Shown here piece by piece: positions 1-64,000 of a DNA stretch of 64,000 nucleotides (position 1 is the stretch's first letter; the number at the start of each line of letters is the position of its first letter). The translations under genes were made by a program, and so were the position numbers. The DNA lies in contig JAMLHR010000007.1 of assembly GCA_023957015.1 (NCBI GenBank), positions 1 to 64,000 on the forward strand. The letters are read 5' to 3'. This DNA comes from Thermomicrobiales bacterium (GTDB lineage: Bacteria; Chloroflexota; Chloroflexia; Thermomicrobiales; UBA6265). The notes below the pieces were generated by a model. That model did not search any database. It worked only from the letters and a program-made list of their open reading frames with translations, and was not told where the DNA came from.

Positions 1-1862
1 CATCAGTAATCGCTCTGTTTGAAACCAAGCAGCGGCTTGAGGTCCCATTGTTCCAACGACGCTACGTCTGGGAGGAGACTCAGCAATGGGCTCCATTATG
101 GGAAGACATCGAGATCAAGTTCGTTGATCACATTGAAGGAAACTCCGACGCGCCGGTGCATTTCCTAGGTGCGATGGTTCTCGATCAGAAGTTAACCCCT
201 GCAACCCACGTCGCCAAACGGCAGATCATCGACGGTCAGCAGAGGCTGACCACGTTCCAGATATTCCTAGCAGCGTTCGCAGATCTTTGTCAGGCGCACC
301 AAATAGATGATCTTGCAAAAGAGGTTCGCAACTATCTTCTGAACACCGGCATGATGAAAGAACCAGACGTGGAGAAATTCAAGATCTGGCCAACTATTCA
401 GGATCGAAAGGACTTTGCAAACGTAATCGAAGCAGGGTCTGTCGTAAAACTTGAGGAACGCTACCCATTGCAGAAAAAGAAATGGGCTAGAACTCCTGAT
501 CCACGTCCGCGCATGGTAGAAGCTTACCTATTCTTCGCACGAATGCTGAATGGCTTTTTCCTGGGAGAAGAAGATGCACCGCCCATCGGTGCCGAGTACA
601 GTCTCCGTGACCGACTGGAAGCGTCGTATCAAGCTCTGAAATCATCTCTCCAGGTTGTCGTAATTGATCTTGATCCGAATGATGATGCGCAAATCATCTT
701 CGAGACCCTCAACGCTAGAGGAGAGCCGCTTCTCCCTGCTGATCTCTTGAGAAATTACGTATTTTTGAGAGTGTCACGAGGCGGGGGGAATGCTGAAGAA
801 CTGTACAAACAGTACTGGAAAGACTTCGACAGCGATTATTGGCGAGAAGAAATAGGTTCTGGACGATTTCGCCGCCCCCGAAGCGATCTGTTCATTCAGT
901 ACTTTCTGGAAAGCCAGACAAACACTGATATCTCACCCAAGCATGTGTATGCCGAATACAAGCACTGGTCCGGTAATCATCCAGAAAACGTGACCGTCGA
1001 ACATGAACTCGCAATGCTGGCAAAGAATCGAGAGAACTTCGCACGTATTCAGTCCGCCGACGTCGAAGATCCGCTGTATTCGTTCTTCAGGTTCGCCTCA
1101 GTGTTCGAAATTGGTACGGTGAATCCTCTTTACCTATCGATGTTGGGACGCAAAGTGCCCGAGAACGAACTTCGCCTGATATCCGGGCACATTGAGTCGT
1201 ATCTTATGCGAAGAGCGATCTGTGGGTTGTCTACCAAGAACTACAGTAGGGTTTTCCTACGACTCAACCAGGTACTTCGGGAAGAAATTCCTACCGGTGA
1301 GCTTGTTGCCGATCACCTCATCTCCCTCTCCGGATTACCACATATATGGCCTAGTGATCAGGAAGTAAGAGAAGCCATCCTAAATAACCCTTTCTATACC
1401 CAGATGAATCAGCAGCGACTCGCTTATCTGCTTGGCAGAATAAGCGACAGAATGCAAACCGCTGGAATGGAGCACCTGGCTATCAGGGATAGGATGACCA
1501 TTGAGCATATCCTCCCACAGTCTTGGACCGAGCACTGGAGTTTAGGAGATGGAAGCAAGGGATACAACAGGGAGGAGCTTGAAACTGCGCAAATCGATGA
1601 TCCGGTCGCACTAGCATCCATTCTAAGAAACGACTATGTGAACCGCTTGGGCAATCTCACGTTGCTCACGTCTCCACTTAACTCAGCACAGTCAAACTCT
1701 AGCTGGCATGTAAAGAAACCGCTGATGGCATCGCATTCACTACTGCCCATGAACGCAAATTTACAGAGATTCCAGCAATGGAGCGAGTCCGCTATCGATT
1801 CGAGGGCTGAGGAAATGGTTGAGATATGCCAGATGGAATGGCCTAGACCGGTGAGAGCGTAA
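1..1862 (+). CDS. DUF262/DUF1524 (GmrSD-like) protein, 5' end outside the window
   Basis: The reading frame is open from base 3, so the gene starts before the window; the TTG at 48 is internal because the family-typical lead-in ETKQRLEVPLFQRRYVW begins upstream of it. Seen: the N-terminal DUF262 (ParB-like) signature QRRYVW, then IIDGQQRLTT and FETLNARGEPL, and a C-terminal DUF1524 HNH-type region with TIEHILPQSW and RLGNLTLLTSPLN. Known: this domain pair occurs in GmrSD-type modification-dependent restriction enzymes, where DUF262 binds or hydrolyses nucleotide and DUF1524 cleaves DNA. Inference: a defence-type DNA endonuclease, single-chain form. No methylase or other defence partner is seen downstream; the left neighbour is not visible. 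Confidence 0.85.
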   Translation, partial: SVIALFETKQRLEVPLFQRRYVWEETQQWAPLWEDIEIKFVDHIEGNSDAPVHFLGAMVLDQKLTPATHVAKRQIIDGQQRLTTFQIFLAAFADLCQAHQIDDLAKEVRNYLLNTGMMKEPDVEKFKIWPTIQDRKDFANVIEAGSVVKLEERYPLQKKKWARTPDPRPRMVEAYLFFARMLNGFFLGEEDAPPIGAEYSLRDRLEASYQALKSSLQVVVIDLDPNDDAQIIFETLNARGEPLLPADLLRNYVFLRVSRGGGNAEELYKQYWKDFDSDYWREEIGSGRFRRPRSDLFIQYFLESQTNTDISPKHVYAEYKHWSGNHPENVTVEHELAMLAKNRENFARIQSADVEDPLYSFFRFASVFEIGTVNPLYLSMLGRKVPENELRLISGHIESYLMRRAICGLSTKNYSRVFLRLNQVLREEIPTGELVADHLISLSGLPHIWPSDQEVREAILNNPFYTQMNQQRLAYLLGRISDRMQTAGMEHLAIRDRMTIEHILPQSWTEHWSLGDGSKGYNREELETAQIDDPVALASILRNDYVNRLGNLTLLTSPLNSAQSNSSWHVKKPLMASHSLLPMNANLQRFQQWSESAIDSRAEEMVEICQMEWPRPVRA

Positions 1863-1939
1863 AATCCTGATACACTTGTTTCGCCAGCCGTTCTGCTGGG
1901 GATGTGTTGTGTCATGAATGGTAAAGGAGTTCAGGGTAC

Positions 1940-2170
1940 ATGCCCGTCTATCAGTATCGCGGCACCGAATGTGATCATGAGTTTGAGATGCGGCAGAGTT
2001 TCGGAGATCCGATCACGACATGCACCGTCTGCGGCAAACCCGTGCGTCGGGTGATCCATGCTTCACCGGTGGTGTTCGCTGGATCTCGGCTGGTATATCG
2101 GATGACTCGTCCGACCTCCGACCCCAAAGGTGGCGTTCAGGACGTGAGCAAAAAAGGCGGATACCACTGA
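1940..2170 (+). CDS. FmdB-family zinc-ribbon protein, frame-disrupted
   Basis: Starts MPVYQYRGTECDHEFE, the FmdB/CxxC regulatory-protein signature (usually MPxYEYRCxxCGHEFE). The first zinc-knuckle Cys is Gly here (GGC for TGC); the second pair CTVCGKPVRR is intact. The frame looks broken. Dropping one base near 2086, 2101 and 2111 restores the family-like segment GSGWYIDDSPTSDPKGG. Dropping one A from the A6 run near 2150-2156 joins a Thr/Ser/Pro/Lys/Asp-rich tail that stays open to a TAG at 2265-2267. As written the ORF stops at 2170. Members are small putative regulators of uncertain function. The lost Cys plus indels suggest either decay or poor sequence quality; cysS just downstream shows the same pattern. 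Confidence 0.75.
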   Translation: MPVYQYRGTECDHEFEMRQSFGDPITTCTVCGKPVRRVIHASPVVFAGSRLVYRMTRPTSDPKGGVQDVSKKGGYH

Positions 2171-2419
2171 GACGAAGAAGGACGACGACGCCTCCACATC
2201 AACCACGACGAAGGAATCGTCAACTCCTGCGCCAGCACCCATCGCTGCCGCACCATCAGCCGAGTAGCGGAATGACTTTGACAGCGCACGCCAGCACCAT
2301 CACTCATAGCGAATACAGTTCGCGTGCGTTCACCTGCGTCTGCACATTGGGGTGCGTCGCCTAACGACGTTACCCCGCGCCCACCTTCACCGATGTCGTT
2401 TTCGATGAGGAGTCTACAG

Positions 2420-3826
2420 ATGCCAGACCAACTTTCGATTTACAACACCATGACTCGCAGCATTGAGCCGTTCGGAACAATTGAACCAGGCAAGGTACGA
2501 ATGTACGTCTGCGGTGTCACCGTCTACGACCATGCCCATATCGGCCATGGATGAGCAGCATCGCTTTTGACGCGATTCGGCGCTACCTGGAATACAGCGG
2601 TTATGAGGTCACTTACGCGCAGAACTTCACCGATATCGATGACAAGATCATCAATCGGTCCGCTGAACTCGCTATCGACCCCAACGAGCTCACCCAGAGT
2701 TTGATTGACACCTGGGACGACGAGATGTCGGCCTTCAACATCAAGAAGGCAAACAATCAATCCGCGTGCTACGCAGGAAATCCCCTTCAGGATCATCGAG
2801 ATAGTCGAGGCTTGATAGCCAACGGTCACGCCTAAGGAAGCGAACGGCGATGTGTACTTCCGCGTACGAAGCTTCGACGACTACGGCAAACTCAGTGGGC
2901 GGGACATCCAGGATCTGCTGAGTGGTGCCCGCATTGCCATCGGCGAACACAAGAACGATCCGCTCGATTTCGCTCTCTGGAAAGCCGCCAAGCCGGGGGA
3001 ACCAACCTGGGAGAGTCCCTGGAGCGATGGTCGTCCTGGCTGGCATATCGAGTGCTCGGCCATGTGCGCGCACCATCTGGGCGACCAGATCGATATCCAC
3101 GGTGGTGGCGCCGATTTGATCTTCCCCCACCATGAGAACGAGATCGCGCAATCGGAAGCATTCTTCGGTCACGATTTCTTCGCGCGCTACTGGATGCACA
3201 ACGGCCTGGTTCAGCTCGGCGGCGAGAAGATGTCGAAGTCGATCGGGAATATCGTTCGACTGAAGGAGATTGTCGACAGCGGCAAGGCGATGGCATTCCG
3301 CCTGCAGGTACTGCAATCACACTATCGCATGCCCTTGACCTGGACTGCGGAGAGTCTGGACGCGGCCCAGAACGGACTCGATCGCATGCGAGCTGCAGCA
3401 TCACCGCTGCCGGTGAAATCCGCCGACGATCACGACGCCGAACTCGACGCTCTGGTGGTCGCCACGAATGAAGCCTTCCATGCCGCTATGCGCAACGATT
3501 TCGATACACCGATCGCGGTGGCACAGCTTTTCGAGTTGGCACGGACGATCAACCGAAATCGCACGAACGATCAATTCAACGCCTCGGTCGAAGACGCTCG
3601 CTTGAAACTGATCGAACTGGCCGAGATCCTCGGTCTCGACCTGAGCGAGCCAACGACTGAGTCGCTCACCGATGCGGCACCGTTTATCGATCTTCTCGTT
3701 GAGCTTCGTGCTGAGCTTCGTACCGCCAAGCAATTCGCGCTGGCTGATTCCGTGCGAGATCGCCTCGCTGACCTTGGAGTAACCATTGAGGACACCCGAC
3801 AAGGGACGATCTGGAAATCGTCCTAA
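2420..3826 (+). pseudogene. cysS: Cysteinyl-tRNA synthetase, cysS, interrupted by four single-base frameshifts
   Basis: Charges tRNA-Cys with cysteine in the cytoplasm. ATG 2420 follows GAGGAG at a normal distance. Class I signatures are visible across frames: [26 protein letters not shown], the zinc-site region GWHIECSAM and HHENEIAQSE, and KMSKS near 3231-3245. Four indels interrupt the frame: a lost base near 2550 (stop right after HIGHG), an extra A near 2752-2756, a lost base near 2810 and an extra base near 2833-2836. Restoring them gives continuous family sequence (KKANINPRATQEIPF, then EIVEGLIANGHAYEANGD). From 2837 to 3826 the frame is intact and ends normally. The four shifts cancel out. 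Either the consensus is wrong here or this copy is inactive; no second copy lies in the window. Confidence 0.88.
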
Positions 3827-4718
3827 TACATCCCAATCAGGACAACGCAGTGCGCCCCAGCGTAATGGTCGACCACCGCAGGGTGGTGGTCGCGGACCGC
3901 GACCGACGGACGCTACGCGGCGTCCGGAAGGCGCTGCAGCCACACCACCGCGACCAGCGCGGAAACGCAGTCCCGGCATCCAGATCAAGGGTGATCTGCT
4001 CTATGGCCGCAATGCGGTGCGTGAATCACTGCGCGCAAACAAGCGAGCGTTCACGCGCATGTTCCTCGCAGATGGTGTGAAGGAAGACGAGCGCATCGAC
4101 GAGACGCTGGAGCTTGCGAAGGATCGTGGTGCGATCCTGGAGCGGGTTCCACGCATGATGCTGGACGATCTCACCCGCGGTGGCAATCACCAGGGAGTCG
4201 CCGTTGAGGCTGGGGAGTTCCCATACGCCGAACTCGAGGATATCATCGAGGCTGAAGGCACCATCCTGATCTCGGATCATCTCAATGATCCCCAGAACTT
4301 CGGCACGCTGATTCGCGCGGCGGATGCAGCGGGAGTTGCCGGTATCGTGCTACCTCAGGATCGTTCCGTCAGTGTCACACCGGCGGTGGTTAACTCCTCC
4401 GCCGGTGCGGTCGAGCATCTGCTCGTGGCGCAGACACCAAATCTGGCGCGGGCGCTGGACAAAATCGAGGAGTCTGGTCGCTGGATCATCGGTTTGGACG
4501 AGGATGAGACCGGCAACAACATCTTCACGGTTGATGTGCCGACTCCGGTGGGATTGGTGCTCGGTGCCGAAGGCAGTGGTCTCAGCCCAATCGTGCGCAA
4601 GCGCTGTCAGGTGATTCTCAGCCTGCCGATGCGTGGTCACGTGGACTCGCTGAACGCCGCCACGGCGGGATCAATCGTGTTGTACGACTTGCTCCGACGC
4701 GAGTTGACACAGGCGTAA
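3786..4718 (+). CDS. rlmB: 23S rRNA 2'-O-ribose methyltransferase, RlmB/TrmH (SpoU) family
   Basis: SPOUT methyltransferase that uses AdoMet to methylate a ribose 2'-OH in rRNA (G2251 for RlmB of E. coli). Seen: an N-terminal Arg/Pro/Gly-rich disordered extension of about 60 residues, a substrate-binding domain from LLYGRNAVRESL, and the SpoU motifs NDPQNFGTLIRAADAAG, VLGAEGSGLS and LPMRGHVDSLNAATAGSI that form the knotted AdoMet site. The chosen TTG start has GGAG six bases upstream and overlaps the 3' end of cysS by 41 bases, so the two are probably translationally coupled; cysS-rlmB adjacency is common in bacteria. The basic extension is longer than in most relatives and may bind RNA. Confidence 0.93.
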   Translation: MRTPDKGRSGNRPNTSQSGQRSAPQRNGRPPQGGGRGPRPTDATRRPEGAAATPPRPARKRSPGIQIKGDLLYGRNAVRESLRANKRAFTRMFLADGVKEDERIDETLELAKDRGAILERVPRMMLDDLTRGGNHQGVAVEAGEFPYAELEDIIEAEGTILISDHLNDPQNFGTLIRAADAAGVAGIVLPQDRSVSVTPAVVNSSAGAVEHLLVAQTPNLARALDKIEESGRWIIGLDEDETGNNIFTVDVPTPVGLVLGAEGSGLSPIVRKRCQVILSLPMRGHVDSLNAATAGSIVLYDLLRRELTQA

Positions 4719-4734
4719 ACCACAACTGAAATCT

Positions 4735-4770
4735 ACGCAAAAGGGCGGTCAAATGACCACCCTTTTGCGT
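4735..4770. terminator. Bidirectional terminator between rlmB and mutS2
   Basis: Inverted repeat with 16-base arms starting ACGCAAAAGGGCGGTC, loop AAAT and one G-T mismatch. The A- and T-rich outer ends give a U-tract in both directions, which suits the convergent genes on either side. Confidence 0.88.
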
Positions 4771-4783
4771 TCGCTGATCCCGA

Positions 4784-7207
4784 TTACGTCTGGCGCAGAT
4801 GCACCACCGTTGCGCCATCGCCACCCTCATTGGGACGGGCGGTCTCGGCGCGAGAGACAGCTGGATTCCCCTTCAACAGATCGCGCACGACGGTCCGCAA
4901 CGCGCCAGTGCCTTTTCCGTGGATGATACTCACCATCGGCATACCCATCAGATAGGCATCATTCACATAGCTATCCACAATCGGCGGAATCTCATCGACG
5001 CGCTTGCCGCGAATATCCAACTCCAGTGGCATCGTGCCCATGGCAGCCACGCGCTCGCGGGCGATAGAAGCGGAGGTCTGCGTTTTCTGCTCGGATTGCT
5101 TCGCTTTTCCGATCCGCTCCAGCGAAGCCAGAGGCTGTCGCACCTTCATGCTCCCCATCAGCACCTCCGCCGACTCGGCATCGATACTGACCACGTCACC
5201 AAGCTCATCGAAAGCAAGCACGCGCACACGATCGCCGGGACGAATCGGGGCTTTATCGATCTGCACCTGCGGCTTCGGTGTGGCTTTCCGTTTCTGAACC
5301 TCCCTCACCTGCTCCTGGGCAGCACGAATCTGACGCGCGGTCTCGACCCGATCAGGTAGTTCACCGATGCCACTCCTCTTGATGCGGTTGATCTCACGAG
5401 CAGCCTCGCGGGCATCGCTCAACTCCGCCTCGACCTCAGCGATCGCTTCAGCCCGAGCCTGACGCTTGATCTCCTCCGCCTCACGGAGGACACGGGCGGC
5501 GCGACGACGGAGCTCACGCGCGTCATCATCCGCCTGCTTCGCCTTCGCCAGCTCGGTGGAGATGTCATCACGGCGAGTGCGGATATCATCGATCAGCTGT
5601 TGCGCATCCTCATCGTCCGGATCAAGCATGGCGCTAGCCGCATCGACAACGCGCTTCGGCATACCCAGTCGCGCTGCAATCGAGAGCGCGTTTGACTTAC
5701 CGGGCACACCGATCATCAGGCGATAGGTGGGGCGCAACGACGCCAGATCGAACTCGACGCTGGCGTTCTCCACACCGCGGGTGGCATAGGCATATGCCTT
5801 TACCTCGGAATAGTGCGTTGTCGCAATCACCATCGCGCGCTTGGAGAGTAGATCGCCGATAATCGCGCGAGCCAGGGCCGAACCTTCTTGCGGATCAGTA
5901 CCGGCTCCAACCTCATCCAGCAATACCAGACTGTCACTATGGACGTTCTCCAGCATGCCGATGATATTTGTGATGTGGGAGCTGAATGTACTCAGACTCT
6001 GCTCGATACTCTGCTCATCGCCGATATCAACGTAGATATCGGCGAACACGCTAATCACCGAACGATCATCGGCCGGAATGAAGAGTCCGGACTGTGCCAT
6101 CACCGTCAGCAAACCAACCGTTTTCAAGGCAACGGTCTTTCCACCGGTATTCGGTCCGGTGATAAGTAGTACGCGGAACTTGTCACCGATCTCGATATCG
6201 GTTGGCACCACTTTACGTTGATCCAGCAATGGATGGCGAGCACGATCAAGCCGTATGTATTGCGTTGGATGGCGGGCATCGGTATCGCGCACGCGCTCAC
6301 CCTTGTTTCCGCGATGTACCGCTGGCCGGGTCGCCTCCATCTTGGTGGCGAGACGAGCCTTGGCGACGGCAAGATCGATCTGAGCCAGCGCCATCACCAT
6401 TCGCAGCAATCCATCGGCACTGTCCCCGACCTTGCCGCTGATCACATCAAGGATGCGATCAACCTCGCGTTGTTCCTCCAATTGTTGCTCGCGCCACCGG
6501 TTGTTGAGCTCAACAACATCAAAAGGCTCGATGAAAAGCGTCTGTCCGCTTGCGGAGGTATCGTGCACGATCCCCTTGATCAAGCTGCGAGCATCAGCCC
6601 GTACCGGGATGACATACCGTCCATCCCGCATCGTGATGATGTTTTCCTGCAATGCGCTGGAGTGGCGGCTACCGGAGAGGAAACTCTGCAGGCGATCGTG
6701 CAAACGACTATGGGCAATGCGCACCGCCTGGCGGATACGTCCCAGTGCCGGACTGGCACTATCCAACACGTCCCCTCGTGGGCCAATCGTGCGATTGAGA
6801 TCAGCCTCCAGCGTGCTGAAGTTCTCTATACTCTCAGCGAACTCCTGCAGATGGGGATAACGCTCGTGGGCATCCGGAAGCTTGCGAAAGTGGTTCCTCA
6901 GGTCACGGGAAGCTCGCAATGTATCGATTAGCGTCAGCAGTTCGGCTGGCTGAATCCGAAATCCCTTGGTGCTCTTGGTTATCAAGTCACGAATATCGCG
7001 GGCACCACCAATGGAGAAAGCCGGAAACTGCACCAGCAGCTCACTTGCCTCCGAGGTGGTGGCCAATAGGGTCTCCACAAGTTGCGGATTGGATGTTGGC
7101 CGGATCCCACCTGCCATCTCGGTAGCCACGGAATAACGGCACTCGCGCGCCAGCATCTCCAGGATGCGACCGAACTCTAGTTTTCCAAGTGTGTGATCAG
7201 TAATCAT
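4784..7207 (-). CDS. mutS2: Endonuclease MutS2
   Basis: MutS-family ATPase with a C-terminal Smr nuclease domain. In bacteria MutS2 limits recombination or acts as a ribosome-collision rescue factor. Seen in 807 residues: N-terminal core and lever domains, Walker A GPNTGGKT at about 351-358, Walker B LVLLDEVGAGTDP, a long Arg/Glu-rich coiled coil, and a Smr domain in the last 80 residues with LDIRG (usually LDLRG) and HGKGTGALR. The mismatch-recognition domain of MutS is absent, as expected for MutS2. It diverges from lexA across a 164-base gap. No strong ribosome-binding site is visible before the ATG. Length is typical of the family. Confidence 0.96.
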   Translation of the reverse strand: MITDHTLGKLEFGRILEMLARECRYSVATEMAGGIRPTSNPQLVETLLATTSEASELLVQFPAFSIGGARDIRDLITKSTKGFRIQPAELLTLIDTLRASRDLRNHFRKLPDAHERYPHLQEFAESIENFSTLEADLNRTIGPRGDVLDSASPALGRIRQAVRIAHSRLHDRLQSFLSGSRHSSALQENIITMRDGRYVIPVRADARSLIKGIVHDTSASGQTLFIEPFDVVELNNRWREQQLEEQREVDRILDVISGKVGDSADGLLRMVMALAQIDLAVAKARLATKMEATRPAVHRGNKGERVRDTDARHPTQYIRLDRARHPLLDQRKVVPTDIEIGDKFRVLLITGPNTGGKTVALKTVGLLTVMAQSGLFIPADDRSVISVFADIYVDIGDEQSIEQSLSTFSSHITNIIGMLENVHSDSLVLLDEVGAGTDPQEGSALARAIIGDLLSKRAMVIATTHYSEVKAYAYATRGVENASVEFDLASLRPTYRLMIGVPGKSNALSIAARLGMPKRVVDAASAMLDPDDEDAQQLIDDIRTRRDDISTELAKAKQADDDARELRRRAARVLREAEEIKRQARAEAIAEVEAELSDAREAAREINRIKRSGIGELPDRVETARQIRAAQEQVREVQKRKATPKPQVQIDKAPIRPGDRVRVLAFDELGDVVSIDAESAEVLMGSMKVRQPLASLERIGKAKQSEQKTQTSASIARERVAAMGTMPLELDIRGKRVDEIPPIVDSYVNDAYLMGMPMVSIIHGKGTGALRTVVRDLLKGNPAVSRAETARPNEGGDGATVVHLRQT

Positions 7208-7283
7208 GATTGGTTCTCAACGCCAGTTACCAGATGCAGACATGGCGGTATTATCGTAAATCGAACAGATGATCTGAATTTCA

Positions 7284-7313
7284 TTGACACGAACAAGTGT
7301 TCGCCCCTATACT
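7284..7313 (+). promoter_or_regulatory. lexA promoter with a perfect SOS box in the spacer
   Basis: TTGACA (7284-7289) and TATACT (7308-7313) are 18 bases apart. The spacer contains CGAACAAGTGTTCG at 7290-7303, an exact match to the Gram-positive/Actinobacterial LexA consensus CGAAC-N4-GTTCG. LexA bound here would cover the promoter, so autorepression is very likely. A half-site CGAAC lies at 7262-7266. Confidence 0.9.
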
Positions 7314-7371
7314 CGCAGTGTCGATATGTCACGAGTCAGCCTGTATGGCTCCGCACGATGAGGCACTGACC

Positions 7372-8013
7372 ATGAAGAAGCTATCGGAACGCCAGCAAGC
7401 TGTGCTTGATTATATCGCGGCCTTCCTCGATCAGAATGACTATCCTCCCACCATCCGCGATATCAAGAACGATCTCGGCATCTCCTCCACCAGCGTCGTC
7501 GATTACAACCTGAAGGTGCTGGAGGAACGTGACCTGATTCGGAGAAACCGCAATATCTCGCGAGGTATCGAGTTGGTCGGTCGTGTACCTCAACGTGCGG
7601 GTAACACCGTTTCGGTCAAGATCGTTGGTCAGATTGCCGCCGGTCTCCCGATCGAAGTACCGGAGGTCTTCTCCCCAGACGATGTCCTTGGCCGGGTTGA
7701 GGTTAGTCCGGAGATCGCACCACGCGGTGGCGAGGACCTCTTCGCCCTGAAGGTCAAGGGACTCTCGATGATCGACGCTCTCATCAACGATGGCGATATC
7801 GTGGTGCTGCGGCAACAGAGCACGTGCGAGAACGGTGAAACCGTCGCAGTTTGGTTGGAAGCTGAGCGCGAAACAACATTGAAGAAGCTGTATCGGGAGG
7901 GAGCGATGATTCGCCTCCAGCCCGCCAATGTCACCATGGATCCCATCTACACCTCGGCCGAGAACGTCCGCATCCAGGGCAAGCTCGTCGGTGTCGTCAG
8001 GCAGATTGATTAG
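7372..8013 (+). CDS. lexA: LexA repressor
   Basis: SOS repressor that cleaves itself when RecA-ssDNA filaments form. The ATG at 7372 is preferred over upstream in-frame starts because the promoter and SOS box lie at 7284-7313, and an AGG lies eight bases before it. Seen in 213 residues: N-terminal winged helix starting MKKLSERQQAVLDYI with the recognition region ISSTSVVDYNLKVLEE; the Ala90-Gly91 cleavage site in GQIAAGLP; catalytic Ser132 in GLSM and Lys171 in TTLKKLY. The helix-turn-helix segment SSTSVVDYNLKVL departs from the canonical TPPAVHQHLKALE, although the operator is canonical. Transcribed away from mutS2. Confidence 0.95.
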   Translation: MKKLSERQQAVLDYIAAFLDQNDYPPTIRDIKNDLGISSTSVVDYNLKVLEERDLIRRNRNISRGIELVGRVPQRAGNTVSVKIVGQIAAGLPIEVPEVFSPDDVLGRVEVSPEIAPRGGEDLFALKVKGLSMIDALINDGDIVVLRQQSTCENGETVAVWLEAERETTLKKLYREGAMIRLQPANVTMDPIYTSAENVRIQGKLVGVVRQID

Positions 8014-8039
8014 CACTCCCGAACGTGATCAGTCATGGC

Positions 8040-8075
8040 GTGCGACAGTTCCCGTATAATCGAGAACTGTCGCAC
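8040..8075. promoter_or_regulatory. Perfect 12-base inverted repeat enclosing a TATAAT
   Basis: Arms GTGCGACAGTTC (8040-8051) and GAACTGTCGCAC (8064-8075) are exact reverse complements; the 12-base loop contains TATAAT (8055-8060). It lies 27 bases after lexA and 33 bases before the next start. It could be a lexA terminator (a GTTTT follows) or an operator over the -10 box of the downstream gene, or both. No good -35 is visible. Confidence 0.6.
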
Positions 8076-8107
8076 TGGTGTTTTCGGCATCTCAACAGGA
8101 CGCGCCC

Positions 8108-8725
8108 ATGTTCACTCTCTTTCTCACCGGGATCGGATTGTCCGCGAGCGCGGGGCTGAATGCCTATTTCCCGCTCCTCATCCTGGCACTGGCCGATAGG
8201 GCAACGAATCTCGTCAACCTCCCTACGCCGTATAACTGGCTTTCCTCCAATACAGGCTTGTTGGTGATCCTGATCCTGCTGTCGCTGGAGTTGGTGCCGG
8301 ACAAGATCGCCAAGATCGACCATCTGAGTGACCTCGTCCACACCGCCATCCGGCCCGGTGCTGCCGCGCTGGCGTTTATGGCAGTGGCGCACCAGAACGA
8401 ACATATCCATCTGGTCACCGCCATGCTCTTCGGCCTTGTCATCGGTGGCGCCGTACATTGGCTCAAGGCCTCGTCCAGGCCACAGATCACCGAATCCACG
8501 CGAGGATTGGGAAATCCGATCATCAGTCTGCTGGAGGACATGCTTTCGGGGACGCTGGCACTCATCGCCATTTTCCTGCCGTATGGCGTCATCGTCATAC
8601 TCCCGCTCGGATTCTGGTACCTGCACCGTACTTACCAGCGAATGCAACGTGGGGAGACGCGGATTCTGCAACCATTCAAGACCGTAATGGAAGCCGCACC
8701 GGCTGGCGATGTCGACCAAAGTTGA
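8108..8725 (+). CDS. DUF4126 family membrane protein
   Basis: Integral membrane protein of unknown function, 205 residues. The first 15 residues (FLTGIGLSASAGLNAYFPLL) match the DUF4126 signature of a Gly/Ala-rich first helix containing GLNAY. About five hydrophobic segments are visible: residues 1-20, 45-65, 85-105, 110-125 and a long C-terminal one around 150-180. The ATG at 8108 has AGGA about eight bases upstream, so the earlier in-frame start at 8078 is unlikely. It follows lexA but is separated by the palindromic element at 8040-8075. The dnaJ promoter overlaps its stop codon. No catalytic motif is seen. Confidence 0.82.
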   Translation: MFTLFLTGIGLSASAGLNAYFPLLILALADRATNLVNLPTPYNWLSSNTGLLVILILLSLELVPDKIAKIDHLSDLVHTAIRPGAAALAFMAVAHQNEHIHLVTAMLFGLVIGGAVHWLKASSRPQITESTRGLGNPIISLLEDMLSGTLALIAIFLPYGVIVILPLGFWYLHRTYQRMQRGETRILQPFKTVMEAAPAGDVDQS

Positions 8726-8751
8726 CACGAACCGACTCAACTATGTAGAAT
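8722..8751 (+). promoter_or_regulatory. Probable sigma-70-type promoter of the dnaJ-like gene
   Basis: TTGACA at 8722-8727 and TAGAAT at 8746-8751, spacing 18. The -35 overlaps the stop codon of the DUF4126 gene. No CIRCE or HAIR operator is visible nearby. Confidence 0.7.
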
Positions 8752-8782
8752 GACTACAGTTAAGTACGACTGAGGAGTCACC

Positions 8783-9856
8783 ATGCCTGTAGCATTCAAA
8801 GACTATTACGCTGTCCTGGGCATTCCTCGCACAGCATCTGAATCCGAAATCAAATCCGCCTTCCGAGCCAAGGCTCGTGAAGTGCATCCTGACACACACC
8901 CGGACGATCCCCAGGCAGAAGAGAAGTTCAAGGACGTCAACGAAGCCTACGAGGTCCTCTCCGACACAGAAAAACGTCGCATGTATGATCGCTTTGGTGA
9001 GGACTGGCAACGCTATCGCGATGCTGGTGTCAGCCCGGACGATATCCGTGGCTCTACGCGCGGTCGTACCGGTACCTCTCGCGCCACGACCACCAGTGAC
9101 GATGATTTCGAGCAGTGGTTCACCGGCGGAACGCCCAGCGGTAGTTGGGAGTGGAGCGAAAGCGGCGGCTTCCGCGAAAGTGGAGGTCGGTTCTCCGACT
9201 TCTTCAATCTACTCTTTGGCGATGACGAACGCAGATCCGCGCGTAGCAACCGTCCGACGCGTGGCGATGATCTGGAGGTACAGGCCGATGTCACCCTCCG
9301 CGAAGCCATTGAAGGCACACGTCGCAAGATGACATTGCAGACACCCGAGATCTGCAGAACCTGTGGCGGCGTGGGTCTGGCCCGCGGGACAACCTGCCCT
9401 ACCTGCAACGGTACTGGTCAGGTAAGCAAGACAAAGACGCTTGAGGTAAAGATTCCGGCGGGTGTGAAGTCCGGTTCGCGCGTGCGTATCGCTGGTCAGG
9501 GTGGTCCGGGAATGAGCGGCGGGCCGAATGGCGACGTCTATCTGATGATCAATGTCCGACCGGATCCGGTCTACTCCGTGGAGGGGCGCAATCTGAAGAT
9601 GAACGTAAGTGTGCCGCTCTACACTGCATTGCTCGGTGGTGAACAGGTGGTTAACACCCTCTCCGGCAAAGTAGCGCTGACCATCCCTCAGGAAACGCAG
9701 AATGGCCACGTCTTCCGACTACGAGGTAAAGGTCTCCCGAGCAGCGGCAAGCAGCCTGCAGGTGATCTTCTGGTAACGGTCGAGGTCGAACTCCCGAAAC
9801 ATTTGAGCGATCAGGAGAAACAAGCGTTCGCCCAACTACGAGACATGCGACAATAG
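8783..9856 (+). CDS. DnaJ-family co-chaperone with a reduced zinc finger
   Basis: J-domain protein that stimulates DnaK ATPase and delivers substrates. Seen: J domain (residues 5-70) with the HPD loop in REVHPDTHPDD; a Gly/Ser/Arg/Trp-rich linker (about 75-150); then substrate-binding beta domains. Between the two halves of the first beta domain only two zinc modules occur, CRTCGG and CPTCNG, where type I DnaJ has four CxxCxGxG repeats. That leaves a single-zinc finger, intermediate between DnaJ and CbpA. The C-terminal domain PVYSVEGRNLKMNVSVPLYT and LRGKGLP are normal. ATG 8783 is preceded by GAGGAG. No dnaK or grpE is near, so this is probably an extra paralogue. Confidence 0.92.
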   Translation: MPVAFKDYYAVLGIPRTASESEIKSAFRAKAREVHPDTHPDDPQAEEKFKDVNEAYEVLSDTEKRRMYDRFGEDWQRYRDAGVSPDDIRGSTRGRTGTSRATTTSDDDFEQWFTGGTPSGSWEWSESGGFRESGGRFSDFFNLLFGDDERRSARSNRPTRGDDLEVQADVTLREAIEGTRRKMTLQTPEICRTCGGVGLARGTTCPTCNGTGQVSKTKTLEVKIPAGVKSGSRVRIAGQGGPGMSGGPNGDVYLMINVRPDPVYSVEGRNLKMNVSVPLYTALLGGEQVVNTLSGKVALTIPQETQNGHVFRLRGKGLPSSGKQPAGDLLVTVEVELPKHLSDQEKQAFAQLRDMRQ

Positions 9857-9857
9857 A

Positions 9858-9885
9858 TCAGGCGGCCCCGATTGAGGCCGCCTGA
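9858..9885. terminator. Hairpin after the dnaJ-like gene
   Basis: Perfect ten-base arms TCAGGCGGCC / GGCCGCCTGA with an eight-base loop, two bases past the dnaJ stop. There is no U-tract, so it may be a terminator or an mRNA 3' stabiliser. Confidence 0.6.
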
Positions 9886-9920
9886 ATACGTTCTGTAACA
9901 CGATTGCGGAGAGGGCTGAG

Positions 9921-11192
9921 ATGCCAGCAACAATCATCATGGGCGGACAATGGGGTGACGAAGGTAAGGGCAAGCTCACTGATGCGCTTGCCGGTACCGC
10001 CAGCATGGTGGTTCGAGCCAATGGCGGCAGCAACGCTGGCCACACCGTAAAAACGGACAGAGGCACGTTCAAGCTGCACCTTATCCCCTCCGGCATGCTC
10101 AATGATGATGTTGACTGCGTCATCGGTGCGGGTGTCGTCATCGATCTCGCGACGCTTGCCGAAGAACTCCGTGATCTCGCGAATCGTGGCATCGACACCA
10201 GTCGGCTCCGCATCTCCGATCGCGCCCACATCGTTCTCCCATATCACGCCCAGCTCGATCGTCTGGAGGAGCAACGACGGGAATCCGAGGAGATCGGCAC
10301 CACACTACGTGGCAATGGTCCGGCCTATGCCGACAAGGTCAGCCGTCATGGTATCCGCATGTGCGATCTGCTGGACGATGCGATCCTACGGCGCAAGCTC
10401 GCAATCGAGGTCGATAGCAAGAATGCTATCTTCGCCAACGTCTTCCGGGCGGAGGAAGTCGACTTCAAGCAGCTCTATCAGGACCTGATGGAATGGGCGG
10501 AACCGATTCGACCGCTGATCACGCCCACCGAAGTCCTGGTGCAAGATACTTTGGCCGAAGGCAAGAACATCCTGATCGAGTGCGCTCAGGGCGCGATGCT
10601 CGACATCGACTACGGTACCTATCCGTATGTGACCAGCTCGTCACCGACCTCAGCCGGAGCTTGCCAGGGAGCTGGCGTCGCTCCCACCCAGGTTGAGCGC
10701 ATACTCGGTGTCTATAAGGCATATAGCACCCGCGTCGGTGCCGGACCAATGCCGACGGAACTGCTGGAGGATACCGGCGAGATTATCCGCCGAAGGGGTA
10801 ACGAATACGGTACGACCACCGGTCGACCGCGCCGCACCGGCTGGTTTGACGGTGTGGCAGCACGCCAGTCCGGTCGCCTGAACGGTGTCACGGAAGTGGC
10901 ACTGACGCTTCTGGACGTGCTGGATACGTTCGAGACGGTGAGCGTCTGCACCGGCTACACGATGCCAAACGGCGAGCTCCATCACGTGCCGGCGCAGCTG
11001 GACAACCTGATCGGAGCTCAGCCGCAATGGGCATCCAGCGCGGGCTGGATGCAGGATACGACCGAGTTGCGCAGCTTCGACGATCTGCCCTTGAATGCCA
11101 AGATGTACATCGATGTCATCCAGAACCAGATCGGAGCGCCAGTCACCTACGTTGGCGTCGGTCCGGCACGAGAGCAGTTGCTGCATCGTTAG
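9921..11192 (+). CDS. purA: Adenylosuccinate synthetase
   Basis: GTP-dependent condensation of IMP with aspartate, the first committed step to AMP; cytoplasmic. Seen in 423 residues: the P-loop-like N-terminal motif GGQWGDEGKGK, the ANGGSNAGHT segment with the catalytic His, and GxRPRRTGWFDG near 300 (here GRPRRTGWFDG). Length is typical. The ATG at 9921 follows GGAGAGGG. It converges on gpsA: its TAG (11190-11192) overlaps the TAA of gpsA (11189-11191), so no intergenic terminator separates the two. No other purine gene is nearby. Confidence 0.97.
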   Translation: MPATIIMGGQWGDEGKGKLTDALAGTASMVVRANGGSNAGHTVKTDRGTFKLHLIPSGMLNDDVDCVIGAGVVIDLATLAEELRDLANRGIDTSRLRISDRAHIVLPYHAQLDRLEEQRRESEEIGTTLRGNGPAYADKVSRHGIRMCDLLDDAILRRKLAIEVDSKNAIFANVFRAEEVDFKQLYQDLMEWAEPIRPLITPTEVLVQDTLAEGKNILIECAQGAMLDIDYGTYPYVTSSSPTSAGACQGAGVAPTQVERILGVYKAYSTRVGAGPMPTELLEDTGEIIRRRGNEYGTTTGRPRRTGWFDGVAARQSGRLNGVTEVALTLLDVLDTFETVSVCTGYTMPNGELHHVPAQLDNLIGAQPQWASSAGWMQDTTELRSFDDLPLNAKMYIDVIQNQIGAPVTYVGVGPAREQLLHR

Positions 11193-12202
11193 ATGTGTTC
11201 GTGGCGAGGTTCCCGGCCCATCAACGCGATGACAGCATCTAGCGGGCTCTTGCCCTCGAACATCACCTGATACATCTCCTCCGCAATCGGCATTTCGATA
11301 CGCAGATCACGAGCCATCTTCACGGTGGCTCGGGTCGTATCCACGCCTTCGGCCACTTCACCCATGGAGGCCAGGATCGCGTCGAGGGACTCCCCCGAGG
11401 CCAACTTCACCCCAACGCGATGGTTCCGGGAAAGATCGCTGGAGCAGGTGCAGATAAGGTCACCGATACCGCTGAGTCCAGCGAATGTGAGCGGATCTGC
11501 ACCGAGGGCGACGCCGAGTCGGGCGATCTCGGCGATACCACGGGTCATGAACGCCGCCTTGGCATTGTCCCCAGCCTGGAGTCCGTCGCCAATACCGGCA
11601 CCAATAGCGACGATATTCTTCAGCGCCCCGCCGATCTGGACGCCGATCACATCCGGACTCGTGTACACGCGGAAGGTTGGTCCCATCAACGCGCGCTGAA
11701 CGGTGGCAGCAGCTTCTGTATCGGTACTCGCAATAACGGTCGTCGCTGGTTTGCCTTGGGCGATCTCGTTGGCGAGGTTCGGACCCGACAGCGCACAGAT
11801 CGAGGCACCACTCCCCTCACCCAATACTTCCTGGAGGATCTGCGTCGGCAGGAGAGAGGTTCCGATCTCGATACCTTTGGCTGCGGAGGCAACGATCTTG
11901 CCGTTGAGGAGCGGCGCGATGGGCAGCACGCCAGTCCGCAGTTTCTGAGAGGGAATCGCGAGGAGAACGATATCCGCATCCGCCAGTACGCGCTCGGTAT
12001 CCATCGACACCATGAGTGAATCCGGCAGCGCGATACCCGGCAACGACCTGGGATGACGGCGAGACTCAGAGAAGACCTCATAGTCCTCCTGGTTTCTTGC
12101 CAGCAGTGTCGTCTCCGTTCCTGCTCGGTCAGCCACCAATGCCAAGGTGGTACCCCACGCTCCGGAACCAATCACTACCAGCTTTGACACAGCCGTTTGC
12201 AT
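11189..12202 (-). CDS. gpsA: Glycerol-3-phosphate dehydrogenase [NAD(P)+]
   Basis: Reduces dihydroxyacetone phosphate to sn-glycerol-3-phosphate for phospholipid synthesis. Seen in 337 residues: Rossmann motif VVIGSGAWGTTLA, the SAAKGIE and LSGPNLANEIAQGKPATTV substrate-site segments, the catalytic Lys in GGALKNIVAIGAGIGDGL, and CSSDLSRNHRVG. The start chosen is the ATG whose complement ends at 12202, nine bases after GAGAGGG; an upstream in-frame ATG at 12250 would run into the divergent fabZ region. It diverges from fabZ, which fits membrane-lipid synthesis on both sides. Confidence 0.96.
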   Translation of the reverse strand: MQTAVSKLVVIGSGAWGTTLALVADRAGTETTLLARNQEDYEVFSESRRHPRSLPGIALPDSLMVSMDTERVLADADIVLLAIPSQKLRTGVLPIAPLLNGKIVASAAKGIEIGTSLLPTQILQEVLGEGSGASICALSGPNLANEIAQGKPATTVIASTDTEAAATVQRALMGPTFRVYTSPDVIGVQIGGALKNIVAIGAGIGDGLQAGDNAKAAFMTRGIAEIARLGVALGADPLTFAGLSGIGDLICTCSSDLSRNHRVGVKLASGESLDAILASMGEVAEGVDTTRATVKMARDLRIEMPIAEEMYQVMFEGKSPLDAVIALMGREPRHEHI

Positions 12203-12276
12203 AGACGTATTCCCTCTCTGAAGTCCGCATATACTTTGAGAGTATGGCATTCGTACCCGCAGAAAGGATCATCGTT

Positions 12277-12732
12277 TTGGAAATCACGCTTCCCATGGAC
12301 AGCCTTGCCATCCGCGAGCTGCTTCCGCATCGGTATCCGTTCCTGCTGGTCGATCGGATCATCGAGCTCGAACCGGGTGTCAAATCCGTCGGTATCAAGA
12401 ACGTCACCGCCAACGAACCGTTCTTTCAGGGTCACTTTCCGGAGTATCCCGTCATGCCCGGGGTACTGATCGTTGAGGCGATGGCTCAAACCGGCGGTGT
12501 TGCTTTGAAGGTACTGGAGGAGTACCAGGACAAGCTGGCTCTCTTCGCTGGCATCAACAATGTCCGCTTCAAGCGACAGGTGAAGCCGGGTGATCAGTTG
12601 CTGATGACGGTCGAACTCGGTCAGTTCCGGCGCGGTATCGGCACCTGTAACGCCACTGCCACTGTGGATGGCGAACTCGCCTGTAAGGGCGAGTTGATGT
12701 TCGCCCTCGTCCCCGATCCGATGTCCAAATAG
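12277..12732 (+). CDS. fabZ: 3-hydroxyacyl-[acyl-carrier-protein] dehydratase FabZ
   Basis: Hot-dog-fold dehydratase of type II fatty-acid synthesis: removes water from 3-hydroxyacyl-ACP. Seen: [13 protein letters not shown], then [22 protein letters not shown] with the catalytic His and Glu. I chose TTG 12277 because AGAAAGGAT lies eight bases upstream and the result (151 residues) has the usual length. The in-frame ATG at 12244 adds 11 residues and sits only nine bases after a TATACT at 12230-12235, so it would be nearly leaderless. It is the first gene of a co-directional run; the glycosyltransferase starts three bases after its stop. Confidence 0.95.
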
Positions 12733-12735
12733 CCT

Positions 12736-13839
12736 GTGACGAACGCAAAGACTATTGGCATCGACGCCAGTCGCGCCGTCGGCCGCACGCGAACGGGTAC
12801 AGAGAACTATTCCTGGCAGTTGATCCGCGCCCTGATGCAGGAGCCGGTTGATTTCAGGTGGCGGCTCTATACCAACGGGACGAGTGAAACGTTGGCTGAC
12901 GCGATCACGGCAGATACTGACCTCGTCGATATCCCCAGCCGACGTCTCTGGACCCATGTGCGGCTGTCAAGAGAGTTAGTGCAACACCGGATCAGCGGGC
13001 TGTTCGTGCCATCCCATGTGATTCCGCTCTATCACCCACCGAGCGTGGTCACCATTCACGATCTCGGCTATCTTCACTGGCCAGAGGCGCACCCAAAGAA
13101 CCAGGTACGCATGCTGGATTGGACGACGAGGTGGAGTGCGAAAGTTGCCCGCCATATCATCGTCCCCAGTCAACAGACGGCGGACGATCTCGTGCGCTTC
13201 TATCGCACACCTGCCAGCAAAATCAGCGTGATCTACCACGGTGTCGATCCCCGCATGTCCCCGATTGGCGACGGTACCGATGTGGTTCTTCGCGATCACT
13301 ATGGCTTGGTCAACCCATTCGTGCTCGCCGTTGGCACCATTCAGCCACGAAAGAACTTACCGATCCTTGCCCAGGCGATACAAGAACTCGATGGCGTCGA
13401 CCTTGTGATTGCCGGCAAGCACGGGTGGATGGCCGATCAGGTAATGTCTGAGATCGACGCCGCAGGACTCGGCGATCGGCTTCGGGTGCTCAACTATGTA
13501 CCAGATGATGATCTCCCGGCACTCTATCGCGCGGCCGCGGTATTCGCGCAACCGTCGCGATTCGAGGGGTTCGGTATGCCGATCTTGGAAGCAATGGCAT
13601 GTGGAACACCGGTAGTGGTCGCCCGAGGTAGCTCACTTGACGAGATCGGTGGTAAGGCGGCACTCAGATTCGATCACGACAATGTACCGGAACTAACGGA
13701 CCAGCTCTCGACGTTGCTACATAGCGACGCTGCACGAGAACACGCAGTGAGTGAGGGAATCGCCTGGGCTGGCCAGTTCAACTGGCAACAAACCGCCCTC
13801 AAAACGCGTATAGTGCTAGAAGAGAATCTCATTTCGTAG
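12736..13839 (+). CDS. GT4-family glycosyltransferase
   Basis: GT-B-fold retaining glycosyltransferase. Seen in 367 residues: an N-terminal acceptor domain beginning GIDASRAVGRTRTGTENYSWQL; the linker IVPSQQTADDLVRFY; VIYHGVD; then the donor domain with VGTIQPRKNL and the E-x7-E element FEGFGMPILEAMACGTPVV that binds the nucleotide sugar. Starts with GTG three bases after the fabZ stop, so it is translationally coupled to fabZ. Context with fabZ and gpsA points to glycolipid or cell-surface glycan assembly. Donor and acceptor cannot be read from sequence. Confidence 0.93.
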   Translation: MTNAKTIGIDASRAVGRTRTGTENYSWQLIRALMQEPVDFRWRLYTNGTSETLADAITADTDLVDIPSRRLWTHVRLSRELVQHRISGLFVPSHVIPLYHPPSVVTIHDLGYLHWPEAHPKNQVRMLDWTTRWSAKVARHIIVPSQQTADDLVRFYRTPASKISVIYHGVDPRMSPIGDGTDVVLRDHYGLVNPFVLAVGTIQPRKNLPILAQAIQELDGVDLVIAGKHGWMADQVMSEIDAAGLGDRLRVLNYVPDDDLPALYRAAAVFAQPSRFEGFGMPILEAMACGTPVVVARGSSLDEIGGKAALRFDHDNVPELTDQLSTLLHSDAAREHAVSEGIAWAGQFNWQQTALKTRIVLEENLIS

Positions 13840-13879
13840 CGCATGATCGTCGAATCCGTTCATTGTGAAGGAGCGTCAG

Positions 13880-14401
13880 GTGCAATCTCGTGGGAGAACC
13901 GTTGGCCTGATCCTGACCATCGCAGGGCTGGTACTTGCAGTGGGATTGGGAGCATGGCTGTACTTTGGCGTCAAGGAGGACCGGCTGGAGGCATCCGGCG
14001 CGGCATTTGGTGCCGTTTTGTTCGTAGGTGTCCTTGTCTTACCTCTGGTTGGCGCCGGTCTTTACCTGATCAAGAAAGGCGGCGACGAGAATCGCGAACT
14101 CGCCCGCGTGCGGGAACAGCGGAAGCTACTGGATATGGTGAAGACGCGCGGCCAGGTCGCCATCTCCGATCTGGTGCTGGAGATGAACGCCAATACGGAC
14201 AAGGTGAAGAACGACATCTACGATCTCGTTGGTCGAGGTCTGTTCACCGGCTACGTCGATTGGAACAGCGGCATCCTCTACTCCGTTGATGCTTCGGCAT
14301 TACGAACAACATCGCAATGTCCGAACTGTGGCGGGCAACTGGAACTGGCAGGTAAGGGCGTCATCAAGTGCCCCTATTGCGGTTCCGAGATCTTCCTCTA
14401 G
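13880..14401 (+). CDS. Two-TM protein with a winged-helix-like middle and a C-terminal zinc ribbon
   Basis: Not a family I can name with certainty. GTG 13880 is chosen because AAGGAG lies six bases upstream; GTG 13865 lies before that site. Seen in 173 residues: two membrane helices (about 7-30 and 42-65), a basic linker, a helical segment with winged-helix character (LLDMVKTRGQVAISDLVLEM and following), then a treble-clef or zinc ribbon CPNCGG-x13-CPYCG ending EIFL. Forms a run with the next three genes, which encode PspA and an SPFH protein. Inference: membrane-anchored adaptor of an envelope-stress module, analogous to the zinc-ribbon YdjG of the Bacillus ydjFGHI operon. Confidence 0.75.
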   Translation: MQSRGRTVGLILTIAGLVLAVGLGAWLYFGVKEDRLEASGAAFGAVLFVGVLVLPLVGAGLYLIKKGGDENRELARVREQRKLLDMVKTRGQVAISDLVLEMNANTDKVKNDIYDLVGRGLFTGYVDWNSGILYSVDASALRTTSQCPNCGGQLELAGKGVIKCPYCGSEIFL

Positions 14402-14422
14402 CCAGATGGAAAGGGAACAACG

Positions 14423-15376
14423 ATGTCCAAAATCGGGAACATACTGACGTCAACACTCAATCGCGTGCCGGGGTACAAGGGATATCGTGACAAAGAGGAT
14501 CGTCGCGATGAGGACAAGCGCGTGCGTGAGGCGGTTGCCGATGCCATTGTGTCTTCAATCGACAGACTCACCGCCTACAACGCGACGCTCGCCGCGGCAC
14601 GATCATTCGATGCCCTAACGAAACTTGAGGCGGAGGTCGGGCAGATCAGACTCCTTGCCGACCGCATTCGCCATGCAACCTATGGATATGGTGGTATCTT
14701 CACCGAGGACTCCGTTGACGCCAACGCGCTCGAGCAACTACGGCTGTTCGATGCAGCACTACTACGCGAGGCCGATGGTCTCGCGGCTGCGGTCGACTCT
14801 GTCACAAGCACCACACCACCTGGCGACGAGGCGATGGCAGCGTTAACCGGCGAGCGCAATCGCCTCACGACGCTGTTCAACGGTCGCTCCAGCGTGGTGG
14901 ATCAGGCAACGCCAAGCAAGGATGAGGCTGTGATCGATCTGTTGGCGATTCCTGAGGTGATTGAGCCCTCGCCATTGCTGCAAGCAAAAAAAGGTGATGC
15001 GCTCAGTGTTTTGGGAGACAACTTCATCGCCAACGGAGTTGTGAAGCTGAGTGCCGCCACCGGAGAAACCATCCTGCTCCGTGTGACCACTGAGTCGGAA
15101 GGGGCAACGTGGCTGCTCGGTTCATCCGATCCGAACATCGATTCAGCAAGGTTGACTGAAGGTGTCGCCGTAGATGGGACAACCACAGGCATAACACCAG
15201 CCTCGGCGTCGGTCGACACCGCTCAGGGCAAGCAAACCGACATCGCAGCTCGATACTCATATGAGGACTTGGGGGATAACCAGGTGGTCTTCACCCTGGC
15301 CCTTGGCGATAGCATTGTTTCATACAGCGGTTCGACGATTGTCGATGGCGATATCGAGGTCTATAGCGCCGAGTAG
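14423..15376 (+). CDS. Unrecognised protein of the PspA cluster, possible DUF4178-like C-terminus
   Basis: 317 residues, no signal peptide or membrane helix. The N-terminal half is helical, highly charged and contains DKEDRRDEDKRVREAV. Residues about 195-317 are rich in short beta strands and end YSYEDLGDNQVVFTLALGD. That end loosely resembles DUF4178 domains, which often travel with PspA and zinc-ribbon proteins, but I am not sure. ATG 14423 follows AAGGGAA. It lies 21 bases after the zinc-ribbon gene and 26 bases before pspA, so co-transcription is likely. Function unknown; context suggests a PspA partner. Confidence 0.6.
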   Translation: MSKIGNILTSTLNRVPGYKGYRDKEDRRDEDKRVREAVADAIVSSIDRLTAYNATLAAARSFDALTKLEAEVGQIRLLADRIRHATYGYGGIFTEDSVDANALEQLRLFDAALLREADGLAAAVDSVTSTTPPGDEAMAALTGERNRLTTLFNGRSSVVDQATPSKDEAVIDLLAIPEVIEPSPLLQAKKGDALSVLGDNFIANGVVKLSAATGETILLRVTTESEGATWLLGSSDPNIDSARLTEGVAVDGTTTGITPASASVDTAQGKQTDIAARYSYEDLGDNQVVFTLALGDSIVSYSGSTIVDGDIEVYSAE

Positions 15377-15402
15377 GCGTCTGTCAGATTCGGAGGAACA
15401 CA

Positions 15403-16140
15403 ATGGGTATTTTCGATCGCATGTCCCGGCTTATCCGTGCCAATGTCAACGATGTGCTTGACCGGGCGGAAGATCCGGAGAAGATGATCGACCAGATTCT
15501 GCGGGATATGGATTCCAATATCCGCACCGCCCGCACCCAGGTCGCAGCCATGATCGCGCAAGAGAAGGAGCTGGAGGCCGACCTGGCCGAGACCAAGCAA
15601 CTCTCGGCAGAGTGGGGCGCGAAGGCGAAGCGCGCCGTCGATGCCGGTAAGGATGACCTCGCCCGCGAGGCACTGCGACGCAAACGCGATATGGACGAGA
15701 ACGCGAATGTTTACCAGCAGCAGCATGACATTCAGCTGCAAACGGTAACTCGCCTTAAGGAGCAGCTGCGCCAACTCGAGGCCAAGTACCAGCAGACGTT
15801 GAGCCAGCGAGACACGTTGATCGCGCGACAGCGACGTGCCGCCGCAACCAAGCAGGTCACCCAGATGGCGAGCACCGTCTCACTGACACCGCTGGACGCC
15901 TCCTCCGAGCTGGAGCGTATGGAGCGCAAGATTCGGGCGACCGAATCCGAGGCGTTGGCGATTGGCGAGATGCAATCGACCTCGTATGACGAACAGTTCC
16001 GCGAACTCGATTACGATCTCGATATCGAGCACGAACTGGAAGCGCTCAAGAGCGGCACCAGCGGCATGCTGGAGGCTGGCGATGAGCCTGAAACATCGGT
16101 ATTCGATGGCGAACTGGTTTCCGAAGAAGAGAGCGTCTAG
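15403..16140 (+). CDS. pspA: PspA/IM30 (Vipp1) family membrane-repair protein
   Basis: ESCRT-III-like peripheral membrane protein that polymerises on stressed inner membranes. Seen in 245 residues: MGIFDRMSRLIRANVNDVLDRAEDPEKMIDQILRDM (amphipathic helix 1 and start of helix 2, described here only as the family signature over residues 1-36), then long alternating coiled coil with ATKQVTQM near 150. The C-terminal 25 residues are acidic. No PspF, PspB or PspC is seen. It sits third in a run of four genes ending with an SPFH protein, matching the Bacillus ydjF (PspA)-ydjI pairing rather than the proteobacterial psp operon. RBS is GGAGG-like. Confidence 0.93.
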   Translation: MGIFDRMSRLIRANVNDVLDRAEDPEKMIDQILRDMDSNIRTARTQVAAMIAQEKELEADLAETKQLSAEWGAKAKRAVDAGKDDLAREALRRKRDMDENANVYQQQHDIQLQTVTRLKEQLRQLEAKYQQTLSQRDTLIARQRRAAATKQVTQMASTVSLTPLDASSELERMERKIRATESEALAIGEMQSTSYDEQFRELDYDLDIEHELEALKSGTSGMLEAGDEPETSVFDGELVSEEESV

Positions 16141-16169
16141 CGCCTGGGGGCGCTTGAAGGAGGTTTCCG

Positions 16170-17165
16170 ATGGCGATTCTTGATCTGATCCAACTGACCG
16201 ATGAAGGCGCGGGCGATATCGTTCGTCGCGTACCCGAGACGGGTGCGGGCGAGTTTCGCCTCGGATCCCAGCTGGTGGTTCGTGAGAACCAGCAGGCGGT
16301 GTTCATGCGTGACGGGAAGGCGCTGGATGTCTTCGGACCCGGTCGTCACACGCTCAGCACAAACAACATCCCGCTGCTCGGCCGACTGATTGGTATGCCG
16401 TTCGGCGGTAACTCCCCCTTCACGGCGGAAGTGTTCTTCGTCAACATGCGGGAGTTCACCAATCTGAAGTGGGGCTCCTCCCAACCCATCGCCTACCGCG
16501 ATACCGATCTCGGTATGGTGCGGCTACGCGCCTTCGGTACCTACTCCATGCGTGTCAAGGATCCGCAGGTGTTGGTCAATCAGATCGTGGGTACCCGCGG
16601 TGCCTACCGCACCAGCGATATCGAGGACTTCCTGCGCAGCGTCGTCATCCAGGAGTTCACCGATACCCTTGGGGATGTACAAACCTCGATCCTTGATCTG
16701 CCAAAGATGATGAACGAGACCAGCGCCGCGATTCGCGCCTCCCTGGCAGACGATTTCGCGAAGTATGGATTCGAGCTGACCAGCTTCCAGATTGAGGCGA
16801 TCACACCTCCTGAGGAAGTCCAGAAGATGATCGATCAGCGATCCGGCATGTCCGCGATCGGGAATATGGATGACTTCATCAAGTACCAAACTGCCCAGGG
16901 TATCCGTGACGCTGCCAACAATCCCGGCACCGCGGGTGATGGCGCCAGCATGGGAATGGGGATGGGTGCCGGTATCGGCATGGCAGGTGCGATGGCCGGT
17001 GCATTTCGCGATGCTTTCAGCGGCGACAGCAACAGTGGCAATCAGCAGCAAAACACCGGTCAGCAGGCACCGATAACAGGTGAGAGTAAGTTCTGCACCG
17101 AGTGCGGTGCGCAGATACCTGCATCCGCCAAATTCTGCCCACAGTGCGGTGCGAAACAAGGGTAG
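16170..17165 (+). CDS. SPFH-domain protein with C-terminal zinc ribbon, YdjI-like
   Basis: Seen in 331 residues: an SPFH/Band 7 domain (about 35-240) beginning SQLVVRENQQAVFMRDGKA, with FEVTSFQIEAI-type motif (here FELTSFQIEAITPPEEVQ); a Gly/Met-rich linker (about 265-285); a Gln/Asn-rich stretch; and a terminal zinc ribbon CTECGAQIPASAKFCPQCG. No N-terminal membrane helix. Known relatives (YdjI of Bacillus, the so-called virion core protein family) bind PspA at the membrane. It is the last gene of the run, followed by a 22-base-pair perfect hairpin. Likely role: recruits or organises PspA. Confidence 0.9.
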   Translation: MAILDLIQLTDEGAGDIVRRVPETGAGEFRLGSQLVVRENQQAVFMRDGKALDVFGPGRHTLSTNNIPLLGRLIGMPFGGNSPFTAEVFFVNMREFTNLKWGSSQPIAYRDTDLGMVRLRAFGTYSMRVKDPQVLVNQIVGTRGAYRTSDIEDFLRSVVIQEFTDTLGDVQTSILDLPKMMNETSAAIRASLADDFAKYGFELTSFQIEAITPPEEVQKMIDQRSGMSAIGNMDDFIKYQTAQGIRDAANNPGTAGDGASMGMGMGAGIGMAGAMAGAFRDAFSGDSNSGNQQQNTGQQAPITGESKFCTECGAQIPASAKFCPQCGAKQG

Positions 17166-17183
17166 AACTCGAGAAGATCTACG

Positions 17184-17231
17184 GACAGAGAAAGAGGGTG
17201 TGCAACCGATTGCACACCCTCTTTCTCTGTC
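17184..17231 (+). terminator. Terminator with a perfect 22-base-pair stem
   Basis: Arms 17184-17205 and 17210-17231 are exact reverse complements around the loop CCGA. The second arm contains CTCTTTCTCTGTC. It closes the pspA run before gyrA and is unusually long. Confidence 0.88.
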
Positions 17232-17274
17232 GGTTATGGACGTTCACCGCATGCACGCACAAAGTGCAATTTCG

Positions 17275-17303
17275 TTGATTTGGCGGGCAAAATCGGCTAT
17301 TAT
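17275..17303 (+). promoter_or_regulatory. gyrA promoter
   Basis: TTGATT at 17275-17280 and TATTAT at 17298-17303, spacing 17, about 48 bases before the gyrA ATG. Confidence 0.7.
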
Positions 17304-17350
17304 TAGACGTTCGGGCATCAGCAAAGTGGCCCGTTCAGAGGAGCCTGCCT

Positions 17351-19822
17351 ATGGATTCTATCGGAACCGTACGTATCGCCAGTATCGCAGAAGAGATGCG
17401 GCAATCGTACCTTGATTATGCAATGAGTGTCATCATTCAGCGTGCCCTTCCGGACGCGCGTGATGGCCTGAAGCCGGTCCACCGCCGCGTGCTCTACGCG
17501 ATGAACGAGATGGGCCTGCGATCGAATACTCGCTATCGCAAGAGCGCTGGTATCGTCGGCGAAGTGATTAAGAGCTACCACCCCCATGGTGACCAGGCCG
17601 CCTATGACACCCTAGTACGTATGGCGCAGGATTTCTCGCTGCGATACCCGCTGGTCGATGGACAGGGCAACTTCGGTTCGGTAGATGGCGATAGCGCTGC
17701 TGCCATGCGATACACGGAAGCCAAGCTGACGCCGATCGCCGATGAAATGATGTTGGATATCGACAAGAACACCGTCGATATGATCCCCAACTACGACAAC
17801 TCCATGATGCAGCCAGCGGTACTCCCCGCTCGCGTACCGAACCTGCTCATCAATGGCAGCTCCGGTATCGCTGTTGGTATGGCCACTAACATCCCATCTC
17901 ACAATCTCGGTGAGATCTGCGATGCGGTTGCCGCTCTGATTGAGAACCCGGATATCACGCTGGAAGAGCTGCTCGAGATCGTTCCTGGTCCAGACTTCCC
18001 CACCGGCGGTACCATCCTCGGTCGCGAAGGGATTCAGGCGGCCTATGCCACTGGCCGCGGTCGCGTGGTCATGCGCGCCAAAGCCTTCACGGAGGAGCAG
18101 GATCGCGGTGGTCGCTTCCAGATCGTCGTCACCGAGCTTCCCTATCAGGTCAACAAGGCAAATCTGCTCGAGAAGATCGCGGACATGGTTCGCGAGGGCA
18201 AACTGGACGGCATCAGCGGTCTGCGCGACGAGAGTGACCGCAACGGGATGCGCATGGTCATTGAGCTCAAGCGCGATGCCCAGCCAATCAAGGTGCTCAA
18301 TAACCTCTTCAAGCACACCCAGTTGCAGCAGACGTTCGGTGTCAACATGCTGGCGTTGGTGGAAAACGGTACGCAACCACGCGTGCTCACACTCAAACGC
18401 GCGCTGAATGAGTTTGTCAGTCATCGCCAGGTGGTAATCACGCGCCGTACTGAGTTCGAGCTTGATCGAGCCCGGCGCCGCGCCCACATCCTCGAAGGCC
18501 TCAAAATCGCGCTGGATAATATCGACGAGGTCATCGCTACGATTCGTCGATCCCGCGACACGGAAACCGCGCGAAAGAACCTCATGCGAGGGTTCAAACT
18601 CAGCGAACTCCAGGCACAGGCGATCCTGGATATGCGTCTCGCCCGTTTGGCCGCTCTTGAGCGCCAGAAGATCGAGGCGGAGTACAAAGAGGTCCTGGCA
18701 ACCATCGAGTACCTGGAAGGGCTCCTGGCGCATCCTGAGCGCATTCTCGGGCTTATCAAGGATGATATGGCCGATCTGAAGGCACGTTTCGGTGACGCCC
18801 GTCGTACGCGCATCCAGGATGTCTCCGGCAGCATGTCGGTTGAGGATCTGATCCCTGAAGTTGATGTCCTGGTAACGATCACCGATCGTGGTTACATCAA
18901 GCGCGTCACCAGTGACGTCTACCAGCCGCAAGGCCGCGGTGGACGAGGCAAGATCGGTGCAACCACGCGTGAGGAAGATCAGGTCAAGGACATCGTCAGT
19001 GCCAACACCATGGATTCATTGCTCGTATTCACGAATCGTGGCCGCGTTTACCAGATGAAGGTGCACGAGCTGCCGGACTCCGGTCGCACGAACAAGGGTC
19101 TACCGATCCAGAACGTCGTCAATATGCTGCCGGATGAGTCCGTTGCGACGATGATGCCGATCCGCGACTTCGATCAGAGCCAGTACCTCTTCTTCGCCAC
19201 TCGTCGCGGTACGGTGAAGCGTGTCAGTCTGGAGCAGTTCAAGGCAGTACGCTCGAACGGACTCATCGCGATCACACTCGATCCCGACGATGAGTTGGCA
19301 TGGGTGCGGCAGACAGACGGCAAGAGCGATGTGATTCTCGTCACCACCGGCGGTCAGGCGATTCGATTCAAGGAGACCGACGTCCGGCCCATGGGTCGAC
19401 CAGCGGCTGGTGTCATCGGCATCCGCATGGATGCAGGTGATCACGTGGTCGCCTTCGAGGCGATTGAGCCGGATCACGATCTGCTCGTCGTCGCTGAGCT
19501 TGGTCTCGGCAAGCGCACGGATATCGAGGAGTACCGATCACAAGGTCGGGGCGGTAAGGGCATCCAGGCGATGCGCCTGACAGCTCGTACCGGCAAGATC
19601 GCGGGTGCGGTGATGGTACATGAAGACGACACCGTGGTGATGATGAACTCCGCCGGAGTCGTCATCAAGATGGCGGCCTCCAGTATCCGGCGCATCGGTC
19701 GTACCACCCAAGGTGTGCGATTGCAGCGACTCGAGGAGAACCAAACCATCCGCTCCGTCACCGCTGAGGAGCCGAAGGATCCCGCCGCCGCAGCTCGCCT
19801 GGCGGAACTGCCGGACGAGTAA
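17351..19822 (+). CDS. gyrA: DNA gyrase subunit A
   Basis: Breakage-reunion subunit of gyrase; introduces negative supercoils with GyrB. Seen in 823 residues: winged-helix region [13 protein letters not shown], the catalytic Tyr121 in [11 protein letters not shown], and a C-terminal beta-pinwheel. The GyrA box reads QGRGGRG in the first blade (Gly where most have Arg or Lys), with a second QGRGGKG later, which favours GyrA over ParC. In the quinolone region the sequence is [11 protein letters not shown]: Gln82 stands at the position of E. coli Ser83, while the Asp87 equivalent is kept. GAGG precedes ATG 17351. gyrB is not in the window. Confidence 0.96.
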
Positions 19823-19845
19823 CCGGCAGCTAACGATAGAAACCG

Positions 19846-19879
19846 GAGAGGGGCTCGCCGATGTTGGCGAGCCTCTCTC
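19846..19879. terminator. Terminator between gyrA and the convergent membrane-protein gene
   Basis: Arms of 14 bases (GAGAGGGGCTCGCC and its near-complement, one G-T pair), six-base loop, followed by a pyrimidine-rich run TCTCTTT. Confidence 0.75.
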
Positions 19880-19911
19880 TCTCTTTGAGGCAAGATCGGA
19901 CGAAATCGTCT

Positions 19912-21231
19912 CTACGTTCTCATCCGGAGTCGAATGGTCGGTGACTGCTCCTCGCCATATCGCACCAGATCGCGCACGGATCGAACCCAGGCCGCCAGAT
20001 TCGGCATGGCGATGGTAAGACCGACGGTCACAGCAAGCACAACGAAGAACAGCAACTTGGAGGCCGCACCGGCACCGGTTGGGAAGATCGGGACACTATC
20101 CGAGAGCGGCAGCACCAGGAACTCGATCGCGATCGCGATCGGGGCGACCAGCATCGGATACGAACCAGGCAGCATGCTGGCAACCACCGTCAGTACACTC
20201 GAGACGATATAGACGATTGCGGCGATGATCAGAGCCGTGCGCAAGCTCACGATCTCGGTGGCACCGGCGAAGAATGGCACCAGCATCGCGGTTGGCAGGA
20301 AGAGGATACCCGCATACTCGGGATCATCCTGACTCATCCAAGCCGCAGCCAGCGCGAGTGCCACGAGAAGCACGACGACCGCTAATGTCGAAATGAGCGG
20401 CATGGTTAGCGTGCCATTCCCCCACCCCACAAACGGTACCCGGAGGTAACTCTGACGCACGATGAGAAGCGGATAGAACACACCCACCGAGGCGAGATTG
20501 ATCAACGCCCAACGTCGCCAGAGCGGATGCACGATGCCATCGGCAAGGAAATACAGCAACACCGATGGCGTGAGCACGATCAGTGCCCAGATTCCTTCCA
20601 GGAAGGGCAAACGCTCGATCGTGACAATACCAAATAACAGCGAGAACGCCATGACCGCGGTCGGCACGATCTGCTCAAGCACCTGACGGAACGATGGCAA
20701 CACCATCGGCGACCATCCCCAGGCGCCGTTGCTGTGGCGATGGTGCGTACGTCGCGGTTGGGAGGGATCAACTTCGGTGACGGTATCAGCGGTAACAGCG
20801 CTCATCTGTACCGAGGTATCCACCACTCGATCCCGACGTGATGGCTTGCGCCTGACAGACGGAGCGGGTGCTGGTTCCGGCGTCACGACTTTATCGATGT
20901 CGTAGACGATCTCCATGCGTTCCTGCGACGTCACCTCTTGGCGCCCCGAACGAGCACCACCCAGTCGATTGCCACGACGCGGCCTCGATGGGACCGGAGC
21001 GGGAATCTCGTTCGATTGGGACGGAAGTTCCGAGAACCGGCTTCCGACTACCAGATCGCCAGGTGTTGTTTGGTTGCGGAAATCCGCTTCGAGCGTGCTT
21101 GCTTCGAAGTAATCAAACGACGAGGAATCCTGTACCGGTGGGTAGAGATCGCTATCCCGCCCATAAGGATCGCCAGGTAGGTCAGGCAGAAATCTATGCG
21201 GTTGACGATCGTTGCCATGATACTCAGGCAC
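19912..21231 (-). CDS. Hypothetical membrane protein with a long disordered N-terminus
   Basis: Family not recognised. GTG at 21231 is chosen because CAGGAG lies nine bases upstream; the TTG at 21261 has no ribosome-binding site. In about 439 residues: roughly 185 polar, Pro/Arg/Ser-rich residues with several RRR and KPSRRDR clusters, then a hydrophobic domain with about seven or eight membrane helices. Short charged loops include MSQDDPEY and HPLWRRW. It ends in a basic tail. The arrangement suggests a cytosolic, possibly regulated, disordered arm on a polytopic membrane protein. Convergent with gyrA; divergent from the MscS gene across 282 bases. Confidence 0.7.
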   Translation of the reverse strand: MPEYHGNDRQPHRFLPDLPGDPYGRDSDLYPPVQDSSSFDYFEASTLEADFRNQTTPGDLVVGSRFSELPSQSNEIPAPVPSRPRRGNRLGGARSGRQEVTSQERMEIVYDIDKVVTPEPAPAPSVRRKPSRRDRVVDTSVQMSAVTADTVTEVDPSQPRRTHHRHSNGAWGWSPMVLPSFRQVLEQIVPTAVMAFSLLFGIVTIERLPFLEGIWALIVLTPSVLLYFLADGIVHPLWRRWALINLASVGVFYPLLIVRQSYLRVPFVGWGNGTLTMPLISTLAVVVLLVALALAAAWMSQDDPEYAGILFLPTAMLVPFFAGATEIVSLRTALIIAAIVYIVSSVLTVVASMLPGSYPMLVAPIAIAIEFLVLPLSDSVPIFPTGAGAASKLLFFVVLAVTVGLTIAMPNLAAWVRSVRDLVRYGEEQSPTIRLRMRT

Positions 21232-21513
21232 GGACAAGGGCTCCTGACGGTTGCGGGACAATCAATATTCAACGTGCGGGCTGAAAGCGATTGTTCGCCG
21301 GAGTTGCTATTTCCAGTGGACGCAAGCAAGCACAGATGCTTCTCACGATCCACATCTGTGTCCAGTGTACCGACCGCTATCACCCATTTCCAGCGTGGTT
21401 ATCGGGGTTTTCCGCAAATGTAGGCTGAGAACGGACGTTTTGTCCGTGCACTGCGATGATGTAAACTGCGTACGAACATATGCACGTACGAGCAATCTCG
21501 GGGAGACACTCAA

Positions 21514-22299
21514 TTGCTGGCAAACGGAGCCAATCAAGTTCTCGATGAAGTCGTCGCCTTTCTGATCGGCGCAGGTCGCGTTGTGCTCGTTTTCGCGTTC
21601 TCACTCAGCATCGCCTGGCTTATCAATCGCTTGATGAACAAGCGCCTCAAGGAAATGCCTCTCATCACCCGCTACGGTAAGAACGGATCGATGTTCGCGT
21701 TCCGGATCGTTACCGCCACGGTGTACATCATCGCCTTCCTCACGGCCCTCTCTCGCCTCGGTGTAGATACCAGCGGTATCCTCACACTCGCATCCGCCTT
21801 CACCGTCGCTATCGGTCTCTCTATGCAGGACGTCATGCGGAACCTGATCGCTGGCATGTATATGCTGGCCGAGAAGACATTCCAGGTCGGTGATCGCATC
21901 AAGATCCGCAATCTATCAGGTGTTGTCCAGGGTGTTGACGTCCGCACAACAATGATCCGTACCGATGAGGGTGCCTTGTTAATGGTGCCAAACCAGGTGA
22001 TGTTCACCGATGTGCTTCAGAACGAGACCCGCTTCAATCGTCGCGCCGCCCGTTACCAGATCGCCAGTAACTACTCGGGCGAGGAAATCGCCACGAAGGT
22101 GGACGAGGTCGTCCTCGGGCTAACCGGGGTGAAGGTCGTGAAGGACAGTCTGCAACTCGTTCAACACGATACCGAAACCAATAAATGGGATGTGCTGTTC
22201 ACGCTGAGCGGTCGTGAGGCGGCCACCGATCTGGAACTTGCCGATGCACTCATCAGTTCATTCCCTGACTGCACGATCGAACGAGTATCTGTAGCATGA
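21514..22299 (+). CDS. MscS-family small mechanosensitive channel
   Basis: Pressure-gated channel of the inner membrane. Seen in 261 residues: three membrane segments (about 15-38, 58-80, 85-110), the TM3 pore helix with LTLASAFTVAIGLSMQDVMRN, then the MscS beta domain with FQVGDRIKI and VPNQVMFTDVLQN. Starts at TTG 21514, eight bases after GGGGAG. Its stop overlaps the nadD start as ATGA. A possible promoter is TTGTCC (21440-21445) with TAAACT (21462-21467), spacing 16; the -35 lies within a small palindrome ACGGAC-GTTTT-GTCCGT. Confidence 0.92.
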   Translation: MLANGANQVLDEVVAFLIGAGRVVLVFAFSLSIAWLINRLMNKRLKEMPLITRYGKNGSMFAFRIVTATVYIIAFLTALSRLGVDTSGILTLASAFTVAIGLSMQDVMRNLIAGMYMLAEKTFQVGDRIKIRNLSGVVQGVDVRTTMIRTDEGALLMVPNQVMFTDVLQNETRFNRRAARYQIASNYSGEEIATKVDEVVLGLTGVKVVKDSLQLVQHDTETNKWDVLFTLSGREAATDLELADALISSFPDCTIERVSVA

Positions 22300-22898
22300 C
22301 GAATCGTATCGGTATTCTCGGCGGGACGTTCGATCCCATCCATATCGGCCATCTGGTGATGGCCAGCTATGCCATTGATGCGCTGGATCTGGACTCCGTC
22401 TGGTTCATGCCGGCGCAGAGTCCACCGCACAAAACCCAGGAGATAACGGCAACCGAACACCGTGTCGAGATGTGTCGACGCGCGGTGGCGCTAGATAGTC
22501 GCTTTGTGTTCAGCGATCTGGATCTGGGGAAATCGGGTCCGTCATATACCGCTGAGCTCCTCGAACGCATCCACCGTTTGCTCCCGGAGGCGGAGCTGGT
22601 CTTTCTCCTTGGTGCCGACTCGCTCAAGGGTCTACCAAACTGGCGCCAACCAGAGAAGATCATCGCGTTAGCGCAGATTGGCTGTGCCGAACGTCCCGGA
22701 ACCACCGTTGATGAACAGGTGCGATCGACAGTTCCCGGGTTGGCGGAGAGGTTACTTGAGTTTGACTCACCCTTAATCGAGCTTTCATCCACGGAAATCC
22801 GCACACGTCGGGCGAACTCGCTCTCTATCACTTACCTCGTCCCGGAATCGGTAGAAGATTACATCGTGGAGAACGGACTTTACCGTCCAGGCAGCTAA
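22296..22898 (+). CDS. nadD: Nicotinate-nucleotide adenylyltransferase
   Basis: Joins ATP and nicotinate mononucleotide to give deamido-NAD in NAD synthesis. Seen in 200 residues: the nucleotidyltransferase motif GILGGTFDPIHIGHL, FMPAQSPPHK for the substrate, and the late ISSTEIR-type motif (here LSSTEIRTRR). Length is typical. Overlaps the MscS gene by four bases, so it is translationally coupled. The usual neighbours rsfS and obgE are absent; an insertion sequence begins 16 bases after its stop. Confidence 0.95.
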   Translation: MTNRIGILGGTFDPIHIGHLVMASYAIDALDLDSVWFMPAQSPPHKTQEITATEHRVEMCRRAVALDSRFVFSDLDLGKSGPSYTAELLERIHRLLPEAELVFLLGADSLKGLPNWRQPEKIIALAQIGCAERPGTTVDEQVRSTVPGLAERLLEFDSPLIELSSTEIRTRRANSLSITYLVPESVEDYIVENGLYRPGS

Positions 22899-22914
22899 TT
22901 TCTTACCTTACCAC

Positions 22915-24051
22915 TGTATAGGTTCAGAGACATATGACCCCTGAGGTGGGCAGCAAATGAGGTGGCCATTCCCGTACGATGAGTGTGTTGCATTCACGTA
23001 TGAGAAAAGGACACCTCTATGCGCAAGTTTATCAGTTCACCCGGCTATCGAACCCACATGGCTGTGCCCAGGTGGATGCAGCGCGTGACAACCGCACTCC
23101 CACCAACGCTTTCTGATGAAGCCCGCATGCGACTGCACTGGGTCGATTTCTCCCACCAGCAGGGGGTGACCATGGCCGCGGCCGCGGCCATGGTCAGCGA
23201 ACGCACGATCAAGCGGTGGCGGCAGGCACTGAGGTTGCACGGACTCCAGGGACTGGAACCGAAATCTCGGGCACCAAAGCGGCATCGTGGCCCGCAGTGG
23301 ACGACAGCTGATGTGGAAGCGGTTCTTGTTGCGCGGAACAGTGAAGAAGGGCGTGGCAAGAGCAAGATCATCATTCAGGATCTGGTAGCGGCAACCGGAC
23401 GCATCCTGTCGGTCTCAACTGTTGGTCGTATTCTGGCCTACCTGAAACACCGGAGACGCATCCGGGAACCCCACCGGATCGTGACACGCCAGGTCCGGAA
23501 TCCGCGCCCGTACGGGATCCGTCGCCCGAAAGGCACACCACCGCCTACCCAGCCCGGTGATCTGATCCAGATCGATACCGTGCATCTCCGTCCGCTCCCG
23601 GGGGTGGAACTCCGCCAGTTCTCGGCCATCGATGTCGTCACCCGCATCTCAGTGACCGATGTCCGAACCACCGCCACTGCCCGGACGGCACGAGATCATC
23701 TCACCTTCCTGATCGAGAGTTTGCCCTTCCCGGTACGGACGATTCAGGTCGATGGGGGATCGGAGTTCATGGGCGAGTTTGAAGCGGCCTGTCAGGCGCG
23801 TGGGATCGTCTTGCACGTGCTCCCACCTCGCTCACCCAAGCTCAATGGTCGGGTTGAGCGCTTCAACCGAACCACGCGAGAGGAGTTCTGGGCGTGGTAT
23901 GAGGGCACAACCGATCTCCCCACCGTCCGGAAGGCCCTCCATCGCTGGACCAGCCGCTACAATGCCATCAGGAAGCACGCATCGCTCGGCTATGTCACAC
24001 CGCTCGATTCCCTGCTTTCCCTCCAGGGGTCATAAGTGCTGAACCTCTACA
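22915..24051 (+). mobile_element. Intact IS481-like insertion sequence
   Basis: Terminal inverted repeats at 22915-22942 and 24025-24051 both begin TGTA-AGGTTCAG and share TATGACCCCT; they differ by a few substitutions and one gap. ACCAC is duplicated immediately outside both ends (22910-22914 and 24052-24056). One complete transposase gene fills the element. Exact duplication plus an intact ORF points to a recent insertion. Confidence 0.93.
23019..24035 (+). CDS. IS481-like DDE transposase
   Basis: Catalyses cut and strand transfer of the surrounding element. Seen in 338 residues: an N-terminal helix-turn-helix (about 45-75, with MAAAAAMVSERTIKRWRQAL), a second winged region (about 95-145), and an rve integrase core with Asp186 (QIDTV), Asp245 (QVDGGSEF) and Glu280 (NGRVERF), giving a DD35E triad. 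All three residues are present. ATG 23019 follows AAAGGA at seven bases. The stop codon lies inside the right terminal repeat, as is common for compact IS. Confidence 0.95.
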   Translation: MRKFISSPGYRTHMAVPRWMQRVTTALPPTLSDEARMRLHWVDFSHQQGVTMAAAAAMVSERTIKRWRQALRLHGLQGLEPKSRAPKRHRGPQWTTADVEAVLVARNSEEGRGKSKIIIQDLVAATGRILSVSTVGRILAYLKHRRRIREPHRIVTRQVRNPRPYGIRRPKGTPPPTQPGDLIQIDTVHLRPLPGVELRQFSAIDVVTRISVTDVRTTATARTARDHLTFLIESLPFPVRTIQVDGGSEFMGEFEAACQARGIVLHVLPPRSPKLNGRVERFNRTTREEFWAWYEGTTDLPTVRKALHRWTSRYNAIRKHASLGYVTPLDSLLSLQGS

Positions 24052-24171
24052 ACCACTGCCATAAAACCGGGAAATATGGGATAGTTGGCACATTACCGTC
24101 ATGGTTCGTGGCACGTGCGTGGGCGCGTGCTTTTCCATGTATGTAAGTCCATTCCAAAGGGGAGGGATTGA

Positions 24172-26343
24172 GTGAACTACATGTTTCTCTATCTTGCACC
24201 GGTGGTGGTCTTTGGTCTGATCGGCATTGGCTTCGCCTGGTATATGGCGAAGGAAGTGCTGGCGTCTGACCAGGGCACAGCGGAGATGCAGGATATCTCG
24301 AATCGCATCTATCAAGGTGCGGTGGCGTATCTGACACGCCAGTACCAGACTATCTTCGCGCTTGCGCTGGTAGTTTCGGTGGTTATCGGCGGTTTGGTCT
24401 ATATGTTCGAACATGACCACAAGACCGCACGTGGAGTTATCACCGCTCTTGCATTCCTGGCAGGTGCGCTGCTCTCCGGTGTCTCCGGCATCATCTCGAT
24501 GTGGGTCGCCGTCAAGAGTAACGTTCGCGTGGCGGCTGGTGCGGTTAAGGGCACTGGTCCAGCGATGACCATCGCCATGCGCGGTGGTGCAGTCTCCGGT
24601 TTCCTGGTGATCGCTCTCGGTCTGCTGGGCCTCCTCGGTGTCTATGGCATCGTCTATCAGTTCGCCGAGTCCAGCCAGGGCTGGGCGACCGTCGCCGAAA
24701 CCCCGTTCTGGATCGTCGGCTTCGGCTTCGGTGCCAGCTTCGTTGCCCTCTTCGCCCAGCTCGGTGGTGGTATCTACACCAAGGCTGCCGATGTCGGTGC
24801 CGATCTGGTCGGTAAGGTCGAGGCGGGTATTCCCGAAGACGACCCGCGCAATCCGGCCGTTATCGCTGACCTCGTTGGCGACAACGTCGGCGACTGCGCT
24901 GGCCGCGGTGCGGATATCTTCGAAAGCTCGGCCGCCGAAATGACCGGTGCCATGATCCTGGGTGTTGCCTTGTTCAACGCATCCGGTGGTGCATCGAACG
25001 ACAAGAACATTATCTGGATCTTCTTCCCGCTGGTCCTGGCCGCCTTCGGTCTGTTGGCATCGATCATCGGTGTCTTCAGCGTCCGACCGCCGCAGATGAC
25101 CGAGAAGCCGATGGCGGAACTCAACAAGGGTTTCTACATCACAGCCGGTATCGCGGCTGTCATGCTTGTGGCCATCTGCCAGCTGCTGCCTTTCGGCAAG
25201 TGGGAGTTCGCCGCAGCTGGTCTGGTTGGTTTGGCGACATCCATCGCCTTCCTCTACATCACCCAGTACTACACCGAGAGCAACTTCCGCCCGGTGAAGA
25301 ACATCGCCGAGGCCAGCAAAACAGGACCGGCGACCAATATCATCAGCGGTATCTCGGTTGGTTTCGAAACCACCGGTCTCGCCGCGATCACGATCTGTAT
25401 CGCGCTGTTCACATCCTTCACGCTCGGTAAGGGCGTTGAGGGCTTCGATATGACCGTCGCCAACATTGAGGTCTCCTCCGGTATCTTCGGTACCGCTGTC
25501 GCCACGATGGGTATGTTGATGACCGCCGCCTACATCCTGGCGATGGACACCTTCGGTCCGATCACGGACAACGCCGGCGGTATCGTCGAGATGAGCGACG
25601 CTCCAGACGAGATTCGCGATGTCACAGACGCGCTGGATTCCGTTGGTAACACCACCAAGGCACTGACCAAGGGTTACGCCGTGGGTTCCGCCTCGCTGGC
25701 CGCATTCCTGCTCTTCTCGGCCTTCCTGGACGAAGTACAGCGGTTCAGTACCTCCGCCATTGATCGAGTCGTCAATCTGGCCGAGCCGAAGGTCTTCATT
25801 GGTGCCCTCATTGGTGCGGCACTGGTGTATGTCTTCTCCAGCTTCGCCATGAGCGCGGTCGGCCGTGCTGCCACCGATATGATCGAGGAGGTGCGGCGCC
25901 AGTTCCGCGCCGATCCGGGTATCATGCAAGGCACCAGCCAGCCGGATTACCGCGCCTGTGTCGATATCTCCGTGCGCTCAGCTCTGCGCGAGATGATCCT
26001 CCCGGGCAGTCTCGCCGTAGTTGTGCCGGTGATCGTTGGCGTGCTCCTCGGTTGGGAAGCCGCCGCAGGCATGCTGATGGTCGGCACGATCGTCGGTGTG
26101 TTGATGGCTCTCGTCATGAACAATGGCGGTGGTGCCTGGGACAATGCCAAGAAGTCCATTGAAGCTGGTCTCCTGACCGATGCCGATGGCAATGTGCTCG
26201 GCAAGGGCTCCGATGCCCATGCCGCCGCCGTTGTTGGCGACACCGTGGGCGATCCGTGGAAGGACACCGCTGGTCCCAGCCTGCACGTGCTCGTGAAGCT
26301 GCTGGCCACCATCACCCTGGTGTTGGCGCCGCTCTTCATCTAG
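24172..26343 (+). CDS. hppA: K+-independent membrane-bound proton-pumping pyrophosphatase
   Basis: Hydrolyses pyrophosphate and pumps H+ across the membrane. Seen in 723 residues, about 16 membrane helices: pyrophosphate-site motifs DVGADLVGKVE, DNVGDCAGRGAD and DTVGDPWKDTAGPS. The cation-dependence motif reads GNTTKALTKGYAVGSA, with Lys and Thr at the two positions that carry Ala and Gly in K+-dependent enzymes, so it should be K+-independent and H+-specific. GTG 24172 follows AAGGGGAGG at six bases. The IS481-like element sits 120 bases upstream and may have displaced or supplied its promoter. Confidence 0.95.
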   Translation: MNYMFLYLAPVVVFGLIGIGFAWYMAKEVLASDQGTAEMQDISNRIYQGAVAYLTRQYQTIFALALVVSVVIGGLVYMFEHDHKTARGVITALAFLAGALLSGVSGIISMWVAVKSNVRVAAGAVKGTGPAMTIAMRGGAVSGFLVIALGLLGLLGVYGIVYQFAESSQGWATVAETPFWIVGFGFGASFVALFAQLGGGIYTKAADVGADLVGKVEAGIPEDDPRNPAVIADLVGDNVGDCAGRGADIFESSAAEMTGAMILGVALFNASGGASNDKNIIWIFFPLVLAAFGLLASIIGVFSVRPPQMTEKPMAELNKGFYITAGIAAVMLVAICQLLPFGKWEFAAAGLVGLATSIAFLYITQYYTESNFRPVKNIAEASKTGPATNIISGISVGFETTGLAAITICIALFTSFTLGKGVEGFDMTVANIEVSSGIFGTAVATMGMLMTAAYILAMDTFGPITDNAGGIVEMSDAPDEIRDVTDALDSVGNTTKALTKGYAVGSASLAAFLLFSAFLDEVQRFSTSAIDRVVNLAEPKVFIGALIGAALVYVFSSFAMSAVGRAATDMIEEVRRQFRADPGIMQGTSQPDYRACVDISVRSALREMILPGSLAVVVPVIVGVLLGWEAAAGMLMVGTIVGVLMALVMNNGGGAWDNAKKSIEAGLLTDADGNVLGKGSDAHAAAVVGDTVGDPWKDTAGPSLHVLVKLLATITLVLAPLFI

Positions 26344-26374
26344 CGCGCAAGCCACAGCAGAACGTATTACAGTT

Positions 26375-26407
26375 ACCGGGAGTCAATGACTCCCGGTTCT
26401 GTTTTTT
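26375..26407 (+). terminator. hppA terminator
   Basis: Arms ACCGGGAGTCA and its complement (26375-26396) followed by TTCTG and a T6 run at 26402-26407. Classic intrinsic terminator. Confidence 0.88.
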
Positions 26408-26425
26408 CGCGATGACAAGGTTCCC

Positions 26426-27736
26426 ATGACAGCAACAGCAAAGACAATCGGCGTGATCGGCGGTGGATACGCAGGCCTCACAGCAGCACTTCGTCTGGCG
26501 CAAGCAGGACACAATGTCACCGTCTGGGAACGCGGTGCATTCGGCGGGCAGGCGGCGACCATTCCGCTCGGAGATACTCGCATCGAGATCTTCTACCATC
26601 ACCTCTTCCAGAGCGACACCCACATCCAGGCGCTGGCGGAAGAACTCGGTATCGGCGACAAGCTCATGTGGCTGCCGAGCGATGTCTCCTACTTCGCTGA
26701 TGGCAAGCTTCTGCCGCTTAACGGTGCGGTTGACTTGCTCAAGCTCGATATCATCCCGATCTGGGACCGCTTGCGCGTCGGTATGGTAACCGCCTGGCTG
26801 CAGATACAGAAGGACTGGATGAAGTATGAGGGTGTCACTGCGCACGAGTGGCTAACCAAGGCGCTCGGCAAGAACGCCTATGAGAAGACGCTTGGCGCCC
26901 AGCTAAAGGCGAAGTTCGGCAGCTACTATGACCGCGTCAGCATGGTCTGGTTCTGGGGAAAGATTTGGCTGCGCACCAAGAGCCGCAGGAATCCCCTGGA
27001 GCAGGAGAAGCTGGGCTACTTCAACGGAAGTTTCCAGGTCGTGGCAGATGCACTGGTGCAGGCCTGCCGCGATGCCGGCGTGACGATGAAGGATCAGGTC
27101 GGGATCACATCGCTCGATCAGATCGATAGTGGTTGGGCGGTATCAACCGACACAGGGTGCGAGAATGTCGATCTCGTATTGGCGACCACACCAAGCACGA
27201 TCTTCCAGAGACTTGTTAAGGGCTTGCCGGAGGATTACCAGGCGCGTCTGAACGCGCTGGACTATGAGGGAGCCATCGTCACACTGCTGGAACTGGATCA
27301 CTCCATTACCGACACCTACTGGATGAACATCGCCGATCCAACGATGCCATTCACGGCGGTGATCGAACACACCAACTTCTTCGGACCAGAGAACTATGGC
27401 GGCAAGCATCTGGTTTACCTCAGCAAGTATGTGGAGCAGGATCATCCGTACTTTGGTCTCAGCGATGACGAGATCATGACGGAGTATCTGCCGCATCTCA
27501 AGAAGCTCAATTCATCGTTCAGTGAAGAGTGGATCTCGAAACGCTGGATTTTCCGTGAGCGCGCAGCGCAACCAATCACTCCCCTGCACTACTCGCAGAA
27601 GATTCCCGATCTGAAGACCCCGCTAGACAATCTCTGGCTGGCAAACACAACCCAGATATACCCTGAGGATCGCGGCACGAACTACGCCGTGCGGCTGGGC
27701 GAGGAAGTGGCGAAGCGGATACTGGCGGAGAGTTGA
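26426..27736 (+). CDS. FAD-dependent amine-oxidase-like flavoprotein
   Basis: NAD(P)/FAD-dependent oxidoreductase of the amine oxidase / protoporphyrinogen oxidase-like superfamily, 436 residues. Seen: an N-terminal dinucleotide-binding motif GVIGGGYAGLTAALRL, a second motif WERGAFGGQAAT, EIFYHHLFQSD, and a C-terminal FAD segment LWLANTTQIYPEDRGTNYAVRLGEEVA. Members of this group occur in surface-glycan loci, where UDP-galactopyranose mutase is a distant relative, but the substrate cannot be told. Starts 19 bases after the hppA terminator; preceded by AAGG. Convergent with the MBL gene. Confidence 0.85.
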   Translation: MTATAKTIGVIGGGYAGLTAALRLAQAGHNVTVWERGAFGGQAATIPLGDTRIEIFYHHLFQSDTHIQALAEELGIGDKLMWLPSDVSYFADGKLLPLNGAVDLLKLDIIPIWDRLRVGMVTAWLQIQKDWMKYEGVTAHEWLTKALGKNAYEKTLGAQLKAKFGSYYDRVSMVWFWGKIWLRTKSRRNPLEQEKLGYFNGSFQVVADALVQACRDAGVTMKDQVGITSLDQIDSGWAVSTDTGCENVDLVLATTPSTIFQRLVKGLPEDYQARLNALDYEGAIVTLLELDHSITDTYWMNIADPTMPFTAVIEHTNFFGPENYGGKHLVYLSKYVEQDHPYFGLSDDEIMTEYLPHLKKLNSSFSEEWISKRWIFRERAAQPITPLHYSQKIPDLKTPLDNLWLANTTQIYPEDRGTNYAVRLGEEVAKRILAES

Positions 27737-27800
27737 GGCTTCATAGGTCTCGCTGAGCCTGGACTACTCACAAGCGGGAGGCCGCGGGTACAGTTGAGGT

Positions 27801-28691
27801 CTACGCCTGGTTCCACTTCACGCTGGCATCTTCCACGATCAGATGGATTGCCCCCTGACGCTCGAGATGCGCGAGATATGCCTGCACCGTCGGTCGGAGC
27901 AAGTAATAGGCTTGCGCATCCGGAATAGAGACATTCATACGCTGGAAGAGCTGTTGACAGATTTCATCAGCCAATAGCGGGTGATCGATGATCGCCAGAA
28001 GCGATTCGATCACGGCTTCAATCGCCGACAAGTTGCGGTCAATCAACGGATTGATATCGTCGAGAATCGGTCCGTGACCGGGAACGACCTTCACGGCGGA
28101 GACCCCTCGGGCGGTCTCCATCGCGGCGAGGTGCTCCGTGAGACCGTAGAGATATGGAATCGGGTACTTCTCCAGGGTCACCTCGGGAAAAACAACATCA
28201 GCACAGAAAAAGACACCATCGATCAGGTACCCAAACTGATTCATGGAATGTCCATTCAGGGAAATGGCCTCGAATGTGACACCGGCAATCGTATTCTCGC
28301 CGAGATGAACGAGGCCATCGACCGGGCTCTGCTCAGCGATCAGAAAAGACGTGCGAATCGGATTTGCGGGATCAGCACCACCATAGAGCATGATCGGCTG
28401 CATCAGGGGGTGGCGGAGCGTCATCTCGTCGAGATCCGGGGCGTATACAGGCGCACTTGTACGCTTCACCAGGAATCCGTTCCCGCCAAAGTGATCGGCA
28501 TGACCATGGGTGTTGATGATGGCAGCGATCTCGGTACCCAGTTCCTCGCGCACAAAGCGCAGCCCCTTCCGGGCGGGGGTGTCATTGAGACCGGTATCGA
28601 TGAGAACCGCCCGACCATCGTCCGCCAACACGACGCCGATGTTGGTACCGCCAGGCAATACGTAGACGCGTTCCGAAAGCTGATCTGCCAT
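27801..28691 (-). CDS. MBL-fold metallo-hydrolase
   Basis: Two-metal hydrolase of the metallo-beta-lactamase superfamily. The start chosen is MADQLSERVYVLPG at 28691, with AGGGGAG close upstream; the open frame runs on to 28895 but that part is Arg/Pro-rich and overlaps the pyrB start. Seen in 296 residues: metal motif HGHADH, the later Gly-His-Ser (LNGHSMNQ), CADVVF, and VVPGHGP. After the fold comes a helical C-terminal region of about 80 residues, reminiscent of the wing seen in lactonase and LACTB2-like members. Substrate unknown. Divergent from pyrB. Confidence 0.88.
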   Translation of the reverse strand: MADQLSERVYVLPGGTNIGVVLADDGRAVLIDTGLNDTPARKGLRFVREELGTEIAAIINTHGHADHFGGNGFLVKRTSAPVYAPDLDEMTLRHPLMQPIMLYGGADPANPIRTSFLIAEQSPVDGLVHLGENTIAGVTFEAISLNGHSMNQFGYLIDGVFFCADVVFPEVTLEKYPIPYLYGLTEHLAAMETARGVSAVKVVPGHGPILDDINPLIDRNLSAIEAVIESLLAIIDHPLLADEICQQLFQRMNVSIPDAQAYYLLRPTVQAYLAHLERQGAIHLIVEDASVKWNQA

Positions 28692-28771
28692 GAAACTCCC
28701 CTCATGATTCTGTGACAATGCAACTATAATCGTGCCGGAGTGATTTGAAGCACGCGGGAAGGGTAAAGGCG

Positions 28772-29677
28772 ATGAAGCACATTCTGGCGGTGGATCAGTT
28801 CGAACGACCATGGTTGGAGGGACTCTTCGCCGAAGCCGATCGCATGCGCGCTCTCCCCCGCGATGCTGCACCGCAGCGGGGCAAGATCCTGGCAACGATC
28901 TTCTATGAACCCAGCACCCGAACCCGTCTCAGCTTCGAAAGTGCCATGATCCGTCTCGGTGGCAATGTTGTTAGCACGGAGAATGCCCGTGAGTTCAGTT
29001 CGGCCATCAAGGGCGAGACCGTAGAAGACACGATGCGGATGGTCTCCGGCTATGCCGATGCCATCGCCATGCGCCACCATGAAGAGGGAGCGATCGCTCG
29101 CGCGGTATCGGTCTCCGATGTACCCATTCTCAATGCCGGTGACGGCCCCGGAGAGCACCCGACCCAAGCGTTGCTTGATCTCTATACCATTCATCACGAG
29201 ATCGGCCAGATCGACGATCTCAATATCGTCATGGTTGGCGATCTGAAATACGGTCGTACAGTGCGATCACTCAGCCTCCTCCTCCGCCAGACCAACAACT
29301 GCAAAATCACCTTCGTGGCACCCGATGCGGTTCGGATGCGCGACGATATCAAAGGTGTGCTCGATGCCTCCGGCGTGCTTTGGCACGAGGAAGCCGACCT
29401 GCATGCCGCCATGGAAGGTGCGGACGTGGTCTATCAGACGCGCATCCAAAAGGAACGCTTCGCGTCAGAAGCCGATTACCTGGCGGTAAAAGGCACGTAT
29501 GTGATCGATGCAGAGGCGATGACTCACCTGCCGCAGCACGCGATCATCATGCACCCGCTCCCGCGCGTCGATGAGATCGCTGTGGACGTCGATGATGATC
29601 CTCGTGCAGCGTATTTCCGCCAGGCACGAAACGGTGTCTATGTGCGTATGGCGTTGCTGAATCAGGTACTAGGCTGA
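28772..29677 (+). CDS. pyrB: Aspartate carbamoyltransferase, catalytic chain
   Basis: Condenses carbamoyl phosphate and aspartate, the first committed step of pyrimidine synthesis. Seen in 301 residues: the carbamoyl-phosphate motif FYEPSTRTRLSFESAM, the HPTQALLDLYTI motif, the aspartate-site VGDLKYGRTVRSL and HPLPRVDEI. Start ATG 28772 has GGAAGGG eight bases upstream; the TTG at 28745 does not. No pyrI or pyrC follows. It overlaps the convergent MFS gene by nine bases (29669-29677), so there is no terminator between them. Confidence 0.95.
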   Translation: MKHILAVDQFERPWLEGLFAEADRMRALPRDAAPQRGKILATIFYEPSTRTRLSFESAMIRLGGNVVSTENAREFSSAIKGETVEDTMRMVSGYADAIAMRHHEEGAIARAVSVSDVPILNAGDGPGEHPTQALLDLYTIHHEIGQIDDLNIVMVGDLKYGRTVRSLSLLLRQTNNCKITFVAPDAVRMRDDIKGVLDASGVLWHEEADLHAAMEGADVVYQTRIQKERFASEADYLAVKGTYVIDAEAMTHLPQHAIIMHPLPRVDEIAVDVDDDPRAAYFRQARNGVYVRMALLNQVLG

Positions 29678-31069
29678 GGTCTTCTTGGGTCGCGGCTTCG
29701 GTAACGCCTCCGGACCGAGGCGATGTCGTGGACGGACGCGATTCCAGCGAGCCCAACGCGATTGGCGAGCGTGGAAGACCTGGAAGATACCCAATCCGCC
29801 CACTACTGCCGCCATGACCAGCAAGACATTGACGACGCCGAAGAGGTCGGCCGCTGCTGCCGCGAAGAAGATCGGCACAAACGATACCGTATTGCTGATG
29901 GTGAAGAACGTGGCGTAAACGCGGGCGCGGATCGCCTCGTGACTGCGCTCCTGTAGCATCGTTTGTGACGGCACCAGAATGAACGCGTTGCAGATTCCCA
30001 GGATCGCTGCCCAGATACCGATGAACAGCACCACCGTGTTCACCCGCGCATCGCCACCAACGATGATCCAGTCCAGCACGGATCGCGTCACGGCCATCAG
30101 CACCATCATCAGACCCGCGATTACCATTGAGACGCTAATCAGCCATTGACGTCCGATGCGACGGACCACTCGTGGCACGATCAGCACACCAATGAGGATA
30201 CCGGCACCAGCCGGTGCGACGACCAAACCGATGTCCTCTTTGCTGAGACCGATCACGCTGGTAACGAACTCGGGGCCGAGCGTCGCGATCGTGAGAAACG
30301 TCGTGGAAGCCAGCGTCAGGTAACCGATTGCCTTTAGCAATGCCGGATCCTGAAGGATATAGACCAGCCCTTCCTTCATGTCCGCCCAGAGGCGACGCAT
30401 GGGGTGAATCTCTTCCTCGGTGGGGGTGTGCACTACCTTGGGTGTCTTGGGCAGGGTGAAGACGAGCGCCGCTGCGATCAGATAGGCAACGACGGACCAG
30501 GCAAACATCTGATCCACACCCATGATCCGGATCACGATCGGCCCAGCCGCGGCGAAACCAATGAGTTGGGCGGCGGTATTGGTGAGATTGAAGAGCGCGT
30601 TCGCACTCATCAGTTGTTCTCGACGCGCGACCAGCGGAATCGTGGCACCGAGAACCGGCGCGAAGAACTGACCAGCGATGCCGAAGAGGAAGGTGACGAT
30701 GTAGTACGCGGCCAGGATCGTCTCAACATGCCATCCCGGCCGAATCGTGAGGAAAAGCAACACGGAACCGGCGCGAGCGACATTGAGAATGGCCATCAGC
30801 AGTCGTTTGTTGGAACGATCCGCCAACACACCAGCGATGGGGCCAAACAATACGGCCGGTAGTGAGAACGCCAGGATCACAAGGCTAATGGCTGTGTTGG
30901 CGTTCGGGAGATCGTGGATCTCCACCACATCGCGTACACGGAGAAGCAACGCGAAGTTGATCATGTTCTGCAGAATCTGCGTGACTGCCTGAATCAGCCA
31001 AAGACGCAGGAAGGCGCCGTTCCGGAGAACGTCGCCCATACCGCCTGATGAACGCGGTGCCGCGCTCAC
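29669..31069 (-). CDS. MFS exporter, EntS/MFS_3 type
   Basis: Major facilitator of about 12 membrane helices, 466 residues. Seen: the A-like motif [13 protein letters not shown] after helix 2, a central loop about 215-240 ([21 protein letters not shown]), and a basic C-terminal tail with [10 protein letters not shown]. The sequence resembles enterobactin exporter-like transporters, but the substrate is unknown. Starts with GTG, and its first bases overlap the DUF951 stop (GTGA), so it is the promoter-distal gene of the long minus-strand cluster 29669-36591. Confidence 0.88.
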
Positions 31070-31296
31070 TGATCGACCTCGGGAGCAATATAGTCCGGGC
31101 CGCGGCTAACAAACGTCTTCAATCGGCGCTCCAGCTCACGGCGCGGCAACAACACGCGTCGACCACATGATGTACAGACCAAGCCGATATCCGCGCCCAA
31201 ACGGACGACCGTCCACTCGAATCCACCGCAGGGATGCGGCTTCCGCAAGCGGACGACATCATCGATGTAGAACGGGACAGGCTCTTTGAGTGTCAT
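31066..31296 (-). CDS. DUF951 family protein
   Basis: Small (76-residue) conserved bacterial protein. Seen: the family core [31 protein letters not shown] is best described by its anchors HPCGG at about 21-25, GADIG at 34-38 and CTSCGR at 41-46, followed by [13 protein letters not shown]. The Cys residues could bind zinc. DUF951 genes usually sit near translation or chromosome-segregation genes. Here it lies eight bases after ybaB and overlaps the MFS start. A six-base-pair hairpin (GGGACT/AGTCCC) lies just upstream. Function unknown. Confidence 0.88.
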
Positions 31297-31304
31297 CGGA
31301 GGGA

Positions 31305-31607
31305 CTACATCAGTCCCGGAATCTTCATGCCACCGGTGAGAACACTCATCTTCTCTTCATTCAGCTTGAGCGCCTTCTCCATGGCATCTGAGACCGCTGC
31401 CAGCACCAAATCTTCCAGCATCTCGACATCGTCAGGATCGACAGCGGATGGATCAATCTTGATCGACTTCATCGCGCGCTGACCAGTCACCTCGGCGGTA
31501 ACGACGCCGCCACCAGCGCTGCCCTGCACGATCGTTTCCTCCAACTCCTGCTGAATCTTCATCATCCGATTCTGCATCTGCTGGATCATCTTCATGTTCG
31601 GTTGCAT
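31305..31607 (-). CDS. YbaB/EbfC family nucleoid-associated protein
   Basis: Homodimeric DNA-binding protein, 100 residues. The start at 31607 ([22 protein letters not shown]) has GAAGGAG five bases upstream. The longer open frame lies inside recN. Seen: N-terminal coiled helix with Met/Gln repeats, then [18 protein letters not shown] and [13 protein letters not shown], the YbaB core. In many bacteria ybaB neighbours dnaX and recR; here it lies between recN and DUF951, 46 bases from recN. Likely role: nucleoid organisation or DNA repair. Confidence 0.92.
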
Positions 31608-31653
31608 GGGTACTCCTTCGTATGGTTGATCTCTATCGGGAAAGTATAGTCGT

Positions 31654-33396
31654 TCACCGCTGCCGGTTTTCGCGATATTCATGAACACGCTGGAGCATGG
31701 CTCTCGCGTTGGCCAGCGACTCCGGTGTGGCCGGGATACCATCCAGCATCGCCGCCAGTTCATCCTCACGGCTGAGCGGGTCGAGCTCCTCGACCTCAGA
31801 AACTACGCGGCCGTCATGCTCGTGTTTGACGATGCGGAAGTGCTTATCGGCAAACGCCGCAATCTGTGCCAGGTGGCTGATAACGATCACCTGATGCGTT
31901 TCCGTCAGACTCCAAAGCTTTTCGCCCACCATCTGACCGGAGCGCCCACCGACACCGACATCAATCTCGTCGAACACGAGTGTCGGTGTCTCATCGACCT
32001 CACTCAGTATCGACTTGATCGCCAGCATGATACGAGCGGTTTCCCCGCCGGAGGCGATCTTGCCGAGTGGTTTGAGCACCTCACCCACATTCGGGGCAAT
32101 CAGGTACGTCACCGAATCGATACCGGAGGTGTCGACGGAGACGGTGCGATCGTCCGCCAGTCGCAATCCATCGGCATTCGCATGCTGCTCCACGCGAATC
32201 TCGATGTCGGCATTTCCCATCCGGAGATCGGCGATACTGGCCTCGATAGCTTCGGCGAGTTCCTGCGCGGCCCTCTGCCGAGCTGCCGAGAGCGACATCA
32301 CCGCTTCGGCCGCACTGCGACGTGCGTCTTCGAGTCGTGCGAACAGTACCTCCGGATCAAGACGCTCGTCATTGAGGTGTTCCAACTCCACGGAGGCGGA
32401 ATCACGATACGCGATGACCTCCTCCAACGTCGCACCATACTTCCGGCGTAGCGTTTGGAGACTGTCCAGACGGTCATCCACCCACTGCAGGCGCTCGGGG
32501 TCGCCCTCAATGCCCTCCGCGTAATCACGGATATCACGAGCCAGGTCTTCGGCCAATAGAAGAATCTCGGTGGCCCGTTCGGCTAACTGCTGCGATCCGC
32601 TATCCATCGTCGCAATTGAGGCGAGATCATGCTCCGATTGCCGAAGCAAAGTGATCGCGTTGATATCCCCGGCCTCGCCTACCAGTGCCTCGACGGCGCC
32701 AAAGGCATGCGTACGCAAGGCATCCGCGTTTTGCAGCACATCACGCTCGCGGGCAAGGCTGACATCCTCGCCGATAACGGGTGCGATTTCGTCGATCTCA
32801 TTGATCTGGTACTGGAGCAGATCACGACGTTGTTCGCGTTCGCGCGCACCGGAACTGACCTCATCGAGCGCTCGTTTTGCGGTTCGCCAATCCACGATCT
32901 CCCGCGAAGCCGACTCTCGCAGTTCCTCCAGGCCGGCGTAACGATCGAGAATGCGCAGCTGTTCGTCTGGACTGAGAATGCGGAGATGATCGCTCTGACC
33001 GTGAATATCAACCAGATAGCCACCGATCACACCCAACTGACCAGCGGGCACGAGGCGACCATTGATCCGCGATGTGGAGCGTCCGTTGGCCTGAATCTCG
33101 CGCGTCAGAATAAGCGGATCGACAGGATCGTGCTCGATGCCAATCACTTCGAGCGCTTCCAGAATCCGCTCGAACCCGATTGCGGGTAGCTCAAACTGAC
33201 CCTCGATCAGCGCGGATTTCGCTCCGGTGCGAACCAGATCGCTACTAACCCGAGCACCGAGCACGGCACCGAGCGCATCCAGCAAGATCGATTTACCCGC
33301 ACCAGTCTCACCGGTGAGGGCATTCAGACCATCCTGAAACCGGATGCGGGTGTGTTCGATGATGGCAAGATTCGTGATCGAGAGCTCAAGGAGCAT
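31654..33396 (-). CDS. recN: DNA repair protein RecN
   Basis: SMC-like ATPase of double-strand-break repair. Seen in 580 residues: LLELSITNLAIIEH at the start, Walker A GETGAGKSIL, paired coiled coils either side of a short hinge, the ABC signature LGKIASGGETARIMLAIK-type region, Walker B LVFDEIDVGVGGRSG, and the D/H-loop VISHLAQIA. Length is typical. It is nine bases downstream of a small unknown gene and upstream of ybaB. No clear SOS box is seen near it. RBS AGGGCG lies about six bases before the ATG. Confidence 0.96.
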   Translation of the reverse strand: MLLELSITNLAIIEHTRIRFQDGLNALTGETGAGKSILLDALGAVLGARVSSDLVRTGAKSALIEGQFELPAIGFERILEALEVIGIEHDPVDPLILTREIQANGRSTSRINGRLVPAGQLGVIGGYLVDIHGQSDHLRILSPDEQLRILDRYAGLEELRESASREIVDWRTAKRALDEVSSGAREREQRRDLLQYQINEIDEIAPVIGEDVSLARERDVLQNADALRTHAFGAVEALVGEAGDINAITLLRQSEHDLASIATMDSGSQQLAERATEILLLAEDLARDIRDYAEGIEGDPERLQWVDDRLDSLQTLRRKYGATLEEVIAYRDSASVELEHLNDERLDPEVLFARLEDARRSAAEAVMSLSAARQRAAQELAEAIEASIADLRMGNADIEIRVEQHANADGLRLADDRTVSVDTSGIDSVTYLIAPNVGEVLKPLGKIASGGETARIMLAIKSILSEVDETPTLVFDEIDVGVGGRSGQMVGEKLWSLTETHQVIVISHLAQIAAFADKHFRIVKHEHDGRVVSEVEELDPLSREDELAAMLDGIPATPESLANARAMLQRVHEYRENRQR

Positions 33397-33405
33397 GGGA
33401 ACGCC

Positions 33406-33702
33406 CTACTCGGCCTCAAGCACGGTCTGCGGATCCCATTCCTGGACGGCGATGGGGTGATGCTCCATTTCGCTCATGAAGTCATAGCGCTCCATCACTT
33501 CCCTGATATCCTGCGCGTTGCGGGCTCTCCAGAGGGTGAAGTGGCGCTCATCGTTCAGATCGGGCGAGAACGTCTTGATCCAACGCGTATGGGCATCCCC
33601 GGTGGCGTGATCACGGGCCAGCTCCGCCAGGCGTGTCGGTGGGAACACCTCATCCTCTGGGACATCTTCACGTGGCGTGTGCACAACGATATAGAGCGGC
33701 AT
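33406..33702 (-). CDS. Small hypothetical protein, possible dimeric alpha-beta barrel
   Basis: 98 residues, family not securely recognised. The pattern MPLYIVVHTPRE, then WIKTFSPDLNDERHFTLWRARNAQDIREVMERYDF, described here as strand-helix-strand-strand-helix over residues 1-75, resembles ferredoxin-like folds such as DUF4242 proteins. No Cys. His-rich MEHHPIAVQEW near the C-terminus. GGAGAG precedes the ATG. It sits between the ricT-like gene (20 bases) and recN (9 bases), so it is part of the cluster. A stress or metal role would be a guess. Confidence 0.65.
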   Translation of the reverse strand: MPLYIVVHTPREDVPEDEVFPPTRLAELARDHATGDAHTRWIKTFSPDLNDERHFTLWRARNAQDIREVMERYDFMSEMEHHPIAVQEWDPQTVLEAE

Positions 33703-33722
33703 TCTTCTCTCCGTTCAAGTAA

Positions 33723-34805
33723 CTAAGGCGTTCGGTTCGATTCGTTGGGACGTCGCTGCCGGCGACGACGGCGACCATCGGCCTGGGCTGTATCATCGCC
33801 ATCGCGACGATTATCACGACGTGGAGCGCTCGATTCACCCAAGACTTCAGCAGCGGGAATCGTGCGTATTTCGTTGGAATCGTCCAGACGGACCGTGACC
33901 AACTCCTTCAAAACCTGTAACGAGATCACCATACCGGTACCTTCGGCCGTCTGCACCGGCGTACCGAGTCTCGGCAGGATACGTTTGGCTTGTCGATACT
34001 GCTCGTTCTCGTAGCTCAGACAACAGAGTAGGCGACCGCAGAGACCCGAGACCTTCCCCGGGTTCAGACTGAGATCCTGGTTCTTGGCCATGCCCATGCT
34101 GACATCCGGATAGTACGGCAACCAGGATGAGCAACACAGCGATCGACCACATTTGCCGAGTCCACCGATCAGCCGAGCCTCGTCACGCGGACCGACCTGA
34201 ACCATACTGACCTGAACTCGATATTCCTGCTCCAGCCATTGCTTCACATCATCGGCAGAACGTGCCTGCTGATCGGTAGAGGAGTAGCTGAAGTTGAGAT
34301 GCTGGCCATCGAAGCTGAACTCGGCGGCTATCGCCTTGATCTTGAGATTGTGATCACGCGCGTAAGACCCACCGCGCTTCACGATCTCGGCGCTCAGTTT
34401 TCGCCGTTGCTCAATGCCCGCCACATCGTCATCCGAAAGGAGCCGTACGATTGGTTCCAGATCACCATCGAACTGATTGAGCAACATCTGGCGGGGGGAG
34501 ATCACCACTCGCGCGGCTTCCTCACCGCGTGATGTGCCAACGACGACCCATGAGCCGACGCCGATCTCCTCCTGATCAACCTCGTAGAAATAGACGCGAC
34601 TGGAATCGCGGAAACGGACACCGATAGCGCGAGCGGAGTCGCCACCCAGAGCAGTGACGGCCTCGTGTTCCGTATGGCAACTACAGTTACCGACTTGCTC
34701 GCCGTTCTCCAGGCGCTCCTTGAAACGCTCGCGCGCAAACGCACGGGCCTCATCGACGCTATGCTGCCATGGTTTGCCGGGATCTATTGTTGGGAACTCT
34801 GCCAT
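33723..34805 (-). CDS. PSP1-domain protein, RicT/YaaT-like
   Basis: Relative of B. subtilis RicT (YaaT), which with RicA and RicF carries Fe-S clusters and directs mRNA maturation by RNase Y. Seen in 360 residues: an N-terminal extension of about 55 residues with NCSCHTEHE, then the PSP1 domain starting GVRFRDSSRVYFYEVD. The Cys-rich core reads GLGKCGRSLCCSSWL and SGLCGRLLCCLSYE. The tail is Arg/Asp-rich (RRRRRQRRPNES). Its start overlaps the end of holB by 22 bases. The holB-yaaT order also occurs in Bacillus. The extra N-terminal Cys-x-Cys is unusual. Confidence 0.9.
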   Translation of the reverse strand: MAEFPTIDPGKPWQHSVDEARAFARERFKERLENGEQVGNCSCHTEHEAVTALGGDSARAIGVRFRDSSRVYFYEVDQEEIGVGSWVVVGTSRGEEAARVVISPRQMLLNQFDGDLEPIVRLLSDDDVAGIEQRRKLSAEIVKRGGSYARDHNLKIKAIAAEFSFDGQHLNFSYSSTDQQARSADDVKQWLEQEYRVQVSMVQVGPRDEARLIGGLGKCGRSLCCSSWLPYYPDVSMGMAKNQDLSLNPGKVSGLCGRLLCCLSYENEQYRQAKRILPRLGTPVQTAEGTGMVISLQVLKELVTVRLDDSNEIRTIPAAEVLGESSAPRRDNRRDGDDTAQADGRRRRRQRRPNESNRTP

Positions 34806-35791
34806 TGCAGCACCATTGTTTGTAATGCCAGCTTTGGACGCACATTGGCGTCTAGATCACTGAAACATGTATCGATACTCTTGAGCGCCAGCAATGCCGC
34901 TGTTGATCGGTCGTCACTGCGGCTCTCCAGACTGGTCAGGAGTTCGTTGCGCCACTGGTGCTGAAGGGCAGCCAACCGCGCGTAGACCGCATTGCGATCC
35001 TTGCCAAACGCCTCACCGAGCCGTGTTGCCTCAATGAGCTGATTATACCTGTCGGCCTCGATCCAACGTTGCGTCTCGGTGTACAACTCGCGTCGCTCGG
35101 CCAGGATCGTGGCGTCTGCAGCGGCCCGCACTGCCCAACCGGGACGCCCCTCACTGGCATCAGCGACAACGGATGCCTGCTCCAGTTCGACGCCCTCTGA
35201 CCGCAATCCCTCGGCAATGATAGCCGTCGGCACTGGCTGGAGTTGAATAACCGTTGATCGACTCCGAATCGTCTCAAGGAGGAGCTCGGAATCCGACGTC
35301 AGCAGGATGATAACCGCATATGGTGGTGGCTCCTCCAGTGTCTTCAGAAACGCTTCCTGTGCGGTCTCCTGCATCGTCTCAACGTCATCGACGATCACGA
35401 TCCGGTAGCGAGATTCGAGTGGCTGCAACGCCAGGCCGGCGGAAATCGCCCGGACCGTGCTGATATTCAATGTGAGATTGCGGGAAGTCGAGGACTTCTC
35501 GGCAACCTGCTGCTGAAGCGCGAGATTCCACTCGCTGACGTCGGGGTGCGATCCGCGCGTGATCCGCAAGCAGGATCGACACGCCCCACAGGCTACACCA
35601 GGATTAGGCGGGTCCGTGCAGAGCAACGCCTGAGCAAACGCAATAGCCAGCGTCCGCTTTCCCAGCTGCTGATAACCGGACACGATGTAGGCGTGATGCG
35701 GGCCACGTGTGACCGCAGCCTTCAGTTCGCGCACGGCATGGGAATGGCCCCAAATCGGCCAGGTGCCATCACCGGCACCGGAGTCGCTCAT
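34784..35791 (-). CDS. holB: DNA polymerase III subunit delta'
   Basis: Clamp-loader subunit that helps place the beta clamp on DNA. Seen in 335 residues: AAA+ fold starting WGHSHAVRELKAAV, a degenerate P-loop SGYQQLGKRTL, the zinc module CGACRSCLRITRGSHPDV, the Walker B-like VIVDDVETM, LKTLEEPPP and the sensor/SRx motif IRSRSTVIQLQP. Delta' does not need ATP hydrolysis, so the degenerate P-loop is expected. Starts as ATGA overlapping the NERD gene stop; overlaps the next gene by 22 bases. Cluster order matches holB-yaaT of Firmicutes. Confidence 0.94.
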   Translation of the reverse strand: MSDSGAGDGTWPIWGHSHAVRELKAAVTRGPHHAYIVSGYQQLGKRTLAIAFAQALLCTDPPNPGVACGACRSCLRITRGSHPDVSEWNLALQQQVAEKSSTSRNLTLNISTVRAISAGLALQPLESRYRIVIVDDVETMQETAQEAFLKTLEEPPPYAVIILLTSDSELLLETIRSRSTVIQLQPVPTAIIAEGLRSEGVELEQASVVADASEGRPGWAVRAAADATILAERRELYTETQRWIEADRYNQLIEATRLGEAFGKDRNAVYARLAALQHQWRNELLTSLESRSDDRSTAALLALKSIDTCFSDLDANVRPKLALQTMVLQWQSSQQ

Positions 35792-36591
35792 GCCGACTTG
35801 CGCTTCACCTGGCTGGGCTTGGGAGCAGCGACCCGCTTAACAGGTCGCGGGCGACGGCTCGCCTGTTGCTTCTCAGGCTCCTCAATACCGGCACCGACGG
35901 AAAGGAGTTCGACGAGATGACGCTTCTCATCCGCGGTGAATGTGGGATCAGAGCGAATGTCGTGGACAAACTCCATTACCTCTTCGGCGTGCAGTACGGG
36001 GTAATCGGGTTCCTCAATCTCCAACTCCACCTTGGGATGGAGGAAGACCGTGGCAGCGCGAACATCGACTTCGAGCTGATTCTCGGCAAGCCACTTCTCG
36101 ACTTCCGGTACCATGCGATCGTTCTCGAGGCTAGGATTGCCAACCTGAGGTCCGCTGAAGCTAAACATCTTGCGGACAATCCCCCCCTGCTTTCGCCAGG
36201 TATTCTTCTTTTGCTGCACCTTGCCGTCGACTTCCTTGGCATTGATGACTAGCACACCACCACCATGGATCAGCAGATGACTCATGTTCCGCTTCTTGCC
36301 ACCGATTTCCAGCGTGGCGTAGTGGACAAGTGTCGACTGATCGGAAAGACCCTTCAGTCTGCTATCCAGAATTTGGTCATTGCGTGGATTTCGGGACCAT
36401 CGCCCCACACCCTGCATACCGACATTGAATGTAATGAATCCACCGATCATCGTCACATACGCGATGATGAGCAATCCCGGCAGCATGGCGATAAACATGG
36501 CGCTGGAGAGCACCAGGAAGCCGATAACGGCCAACCATATGCTCTTGCGCTTCTGAGACTTGATATATGAGGCATGTCGAACGATACGCAT
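35788..36591 (-). CDS. NERD-domain membrane protein
   Basis: 267 residues. Seen: two adjacent N-terminal membrane helices (about 17-40 and 38-62), then a nuclease-related NERD domain: RLKGLSDQSTLVHYATLEIG, SHLLIHGGGVLVINAKEVDGKV and WLAENQLEVDVRAATVFLHP. The C-terminus is a Lys/Arg/Pro-rich tail. NERD domains share the PD-(D/E)xK-like core, and the INAKEVDG segment occupies the expected catalytic strand. First gene of the cluster, with about 95 bases of non-coding sequence upstream. Possible role: DNA processing at the membrane; unproven. Confidence 0.85.
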   Translation of the reverse strand: MRIVRHASYIKSQKRKSIWLAVIGFLVLSSAMFIAMLPGLLIIAYVTMIGGFITFNVGMQGVGRWSRNPRNDQILDSRLKGLSDQSTLVHYATLEIGGKKRNMSHLLIHGGGVLVINAKEVDGKVQQKKNTWRKQGGIVRKMFSFSGPQVGNPSLENDRMVPEVEKWLAENQLEVDVRAATVFLHPKVELEIEEPDYPVLHAEEVMEFVHDIRSDPTFTADEKRHLVELLSVGAGIEEPEKQQASRRPRPVKRVAAPKPSQVKRKSA

Positions 36592-36686
36592 GAGGGTATT
36601 GCGATCCTTTGCTGATGGTCAGCGTGGTGGTATGGCCAAGAAAGGCGCAGCGTTATGCGCTTCAGTGAGTGTACCAAAACGAACCG

Positions 36687-37475
36687 CTAGAGATTCGATG
36701 GTATCCCCATTGTTGTCTCCAACCACCGTCGTCCACTGGCCAACAGGATGATAACAACCAGCCCCAGAATAGCGGCGAAGGCTCCTGGTGCGTGAAGCTG
36801 CGGTCGGTGAACGATGCGATCGTCAATGCGAAAAAGTAACATCCCGGTGACCAGCACCAGCGTACTCACTACCATCCAGGCTGAGAATGTCAGGAAGAGC
36901 GTCAGAGGCAGATACATCCAGTCCAAGGACAATCGCAATGCGAGTCCAAGCAGAGGCAGTCCGGTCAGAATGATCGCCAGATCACTCCAGCCCCGTATCG
37001 ATGGGGTACGATCCGCGATCTGATAGACCGTGCCGCCCAACAGCCAAACCAACGCAACAGCAATCGTGACGCCAGCACCGTAGCCGGTGATCAGTCGCAT
37101 GAGATTGGTCGTCTCCCAGGGGTGCCAGACGCCGACGTCCGTGAGAAAGGAGTTGCTGCCATCCAGCGCCATTGCCGCCAGCATTCCTCCCAGAACCACA
37201 CGGATTGGCCAACTTGGCAGGGCATCGCTCAGCAGTCGCCCTCGCGTCGCAAGATAGAGGATAGTTACACCAGCGCCAGCGTAGACGCCCGTCATCCGGG
37301 CATCAAATGGCAGCAGCTGACCGCCGATGACAAAGGTATGCGACGGTGTCTGCGCGCATAGCCCATGGAGCAGCAATCGGGAGTTGGTCGCCAATCCACC
37401 CGGCATCAGGAGCAGCACTGCCATACCCAACAGAACAGCAGCAGGCCACAGCCAGTACTGACGCAGCGCTGCCAT
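36687..37475 (-). CDS. DUF2085 family membrane protein
   Basis: 262 residues, about seven membrane helices. The family signature is seen as LLHGLCAQTPSHTFVIGGQL followed by LPFDARMTGVYAG (Cys40, His46 and Asp59 are the polar residues likely to matter). C-terminal helices are followed by SGRRWLETTMG. Its start directly abuts the stop of the MFS gene (37475/37476), so they are co-transcribed. Function of DUF2085 is unknown; its place after a lipid-exporter-like pair suggests an envelope role. Confidence 0.85.
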   Translation of the reverse strand: MAALRQYWLWPAAVLLGMAVLLLMPGGLATNSRLLLHGLCAQTPSHTFVIGGQLLPFDARMTGVYAGAGVTILYLATRGRLLSDALPSWPIRVVLGGMLAAMALDGSNSFLTDVGVWHPWETTNLMRLITGYGAGVTIAVALVWLLGGTVYQIADRTPSIRGWSDLAIILTGLPLLGLALRLSLDWMYLPLTLFLTFSAWMVVSTLVLVTGMLLFRIDDRIVHRPQLHAPGAFAAILGLVVIILLASGRRWLETTMGIPSNL

Positions 37476-39053
37476 CTAGGTGGCCTCGATCGGAATGTGT
37501 TTCATCCGCATGACCGGAACAATCGCCAGAGCCGTCAACGCGGCCGCCACCAGGAACGTCTCCTGCATTACCTGCACGCCGAGTGGCGAAAGCACCTCAT
37601 TCACAAACTGTTGCTGTCGCACGAAGTATCCCGCAGTGGACTCACCGGGCTCCTGGACGATCGGGTCAAGTCGACCCGTCAACTGCTGCAACCGGTAGAT
37701 TCCCGCAGTCGTAACCAAACTCATACCGATGGTCATACCAAGCAATCGACAGAGGAGAGCCGTGCTCGTGGCGGCGCCTCGATTCGAGTCATCGGCAGCA
37801 TCGAGTGCCGTAGCACTCAGCGGCGCCATGAGCATACCGATGCCCGCGCCAGCAATAGCAAGTCCGGGAACGATGTGCCAGAGATGGTCCATATCGATGA
37901 GAAGATAAACGCTCCCGAAACCGAGCGCCGCCAGAACCACACCGAGACGCGCCATCGTCCACTCACCAATACGGGCGCCAATGCTACCGCTTGCAAGTGC
38001 GAAGACGGCGATAGTGAGCGTCAGTGGGATGAGCAGCAATGCGGAGTCGCGACTCGCCGAGCTGTCGCTGGATAGTGACACCAATACCGGGATGTTCACC
38101 ATGCCGACCATCAGCGCGGCCCCAATGAGGAAGTTCGCGAAGACCGTCGCGACGAAATATCCCTGGCGAAAAAGTTCCATCGGGAAGATGGGATGAGGAG
38201 CGCGTCGCTCCCATACCACTAACGCAATGTCACCGATAATCGTGATACCGATCAGCATCGGCAGGTGCTCACCCATCGGATTGGGTGTACCACCAAACGC
38301 TCGTAGCCCCGTGTTCACGCCAGCACCATGATCACCACCGGAACTGATGGCGAGATTGCTGGCGACCAACACAACGGCCAGGAGCACGATACCTAGAAGG
38401 TCGATATCGGTGAGAGGTCTCTGACTGCCGCGATTGCCGTGCGGGAAGCCTCGCCAGATCGCGAACAGAGCGATGATCGCCACTGGCACATTGATCCAGA
38501 ACACCCATCGCCATGGATCGTGATGGTTAGGAACGATCGCCAGTATCGCCGCACCCCAGGTGGGTCCCATCACCCAGCCAAGCGTTTCCACCGAGCTGAC
38601 GAGGCCGATACCGGCCAACCGCATCCGCGGAGGTAGGACATCGCCCGCCAGCGCGACGGTCACGGGCAGGAGTCCACCACCGCCCATGCCCTGGATCACG
38701 CGACCGACGATGATAGTGGTCATCGAATCGGCCGACGCGGCGACAATCGAACCGACGGCGAAGATGAGCAGACACGCCATGAACGCGATCTGACGACCCG
38801 TGTGATCACTCATACGACCAACAATCGGGATCGCGACCACATAGGCGATAAGGTAGCTATTGACGATCCAGATATAGCGATCGAAATCGGCGGTATTGAC
38901 GCCAAGATCGCCGATCATCCCCGGCAGGATGCTGGCGATAACGGTGAGATCGACGGCACTGACGAAACAGCAGAGGAGCCCAGCCAGGATAGCCGGACTT
39001 CCTAGCATCGTCCGAAAAGTCTGCGCCAGTGTCGGATTAGTTTGGTCGTTCAA
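37476..39053 (-). CDS. DHA2-family MFS transporter (EmrB/QacA type)
   Basis: Proton-driven exporter, 525 residues with about 14 membrane helices. Seen: Asp in helix 1 (SAVDLTVIASILPGM, motif D1), motif A GRMSDHTGRQIAF, motif B GRVIQGMGGGGLLPV, and motif C region SVETLGWVMGPTWGAA. The gene start overlaps the end of the LppX/LprG-like gene by 17 bases. In mycobacteria an MFS of this class (Rv1410c, P55) is encoded with the lipoprotein LprG and together they export lipids. The same order here suggests, but does not prove, a lipid exporter. Also possible: drug efflux. Confidence 0.9.
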   Translation of the reverse strand: MNDQTNPTLAQTFRTMLGSPAILAGLLCCFVSAVDLTVIASILPGMIGDLGVNTADFDRYIWIVNSYLIAYVVAIPIVGRMSDHTGRQIAFMACLLIFAVGSIVAASADSMTTIIVGRVIQGMGGGGLLPVTVALAGDVLPPRMRLAGIGLVSSVETLGWVMGPTWGAAILAIVPNHHDPWRWVFWINVPVAIIALFAIWRGFPHGNRGSQRPLTDIDLLGIVLLAVVLVASNLAISSGGDHGAGVNTGLRAFGGTPNPMGEHLPMLIGITIIGDIALVVWERRAPHPIFPMELFRQGYFVATVFANFLIGAALMVGMVNIPVLVSLSSDSSASRDSALLLIPLTLTIAVFALASGSIGARIGEWTMARLGVVLAALGFGSVYLLIDMDHLWHIVPGLAIAGAGIGMLMAPLSATALDAADDSNRGAATSTALLCRLLGMTIGMSLVTTAGIYRLQQLTGRLDPIVQEPGESTAGYFVRQQQFVNEVLSPLGVQVMQETFLVAAALTALAIVPVMRMKHIPIEAT

Positions 39054-39732
39054 TCTTCACGTCTTTGCCGTGATCCGAGAGCGTCAGCGTCCAGGTTGCG
39101 GGGTCGTCCAAATCTTCGTCGGTTGGTTCAGCGATGCGGATACGCAGCAGATTGCTGTTCTCCTTGTCGATCCACACCTCCAGGGACTGCGTCGTTCCCC
39201 GCATCGTGCCACTGGTCATTTTCTGTGTGACTTCGCCCTCAACCGTGGCGGTAACATGCCAGGTCTCGCGACCATCGATCTTCTCGCTGTCCTGAAGCTG
39301 GGGATCATCCATTCTGCCCATCACCGGTCCCAGGCCATCCGTATCATCGTAGAGCACGGACGGGTTGTAGCCGAACTCCGGTGGACTTGGCACCCACTTG
39401 CCGGTGACGATATCGGTGATCCAGGCATCCTCGCCGACGGTGATCATGCGGATGCTGATCTGCTGGGTCTTTAGCACCAGAGCGGTGAAGGTGACATCGA
39501 CCCTGTCTGGCCGCTGCATCACCCCCTCGGCACCGAGGAGCTGAATCGTCTTCATCTCGTCAACGTACGTGGTGCCCTCCAACTCCATTTTGAAAGACAT
39601 CGAGTCCGTTTCCTGGAGTCGAGTGGCAGCATCGCTGAGAATCGTTTCGATGTCTGCGTCTTCGGCGAGTGCCACACGCGGTGCGATGAGCGCTCCGCCT
39701 ACGATCGCGCCGATCAGCTGTCGTCTGTTCAT
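39037..39732 (-). CDS. LppX/LprAFG-like secreted protein
   Basis: 231 residues. Start at 39732 with AGGAAGGTGAG just upstream. Seen: signal peptide MNRRQLIGAIVGGALIAPRVALA with a twin Arg and an ALA-E cleavage site (residues 1-23); there is no lipobox Cys, unlike the mycobacterial lipoproteins. The mature part has the LolA/LppX pattern: helix IETILSDAATRLQETDSMSFKM, then strands with YVDEMKTIQLLGAEG, RPDRVDVTFTA and WITDIVTG. These folds form a hydrophobic cavity for lipids. Located ten bases after PAP2 and overlapping the MFS exporter, an LprG-Rv1410c-like pairing. Confidence 0.82.
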   Translation of the reverse strand: MNRRQLIGAIVGGALIAPRVALAEDADIETILSDAATRLQETDSMSFKMELEGTTYVDEMKTIQLLGAEGVMQRPDRVDVTFTALVLKTQQISIRMITVGEDAWITDIVTGKWVPSPPEFGYNPSVLYDDTDGLGPVMGRMDDPQLQDSEKIDGRETWHVTATVEGEVTQKMTSGTMRGTTQSLEVWIDKENSNLLRIRIAEPTDEDLDDPATWTLTLSDHGKDVKIERPN

Positions 39733-39742
39733 ACTCACCTTC

Positions 39743-40483
39743 CTAGATTCCACTTCGGCGCCACGGCACCAGGCTCATGCGCTTGGCGCGGCGATACAAC
39801 GATGTCAACATGACCAGATACGTTGTTCCCAGCAGGTAGCTCGCTAGTGTGTCCGTTGCCCAATGATGACCGAGATAGACCCTGCTTACTCCCACCAGGC
39901 CAACAAGTCCAATCAAACCGCCAACAACCACCCGGCGCACACTCTTCGTCTCGATCCAGAGTGCTGCCAGGTACGCGGCAAAACCGTAAACACCTGTGTA
40001 GATAATGACGTGACCGCTCGGGAAACTGGTTCCGCCGATATTAGCCTTGGTTACCCGCAGATGAGGGTACTTTGGCCCCGGGCGTTCGCGCTTGACGATG
40101 CGTTTGAAGATTGAGCTCACACCGCCCGTTCCCCAGGCTGCCAATTGGAATACTGCCTCGAGTCGATAGCCCTTCAGCCACAAGGCAGCTGCCAGACTCG
40201 GTGGGATAATGCGACTTTGCGGCGGGAATCCGGGCCAACTAACGATGTGCATCAAACGGTCAAACCAGGGATGCTTCGCTCCCTCGGTTTGAACAGTGTG
40301 CGTGATCTTGACATCGACATCGGTCGTCTTCTGTGCTCGCACGCGAGAAAATACGTCGGCAAATAGCAACATGGCAAATGCGCCCCAGAGGATCTTGGGC
40401 AATTTGCGCGATACCGAAACCCGCTCAGGATCAAGCCGGTTATTGGCACCAGTTGTCAGAAACCGCAGGATGCGCTTAAGCAT
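39743..40483 (-). CDS. PAP2-family phosphatase
   Basis: Membrane-bound phosphatidic acid phosphatase / undecaprenyl-diphosphatase-like enzyme, 246 residues. Start 40483 (MLKRILRFL) has GAGG six bases upstream. Seen: the three-part active site KRIVKRERPGP, SFPSGH and SRVYLGHHWATD, with five or six membrane helices around it. Likely removes phosphate from a lipid phosphate outside the membrane. Next gene encodes the LprG-like lipid-binding protein, which supports a shared envelope-lipid pathway. Preceded by rpe at 50 bases. Confidence 0.92.
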   Translation of the reverse strand: MLKRILRFLTTGANNRLDPERVSVSRKLPKILWGAFAMLLFADVFSRVRAQKTTDVDVKITHTVQTEGAKHPWFDRLMHIVSWPGFPPQSRIIPPSLAAALWLKGYRLEAVFQLAAWGTGGVSSIFKRIVKRERPGPKYPHLRVTKANIGGTSFPSGHVIIYTGVYGFAAYLAALWIETKSVRRVVVGGLIGLVGLVGVSRVYLGHHWATDTLASYLLGTTYLVMLTSLYRRAKRMSLVPWRRSGI

Positions 40484-40533
40484 GAAGACCTCGTTGTCCA
40501 TTCGAAATTCGTGGTCAATCTACCGAAACCGGG

Positions 40534-41199
40534 TTACTGATAACCAGCCCGCAGCGCCGCGATGCTCTCGGCAATCGTCCGGGACGGGTTGAACGTGTAG
40601 CTTCCGGCCACGATGCTGCACGCTCCTGCTGCCACCACTTTACCGATCGTCTGATCGTTCACCCCGCCATCCACCTGAAGTCGGCAGGACGGATTGATCC
40701 GATCCATCATCTCGCGCATCCGCGTGATCTTGCCGAGCATCTCATTGATCAGCGTCTGTCCACCGAATCCCGGATTGATCGTCATCACCAACACCTGATC
40801 GACGAACGGGAGCATCTCGGCGACCGCTGCGAGCGGCGTCGAGGGATTGATCGCAATGCCAACCCCCTTCCCCTTCGCCCGAATCGTCTGCGCAACGCGA
40901 TGCGCGTGCGGCGTGGCCTCAATATGAAACGTGACGGAATCCGCGCCAGCGTCAGCAAAAGCCTCAACCCAGGCATCCGGATTGACGATCATGAGGTGAA
41001 CATCAATCGGCAGAGAGGTGCCGCGTCGCGTTGCTTCGAGTACCGGCAGCCCGACGCTGATATTCGGGACAAACGCGCCATCCATGACATCGAAATGGAT
41101 ATAGTCCGCACCCGCAGCCTCAAGTTCGGTCAACTGCTCGCCAAGGCGAAGGAAATCTGCGGAGAGAATCGATGGGCCAATGATGACCGGTTGAGCCAT
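40534..41199 (-). CDS. rpe: Ribulose-phosphate 3-epimerase
   Basis: Interconverts ribulose-5-P and xylulose-5-P in the pentose phosphate pathway. Seen in 221 residues: TIM barrel starting GPSILSADFLRLG, the metal ligands in DYIHFDVMDGAFVPN and DVHLMI, NPGFGGQ, and LQVDGGVN. Start 41199 has AAAGGAC seven bases upstream; the GTG at 41205 lies too close to it. Diverges from the PP2C gene across 113 bases. Adjacent rpe and PP2C genes are also common in Firmicutes (prpC-rsgA-rpe), though there they are co-directional. Confidence 0.95.
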   Translation of the reverse strand: MAQPVIIGPSILSADFLRLGEQLTELEAAGADYIHFDVMDGAFVPNISVGLPVLEATRRGTSLPIDVHLMIVNPDAWVEAFADAGADSVTFHIEATPHAHRVAQTIRAKGKGVGIAINPSTPLAAVAEMLPFVDQVLVMTINPGFGGQTLINEMLGKITRMREMMDRINPSCRLQVDGGVNDQTIGKVVAAGACSIVAGSYTFNPSRTIAESIAALRAGYQ

Positions 41200-41312
41200 G
41201 GACACGTCCTTTGACTGGAGCGAAACGAGCGTTCATCTAGCGACTACCAGTCTACGGTATCATCTGGCTGTACGCGCGGAATCCGCCGCTATTCACTTAC
41301 CGGAGGACATCG

Positions 41313-42224
41313 TTGAGCATCCAGACTCCCGAACTTCAGATGCAGGTTGGTGCCGTGAGCCACACCGGTGGTCGCGCAAACAACGAGGACGCGATTCTGG
41401 CGGAACCGATCGCACTTCGCAGCGATCTTCCTTCCGGCGGTTGGGTACTGGCGGTGGCCGACGGCATGGGCGGTCACGCCAACGGTGAGATGGCCAGTAA
41501 CCTGGCGATCCAAACGCTACGTGAATCCTTGCCAGGCAACGACCAATCCGATGCCGCACTCGCATTGAAGCAAACGTATCGGAAGGCGAACGCGGCGATC
41601 TACGCCGCTGGTGGCGAGGAATCCGATCAACACCCAGGTACGACACTGGTCGCGGCGGTAGTGCGCGGCAAATACGTCACAATTGCCAATGTTGGTGACT
41701 CTCGCGCTTATCTGATGCGCGCGAATCAGTTAACCCAGATCACACAGGATCACAGCGTGGTGGCCGAGCAGATCGCGGCAGGCGAGCTCGCTCCAGGCGA
41801 GGATCGCACCAGCCCGCTCAGGAACAAGCTGACCGCGGCGCTCGGCACGACGGCTGAGCTGGAGCGTCGACTCCCGGCGATCTACGAGCTGGTTCTCCTG
41901 CCTGAGGATCGATTGCTCCTCTGTACCGACGGTTTCTACGATGTGCTCCAAAACACGGATTATCTGAACCTGATGTCCGGTGAGGATGCGCAGTCCTCGG
42001 CAGTGGCGCTGACGGATCTCGCCATGCAACGCCGGACTACGGATAACGTTAGCGCCGTTGTGCTGGCGGTTGGCAGCAGTCTGGCAACGATGCAGCGCGC
42101 GGAGATCGCCCGGGATCTGGCCGAACATCGCGCCGAGCAAGGTACCAGCATACTGGTTCCGGTGATCGTGTTGATCATCCTGACGGCGTTGGTGGCCGCT
42201 GGCGTTTGGTACTGGATGTTCTGA
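41313..42224 (+). CDS. PP2C-family Ser/Thr phosphatase with C-terminal membrane anchor
   Basis: Metal-dependent protein phosphatase, 303 residues. Seen: motifs HTGGRANNEDA, LAVADGMGGHANGE (metal-binding Asp-Gly), VGDSRAYLMR, TQDHS, LLCTDGFYDV and TTDNVSAVVL; then a short linker and one C-terminal helix (about 280-301) ending WYWMF. The catalytic domain is cytoplasmic. Starts at TTG 41313 six bases after GGAGG. No protein kinase partner lies in the window. Likely reverses Hanks-type kinase signalling linked to cell wall or growth. Confidence 0.93.
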   Translation: MSIQTPELQMQVGAVSHTGGRANNEDAILAEPIALRSDLPSGGWVLAVADGMGGHANGEMASNLAIQTLRESLPGNDQSDAALALKQTYRKANAAIYAAGGEESDQHPGTTLVAAVVRGKYVTIANVGDSRAYLMRANQLTQITQDHSVVAEQIAAGELAPGEDRTSPLRNKLTAALGTTAELERRLPAIYELVLLPEDRLLLCTDGFYDVLQNTDYLNLMSGEDAQSSAVALTDLAMQRRTTDNVSAVVLAVGSSLATMQRAEIARDLAEHRAEQGTSILVPVIVLIILTALVAAGVWYWMF

Positions 42225-42255
42225 GATATGGCGCGCTGTGCGCGCGATATCTCAG
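42221..42255 (+). terminator. Hairpin at the PP2C stop
   Basis: Arms CTGAGATATGGCGCG and CGCGCGATATCTCAG with one mismatch and a five-base loop. The stop codon lies inside the stem. No U-tract, so efficiency is uncertain. 42256-42363 holds nothing else recognisable. Confidence 0.6.
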
Positions 42256-42363
42256 AATCCCCCGCCGCAGGCGGTCCAAAATCTCACCTGATCCCACATT
42301 ACCGCCTACGACGGTCGCCCGGCACTTCGGCCTGGCGCTACCGATGTCCTCTTCAGGAATCCG

Positions 42364-43524
42364 TTAGCCCATACCTGCAAAGGTAGCGGTCAAGTCGTTC
42401 CAGATGTCATCGACATGTTCGATACCGACAGACATCCGCAAGAGTTTGTCGCTGATACCGATATCGTGACGCACATCCGGATCCATGATGTGATGGCTGA
42501 TCGACGCCGGATTCTGGATGAGCGTATCCACGCTGCCCAAACTCACCGCGGGAGTGATCATGCAGACGCCACCAATCACATCTGCGGGGTCACCGACAAC
42601 CTCAAACGAGACCATCGCTCCCCCGCCCTCCATCTGGTTCTTCGGTCGATCCGAATTGAATCCGGGATAGAACACTCGGGTAACCGCCGGATGATTGGTC
42701 AGTCGCTCTGCCAGAATGCGCGCGTTCTCGGAAGCCACTTGCATACGAATCGGGAGCGTGGATAACCCTCGCAACAGCAGATATCCGGATAGCGGATGGA
42801 GCATGCCTCCCGTAGCGTAGCGGACATTCCTCAGTCCGCGGGCAAACTCCTCGCTGCAGGCAATCACACCGGCAAGCACATCGCCATGACCACCGAGGTA
42901 TTTGGTGCCACTATGCAGAACCAGCGCCGCACCGAGCTCAGCGGGTCGTTGGAGCACCGGTGTGGCAAAGGTGTTGTCCAGCAGAACTGGCACGTCACCG
43001 CAAACGGCAACCAAATGACGTATATCGACCTCATTCAAGGTAGGATTCGCTGGTGATTCCACGATGACCAGACCCGTATCGGGTCGAATCGCCGCAGCAA
43101 CCTCGCTCTCCGAGACGAAGGTGGTGGTGATGCCAAGCAACCCGGATTCCAGCAGGAAATCGGTGGTGCCATAAAGAGGTCGCACCGCGACAATGTGCGA
43201 CTTACCGGCGCTCGCCACGGCGAGCAGCGTTGCGCTCAGTGCTGCCATACCCGACGCAAACGCAACCGCAGTCTCGGTCGACTCGAGCGAGGCCAACGCC
43301 CGTTCGAAGCGGTCGACCGTCGGATTGCCCACGCGACCGTAGACGGGCATACCGTCGTCTCGAGCACCGGTGGTGAGCAGATCAAGGCGGCCTGCTTCGG
43401 CTTGCATCTCCCGAGACGGATAGGTAGTTGAGAGGTCAATCGGTACGGCATGTACGCCCAGATCGGTCAGATCTTCACGTCCGGCGTGAACTGCACGTGT
43501 GGCGAGGTGATGCATGTCATCCAT
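42364..43524 (-). CDS. Cys/Met-metabolism PLP enzyme (cystathionine gamma-synthase / gamma-lyase type)
   Basis: Fold-type I PLP enzyme acting on sulfur amino acids, 386 residues. Start 43524 (MDDMHHLATRAVHAG) has AAAGGA seven bases upstream. Seen: YGRVGNPT near 65-75, SGMAALSATLLA, the PLP Asp in LLDNTFATPVLQRP, and the Schiff-base Lys in HSGTKYLGGHGDVLAG. Members switch between synthase, beta-lyase and gamma-lyase activity, and sequence alone does not decide. No other methionine gene is adjacent. Confidence 0.9.
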   Translation of the reverse strand: MDDMHHLATRAVHAGREDLTDLGVHAVPIDLSTTYPSREMQAEAGRLDLLTTGARDDGMPVYGRVGNPTVDRFERALASLESTETAVAFASGMAALSATLLAVASAGKSHIVAVRPLYGTTDFLLESGLLGITTTFVSESEVAAAIRPDTGLVIVESPANPTLNEVDIRHLVAVCGDVPVLLDNTFATPVLQRPAELGAALVLHSGTKYLGGHGDVLAGVIACSEEFARGLRNVRYATGGMLHPLSGYLLLRGLSTLPIRMQVASENARILAERLTNHPAVTRVFYPGFNSDRPKNQMEGGGAMVSFEVVGDPADVIGGVCMITPAVSLGSVDTLIQNPASISHHIMDPDVRHDIGISDKLLRMSVGIEHVDDIWNDLTATFAGMG

Positions 43525-43636
43525 CGTTGTTCCTTTCATCTCTTCGCATGGTTAACATCATCGGCCATGTTGATGATTTGATCAAAGATGAATGCTGATG
43601 TCATGCGCATATATGCGGCGGACCCATGCAAACGAA

Positions 43637-43695
43637 ACCCGGGGCTTAACCCCGGGTCCACGTCTGCACCGAAACCTGGGGCGAACCCCCGGGAT
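43637..43695. repeat. Two copies of a GC-rich palindromic repeat (family A)
   Basis: ACCCGGGG-CTTAA-CCCCGGGT at 43637-43657 and a looser copy CCTGGGG-CGAAC-CCCCGG at about 43675-43693, immediately downstream of prmA. Related copies occur at 53998-54030 and 54062-54087, downstream of pnp. 43540-43636 holds no recognisable gene. Confidence 0.75.
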
Positions 43696-43696
43696 A

Positions 43697-44664
43697 CTAT
43701 CTGGTCAACACCAAACTCACCCAATCCTCGGCGAAGCGACGATTGATAACCGTGGCCCCAGCCGTGGTGAATGCGTCGATCACATCCTGCTCGCGAGTCT
43801 CGATGATACCTGCCAGCACGATCTTGCCACCCGGTTTGGTATGAGCAACAATCGCCTCACTGAGCTCAATCAGCACTCGGGCAATGATGTTCGCGATGAC
43901 GACATCGTATTGCTCACCCCAGAACGGTTCGCCGGGACCAACGCTGCCAAGTTCCACCGCAACTACATCGGACATGCCGTTCAGTTCGGCGTTATCTGCG
44001 GTCGCCTTGACTGCCACGGTCTCCACATCAACCGTATCGACCTTGCTGGCACCCAGCTTCGCCGCGGCGAACGCCAGAATACCGCTGCCCGTACCGATAT
44101 CGAGCACGGTATCGCCGGGTTTCACGGCCTCCTCGGTACCGAGCATGTTCAGGCGAGTGCTGGGATGCAATCCGGTACCGAATGCCATCCCCGGATCAAG
44201 GACGATGACCAGATCGTCGTCTTGCGGTTCATACTCCCGCCACGGCGGACGAATGACCACGCGCTCACCGATACGATGCACCTGGAAGTGTTCTTTCCAG
44301 GCGTTGGCCCAATCCTGCTCCTGCAGGTTGGATACACGCAGATCGCTGACTCCACGCAACTGCCCCAGGTAATACAGCCCCTGGCGTAGCTGCTCAACGA
44401 TCTCCGGTCGGAAGTCTTCCTCGGCCACATAGGTGTGAACGGTGAAAGGCTTCTCCAGGTCTATGTCCGGATTGTCGCCATCCTCATCCTGCACATATGG
44501 CTCTTCGATTGCCACACCTTCGTTGAAACCATACCGACCGAAAGCTCGGTTACGGACTCAACTGCCTCGGAATCGACATCAACCGAGAGCTGGTACCAAA
44601 CCCGATCGGGGGTGTGCGTGATCGCGTTCACGCTGATACTATGCGGTGCCTGTTCGTCGGTCAC
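43697..44664 (-). pseudogene. prmA: Ribosomal protein L11 methyltransferase, prmA, with one frameshift
   Basis: AdoMet-dependent methyltransferase that trimethylates ribosomal protein L11. The N-terminal part starts MTDEQAPHSIS at 44664 and contains VWYQLSVDVDSEAVESVTEL; after that the frame shifts. If one A/T pair is restored in the three-base run at 44541-44543, the protein continues ELFGRYGFNEGVAIEEPYVQ into the intact part. That part has DPGMAFGTGLHPSTRL, VLDIGTGSGILAFAAAKLG and NIIARVLIEL. As written, an internal start would give a protein lacking the L11-recognition domain. The single homopolymer deletion looks like a sequencing artefact. ATGA overlap with the upstream nucleotidyltransferase gene. 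Confidence 0.87.
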
Positions 44665-45641
44665 AGAGCCACCTTGCCGTTGTCTCCGACGCTGATGCTG
44701 CGAGCACTTCCCTGGATGACCACTTTGCTGCCAACCATCGAGCGCTGCAGGATGGCATCGACCACCTCGGAATTCTCCTCGACGATCGAATCACGGATGA
44801 CGCTGTTACGCACCACCGTGCCAGCACCAATGCTGGCATAGGGACCGATGACAGCGTCTTCCAACACCGCGTCACGATGTACAAAGCTTGGCGGAACGAT
44901 CAGGCTACCGGGGCGCTGCGCCGGGCTTGGTGGTTCGGCACCGAGCAGGTAGCGATTGGTATCAAGCAGGGCATCGACGTTACCGCAATCTTCCCAGACG
45001 CTGATCTGGTTGATGGTGAATTTGGCACCGGCATCGAGCATGAGATTGATGGCATCGGCAATGAAATACTCGCCCTTGAGCATGATCTTCTTCGCGAACT
45101 GCTCCTCAATGGCGCGCATCAGCGCTTGCCATTCGCGGAAGTAGTAGATACCGATCACGGCTTCGTGCGAGATCGGCTCAGCTGGCTTCTCGACGATCTT
45201 GCTGACGAAACCCTCGTCGTTCTGCAGCGCGACACCATAGGCGGAGGGATCCTCCACATAGTAGGTGTAGGCAACGCCATCAACATCGAGCTGGGTGAGT
45301 TGGCTGAAATCAGCCTCAAAGAGCGCATCCGGGAAGAGCATGATGGCATCGCCATCCACGAACTCGCGGGTGCGATAGAGCGCATCGGACTGTCCAAGCA
45401 TCTCGGGTTGCTCAACGAAGACCAATTCCGTATCCGGATACGTCGCTCTCGCCCACGCCTTGATCTGCTCACCGAGGTACCCGGTGATGAACACGATCTT
45501 GCCCGGCTGGAGCGGCATGACGCGATCGAGCACATGCGCCAGCATGGCCTTTCCTGCCACTGTGACGAGCGGCTTCGGCTTGCTCCAGGTGTGAGGACGG
45601 AGGCGACTGCCAAATCCAGCGACCGGAAGGATGATATCCAC
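44661..45641 (-). CDS. Sugar-1-phosphate nucleotidyltransferase with a C-terminal beta-helix
   Basis: GlmU/RmlA-like NTP transferase that makes NDP-sugars. GTG at 45641 is preferred because AGGAG lies seven bases upstream; the frame extends further without family similarity. Seen in 326 residues: the nucleotide motif ILPVAGFGSRLRPHTWSKPKPLV, given by its anchors GFGSRLRPHT and KPKPL; FPDALFEAD with the metal Asp; EKPAEP; GEYFIADAIN; VWEDCGN. Residues about 250-326 carry hexapeptide-type turns (AVIGPYASIGAGTVVRNSVI). Four-base overlap with prmA. Sugar and nucleotide are not determined. Confidence 0.88.
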   Translation of the reverse strand: MDIILPVAGFGSRLRPHTWSKPKPLVTVAGKAMLAHVLDRVMPLQPGKIVFITGYLGEQIKAWARATYPDTELVFVEQPEMLGQSDALYRTREFVDGDAIMLFPDALFEADFSQLTQLDVDGVAYTYYVEDPSAYGVALQNDEGFVSKIVEKPAEPISHEAVIGIYYFREWQALMRAIEEQFAKKIMLKGEYFIADAINLMLDAGAKFTINQISVWEDCGNVDALLDTNRYLLGAEPPSPAQRPGSLIVPPSFVHRDAVLEDAVIGPYASIGAGTVVRNSVIRDSIVEENSEVVDAILQRSMVGSKVVIQGSARSISVGDNGKVAL

Positions 45642-45696
45642 GTTGAATCTCCTGATGGAACGCGTCGGGCGAGTGTTGCCCGGTGAGTTGTTGCTA

Positions 45697-46170
45697 TTAT
45701 GCCTTTTCGGCCAGATAGCGGGAAGCGACCATCGCGACGCCTGCTTCAAGGTCAACGAGATCATCAATGGTCGCCAACTCGAATCCGGATTGCTGGTATC
45801 CAGGTGTCATCGTGGTACCGAGCAGCGCCCACGCGCCACCTTCCACCAAGAGCGTGCCCTGCCAGTGATCTTTCGGAACGATGGCCTGCACATGCTGACC
45901 CGCAGCGATATCCTGACCGAGGATGCGAGTGGTCAGCTCACCGGAGGGCGAGATCACGATCTGCTTACACGGATCACCGAGATAGAAATGAAAGACCTCA
46001 TCGGCATCGAGACGATGAAGTGCGCTAAATGATTCCAGCGTCACCAGGTACATGATGGCGGTACCGAGAGGACGATGCTCCCCCTCCTCTACCCATATCT
46101 GCCGGTAGTATCCACCCTCACCGGGGAGCGGTATCAGACCCAAATGTGCGATTATGTCATCAACTGTCAT
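45697..46170 (-). CDS. DUF985 cupin-family protein
   Basis: 157 residues. Seen: the DUF985 pattern LGLIPLPGEGGYYRQIW, TAIMYLVTLESFSALHRLDADEVFHFYLG (anchors ALHRLDADEVFHFY), and WQGTLLVEGGAWALLGTTMTPGY. The His and Glu of HRLDADEVFH are cupin metal-ligand candidates. Relatives have been linked to sugar-epimerase-like folds but no activity is settled. It lies 55 bases upstream of the nucleotidyltransferase on the same strand, so the two may be co-transcribed. Diverges from the DUF6325 gene. Confidence 0.9.
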   Translation of the reverse strand: MTVDDIIAHLGLIPLPGEGGYYRQIWVEEGEHRPLGTAIMYLVTLESFSALHRLDADEVFHFYLGDPCKQIVISPSGELTTRILGQDIAAGQHVQAIVPKDHWQGTLLVEGGAWALLGTTMTPGYQQSGFELATIDDLVDLEAGVAMVASRYLAEKA

Positions 46171-46277
46171 ACTAATCCTCAGAACTTGTCGGTATACTTA
46201 CGTCAAGGCGGCGATTCGCGGCCTGCATTTATCATACGTTGGCTTCATCGCCACCATCGGAACTGAGGTTCAACCAC

Positions 46278-46679
46278 ATGGCAAACGAACGATTTACCGG
46301 TCCGGTCAACTACGTGGTGTTCGGCATACCGCCGACCGCCTCGGCCGTCGAGGGCCTGGAGACCGTATTGAGTCAGGTCGAGAACAAGTCAATCGAGATT
46401 CTCGATATCGAGTGCGTGCGTGGTGATGCAACGGCCTGCGCGGTCACCGAGATGCATGGAGAAGGTCTTGCCGCGTATGAGGGTGCCTTCTCTGGCCTTC
46501 TCGACGACGAGGATCTGGCCGAAATCGCCGCCGAGCTGTCTCCAGACTGGTCAGCAATCGTGATCATCTATGAAGATCGCGCGATGGCGGGGGCCGCACG
46601 AAGATGGGCGGAAGCCGGAGGAACCGAACTCCTCGTCGGTGGCATTGATATTCAGCAGCTCGAAGCTGCTATTGAATGA
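46278..46679 (+). CDS. DUF6325-like protein
   Basis: 133 residues, acidic. Start 46278 (MANERFTGPVNYVVFGIP) has GAGG nine bases upstream. Pattern: strand GPVNYVVFGIP, helix, IEILDIECVRGD, FSGLLDDEDLAEIAAELSPDWSAIVIIYEDRAMAGAARRW. The last segment (EDR within a hydrophobic strand-helix) is typical of DUF6325/DUF1269-type proteins. In Actinobacteria and Chloroflexota such genes pair with SHOCT proteins, as here (13 bases apart). Function unknown; some relatives are stress-induced. Confidence 0.8.
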   Translation: MANERFTGPVNYVVFGIPPTASAVEGLETVLSQVENKSIEILDIECVRGDATACAVTEMHGEGLAAYEGAFSGLLDDEDLAEIAAELSPDWSAIVIIYEDRAMAGAARRWAEAGGTELLVGGIDIQQLEAAIE

Positions 46680-46691
46680 AAGGAACGTTCA

Positions 46692-46928
46692 ATGGGACTT
46701 CTCGGTACCGCCGCCAAGGCGTACGTCGCTACCCGCGTTGTCGGTAGCACTCATCGTCGGCAACAGCAACGCTGGGCCGCACAGGATCAAGATGCATCGG
46801 CACCCGCCACGAACGCAGGTACGACGTCTGTGCTTGACCAGTTGACGCAACTGGGGCAGCTTCGCGACGCGGGTATTCTCACCGAAGCTGAGTTTGAGGC
46901 GAAGAAGCAGATGATTCTCGCCGGTTAA
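46692..46928 (+). CDS. SHOCT-domain small protein
   Basis: 78 residues. Seen: a short N-terminal segment MGLLGTAAKAYVATRVVGS with weak membrane affinity, a Gln/Ala/Thr linker, and a C-terminal SHOCT motif LDQLTQLGQLRDAGILTEAEFEAKKQMIL. Anchors of that motif are L-x2-L-x2-AGILT-x-EEF-type spacing. SHOCT domains mediate oligomerisation. AAAGGAA precedes the ATG. Partner of the DUF6325-like gene 13 bases upstream. Confidence 0.88.
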   Translation: MGLLGTAAKAYVATRVVGSTHRRQQQRWAAQDQDASAPATNAGTTSVLDQLTQLGQLRDAGILTEAEFEAKKQMILAG

Positions 46929-47001
46929 CGCAGTACGCATCGACGTGATACGCGCAAAGAAACCGGCCCGAGAAATCTCTCAGGCCGGTTTCTAGTGGTA
47001 G

Positions 47002-47078
47002 TGGTACCCCGTACCGGATTCGAACCGGTGATCTTCACCTTGAAAGGGTGACGTCCTGGGCCGCTAGACTAACGGGGC
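47002..47078 (-). tRNA. tRNA-Glu (UUC)
   Basis: Read on the minus strand: acceptor GCCCCGT pairs with ACGGGGT (one G-U), anticodon loop CTTTCAA gives UUC, T-arm GGTTCGAATCC. The 3' CCA is encoded. Confidence 0.97.
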
Positions 47079-47090
47079 ACAGCGGAAGGA

Positions 47091-47119
47091 ATACTACGCG
47101 GAACCATTGATGCTGTCAA
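47091..47119 (-). promoter_or_regulatory. tRNA-Glu promoter
   Basis: On the minus strand TTGACA (47119-47114) and TAGTAT (47096-47091) with a 17-base spacer, 13 bases from the tRNA 5' end. Confidence 0.85.
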
Positions 47120-47481
47120 GAAAACGCGAATGAATCCAGTTGCGGTACCCGAGGCGTACATTTCACTGAAAGTGGCGAAATACCGATTCGCAACTTATTA
47201 TAGGTGGTGTAGATATCGCCTAGAGGTGACAAGTAAGCGGAGTTCACGGCAAACAATGGTGTTTTCGACGTGATGTGCAAACAAAGGGAGATTCGCGGGG
47301 TAGGCTCCGCGTCTGGCCTGTTCGTTCGCTTTTCATGACGTCGACGTTGAATTCGCAGCTAACCAAGGTTCACAATAGGCGCATACCTGCGCCGGGTTAC
47401 CGGCCTCTCCGGGGAAATCCGGGGTGATGGTGACGTCAGTGGTGGCGTTGCAGAAAGTTATAGTCCAGGGGGTCTCTCGTT
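47120..47481. other. Non-coding leader of the ABC substrate-binding gene
   Basis: No gene seen in about 360 bases. Possible -10 TATTAT at 47196-47201 lacks a good -35. A small hairpin CGCGG/CCGCG lies near 47297. AGGGGG precedes the ATG at 47482. No known riboswitch was recognised. Confidence 0.5.
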
Positions 47482-49287
47482 ATGAAGGACATGGAAATCA
47501 CTGCTCTCGTGGATCAGCTCCGCGAAGGCAGCATTAGCCGCCGCGGCTTTATGCGCCGCGCGACTGCGCTCGGTATCAGTGCCGGCGCGGCCGGTATGAT
47601 GGCTCGCTCTGCCGCTGCGCAGGCCGATGCCACACCAGTTGCTGACGATACGGCAGCCGCTGACGTGGTTCGAAACGCGGTTACCCGCGAAGAGGCAATG
47701 GCTGCTATCGACGCCGCCTTCCCCTTCACCGAACCCGAGAATTTGGGTGGTCAGGTTATCTACCAGCAGAGCACCGATATCGGCACGGTCAATCCTGTTT
47801 TGTCCACCGATGTCTACTCCAGCTACATCACTGGCCTCATGTTCGAGTCGCTGATCGGTGGCTCAGTGGTTGATGGTAAGGACATCCCGACCGGTCTGGC
47901 TGATGGCTGGGAAATCAGCGCCGATGGTATCGAGTACACCATCTTCCTGAACCCGAACGTCACCTTCCACGACGGTACACCGCTGACCTCTGCCGATGTG
48001 GTCTTCACCTTCGATGCCGCCCTGGCCGAGGACAGCATGAGCGTCCGTAAGGGGACGGTCGACAGCGTGCTCGATCGCTATGAAGCCATTGATGATCACA
48101 CTGTCAAGTTCTACGCCAAGGCACCATCCGGTATCTTCCTGACAGAGGCGCTTGGTCAGTTCGGTATCGTTGCCAAGCACATCTGGGAAGAAGTAGCTCC
48201 GGTCGATTGGCCAAGTGACGGCGGTTCCACCGGCACCGATGCGTCCCGCGTTATCGGTACGGGTCCGTTCAAGTTCGGCGAGTGGAAGCTCGGCGAGACC
48301 GTCTCGGTGGTTGAGAACGAGAACTACTGGATTCCGGAAGAGGTTCCGTACATCGACGAGTTCATCTATCAGGTCGTTGCCGATAGCAACACCGTTATCG
48401 CAGCGCTCCAGACTGGCGCAACCGACCTCGGTGACGTGGGCTTTGGCGATGCTGACGGATTGATGGAATCCAATCCTGAGCTTCAGATCGTGGCCTACGA
48501 TACCACGTCCATGAACTACTACCACCAGAATCAGGATGCATCCAAGTTCGAGCTGTTCACCGACGTCGCGATTCGCCAGGCGATGCTGTACGCGCTCGAC
48601 CGCCAGCTGATCGCTGAGGCCGTGTACTTCGGTTACGCGATTCAGGCCGATGGCACTCAGCCAGTCCTTTCGATCGCCTATGACACAAGCAAGGTGAACA
48701 CCGTCTACAACTACGATCCGGAGAAGGCCAAGGCGATTCTCGAGGAAGCGGGTTGGGTCGATGCCGACGGCGATGGTGTCCGCGAGAAGGACGGTCAGAA
48801 GCTGAGCTTCGAGGTCATCTACTCTGAAGGTACCTCCACCTATCCGGTGCAGATCCCGGTCATGCAGGATTCCTGGAAGGCTGTTGGTATGGAAGCCATC
48901 ACCTCGGCCATTCCGTTCCAATCCTTGCTGGATGCCACTGACGCTGGTACCTACAACTGCTGCGTTCAGGGCTTCCAGTGGAGCATTGACGGTGGCCAGG
49001 ATGCCATGTTCGCCACGGACATGACTCCGCCGAACGGCTTCAATAGCATGCGCTACAGCAATGCTGACTACGATGCCCTGATTCTGCCGAGCAAGACCGA
49101 GGTCGATCAGGCCAAGCGTATTGAGATCCTGCAGGAGCAATCCAACATCCTCAATGATGACGCTGCCGTTGGTATCAACGTCTTCCGACAGAACATCATG
49201 GGTGCAGGTCCGAACGTACACAACTTCTTCCCGAATGGTTACAGCACCCTGTGGTGGCTGAACAAGGCGTGGGTGGACGCTCGCTAG
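47482..49287 (+). CDS. Family 5 (dipeptide/oligopeptide) ABC substrate-binding protein
   Basis: Extracytoplasmic receptor of a peptide-type ABC importer, 601 residues. Seen: a twin-arginine signal SRRGFMRRATALGISAGAAG with cleavage after ARSAAAQ; the mature N-terminus has ADATPVADD, a style common in Thermomicrobia. The SBP_bac_5 core follows: IGTVNPVLSTD, GLADGWEIS, FHDGTPLTSADVVFTFD, GTGPFKFGEW, FTDVAIRQAMLYALDR and AGWVDADGDGVREKDG. Its copy of the family is Asp-rich, near an EF-like DADGDGVREKDG turn. Followed by two permease genes after a stem-loop. Substrate could be peptide, sugar or metal chelate. Confidence 0.93.
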   Translation: MKDMEITALVDQLREGSISRRGFMRRATALGISAGAAGMMARSAAAQADATPVADDTAAADVVRNAVTREEAMAAIDAAFPFTEPENLGGQVIYQQSTDIGTVNPVLSTDVYSSYITGLMFESLIGGSVVDGKDIPTGLADGWEISADGIEYTIFLNPNVTFHDGTPLTSADVVFTFDAALAEDSMSVRKGTVDSVLDRYEAIDDHTVKFYAKAPSGIFLTEALGQFGIVAKHIWEEVAPVDWPSDGGSTGTDASRVIGTGPFKFGEWKLGETVSVVENENYWIPEEVPYIDEFIYQVVADSNTVIAALQTGATDLGDVGFGDADGLMESNPELQIVAYDTTSMNYYHQNQDASKFELFTDVAIRQAMLYALDRQLIAEAVYFGYAIQADGTQPVLSIAYDTSKVNTVYNYDPEKAKAILEEAGWVDADGDGVREKDGQKLSFEVIYSEGTSTYPVQIPVMQDSWKAVGMEAITSAIPFQSLLDATDAGTYNCCVQGFQWSIDGGQDAMFATDMTPPNGFNSMRYSNADYDALILPSKTEVDQAKRIEILQEQSNILNDDAAVGINVFRQNIMGAGPNVHNFFPNGYSTLWWLNKAWVDAR

Positions 49288-49318
49288 TCGAGTTTCTCCA
49301 ACCTTTCGTGGAGGAGAA

Positions 49319-49350
49319 TATGAGGGGGCAGCAGTTGCTGTCCCCTCATA
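49319..49350 (+). terminator. Intercistronic stem-loop between receptor and permease genes
   Basis: Fifteen-base-pair stem (TATGAGGGGGCAGCA with its complement, one G-U) and a two-base turn, 32 bases after the receptor stop. No U-tract. Likely attenuates transcription or protects the upstream mRNA, giving more receptor than permease. Confidence 0.75.
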
Positions 49351-49440
49351 CAAGTTCACTCCCCTCGGTTACCATTAGGAACGCTCATCGATACCGGAGC
49401 GAGGCACTCCAGAACTCGAATCAGCGTGAGGAAACGTACT

Positions 49441-50409
49441 ATGACGCGATATATTGTTCGTCGTCTGATCGGGCTCATTCCCCTACTACTTGGTATTTCG
49501 TTCATCGTATTCGCATTGATGAACATGGTGCCCGGCAGCCCGACGTCACAAATGGAGTTCAACCCGAGCATCAAGCCCGCGGATATTGAGAGAATTAAAG
49601 AGAATCTTGGTTTAAATGACCCATGGTATCAGAGATATTTTACATGGCTCGGAAACGCTCTCCGTGGCGATTTGGGCATTAGTTTCATCAACGCTCAGCC
49701 AGTAACTCGGACCATTGCCACAGCAATGCCGAATACGCTGGCCTTGAGTATCCCCTCGATTATTCTTGCGGTTGCATTCGCGATACCGGTTGGTGTGCTT
49801 GGTGCGCTCAAGCGCAACTCCCTCTTCGACCGCATTACCACGATCTTCGCGACGATCTTCTACTCCATGCCTACGATTTGGCTGGGAATGATGATGATCA
49901 TTATCTTCGGTGTCCAGTTCCAAAGATGGGGACTCCCGTACCTTCCGGTCGCTGGTACACATGACTTGCGTTCGGGTGGTGGTTTCTGGGACAGAATAGA
50001 GCATATGATCATGCCGGTGATCACGCTTACACTCGTGAGTCTGGCTGGCTGGACGCGGTATATCCGCACCCAGATGCTGGAAACGATCAACCAGGATTAC
50101 GTACGCACAGCCAACGCCAAAGGCCTTGGGTACCGGATCGTTGTAATGCGACACGCGTTCAAGAACGCGATGCTGCCGCTGGTGACGCTTATCGGTTTGA
50201 GCATTCCGGATATTTTCGGTGGCTCACTTATCGTGGAGAACGTCTTTGGTTATCGTGGTATGGGTCAGGTACTGGTGGAGTCACTCAACACCAGCAACTA
50301 CTCCGTTGCCATGGCCTGCGTGATGTTCTACGCCGTCCTGACAGTTTTCGGGAACCTGGTCGCAGATGTGCTTTACGGCGTCCTCGATCCCCGCGTGCGG
50401 CTGGATTAA
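49441..50409 (+). CDS. ABC transporter permease, DppB type
   Basis: Membrane subunit of the peptide-type importer, 322 residues, six membrane helices. Start 49441 (MTRYIVRRLIGLIP) has GAGGAA eight bases upstream. Seen: the DppB N-terminus RRLIGLIPLLLGISFIVFAL with conserved NMVPGSP, the region DLGISF after helix 1, and the EAA loop DYVRTANAKGLGYRIVVMRHAFKNAMLP that contacts the ATPase. The intergenic spaces are short to DppC (24 bases). Confidence 0.93.
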   Translation: MTRYIVRRLIGLIPLLLGISFIVFALMNMVPGSPTSQMEFNPSIKPADIERIKENLGLNDPWYQRYFTWLGNALRGDLGISFINAQPVTRTIATAMPNTLALSIPSIILAVAFAIPVGVLGALKRNSLFDRITTIFATIFYSMPTIWLGMMMIIIFGVQFQRWGLPYLPVAGTHDLRSGGGFWDRIEHMIMPVITLTLVSLAGWTRYIRTQMLETINQDYVRTANAKGLGYRIVVMRHAFKNAMLPLVTLIGLSIPDIFGGSLIVENVFGYRGMGQVLVESLNTSNYSVAMACVMFYAVLTVFGNLVADVLYGVLDPRVRLD

Positions 50410-50433
50410 TCTGCGAACGAAAGGACTACGATC

Positions 50434-51438
50434 ATGACAGATGGTTCAGGATCCGGCACTGTTAGCAGAACCGAAGACTCACTTGCACATCAGAAATCTG
50501 TTGAGAAGTATCTGAGTCTCGGAGCCGCGGAGCGCGATCACCTCAAGGAGACACCCGGGTTTTATACGCGCGCGTGGCGACGTCTGAAGAAAGACAGAGT
50601 TGCGATCATCGCCCTCTTGGGTCTGGTGTTGATCATTCTGTTCACTATCATCGCCCCCTTGTTGGAGCGTTGGGTAGGTGTGACATATACGCAGACAAAC
50701 CTTCGGGCTGCGTTGCTGCCACCAGGTGGTACCTATGTGGACGCCGCAACAGGAGAGACCACACGCTTTTGGATGGGGACAGATGGTGCCGGCCGCGATA
50801 TCCTGGTGCGTCTCGCTTATGGTGGACGAGTTTCGATGATGGTCGCAACGCTCGCGCTCATCTTCTCGCTCCTGATCGGCATGACGATAGGTGCCGTCGC
50901 TGGTTTCTTGGGTGGATTCGTCGATACTCTCCTCATGCGTTTTGTGGATACGCTGATGTGTATCCCCAGCATCACCCTGCTCCTGCTTTTCTCGGTGTGG
51001 ATGAAACCAGGTCCAGTTGGTTTGGCATTTGTGATCGCCCTTCTCGGGTGGACCGGCGTGAGCCGACTCATCCGCGGCGAAGTGTTATCACTCAAGCAGC
51101 GAGATTACGTGGATGCCGCGAGAGTGTTGGGTGCCAGCAACACCACCATCATCGTTCGTCACATTTTCCCGAATGTAGTGTCATTGGTCATCGTCTGGGC
51201 ATCCTTGGCGCTCCCGAGCCTGATTCTCTATGAAGCAACACTCAGCTATCTTGGCTTCGGTGTACGCATGCCGGACCCGAGCTGGGGCAATATGCTTAAT
51301 GAGGCTCGTGAGCTATTCCGTCGTAGTTGGTGGTTCACGTTCTTCCCCGGTATGGCGATTCTTCTAACAGCCCTTTGCATCAACCTGCTCGGCAATGGTC
51401 TGCGTGACGCGCTTGATCCACGACTCAACGAACGGTAA
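50434..51438 (+). CDS. ABC transporter permease, DppC type
   Basis: Second membrane subunit, 334 residues, six helices with a long N-terminal cytosolic part (about 1-55). Seen: RAWRRLKKDRVAIIALLGLV, WMGTDGAGRDILVRLAYGGRVS (the GTDxxGRD motif), and the EAA loop DYVDAARVLGASNTTIIVRHIFPNV. AAAGGA precedes ATG 50434. No dppD or dppF ATPase follows; the next gene starts three bases later and is a zinc-ribbon membrane protein, so the ATPases must be encoded elsewhere. Confidence 0.93.
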   Translation: MTDGSGSGTVSRTEDSLAHQKSVEKYLSLGAAERDHLKETPGFYTRAWRRLKKDRVAIIALLGLVLIILFTIIAPLLERWVGVTYTQTNLRAALLPPGGTYVDAATGETTRFWMGTDGAGRDILVRLAYGGRVSMMVATLALIFSLLIGMTIGAVAGFLGGFVDTLLMRFVDTLMCIPSITLLLLFSVWMKPGPVGLAFVIALLGWTGVSRLIRGEVLSLKQRDYVDAARVLGASNTTIIVRHIFPNVVSLVIVWASLALPSLILYEATLSYLGFGVRMPDPSWGNMLNEARELFRRSWWFTFFPGMAILLTALCINLLGNGLRDALDPRLNER

Positions 51439-51441
51439 CTG

Positions 51442-52041
51442 ATGTATTGCACCAACTGCGGGCGCGAGCTCGCACCCGAAGCGAAGTTCTGCTCCAACTG
51501 CGGTGCTGCGGTCACCTCTGGCGCATCCGCAGAGCCCGCCATTGAGACGCCCGCCGAGCGCCGCGAACGCGAACGCCGGGAGGACTTCGCCAGGGCGTGG
51601 GGTACGAGCAACGAGTCGGCTGGCCGAGATCCTTCGGTGTCGCCTCAGGATGACGAGTCGAGTGACGAAGCATCTCGGAGCGACGATTTGGTGGACCGAG
51701 ATCCTTCGGTGTTGCCTCAGAATGACGTGGACAGCACTGGTGCTTTTGCCACTCGTTCGGCCACCTGGGAAGTGGAACGCGCCAAACTCCGCTCCGGTGA
51801 TCTGGACGACGAGTGGAGCATGTCCGATCTCGGGCCTGCCAAGCCTCAGCGTCGACGGATCTGGCTATGGGTGGTGCTGGGATTGGTGGTGATTGCGGTT
51901 ATCGCCTGTTGTGTGTTCGGTTGGTGGCTCCTGGGCACGGAGAGTGGCAAGGAGTTCATGAACAACATCGAAGTCCAACTGACTCAGACCGCCGAAGCAG
52001 TCCAGCGCGCAACGCAGCCACCAGCGACGCCACAGCCGTAG
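51442..52041 (+). CDS. Zinc-ribbon protein with a single membrane helix
   Basis: 199 residues. Seen: N-terminal zinc ribbon MYCTNCGRELAPEAKFCSNCG, an acidic, Ser-rich linker (about 35-130), one membrane helix (about 137-160, LWVVLGLVVIAVIACCVFGW), and a short Thr/Pro tail outside. The linker contains two near-copies of RDPSVSPQDD, 24 residues apart. At DNA level these are a 31-base repeat (51624-51654 and 51696-51726, two mismatches) that looks like a dispersed repeat inserted in frame. Coupled to the DppC gene (three-base gap). Function unknown. Confidence 0.8.
   Translation: MYCTNCGRELAPEAKFCSNCGAAVTSGASAEPAIETPAERRERERREDFARAWGTSNESAGRDPSVSPQDDESSDEASRSDDLVDRDPSVLPQNDVDSTGAFATRSATWEVERAKLRSGDLDDEWSMSDLGPAKPQRRRIWLWVVLGLVVIAVIACCVFGWWLLGTESGKEFMNNIEVQLTQTAEAVQRATQPPATPQP
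51624..51726. repeat. In-frame direct repeats with an inverted half-copy (family C)
   Basis: Direct copies begin CCGAGATCCTTCGG at 51624 and 51696, period 72. Between them CGAAGCATCTCGG (51666-51678) is an inverted half-copy. A related inverted copy, starting GTCATTCAGAGCC, lies outside the gene at 52133-52166. Confidence 0.7.
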
Positions 52042-52430
52042 GCACTTACCGCGGGGTGATCATGTTGTGACGCGGTTGGAGTTTACGGTATGCCACAGGG
52101 TAGGTGTTTCTTGTCACCACCAATGTGTCCTCGTCATTCAGAGCCGTGTAACGGCGAAGAATCCCCGCGCGTAGCGCATCTGCCGCAGGCAGCCTCGACC
52201 ATTGGTCATGGCGAGAGCTAATCCTTGGAACATACTCCGCTGCTGAAGGCGGCCGTAACGAAGTGGAGTAGCGGAAGCGAGCCCTCGCGTAGGACTCCGC
52301 GGGCTGCGCCCTCTGGGTGATCTTGCTGCTCCTTTTTGGTCCTCCGTAGAAACATCATTTCGATTCGTCGGATCCTGCCAAAATCATATCGTGACCCTTC
52401 ACGGTACGGATACCATTTCAGGACGGCGCT
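52042..52430. other. Repeat-rich non-coding region
   Basis: About 390 bases with no convincing gene. Contains a family C-like repeat at 52133-52166 and several short inverted segments around 52226-52320 (for example GAGCCC / GGGCTG). Ends at the 10-base target duplication of the ISAs1-type element. Confidence 0.55.
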
Positions 52431-53687
52431 CAGGGCAATCGCATTTGACATGACGTGACAATCTGCTGCATCCGGATCATTCCTGGTAGGTGTTTCTGGA
52501 GGTGCTCCTCATATCTGCTCCCGATCTGTATCCCGTCCCAACGATTGCCGCAGCCTTCAGCGAGGTGGTGGATCCGCGCGATGGACGGCCATGAAGCATC
52601 AGTTGCTGGATATCCTGACCATTGCCATCTGCGCCATCCTCTGTGGTGAGGATGACTGGGTCGGTGTGGAGGAATGGGCAGAAATCCGGGAAGCTGGGCT
52701 GACCGCCTGGTTGGGACTGGAGCATGGTGTCCCCATCTCGCGACACCTTTGGTCGCGTCTTGCCAGATCGATCTGTGCAGTTTGAAGCTGGCTCCTATCG
52801 ATGGGTCCGGGAGAGCCTCCCCGATCGTCCGGCAGCGGGGGTGATTGCGATTGATGGCAAGACCGCGCGTCGTTCCGGTGATCCGCAACGCGAGCAGTCA
52901 CCGCTCCATCTGGTGACGGCCTATGCGGTCGAGCAGCGACTGGTGATCGGCCAGAACGCCGTTGGGAGCAAGGCAAACGAGATCACGGTGATACCGGCAC
53001 TTCTGGAGCGATTGGTGCTGAAGGAGCCAGGTGATCACCATTGATGCGATGGGATGTCAGCGATCCTTCGCCGAGCAGATCGTGGCGGGTGGTGGGGACT
53101 ATGTGCTGGCGGTCAAGGGGAATCAGGGTGCACGTTGTTAGAAGGCGTGGTCGACACGACTTTGCCCTCGCACCCCAAGATACGGAGGTCGATATCGTGG
53201 AACATCAGACCATCAGAACAAAGAGGACATGAGGTCGGTTGGAAACTGGCGCGCACCTGTGCGGTGATTGCCGATCCAGCGGTGATCGCCTGTCAATCTG
53301 CCCGGCAATGGCCCGGATTGCGGTATCGTCCGCATTGCCGCCGCCCGTGCGTCGCGTCGGCCGCCACTGGCGGTTCCACCACCAGTACCCGCTACTACAT
53401 CAGCAGCCTCCCCTCGGATGCAGGTGCGACTCAATCAGGTCATCCGCAGCCACTGGGCGATCGAGAACAGTGCACTGGGTGTTGGACATGATCTATCGGG
53501 AAGATAGCAGTCGTGTTCGTCGCGGGTATGCGCAACCAGAATCTGAGCGGTGATCGAGCGGCGCTCAATCTGCTGAAATCCACACCCAATCCCAGAAACC
53601 GAGCCTCCGCATTCTGCGCAAACGCGCGGGCTGGAGCATGGATATCCTCTTCGACATGCTCGGTCTCACCTAAATGCGATTGCCCTG
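52431..53687 (+). mobile_element. ISAs1-family insertion sequence, complete ends, broken transposase
   Basis: Perfect 16-base terminal repeats CAGGGCAATCGCATTT (52431-52446) and its complement (53672-53687). GGACGGCGCT is duplicated exactly on both sides (52421-52430 and 53688-53697). Ten-base duplications are typical of ISAs1. Length 1257 bases. Confidence 0.92.
52502..53673 (+). pseudogene. ISAs1-family transposase, multiply frameshifted
   Basis: DDE transposase of the ISAs1 (H-repeat) family. Recognisable pieces in different frames: [101 protein letters not shown], and a final ILFDMLGLT ending in the right terminal repeat. Frame changes fall near 52590, 52738, 53030, 53130, 53215 and 53410-53480, so at least six. 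It cannot make transposase as written. Since ends and target duplication are perfect, the damage is either very recent or a consensus error. Confidence 0.9.
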
Positions 53688-53695
53688 GGACGGCG

Positions 53696-53968
53696 CTACA
53701 CTCCCCTCACCCAATCACCGGAATCGATCTTCTCGATGATATGCACGGCAACCGCCGCAACCTGGATGAGTTCCTCGCGCAAGTGCGCCAGATGCTCGGC
53801 GGTATCACCGTGGAATGTAACTGTCAGCCCCGCCTGCGCGACCTCACCACATTCCTCGGCCAGAATCGCGTTCCAGACAGGCATCGAGTGTGTCTGGTTC
53901 CCCCACCTCGCGTCCTGCGATTCACGCTCGGCGGTGATATCCGCGTAGATTCTCTCGCGATCTGTCAT
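53696..53968 (-). CDS. MazG-like nucleotide pyrophosphohydrolase domain protein
   Basis: 90 residues. Start 53968 (MTDRERIYADITAERESQDARWG). Seen: helix with WNAILAEECGEVAQA, the metal-binding ExxE pattern of MazG-like all-alpha NTP hydrolases, and HLREELIQVAAVAVHIIEKI. Such short proteins are common in phages and bacteria and may sanitise the nucleotide pool. The ISAs1 element inserted at its 3' end: the duplicated GGACGGCGCT runs into the stop codon (53696-53698), and the duplication preserves the stop. Confidence 0.8.
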   Translation of the reverse strand: MTDRERIYADITAERESQDARWGNQTHSMPVWNAILAEECGEVAQAGLTVTFHGDTAEHLAHLREELIQVAAVAVHIIEKIDSGDWVRGV

Positions 53969-53997
53969 GGTGATAATTCCTCCGATGAACACATACA

Positions 53998-54087
53998 GTG
54001 AAGCCCGGGGATAGTACCCCCCGGGCTCACGTCGTAACTGCGATCGTGCGTGATCGCCCGGCAAGCCCGGGGATCAACCCCGAGCTT
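53998..54087. repeat. Two copies of palindromic repeat family A
   Basis: 53998-54030 forms a stem of AGCCCGGGG/CCCCGGGCT extended by GTG/CAC. 54062-54087 has AAGCCCGGGG-ATCAA-CCCCGAGCTT. Both lie between the MazG-like gene and the pnp stop. Confidence 0.78.
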
Positions 54088-54094
54088 ACAGATG

Positions 54095-56356
54095 CTAGCC
54101 GTTGTAGCGTGGTCCACGAGGTCCGCGATCATCCCGGCGGGGACCGCGATCATCGCGACGAGGTCCACGATCGCCATCACGGCGCGGCGGGCGCGGAGCC
54201 TTCGGCTCCGGCAGTTCGCCGGTCAACGCGGCGCGGCGGCTGAGGCTGACCTTGCCATTCGGGGCAACATCGATCACCATCACGGTGATCTCCTCGCCTT
54301 CCTTGACCACATCCTCAACCCGCTCCGTGCGGATCGCTGGATCCTCACTCAGCTCAGAGATGTGGACCAGACCATCGCGACCCGGTGCGATCTCAACAAA
54401 GGCACCATAAGGCATGATGCTAACGACCTTACCGTTGTAGATCTCGCCACGCTCGACATTCACTTGCGGCAGATCCTCGGTCAGGGCCAGAATCTTCGCC
54501 TTGGCGCGCTCGATACCCTCGCCATCGGCGGAGGCGATCGAGATCGTGCCATCGTCCTCGATATTGATCTTGGAGTTGGACTCCTCCTGAATCTCGCGGA
54601 TCATTGAACCACCAGGGCCAATAACCTTGCCGATCTTCTCCGGATTGATCTTGATGCTGACCACCTGCGGCGCGAACTTGCTCAGTTGCTCACGTGGTGC
54701 GGAGATCGTCTCCATCATCTTGCCGAGAATGTGCTCGCGACCCTCGTGGGCCTGCGCCAGCGCCTGGCGCATGATCTCGTAGGAGATGCCCTTGACCTTG
54801 ATGTCCATCTGGATCGCGGTCACACCATCCGGTGTACCGGCGACCTTGAAGTCCATATCGCCAAGAGCATCTTCCATACCCTGGATGTCCGTTAGCACGG
54901 TGTAGCGACCGGTATCGCCATCGGTGATCAGACCCATGGCCACGCCCGCAACCGGCTTCTTCAGCGGCACGCCGGCATCCATCAATGCCATCGTCGAACC
55001 ACAGACGGACGCCATCGAGGACGAGCCATTCGAGGCCATGATCTCGGAGACGACGCGGATGGTGTATGGGAACACATCCGTTGCCGGAATCTGATTCACC
55101 AATGCGCGCTCGGCGAGCGCACCATGACCGATATCGCGGCGGCTGGCACCGCGGAGTCGGCGTACCTCACCGACGCTGTATGGTGGGAAGTTGTAGTGAT
55201 GGATGTAGCGCTTGCTGGTGGCTGGTGTGATCGAATCCAGTCGCTGCTCTTCCGCAGTGCTGCCGAGCGCAACGACGGTGAGCGCCTGGGTCTGGCCACG
55301 CGTGAAGACGGCGGAACCATGGGCGCGGGGCAGGTACCCAACCTGGGTCCAGATCGGGCGGATCTCGGTGACACCGCGACCATCCGGACGCACACCTTCA
55401 TCCAGAATGCCGCTGCGGACTTCGTCCTTCAGCAGCGCTTCGTAGGCACTGTTCACCTGCTGGGCGGTGAAGCGGGCATCCTCACCCTCGGTAAGCTGCG
55501 CTACGACTTCCTTTTGCAGCTCTCCGGTCGCCTCCAGGCGCACGACCTTGTCCGGATTGCGGACGACTTCGCGGAGTCGGCCGGCGATGGCACCACTGAC
55601 GGCGGCGAAGAGTTCTTCGTCACGCTTCGGGCTGACAAACGCCCACTTCTCGACACCAACCAACCCCTGCAGCTCACGCTGCAGCTGGACGATCTGGCGG
55701 ATGACATCGTGGGCAACTTCGATGGCCTGAACCATCTTCTCTTCGGAGATCTCCCGCGCCTCGCCCTCAACCATCATGATGGCATCGTCGGTACCGGCGA
55801 TGACCATGTCGAGGTCACCCTCTTCGCGCTGGGCAAAGGTCGGATTGACGACGAACTCGCCGTCCACGAGGCCCATGCGCACCGCGCCAACCGGACCTTC
55901 GAACGGGATTGGTCCAATCGTCAGACCGGCGGAGGCACCGATGATGGAGAGGATGTCGCAATCATTCTCCTGATCGGCGCTGAGCACCGTGGTCATGATC
56001 TGGACTTCGGCCTTGTAGCCCTTCGGGAAGAGCGGTCGGATCGGGCGATCGGTCAGTCGGCAAGCGAGAATCGCGGCCTCGGTCGGGCGACCTTCGCGCT
56101 TCGGGAAGCCACCTGGAATCTTGCCGGCGGCGAACATGCGCTCTTCGTAGTCCACGGTGAGCGGAAAGAAGCCCATATCTTCCTTGGCTTCCTTCTCTCC
56201 AATGGCGCTGGTCAGCACCAATGAATCACCGTACTGGACGGTGACAGCACCCATGGAGAGTTGAGCCAGGCGGCCCGTCTCCAGGGTGAGTGTGCGGCCG
56301 GCGATCTCGGCGCTGACTCGCTTGAATCCTTGTTCTACATTCTCGGGAATTGACAT
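54095..56356 (-). CDS. pnp: Polyribonucleotide nucleotidyltransferase (PNPase)
   Basis: Phosphorolytic 3'-5' exoribonuclease of RNA turnover. Start 56356 (MSIPENVEQGFKRVS) has GGAG seven bases upstream; the longer frame is Arg-rich non-family sequence. Seen in 753 residues: RNase PH domain 1 (FFPLTVDYEERMFAAGKIPGG region, anchors DYEERMFAAGKI), helical domain, RNase PH domain 2 with RPDGRG and GHGALAERAL, KH motif GKVIGPGGSMIREI, and S1 domain YGAFVEIAPGRDGLVHISEL. The tail has repeated RRDDRGP units. Follows rpsO, the classical rpsO-pnp order, but with 390 bases of repeats in between. Confidence 0.97.
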   Translation of the reverse strand: MSIPENVEQGFKRVSAEIAGRTLTLETGRLAQLSMGAVTVQYGDSLVLTSAIGEKEAKEDMGFFPLTVDYEERMFAAGKIPGGFPKREGRPTEAAILACRLTDRPIRPLFPKGYKAEVQIMTTVLSADQENDCDILSIIGASAGLTIGPIPFEGPVGAVRMGLVDGEFVVNPTFAQREEGDLDMVIAGTDDAIMMVEGEAREISEEKMVQAIEVAHDVIRQIVQLQRELQGLVGVEKWAFVSPKRDEELFAAVSGAIAGRLREVVRNPDKVVRLEATGELQKEVVAQLTEGEDARFTAQQVNSAYEALLKDEVRSGILDEGVRPDGRGVTEIRPIWTQVGYLPRAHGSAVFTRGQTQALTVVALGSTAEEQRLDSITPATSKRYIHHYNFPPYSVGEVRRLRGASRRDIGHGALAERALVNQIPATDVFPYTIRVVSEIMASNGSSSMASVCGSTMALMDAGVPLKKPVAGVAMGLITDGDTGRYTVLTDIQGMEDALGDMDFKVAGTPDGVTAIQMDIKVKGISYEIMRQALAQAHEGREHILGKMMETISAPREQLSKFAPQVVSIKINPEKIGKVIGPGGSMIREIQEESNSKINIEDDGTISIASADGEGIERAKAKILALTEDLPQVNVERGEIYNGKVVSIMPYGAFVEIAPGRDGLVHISELSEDPAIRTERVEDVVKEGEEITVMVIDVAPNGKVSLSRRAALTGELPEPKAPRPPRRDGDRGPRRDDRGPRRDDRGPRGPRYNG

Positions 56357-56462
56357 TTCACGTCTCCACAATCGCGCGCGGCCTTTCCGCACGCACTGAC
56401 TTCCTGTTCTTCTACCTCGCTGGAGACCAGAGGAACTGGAGCGATGTGACCAGACCATTTTC

Positions 56463-56488
56463 GGGCCGATACTCTTCAGGATCGGCCC
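56463..56488. repeat. Small covarying hairpin repeat (family D), copy 1
   Basis: GGGCCGAT, ten-base loop ACTCTTCAGG, ATCGGCCC, then CCTA. The second copy is at 62782-62807 with GGGACGAT and ATCGTCCC, so the fourth base pair changes on both sides. Confidence 0.65.
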
Positions 56489-56559
56489 CTACGTATGTGG
56501 CCGCTCACGTCGCTCCAATGCCTCCTGGTTCCCGAGGGATAGTGGTCTCCTTTCTCTAG

Positions 56560-56624
56560 CGGTAGCAGGGCAGCTAGTCTGCCCTTCGCCTGGTATTGAG
56601 GGGAGACTAGCTCCCCTTCTACCG
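56560..56624. repeat. Composite palindromic repeat (family B), copy 1
   Basis: Contains GGTAGCAGGGCAG, two internal stems (AGGGCAG/CTGCCCT and GGGGAG/CTCCCC), TATTGAGGGGAGAC and CTCCCCTTCTACCG. Copy 2 is at 59444-59503. Confidence 0.8.
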
Positions 56625-56640
56625 ATGTCACACATGAACC

Positions 56641-56671
56641 AAAAGCCCAGAGCCTATGGCTCCGGGCTTTT
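56641..56671 (-). terminator. rpsO terminator
   Basis: Arms AAAAGCCCAGAGCC and near-complement GGCTCCGGGCTTTT with a three-base loop, 76 bases downstream of rpsO on the minus strand. Oriented with a U-run after the stem on the rpsO transcript. Confidence 0.82.
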
Positions 56672-56746
56672 GCTCACAAACGTGTTACCGACGCGCAATA
56701 CCGGCGCAGTTGATCCTGGCTGGTTGTGCGCTCGAACCCCATGAAC

Positions 56747-57016
56747 CTACTTGCGCAGGCCGTGGCGGGCGATGGTGGCGCGATAGCGCTCAATGTCGGT
56801 CTTCTGCAGGTAGGCCAGCAGACGGCGGCGCTTACCAACCATCTTCAGCAGCCCACGGCGGGAGTGATGATCGTGACGATGGGTACGCAGGTGATCGGTG
56901 AGATCAAGGATGCGCTGCGTAAGGATGGCAATCTGCACCTCCGGCGAACCGGTATCGGTATCGTGCAGCTTGGTTCCTTCGATAATGTCTTGCTTTTGTT
57001 CGAGTACCAACGCCAT
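56747..57016 (-). CDS. rpsO: Ribosomal protein S15
   Basis: Primary 16S rRNA-binding protein of the 30S platform, 89 residues. Start 57016 ([14 protein letters not shown]) with GGAG ten bases upstream; longer in-frame starts lie in the leader. Seen: [39 protein letters not shown] (16S-contact helix loop with DHHSRRGLL) and [10 protein letters not shown]. In many bacteria S15 represses its own mRNA; the 100-base leader could hold such a structure, but none was identified. Confidence 0.97.
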
Positions 57017-57266
57017 GTGGCGGTTTCTCCTTAACGTCGTTATCTGACGAGTTCTGATTTCAGGACACATAAAAACGCCCGTGGCGAAGGGCTTACCGGG
57101 AGAGTATAGCACGAAGTGCATTCGTACGACGTCTATATGTTCTTACATCCATTTGACACGATAATCATGGTATTCACGCAATCGATATGGCAACACCTGA
57201 TAACCCTCCTACACGTTACCATGTACGAATGCAGTCACTTGTTCGTGGTCAGGAGTAGCAGACAAT

Positions 57267-58115
57267 ATGCTGGGTGTGATTGGCGGAACCGGGCTCTACA
57301 GCTTGCCTGAGTTGACCGATGTGGAAGAGATTGCGGTTGACACTGCCTGGGGAATGCCAAGCGCCCCTCTTGTGGTCGGAAATCTGGCTTCCATGCGCGT
57401 TGTGTTCCTCGCCCGACATGGACGTCATCACCAGTTCAATCCCAGTGAAGTCAGCTATCACGCCAATATCGCGGCACTGAAATCGATCGGTGTGACACGC
57501 ATTCTCTCAGTCAATGCAGTTGGCAGTCTCAATATCGCCATGCCACCGCGAGCAGCGGTCGTGCCGGATCAGATCATCGATCGCACCGTCGGTTTCCGCG
57601 CTCGCACCTTCTTTGAGAACGGCGCGGTGGGCCATGTCGGTCTTGCTGATCCGTTCTGCAACACGATGCGGCGCTCGATCCTCGCCCATGCCCGCGCCAA
57701 TCACGAACTCGTTGAGGAAGGCGGCACCTACATCTGCATCGAGGGGCCACAGTTCAGCACCCGCGCCGAGAGCAATCTCTATCGCCAGTGGGGTGCCGAT
57801 ATCATCGGCATGACGGCGATGCCGGAGGCCCGCCTCGCCCGCGAGGCCGGTCTCTGTTACGGCACACTGGCAATGGTGACCGATTTCGATGTCTGGCACG
57901 AAACCGAGGAGGATGTAACGATCGAGGCCGTACAGCGTGTGCTGGCCGAGAACGTGGAGACGGCGCGGAACGTTGTACGTGGAATCGCGGCAGAACCGGA
58001 ACCGGTCTGCGACTGCTGTGCCGGCTTCTCCAGCGCAGTCATGACTCACGATATCGCGCCAGATGTAGCAGATCGACTCGCGCTCATCCTGCGTACTCCC
58101 GGCAAGGTCAGCTAG
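57267..58115 (+). CDS. mtnP: S-methyl-5'-thioadenosine phosphorylase
   Basis: Cleaves methylthioadenosine with phosphate to adenine and methylthioribose-1-P for methionine salvage. Seen in 282 residues: LGVIGGTGLYSLPEL, FLARHGRHHQFNPSEVSYHAN (phosphate and base site; anchors RHGRHH and PSEV), SVNAVGSL, and the signature YICIEGPQFSTRAESNLYR with GMTAMPEARLARE. ATG 57267 follows AGGAG at a long distance of 11. The next gene starts three bases after its stop. No other mtn gene is seen. Confidence 0.94.
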   Translation: MLGVIGGTGLYSLPELTDVEEIAVDTAWGMPSAPLVVGNLASMRVVFLARHGRHHQFNPSEVSYHANIAALKSIGVTRILSVNAVGSLNIAMPPRAAVVPDQIIDRTVGFRARTFFENGAVGHVGLADPFCNTMRRSILAHARANHELVEEGGTYICIEGPQFSTRAESNLYRQWGADIIGMTAMPEARLAREAGLCYGTLAMVTDFDVWHETEEDVTIEAVQRVLAENVETARNVVRGIAAEPEPVCDCCAGFSSAVMTHDIAPDVADRLALILRTPGKVS

Positions 58116-58118
58116 GTC

Positions 58119-59435
58119 GTGCACCGTTACCGGCCATCGCTCCGCCTCACTGAGTTCAATCTCCTCCTGATCACTGCTGCGATGACCTTCGTTGGCTCGC
58201 TCATGATCTTCCTGGTGGACAAAGGCACCGTTGCGTGGACCTGGCAGGATGTCTCGGTAGGTCTGGCGGCGGCCGCAGCGATGCTGCTGGTCAACATCAC
58301 CTTTAGTCTGCGCGGATTTCGCGGCGATCAGATCCTTTTCCCCATCACCGCCACCCTGGCGATGTTGGGCATGCTGATGATCCAACGGCTATCGCCGGAT
58401 CTCGAGGCGATTGGCGCGATCGAGTTCTCCCTCTCCGCTCGCCATCTGATGTACCTGGCCATCGGTCTCGTTGGTATGTGGCTGATCGTGATGCTGAGCG
58501 GTCCTCTACGAGTAGCCGAGTGGTTGCCGCGCTACAAGTACCTTTGGTTGATCGGCACGCTGGCATTGCAGGCGCTGGCGATGGTTATCGGTACTGAAGT
58601 AGGAGGGGCACGACTCTGGATTCAGGTTGGTCCGATACAGGTGCAGCCATCGGAGATCTCCAAGATCACGCTCGTGATCTTCCTGGCCGCGTATCTGGAC
58701 GAGAAGCGGGACCTGCTCAAGGAGTCCTGGCAGGTTGGTCGGCTGAAGTTACCTCCCATCCCCTATTTGCTGCCAATGGGCATCATGTGGGGAGTCTCGC
58801 TACTGCTGCTCGTGGCCCTGAACGATCTCGGTCCGGCATTGCTCTTCTTCGGTATCTTCGTCGTCATGCTTTATCTGGCGACTGGCAGCCGACTCTACGT
58901 TGTCGTTTTCGGTCTCAGTTTCCTGGCGGCCTGTTGGTTGGCGTGGACATTCTTCAGCCGTATCGAGATCCGGGTTAACAACTGGCTCGATCCGTTCTGG
59001 GATCCGTATGGATTCGGATACCAACCCGTACAAAGCGACTACGCGCTCTCCGCTGGTGGTCTGTTTGGCACCGGTCTCGGTCAGGGACATCCAGCCTTCA
59101 TCTCGCAGGTGCAAACCGACTACATCTTTAGCGCTTTCGGTGAGGAGCTGGGTCTGCTAGGTGCGTTGGCGCTGATCGCGCTCTACTTTAGTTGGGTACT
59201 GCGATCATTCATTATCTCAATACGAGCGCAGGAGGGCTTCGCGCAGCTGCTGGTCGGTGGACTCGCCGCCAGTTTGGGTTTACAGACGATCATTATCATC
59301 GGCGGTGTGACGCGGCTGATTCCGCTGACGGGTATCACGTTGCCGTTCGTCTCGTATGGCGGTAGCTCGTTGGTCACGAATCTGGGTGTGGTCGGGATTA
59401 TTCTCTATTTCTCGAGTCGACCGCGACGGATATAA
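58119..59435 (+). CDS. SEDS-family peptidoglycan polymerase, RodA/FtsW
   Basis: Lipid II polymerase, 438 residues, about ten to twelve membrane helices. Seen: GARLWIQVGPIQVQPSEISKI with the conserved GxxxW and QPSE motif, ALNDLGPALLFF with the catalytic-region Asp, GYQPVQSDYALSAGGLFGTGLGQG (anchors YQPVQSDYA and GTGLGQG), and TGITLPFVSYGGSS. GTG 58119, coupled to mtnP. Followed by a class B PBP gene, the usual SEDS-PBP pairing, but separated by 135 bases holding repeat B. FtsW versus RodA cannot be separated with certainty; the pbpA context resembles actinobacterial rodA-pbpA. Confidence 0.92.
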   Translation: MHRYRPSLRLTEFNLLLITAAMTFVGSLMIFLVDKGTVAWTWQDVSVGLAAAAAMLLVNITFSLRGFRGDQILFPITATLAMLGMLMIQRLSPDLEAIGAIEFSLSARHLMYLAIGLVGMWLIVMLSGPLRVAEWLPRYKYLWLIGTLALQALAMVIGTEVGGARLWIQVGPIQVQPSEISKITLVIFLAAYLDEKRDLLKESWQVGRLKLPPIPYLLPMGIMWGVSLLLLVALNDLGPALLFFGIFVVMLYLATGSRLYVVVFGLSFLAACWLAWTFFSRIEIRVNNWLDPFWDPYGFGYQPVQSDYALSAGGLFGTGLGQGHPAFISQVQTDYIFSAFGEELGLLGALALIALYFSWVLRSFIISIRAQEGFAQLLVGGLAASLGLQTIIIIGGVTRLIPLTGITLPFVSYGGSSLVTNLGVVGIILYFSSRPRRI

Positions 59436-59443
59436 CCGAGTTA

Positions 59444-59503
59444 GGTAGCAGGGCAGACGAGCTGCCCTCCAGTATTGAGGGGAGACAGGCTCCCCTTCTA
59501 CCG
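59444..59503. repeat. Composite palindromic repeat (family B), copy 2
   Basis: Same order as copy 1 at 56560-56624: GGTAGCAGGGCAG, then TATTGAGGGGAGAC, CTCCCCTTCTACCG. Loops differ while stems are kept. A partial third copy begins GGTAGCAGGGCGA near 59529. Confidence 0.8.
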
Positions 59504-59569
59504 GGAGAGATGGTCCCGACACAGAATCGGTAGCAGGGCGAATGGTCCCATCGTAGGAAAGGAGCAGAC

Positions 59570-61210
59570 ATGTCAAACGCAATCCGAACGCTGTTCCTGC
59601 TGGGGGCAATCGGTCTCATCGGCTTTGGACTATTCATCGGCGACGATCTCTCCGATGCGCGCTGGCTCGCGTTGCTCGGCGGAGCCTTTCTTTGTCTGTT
59701 GCTGGCCACTAGAATCCCGCTCGCTGCGGGGATGCCGACCTTCAATCGCGGACTGATTCGGACCACGATGCTGCTGGCGTGCATTTTCATCCTCCTCTCG
59801 GCGCAGTTGATCCGTATACAGGTCGTGCGCCAGGAGGAAATCTATTACCGCACCGGTATCGCCCTGGACGGCGAGGTGATCAGCAATCCCCGACTATATC
59901 AACAGCAACTCACGGTTCAGCGTGGCAAGATACTCGATCGTAATGGCGTCGTCCTGGCAGATACCACACTGCAGGATGGTATCTATTACCGCTCCTGGCC
60001 GGTGCCATCAACGTATTCCGTCACCGGATACTACAGTCCGAATGCCTATGGCATGACGGGAATCGAGGCGACCTTCGAGGAAGAGCTCAGTGGCCAGGCG
60101 GGCACCAACCCGATCGAGCAGACGATTCGCAGTCTGTTCGGTCGCGAGCAAGCCGGTGCCGATGTCGAAATGACGATCGATTCTGACCTGCAGACGCTCG
60201 CCTATAACGCGATGGGCAACAACCATGGCGCGATTGTGCTGCTGGACATCAAAACAGGCGAAACTTTAGTGCTCGCCAGCAAGCCGACGGTTAATCCGAA
60301 CTCGCTGTACGTGGTGAGTGACTCGACCGATGCGAACGCTTACTGGGATACGATCGCCAACGACGAGGCCAATCGACCGTTCGTGACCAGATCAACGATG
60401 GGGTTGTACACACCGGGATCGACATTCAAGACGGTCTCGGCCGGTATCGCGATCAATGAGGGCATCGCGAATCCGGACACGATCTACGAGGACAACGGTC
60501 AGATCACCATTGATGGCCGGGTATTGGTGGAACAGAACCGACCCGATCAATCGCGGGATCAATGGTCGCTACGAGAAGCGATCATGTGGAGCCTGAATGT
60601 GGTTATGGCCCAGGTTGGACTCGAGATCGGTGGCGATACCTACTGGGAGTATGGTCCGAAGCTCGGCTATGACACACCGATCCCCTACGACCTGCCGGTC
60701 TATGAGAGCCAGATCGCCAGCAATCGCGCTTTCCTGGACTCGCAGAACGCACTGGCCGATACCGGTTTTGGTCAGGGGCAGATCCAGATGACGCCGCTGC
60801 ACCTGGCGATGTTGGCGAGTATGTGGGCCAACGATGGCACGATGGTGAAGCCGATTCTTGTCTCCAAAGTCACTGCCGCGGATGGATCGGTGCTGTTCCA
60901 GGCGAAACCACAGGTCTGGTTGCAATGCGTTGATCCCGCAACCGCCAACGATGTCAAGGACATGATGATTGATGTGATCGAGACGGGATCGGCACAGCAC
61001 GGACAAGCCTACCCCTATACGATCGGTGGCAAGACCGGCACCGCCGAGTTGGGCGATGGCACCACGAACTCCCTGTTCATTGGTTTCATCGGCGATCCCG
61101 AGCCACGTTACGCCATCGCGGTGGTGCTGGAAAGCGATCCGGATATCAGCGCGGTTGCCACCGCCAGAGATATCCTGGTAGCGGCGATGAACCGTCGTGA
61201 TGGTGACTAG
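59570..61210 (+). CDS. Class B penicillin-binding protein (PBP2/PbpA type)
   Basis: D,D-transpeptidase that crosslinks peptidoglycan, partner of the SEDS protein. Seen in 546 residues: two N-terminal hydrophobic helices (about 5-25 and 32-48) plus a third membrane segment 64-82; QRGKILDRNGVVLA at the start of the outer region; then the transpeptidase box PGSTFKTV (nucleophile Ser), SLN (in IMWSLNVVM) and GGKTGTAE. A short dimerisation domain makes it resemble actinobacterial PbpA. ATG 59570 follows AAAGGAG. Ends near the tRNA-Asn promoter. Confidence 0.93.
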   Translation: MSNAIRTLFLLGAIGLIGFGLFIGDDLSDARWLALLGGAFLCLLLATRIPLAAGMPTFNRGLIRTTMLLACIFILLSAQLIRIQVVRQEEIYYRTGIALDGEVISNPRLYQQQLTVQRGKILDRNGVVLADTTLQDGIYYRSWPVPSTYSVTGYYSPNAYGMTGIEATFEEELSGQAGTNPIEQTIRSLFGREQAGADVEMTIDSDLQTLAYNAMGNNHGAIVLLDIKTGETLVLASKPTVNPNSLYVVSDSTDANAYWDTIANDEANRPFVTRSTMGLYTPGSTFKTVSAGIAINEGIANPDTIYEDNGQITIDGRVLVEQNRPDQSRDQWSLREAIMWSLNVVMAQVGLEIGGDTYWEYGPKLGYDTPIPYDLPVYESQIASNRAFLDSQNALADTGFGQGQIQMTPLHLAMLASMWANDGTMVKPILVSKVTAADGSVLFQAKPQVWLQCVDPATANDVKDMMIDVIETGSAQHGQAYPYTIGGKTGTAELGDGTTNSLFIGFIGDPEPRYAIAVVLESDPDISAVATARDILVAAMNRRDGD

Positions 61211-61220
61211 GGATTTGCCC

Positions 61221-61250
61221 TTGTCTCTCCTAGCAGGTATTTGGTATAGT
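61221..61250 (+). promoter_or_regulatory. tRNA-Asn promoter
   Basis: TTGTCT (61221-61226) and TATAGT (61245-61250), spacing 18, about 26 bases before the tRNA. Confidence 0.72.
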
Positions 61251-61276
61251 CTTCTCGCTGCTCCAAGAGAGCATGT

Positions 61277-61351
61277 TCCCCGATAGCTCAACGGTAGAGC
61301 ATTCGGCTGTTAACCGAAGGGTTCCTGGTTCGAATCCAGGTCGGGGAGCCA
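61277..61351 (+). tRNA. tRNA-Asn (GUU)
   Basis: Acceptor TCCCCGA pairs with TCGGGGA; anticodon loop CTGTTAA gives GUU; T-arm GGTTCGAATCC; CCA encoded at 61349-61351. Confidence 0.97.
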
Positions 61352-61383
61352 AAAAGCCCGTTGATTGAATCGACGGGCTTTTT
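61352..61383 (+). terminator. Terminator after tRNA-Asn
   Basis: AAAAGCCCG with the complementary CGGGCTTTTT at the far end; further pairing inside with two mismatches; T5 tract at 61379-61383. Confidence 0.85.
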
Positions 61384-61734
61384 GCATCACGTCAGAAGCC
61401 TCTTCGATCTCCTCCTCCTTGCCCACACGTCCTCCACTGGCACTCCGCCTTCTGGTCATTCCCATTTACACATTCCAACTGTGCTTTCACACGCGGTCAC
61501 TCAACAGATTCGACGGATATCAACAACTGAATGAACATACATAGCCCTCCTTTGAAATCAGACTTTACTACACCTAATGTAGTTATTCTTGTCTAAACTC
61601 AATTCGATGTCCTCATTCAAATACGCTATTTCGGAGTACATATTGACAAAACTTGCTCCGTGCTCAACAATGCATTCAAACAAAATAAGGCAACGCTGCC
61701 ATCGAATTTGGGGTTTGAGAGTGAGGATGATATG
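61384..61734. other. AT-rich non-coding stretch before the LPSTG gene
   Basis: About 350 bases, visibly more AT-rich than the rest of the window from about 61490. Possible promoter: TTGACA at 61643-61648 with AACAAT at 61666-61671 (spacing 17). A minus-strand 63-codon frame (61558-61749) followed by AAAGGAGGG is discussed under findings. Confidence 0.5.
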
Positions 61735-62676
61735 ATGTCCAGAATTCATTTCATGCGGGTGATCGTAACCTGCGTGTTCTGCATTACCCTGTTTGGAACG
61801 GGTGTAAGTGCGGTGGAAACGGGAGTGACCGTGTCCGGCACCGTGCTGGACGGTCGACCAGGCCAGGCTTGTGTGCCTGTCGCTGGTGCAGAGGTCCAGT
61901 TGGTAGACATCTCCGAGTTCTTCAATGTCATAGACACTGTGATTAGCGGTGGCGATGGTTCCTATGTGTTTTCCGGTGTGCCCAATCAGACGTTGGTGGT
62001 GAACATCGCCATCACGGAGTTCGCTGAGACATCAGTTGGCAGGACTATCACTGTGGCCAGTAGTGACCTCAATGGTGTGAACCCACATATTGTGGGCCTA
62101 GATGAAGATAACAACCTGATATTCGACCCATGTACTGGCCTTGGCTCAGATATTGGCGGAAATCCTGGCCCTGCTCCTGATCCAGAACCCACTTCAACAG
62201 CTCCTGATCCAGAACCCACCTCGCCTGCTCTTAATAACGCCTTTATGCTCACGGCGGCAACGCGCGCGTGTGAAGACCAGACCTTCAAGGCAACCTGGAC
62301 CGGTACCAATATCGAATCCATCGAGTTCGCGCTGAGCAGCACGTCCGACGATTGGACCTCCGGTTGGTTGCCCGCCGATGCCGCGGCTGGATCGTTCACC
62401 ACAGCCGTCGATCATCATGGCTACGACAAGGTCGTGACGCGTGTGACCTTTGCCGATGGCACGGTCGAGGATGTTTCCGCGGATGTTGGTACCTGCACCA
62501 CACCATCCACACCTGAGAAGCCAACCACGCCACAGAAACCAGGTGGAGTGACCTCGCTACCATCAACAGGTTCGGGAAATGATGCGGGTATGAGCAGTGT
62601 GCTTCTCGGCACGATGGCGATCGCTTTGACGGCGATGGTCAGTGCTGGAATCCGCAGGGCAGGCAAACAGGCCTAA
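61735..62676 (+). CDS. LPxTG-type surface protein
   Basis: 313 residues. ATG 61735 is seven bases after GAGGA. Seen: a signal peptide MSRIHFMRVIVTCVFCITLFGTGVSA (cleavage after VSA), a carboxypeptidase-regulatory-like or Cna-B-type beta domain VSGTVLDGRPGQACVPVAGAEVQ with GGDGSYVFSGVPNQTL, a Pro-rich linker with two nine-residue repeats APDPEPTST/S, a second beta domain with FKATWTGTNIESIEFALSS, a Thr/Pro/Lys stalk, then LPSTG, a hydrophobic helix and a tail RRAGKQA. This is a classic sortase-anchoring signal. No sortase lies in the window. Signal start and anchor strongly support a wall-attached protein; ligand unknown. Confidence 0.88.
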   Translation: MSRIHFMRVIVTCVFCITLFGTGVSAVETGVTVSGTVLDGRPGQACVPVAGAEVQLVDISEFFNVIDTVISGGDGSYVFSGVPNQTLVVNIAITEFAETSVGRTITVASSDLNGVNPHIVGLDEDNNLIFDPCTGLGSDIGGNPGPAPDPEPTSTAPDPEPTSPALNNAFMLTAATRACEDQTFKATWTGTNIESIEFALSSTSDDWTSGWLPADAAAGSFTTAVDHHGYDKVVTRVTFADGTVEDVSADVGTCTTPSTPEKPTTPQKPGGVTSLPSTGSGNDAGMSSVLLGTMAIALTAMVSAGIRRAGKQA

Positions 62677-62700
62677 CCGATAGCACAGAGCAGATAGCAT

Positions 62701-62736
62701 CAGGAAGCCAGTCGACCGCAGTCGGCTGGCTTCCTG
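62701..62736 (+). terminator. Terminator after the LPSTG gene
   Basis: Sixteen-base arms starting CAGGAAGCCAGTCGAC with one G-U pair around a CGCA loop. No long U-tract. Confidence 0.75.
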
Positions 62737-62781
62737 CATCACCTGGCAGTGAAACGACATATCATGATCGACGGTGATGCG

Positions 62782-62807
62782 GGACGATATCTTTGAGGAT
62801 CGTCCCC
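62782..62807. repeat. Small covarying hairpin repeat (family D), copy 2
   Basis: GGGACGAT, loop ATCTTTGAGG, ATCGTCCC, then CCTA. See copy 1 at 56463-56488. Confidence 0.65.
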
Positions 62808-62892
62808 TATCTGGAGCTGGTCAGTCTACCCAATACTGCTAGAATTGGTCGCAGCGTTAATTGCTTGTTCCACGAGAGAGGAATGCCAACTC

Positions 62893-64000
62893 ATGGCAGA
62901 TATGTTCAAGAACTACATCAATGGTATCTGGAAGGAATCCGCTTCTGGCGAGACATTTGAGCGCCGTAATCCCGCCAATGGCGAGTTGGTGGCAACCTAC
63001 ACCAAGGGCACGGCCGCCGATGTGAACGAGGCGGTCGACGCCGCCAACACCGCGTTCAAGAGCTGGCGACTCTACCCCGCTCCCAAGCGTGGCGAGGTTC
63101 TGTTCAAGGCGGCGCGTCTGCTGGAAGATCGCAAGGAAGACCTCGCTCGCGAGATGACTGAGGAGATGGGCAAGGTACTGGACGAAACCCGCGGCGACGT
63201 CCAGGAAGCCATCGATATGACCTACTACATGGCCGGCGAAGGTCGGCGCATGTTCGGTGATACCGTTCAGTCCGAGATGAAGAACAAGTTCCAGATGAGT
63301 GTGCGCAAGCCGCTGGGTGTGGTGGGTTTGATCACACCATGGAACTTCCCGATGGCGATTCCGAGCTGGAAGATGATGCCCGCGCTGATCGCGGGTAACA
63401 CTGTAGTCATCAAGCCAGCCTCGTTCGTACCGCGCTCCACCATCCGCCTCGTCGAGATCCTGGAGGAAGCAGGCATCCCGGCCGGAGTTGTGAATATCGT
63501 CCTTGGCACCGGTGGCGAAGTCGGCGATGCGCTCATGCAGCATCCCGATGTACCGGTGATCAGCTTCACCGGTAGCACCGAGACCGGCAAGACGATCAGT
63601 CTGGCAGCGGCGGCGCATAACAAGCGGTTGACGCTGGAGATGGGTGGCAAGAACGCCGTCATCGTCAATGACGATGCCAATCTCGATCTCGCTGCCGAAA
63701 GCATTCTCTGGGGTGCGTTTGGTACCACCGGTCAACGCTGTACCGCTACCAGTCGCGTGATCGTGCACAAGAGCGTTCAGCAGGAGCTGGTCAATCGCCT
63801 CGTCAAGGGTGCGCAATCCCTCAAGATCGGCAACGGTCTCGAGGCCGGTATCCAGGTTGGACCGCAGGTATCCGAAGGTCAGCGCGCCACGACCGTGAAG
63901 TACGTCGAGATCGGCAAGCGCGAGGGTGCGGAGCTGGTTATTGGCGGAAATATCGCCACTGGCGATGGGCTGGACAATGGCTGGTTCCACGAGCCAACGA
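62893..64000 (+). CDS. NAD(P)-dependent aldehyde dehydrogenase, 3' end outside the window
   Basis: Oxidises an aldehyde to the acid. The frame is open from ATG 62893 to the right edge, 369 codons. Seen: INGIWKESASGETFERRNP at the start, TPWNFP with the oxyanion Asn151, the cofactor site FTGSTETGK, the general base Glu249 in LEMGGKN (usually LELGGKN), and the nucleophile Cys283 in TTGQRCTATSR. The last motif resembles alpha-ketoglutaric-semialdehyde and related dehydrogenases, but the substrate is open. AGAGGAA precedes the ATG; an extended -10 (TGCTAGAAT, 62837-62845) lies upstream. Confidence 0.95.
   Translation, partial: MADMFKNYINGIWKESASGETFERRNPANGELVATYTKGTAADVNEAVDAANTAFKSWRLYPAPKRGEVLFKAARLLEDRKEDLAREMTEEMGKVLDETRGDVQEAIDMTYYMAGEGRRMFGDTVQSEMKNKFQMSVRKPLGVVGLITPWNFPMAIPSWKMMPALIAGNTVVIKPASFVPRSTIRLVEILEEAGIPAGVVNIVLGTGGEVGDALMQHPDVPVISFTGSTETGKTISLAAAAHNKRLTLEMGGKNAVIVNDDANLDLAAESILWGAFGTTGQRCTATSRVIVHKSVQQELVNRLVKGAQSLKIGNGLEAGIQVGPQVSEGQRATTVKYVEIGKREGAELVIGGNIATGDGLDNGWFHEPT

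Follow-up and report, generated by a model that had tools for sequence, protein, structure and literature searches.

A carrier and transporter gene pair of the LprG-P55 type, adjoined by PAP2 and DUF2085 genes, in a Thermomicrobiales genome (Chloroflexota)

Results

The window analyzed here is a stretch of 64,000 nucleotides from the genome of a Thermomicrobiales bacterium (Chloroflexota) belonging to the genus of UBA6265 (assembly GCA_023957015.1, contig JAMLHR010000007.1). Four abutting ORFs follow one another on its minus strand in the order PAP2, LprG-like carrier, MFS transporter and DUF2085. They encode a PAP2-superfamily phosphatase (39743..40501; PF01569, 1.8e-17), an LprG-like lipid carrier with a signal peptide and without a lipobox (39037..39732; assigned from PF07161 and an AF2 model), a P55/Rv1410-type DHA2 MFS transporter read from a TTG start (37476..39053; MFS_1, 1e-44) and a DUF2085 membrane protein (36687..37475; PF09858, 5.9e-17). 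The carrier ATG lies 10 bp beyond the PAP2 stop, the carrier and MFS genes overlap by 17 bp and the spacing between MFS and DUF2085 is 0 bp, in agreement with the original description of closely packed genes that overlap or lie within ten bases of each other. The PAP2 ORF opens at 40501, and the start at 40483 given originally is an internal ATG of this longer frame (40501-39743). The carrier ATG at 39732 has the motif AGGAAGG just upstream, with an in-frame GTG at 39753, and a terminator-like stem (36697-36680) is found at the DUF2085 end. Since a ribulose-phosphate 3-epimerase (RPE) gene on the same strand (40534..41205; PF00834, 6.8e-74) ends only 32 bp before PAP2, the co-directional unit may be five genes long, with RPE as its first member. 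Many Thermomicrobiales, and mycobacteria as well, also have RPE near the LprG-P55 pair, there oriented the opposite way. Divergent from the unit is a putative PP2C-like phosphatase gene (41313..42224, plus strand), named from a reading of its ORF; synteny across 40 loci of the order Thermomicrobiales showed that this gene is the usual upstream neighbor of LprG-P55.

P55 and other DHA2 proteins tend to be annotated alike. An NCBIfam scan of the MFS returned drug-pump names only, all below their cut-offs, among them the TIGR00711 EmrB subfamily (1.5e-53). Together with the initial description of P55 as a drug pump (PMC8829022), this match could be read to mean that the MFS serves in drug efflux as a DHA2 pump, with the carrier in the role of a bystander or accessory. 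We consider this very improbable, since the TIGR00711 score (182.3 bits) falls short of the cut-off of 230.2 and since both phylogeny and gene linkage part the MFS from every other sampled DHA2 protein, the paralogue encoded in the same genome among them. In phmmer comparisons the MFS matched MHAS2168 (8pnl) at 4.7e-51, against 9e-22 for EfpA and 2.5e-17 for EmrB, and 8pnl was its best solved match both by sequence and by Foldseek. The MFS sits in a P55 clade with SH-aLRT support of 100 (73 rows), whose sampled members come from Chloroflexota and Actinomycetota only; the efflux proteins EfpA, EmrB and QacA have the same DHA2 fold but fall into separate clades. An LprG-type carrier is encoded directly upstream in 68 of the 73 clade members compared with 0 of 39 other DHA2 pumps, and adjacency of carrier and MFS is kept at 39 of the 40 loci sampled in the order. 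The original prediction, under which the MFS would stand apart from drug-efflux pumps and its relatives would retain the carrier gene, is thus borne out.

An acidic residue on TM5 of the MFS at position 156 or 157 is present in all 73 proteins of the P55 clade and in none of the 39 other DHA2 proteins; in the window it is E156, one residue earlier in this branch than in Rv1410. This acid, at either of two neighboring TM5 positions, therefore provides a sequence marker by which P55 was told apart from every other DHA2 protein in the sample. R436 corresponds to the TM11 arginine of the ion lock (TM5 E147 and TM11 R417 in M. tuberculosis), and was dropped as a candidate P55 marker because 36 of the 39 other DHA2 proteins share it. 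Likewise D35 on TM1 (D22 in M. tuberculosis) occurs throughout the P55 clade (73/73), but it is not diagnostic since 32 of the 39 others also have it; indeed D35, R118, N188 and R436 are found in most DHA2 proteins sampled. In the structural model TM11 (422-459, 38 residues) and TM12 (473-509, 37 residues) are extended, a trait reported for Rv1410 (PMC10576003). The periplasmic TM9-TM10 beta-hairpin is about 10 residues shorter and has no strands in the model; we treated it as non-defining because its deletion is tolerated in mycobacteria (PMC10576003). From these sequence comparisons we conclude that the MFS is a true relative of P55/Rv1410.

The carrier matches PF07161 (LppX_LprAFG) at 2.5e-22, scoring 80 bits where the cut-off is 24, and its AF2 model has a pLDDT of 90.6. 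The top solved structure for this model is LprG 3mh9 (TM 0.83, TMt; E 2.9e-14), and the PIM-bound 3mha and TAG-bound 4zra entries are also matched. The superfamily fold is common to the lipid carriers LppX (TMt 0.76), LprF (0.75) and LolA (about 0.5), LprG scoring highest, so that the LppX/LprG-like identity proposed from the sequence holds. The signal region contains RR (MNRRQLIGAIVGGALIAPRVALA), the mature part starts at about residue EDADIE, and no cysteine that could form a lipobox is present in the signal region. The earlier description of a twin-Arg-type signal without a lipobox is correct for this protein; the RR is not kept in its two nearest relatives. The lipobox is retained in 100 of 110 readable carriers, and its losses within the Thermomicrobiales amount to about five separate events. 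We conclude that the absence of the lipobox is real but local, and that the carrier, as judged from its sequence, is an LprG homologue and not an LprG lipoprotein. That the anchor was lost repeatedly suggests a carrier able to function as a free protein.

The catalytic motifs of PAP2, as read in the ORF, are intact (KRIVKRERP, PSGH and SRVYLGHHWATD). PAP2 and DUF2085 had been put forward as two added components of the export locus, and the four genes might then act together as a dedicated lipid-export system: PAP2 would make a neutral lipid, for example by removing phosphate, and DUF2085 would help in the membrane. Consistent with this are the abutting or overlapping genes on one strand, the stem after DUF2085, and the presence of BacA elsewhere in the genome, because of which PAP2 is not needed as the sole undecaprenyl-diphosphatase. 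The arrangement is also kept in genome G447 (83% identity to the window for MFS and PAP2, 64% for DUF2085) and, as far as its contig goes, in G446. However, these two and the window, three genomes of one genus, are the only cases of the four-gene order among the 40 Thermomicrobiales loci surveyed, and neither G448, which belongs to the same genus, nor any other sampled locus of the order has it. In the rest of the family the two genes reside at another locus in two divergent runs (NERD-DUF2085 <> PAP2-ileS), with PAP2 adjoining ileS and DUF2085 adjoining NERD-HolB-RicT-RecN, and both are still present in G253 and G442, two genomes without an MFS of P55 level. A dedicated four-gene system is in our view improbable, and PAP2 and DUF2085 are best described as co-directional neighbors, not conserved partners. 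Their adjacency throughout the family also raised the idea of an ancestral PAP2-DUF2085 functional pair, which we rejected because the genes are divergent and each is part of its neighboring housekeeping run. A literature search on DUF2085 returned nothing relevant.

In a survey of Chloroflexota, PF07161 was detected above its cut-off in 149 of 400 genomes, and we conclude from these matches that the LprG-P55 pair is widespread in the phylum. Actinomadura, Streptosporangium and Glycomyces (Actinomycetota) also have LprG-P55 loci; there and in other Chloroflexota the gene order and clade are the same as in the window, but the carriers keep the lipobox. Our literature search found no paper treating LprG in Chloroflexi. 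Of the original prediction, the part that placed an LprG-P55 pair outside the Actinobacteria stands, given the P55 clade and the carrier fold, while the four-gene system and its undescribed status do not: since the pair is common across the phylum, it represents an established module found where it was not expected, and not a new system.

We also considered whether the pair exports triacylglycerides, as mycobacterial Rv1410 does. Both proteins are homologous to the mycobacterial ones and the carrier fold matches a TAG-bound LprG. However, WS/DGAT (PF03007) was not found in 32 genomes of the family nor in six further genomes, although the same search gave matches in the controls Mycobacterium, Actinomadura, Streptosporangium and Amycolatopsis. 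No Omp85-type outer membrane was detected in any Chloroflexota genome tested, and the membrane of T. roseum, from the same order, is composed of long-chain 1,2-diols (PMC2615216). TAG as the substrate here is doubtful because of the missing WS/DGAT, and TAG export by this pair seems to us unlikely. The inositol-phosphate synthase family PF07994 was uninformative for inositol lipids since it missed the Mycobacterium genome too.

Discussion

Tuberculosis bacteria export fatty lipids by means of this transporter and lipid-carrier pair, and LprG-P55 has been studied as a mycobacterial device that is needed for virulence and that uses TAG to seal the mycomembrane. As in the Mycobacterium LprG-Rv1410c (P27-P55) operon, carrier and MFS in the window stand in that order in one operon, and the two systems have in common the LprG fold (predicted here), the P55 clade, the linker helices, the presence of a TM5 acid and of a TM11 arginine, and the extended TM11-TM12. 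Unlike the mycobacterial system, the carrier here is without a lipid anchor, the TM5 acid is shifted by one residue, the TM9-TM10 hairpin is shorter and WS/DGAT was not found in the family. To our knowledge no mycomembrane is expected in Chloroflexota. In mycobacteria the double knockout is not complemented by either protein alone (PMC8829022).

We think it likely that the locus is a lipid-export pair of the Rv1411c-Rv1410c type, in which the MFS extracts a multi-acyl lipid and hands it to a secreted carrier. The MFS, of DHA2 type with two linker helices, would take a hydrophobic multi-acyl lipid from the cytoplasmic membrane. Protons acting through the TM5 acid near the TM11 arginine would drive this step, and the long TM11-TM12 arms would hand the lipid over to the LprG-fold carrier. 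The carrier of most relatives is a membrane-anchored lipoprotein. Within this subclade of the genus the anchor has been lost, so that the carrier would be free and secreted and would bring the lipid to the cell wall or cell exterior; an Omp85-type outer membrane that could receive it is absent. Only in this subclade have PAP2 and DUF2085 come to lie in the same gene run as the LprG-P55 pair. The shifted TM5 acid, the shorter TM9-TM10 hairpin, the lack of WS/DGAT and the lack of a carrier anchor were counted against this explanation.

A more elaborate scheme, to which we give little credence, is a lipid-secretion operon of the subclade, in which PAP2 would dephosphorylate a membrane lipid, P55 would extract it, free LprG would carry it out of a cell that has no outer membrane, and DUF2085 would assist. 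If true, such an operon would amount to a soluble lipid shuttle, for which we know of no counterpart in the LprG family.

For the LprG-P55 pair as a whole, its occurrence throughout Chloroflexota, where no genome tested had an Omp85-type outer membrane and no WS/DGAT was found in this family, as well as in further actinomycetes suggests an original role other than the loading of TAG into a mycomembrane.

Locus and transporter

The original prediction of a PAP2 phosphatase, an LprG-like carrier, an MFS transporter and a DUF2085 protein in one run was sound, as open reading frames lie in that order on the minus strand of a 2.84 Mb genome (91% complete). They follow RPE (41205-40534), and all five genes, continuing with PAP2 (40501-39743), the carrier (ATG 39732 to 39037), the transporter (TTG 39053 to 37476) and DUF2085 (37475-36687), have Pfam matches far above cut-off. 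The spacings are 32, 10, -17 and 0 bp. This tight spacing, and a terminator-like stem 3' of DUF2085 of a kind that often arises by chance, make co-transcription plausible in the window.

The closest solved structure to the transporter by sequence was the Rv1410 homologue MHAS2168 (4.7e-51; efflux pumps EfpA 9e-22, EmrB 2.5e-17). MHAS2168 also led in Foldseek, at 5e-21 versus 4e-16 and 2e-15 for EfpA and EmrB, with no separation by TM-score. Its relatives with a name came, at 80% identity, from Chloroflexi bacterium UBA6265 and, at 61%, from 'Thermomicrobiales bacterium YPbin1'; both are of the window's genus, which puts the organism in Thermomicrobiales, Chloroflexota. A tree built from 112 DHA2 sequences grouped the window transporter, MHAS2168 and 71 others in a clade with SH-aLRT 100, drawn exclusively from Chloroflexota or Actinomycetota; this was a quick LG+G4 tree with a long-branch warning on some rows, which leaves the branching order within the clade less certain than the grouping as a whole. 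Carrier linkage, scored from loci and for MHAS2168 taken from the literature, was found for 68 of the 73 clade members versus 0 of 39 proteins outside, where the window genome's own DHA2 paralogue falls, without a linked carrier.

Rv1410 depends on an ion lock between a TM5 Glu and a TM11 Arg, and also on an Asp in TM1, on linker helices and on long arms formed by TM11 and TM12; mycobacteria tolerate deletion of its TM9-TM10 hairpin (PMC10576003). The window transporter has both the Arg and the Asp, yet these are common across DHA2. Unlike them, an acid in TM5, at window position 156 or 157, is an informative signature, being present in the alignment in 73/73 clade members versus 0/39 other DHA2 proteins. 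It occupies position 157 (QELG) in mycobacteria and some Chloroflexota, and 156 (ETLG or DTLG) in the window's branch; one sampled locus, L136, has acids at both positions, a possible intermediate. In the AF2 model (pLDDT 82.8), TM11 spans 38 residues and TM12 spans 37, and a further two helices, 219-243 and 261-284, lie where linker helices belong. The TM9-TM10 hairpin is ∼10 residues shorter in the window transporter. We assign the window transporter as a P55.

Carrier

The AF2 model of the carrier (pLDDT 90.6) matched LprG better than any other solved structure (TM 0.83), with PIM-bound and TAG-bound LprG entries among the matches; LprF and LppX came next and LolA was far behind. The model thus indicates an LprG fold.

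We collected 112 distinct carriers, two of them truncated. Among the 110 readable sequences a lipobox cysteine was identified in 100 (two, LNAC and PAAC, scored by eye) and was absent from nine, all Thermomicrobiales and including the window's. One further carrier (locus L087, genome G407), with a very long low-complexity linker ahead of the LprG domain, was unclear. The lipobox needs five changes on the order tree, four forced by well-supported branches. As originally predicted, the window carrier has no lipobox cysteine, nor do those of G447 and G446, two genomes of its genus that form a subclade with it; a third, G448, retains the lipobox. Several other Thermomicrobiales carriers without one (L101, L103, L107, L125, L134, L135) lie on separate branches, and the N-terminus of that from L125 (G402) resembles an uncleaved helix. 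The RR of the window carrier's signal is seen in several lipobox-bearing carriers of the family. Tat export is possible, and would not be a conserved trait since the RR is absent from G447 and G446.

Neighbouring genes and spread

PAP2 and DUF2085 had also been proposed as system components, which the 40 order loci do not bear out: of these, G447 alone has the pair between the two genes, and G446 has PAP2 beside it on a contig that stops after P55. Of 20 loci retrieved from the family, 19 have DUF2085 and PAP2 divergent with no LprG-P55 in between; there DUF2085 adjoins NERD-HolB-RicT-RecN, and PAP2 is followed in 17 by ileS (assigned from reading its sequence). The twentieth, G448, has a contig that begins inside PAP2 and continues to ileS. 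Orthologue-level matches (E < 1e-30) were found in 29/32 family genomes for PAP2 and 27/32 for DUF2085, and G253 and G442 have both with no P55-level MFS. PAP2 and DUF2085 are thus not conserved partners of the pair. Because they are adjacent without the pair elsewhere in the family, and kept in genomes without P55, we infer that a rearrangement in one subclade put LprG-P55 between them. DUF2085 (36687-37475), beside NERD and holB, is kept in nearly all family genomes; studies of it were not found in the literature searched.

PF07161 scored above cut-off in 149/400 sampled Chloroflexota genomes, and the best MFS match adjoins it in most PF07161-bearing genomes examined. In a few Chloroflexia genera (e.g. 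G024, G295, G353; L016-L018, L045, L053, L057) LprG and P55 lie on different contigs, and the operon appears split. The pair is kept in 39/40 Thermomicrobiales loci fetched, usually beside PP2C-like and RPE genes, the former divergent and the latter convergent. The PP2C-like phosphatase gene (41313-42224 in the window) is the most constant upstream neighbour (L099-L136), ahead of PAP2 and DUF2085; RPE lies just downstream of P55 in many of these loci. RPE is also within a few kb of the pair in 12 mycobacterial loci (L157, L160-L167, L171, L174, L189) and was not found near it in the other lineages sampled, reflecting either shared neighbourhood ancestry or coincidence.

Substrate and significance

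An Omp85 search that was positive in 7/14 controls gave no match in the window genome or in any of 16 others, in agreement with the lack of outer-membrane genes reported for T. roseum (PMC2615216); the pair therefore has no conventional outer membrane to load. The check for TAG synthesis covered the WS/DGAT route: the enzyme was not found in 32 family genomes by a search positive in Mycobacterium and three other actinomycetes, and was found in two other pair-bearing Chloroflexota (G166, G282). T. roseum membrane lipids are diol-based (PMC2615216). As substrate we propose, in general terms, a multi-acyl membrane lipid.

Literature linking LprG with Chloroflexota was not found; novelty is limited because most subscription journals were outside the search and the Pfam family already includes these proteins. 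The clade placement, the LprG fold and the Chloroflexota host uphold the proposal of an LprG-P55 module in an unusual home. The locus is of the known LprG-P55 kind, a variant with a carrier that lost its anchor.
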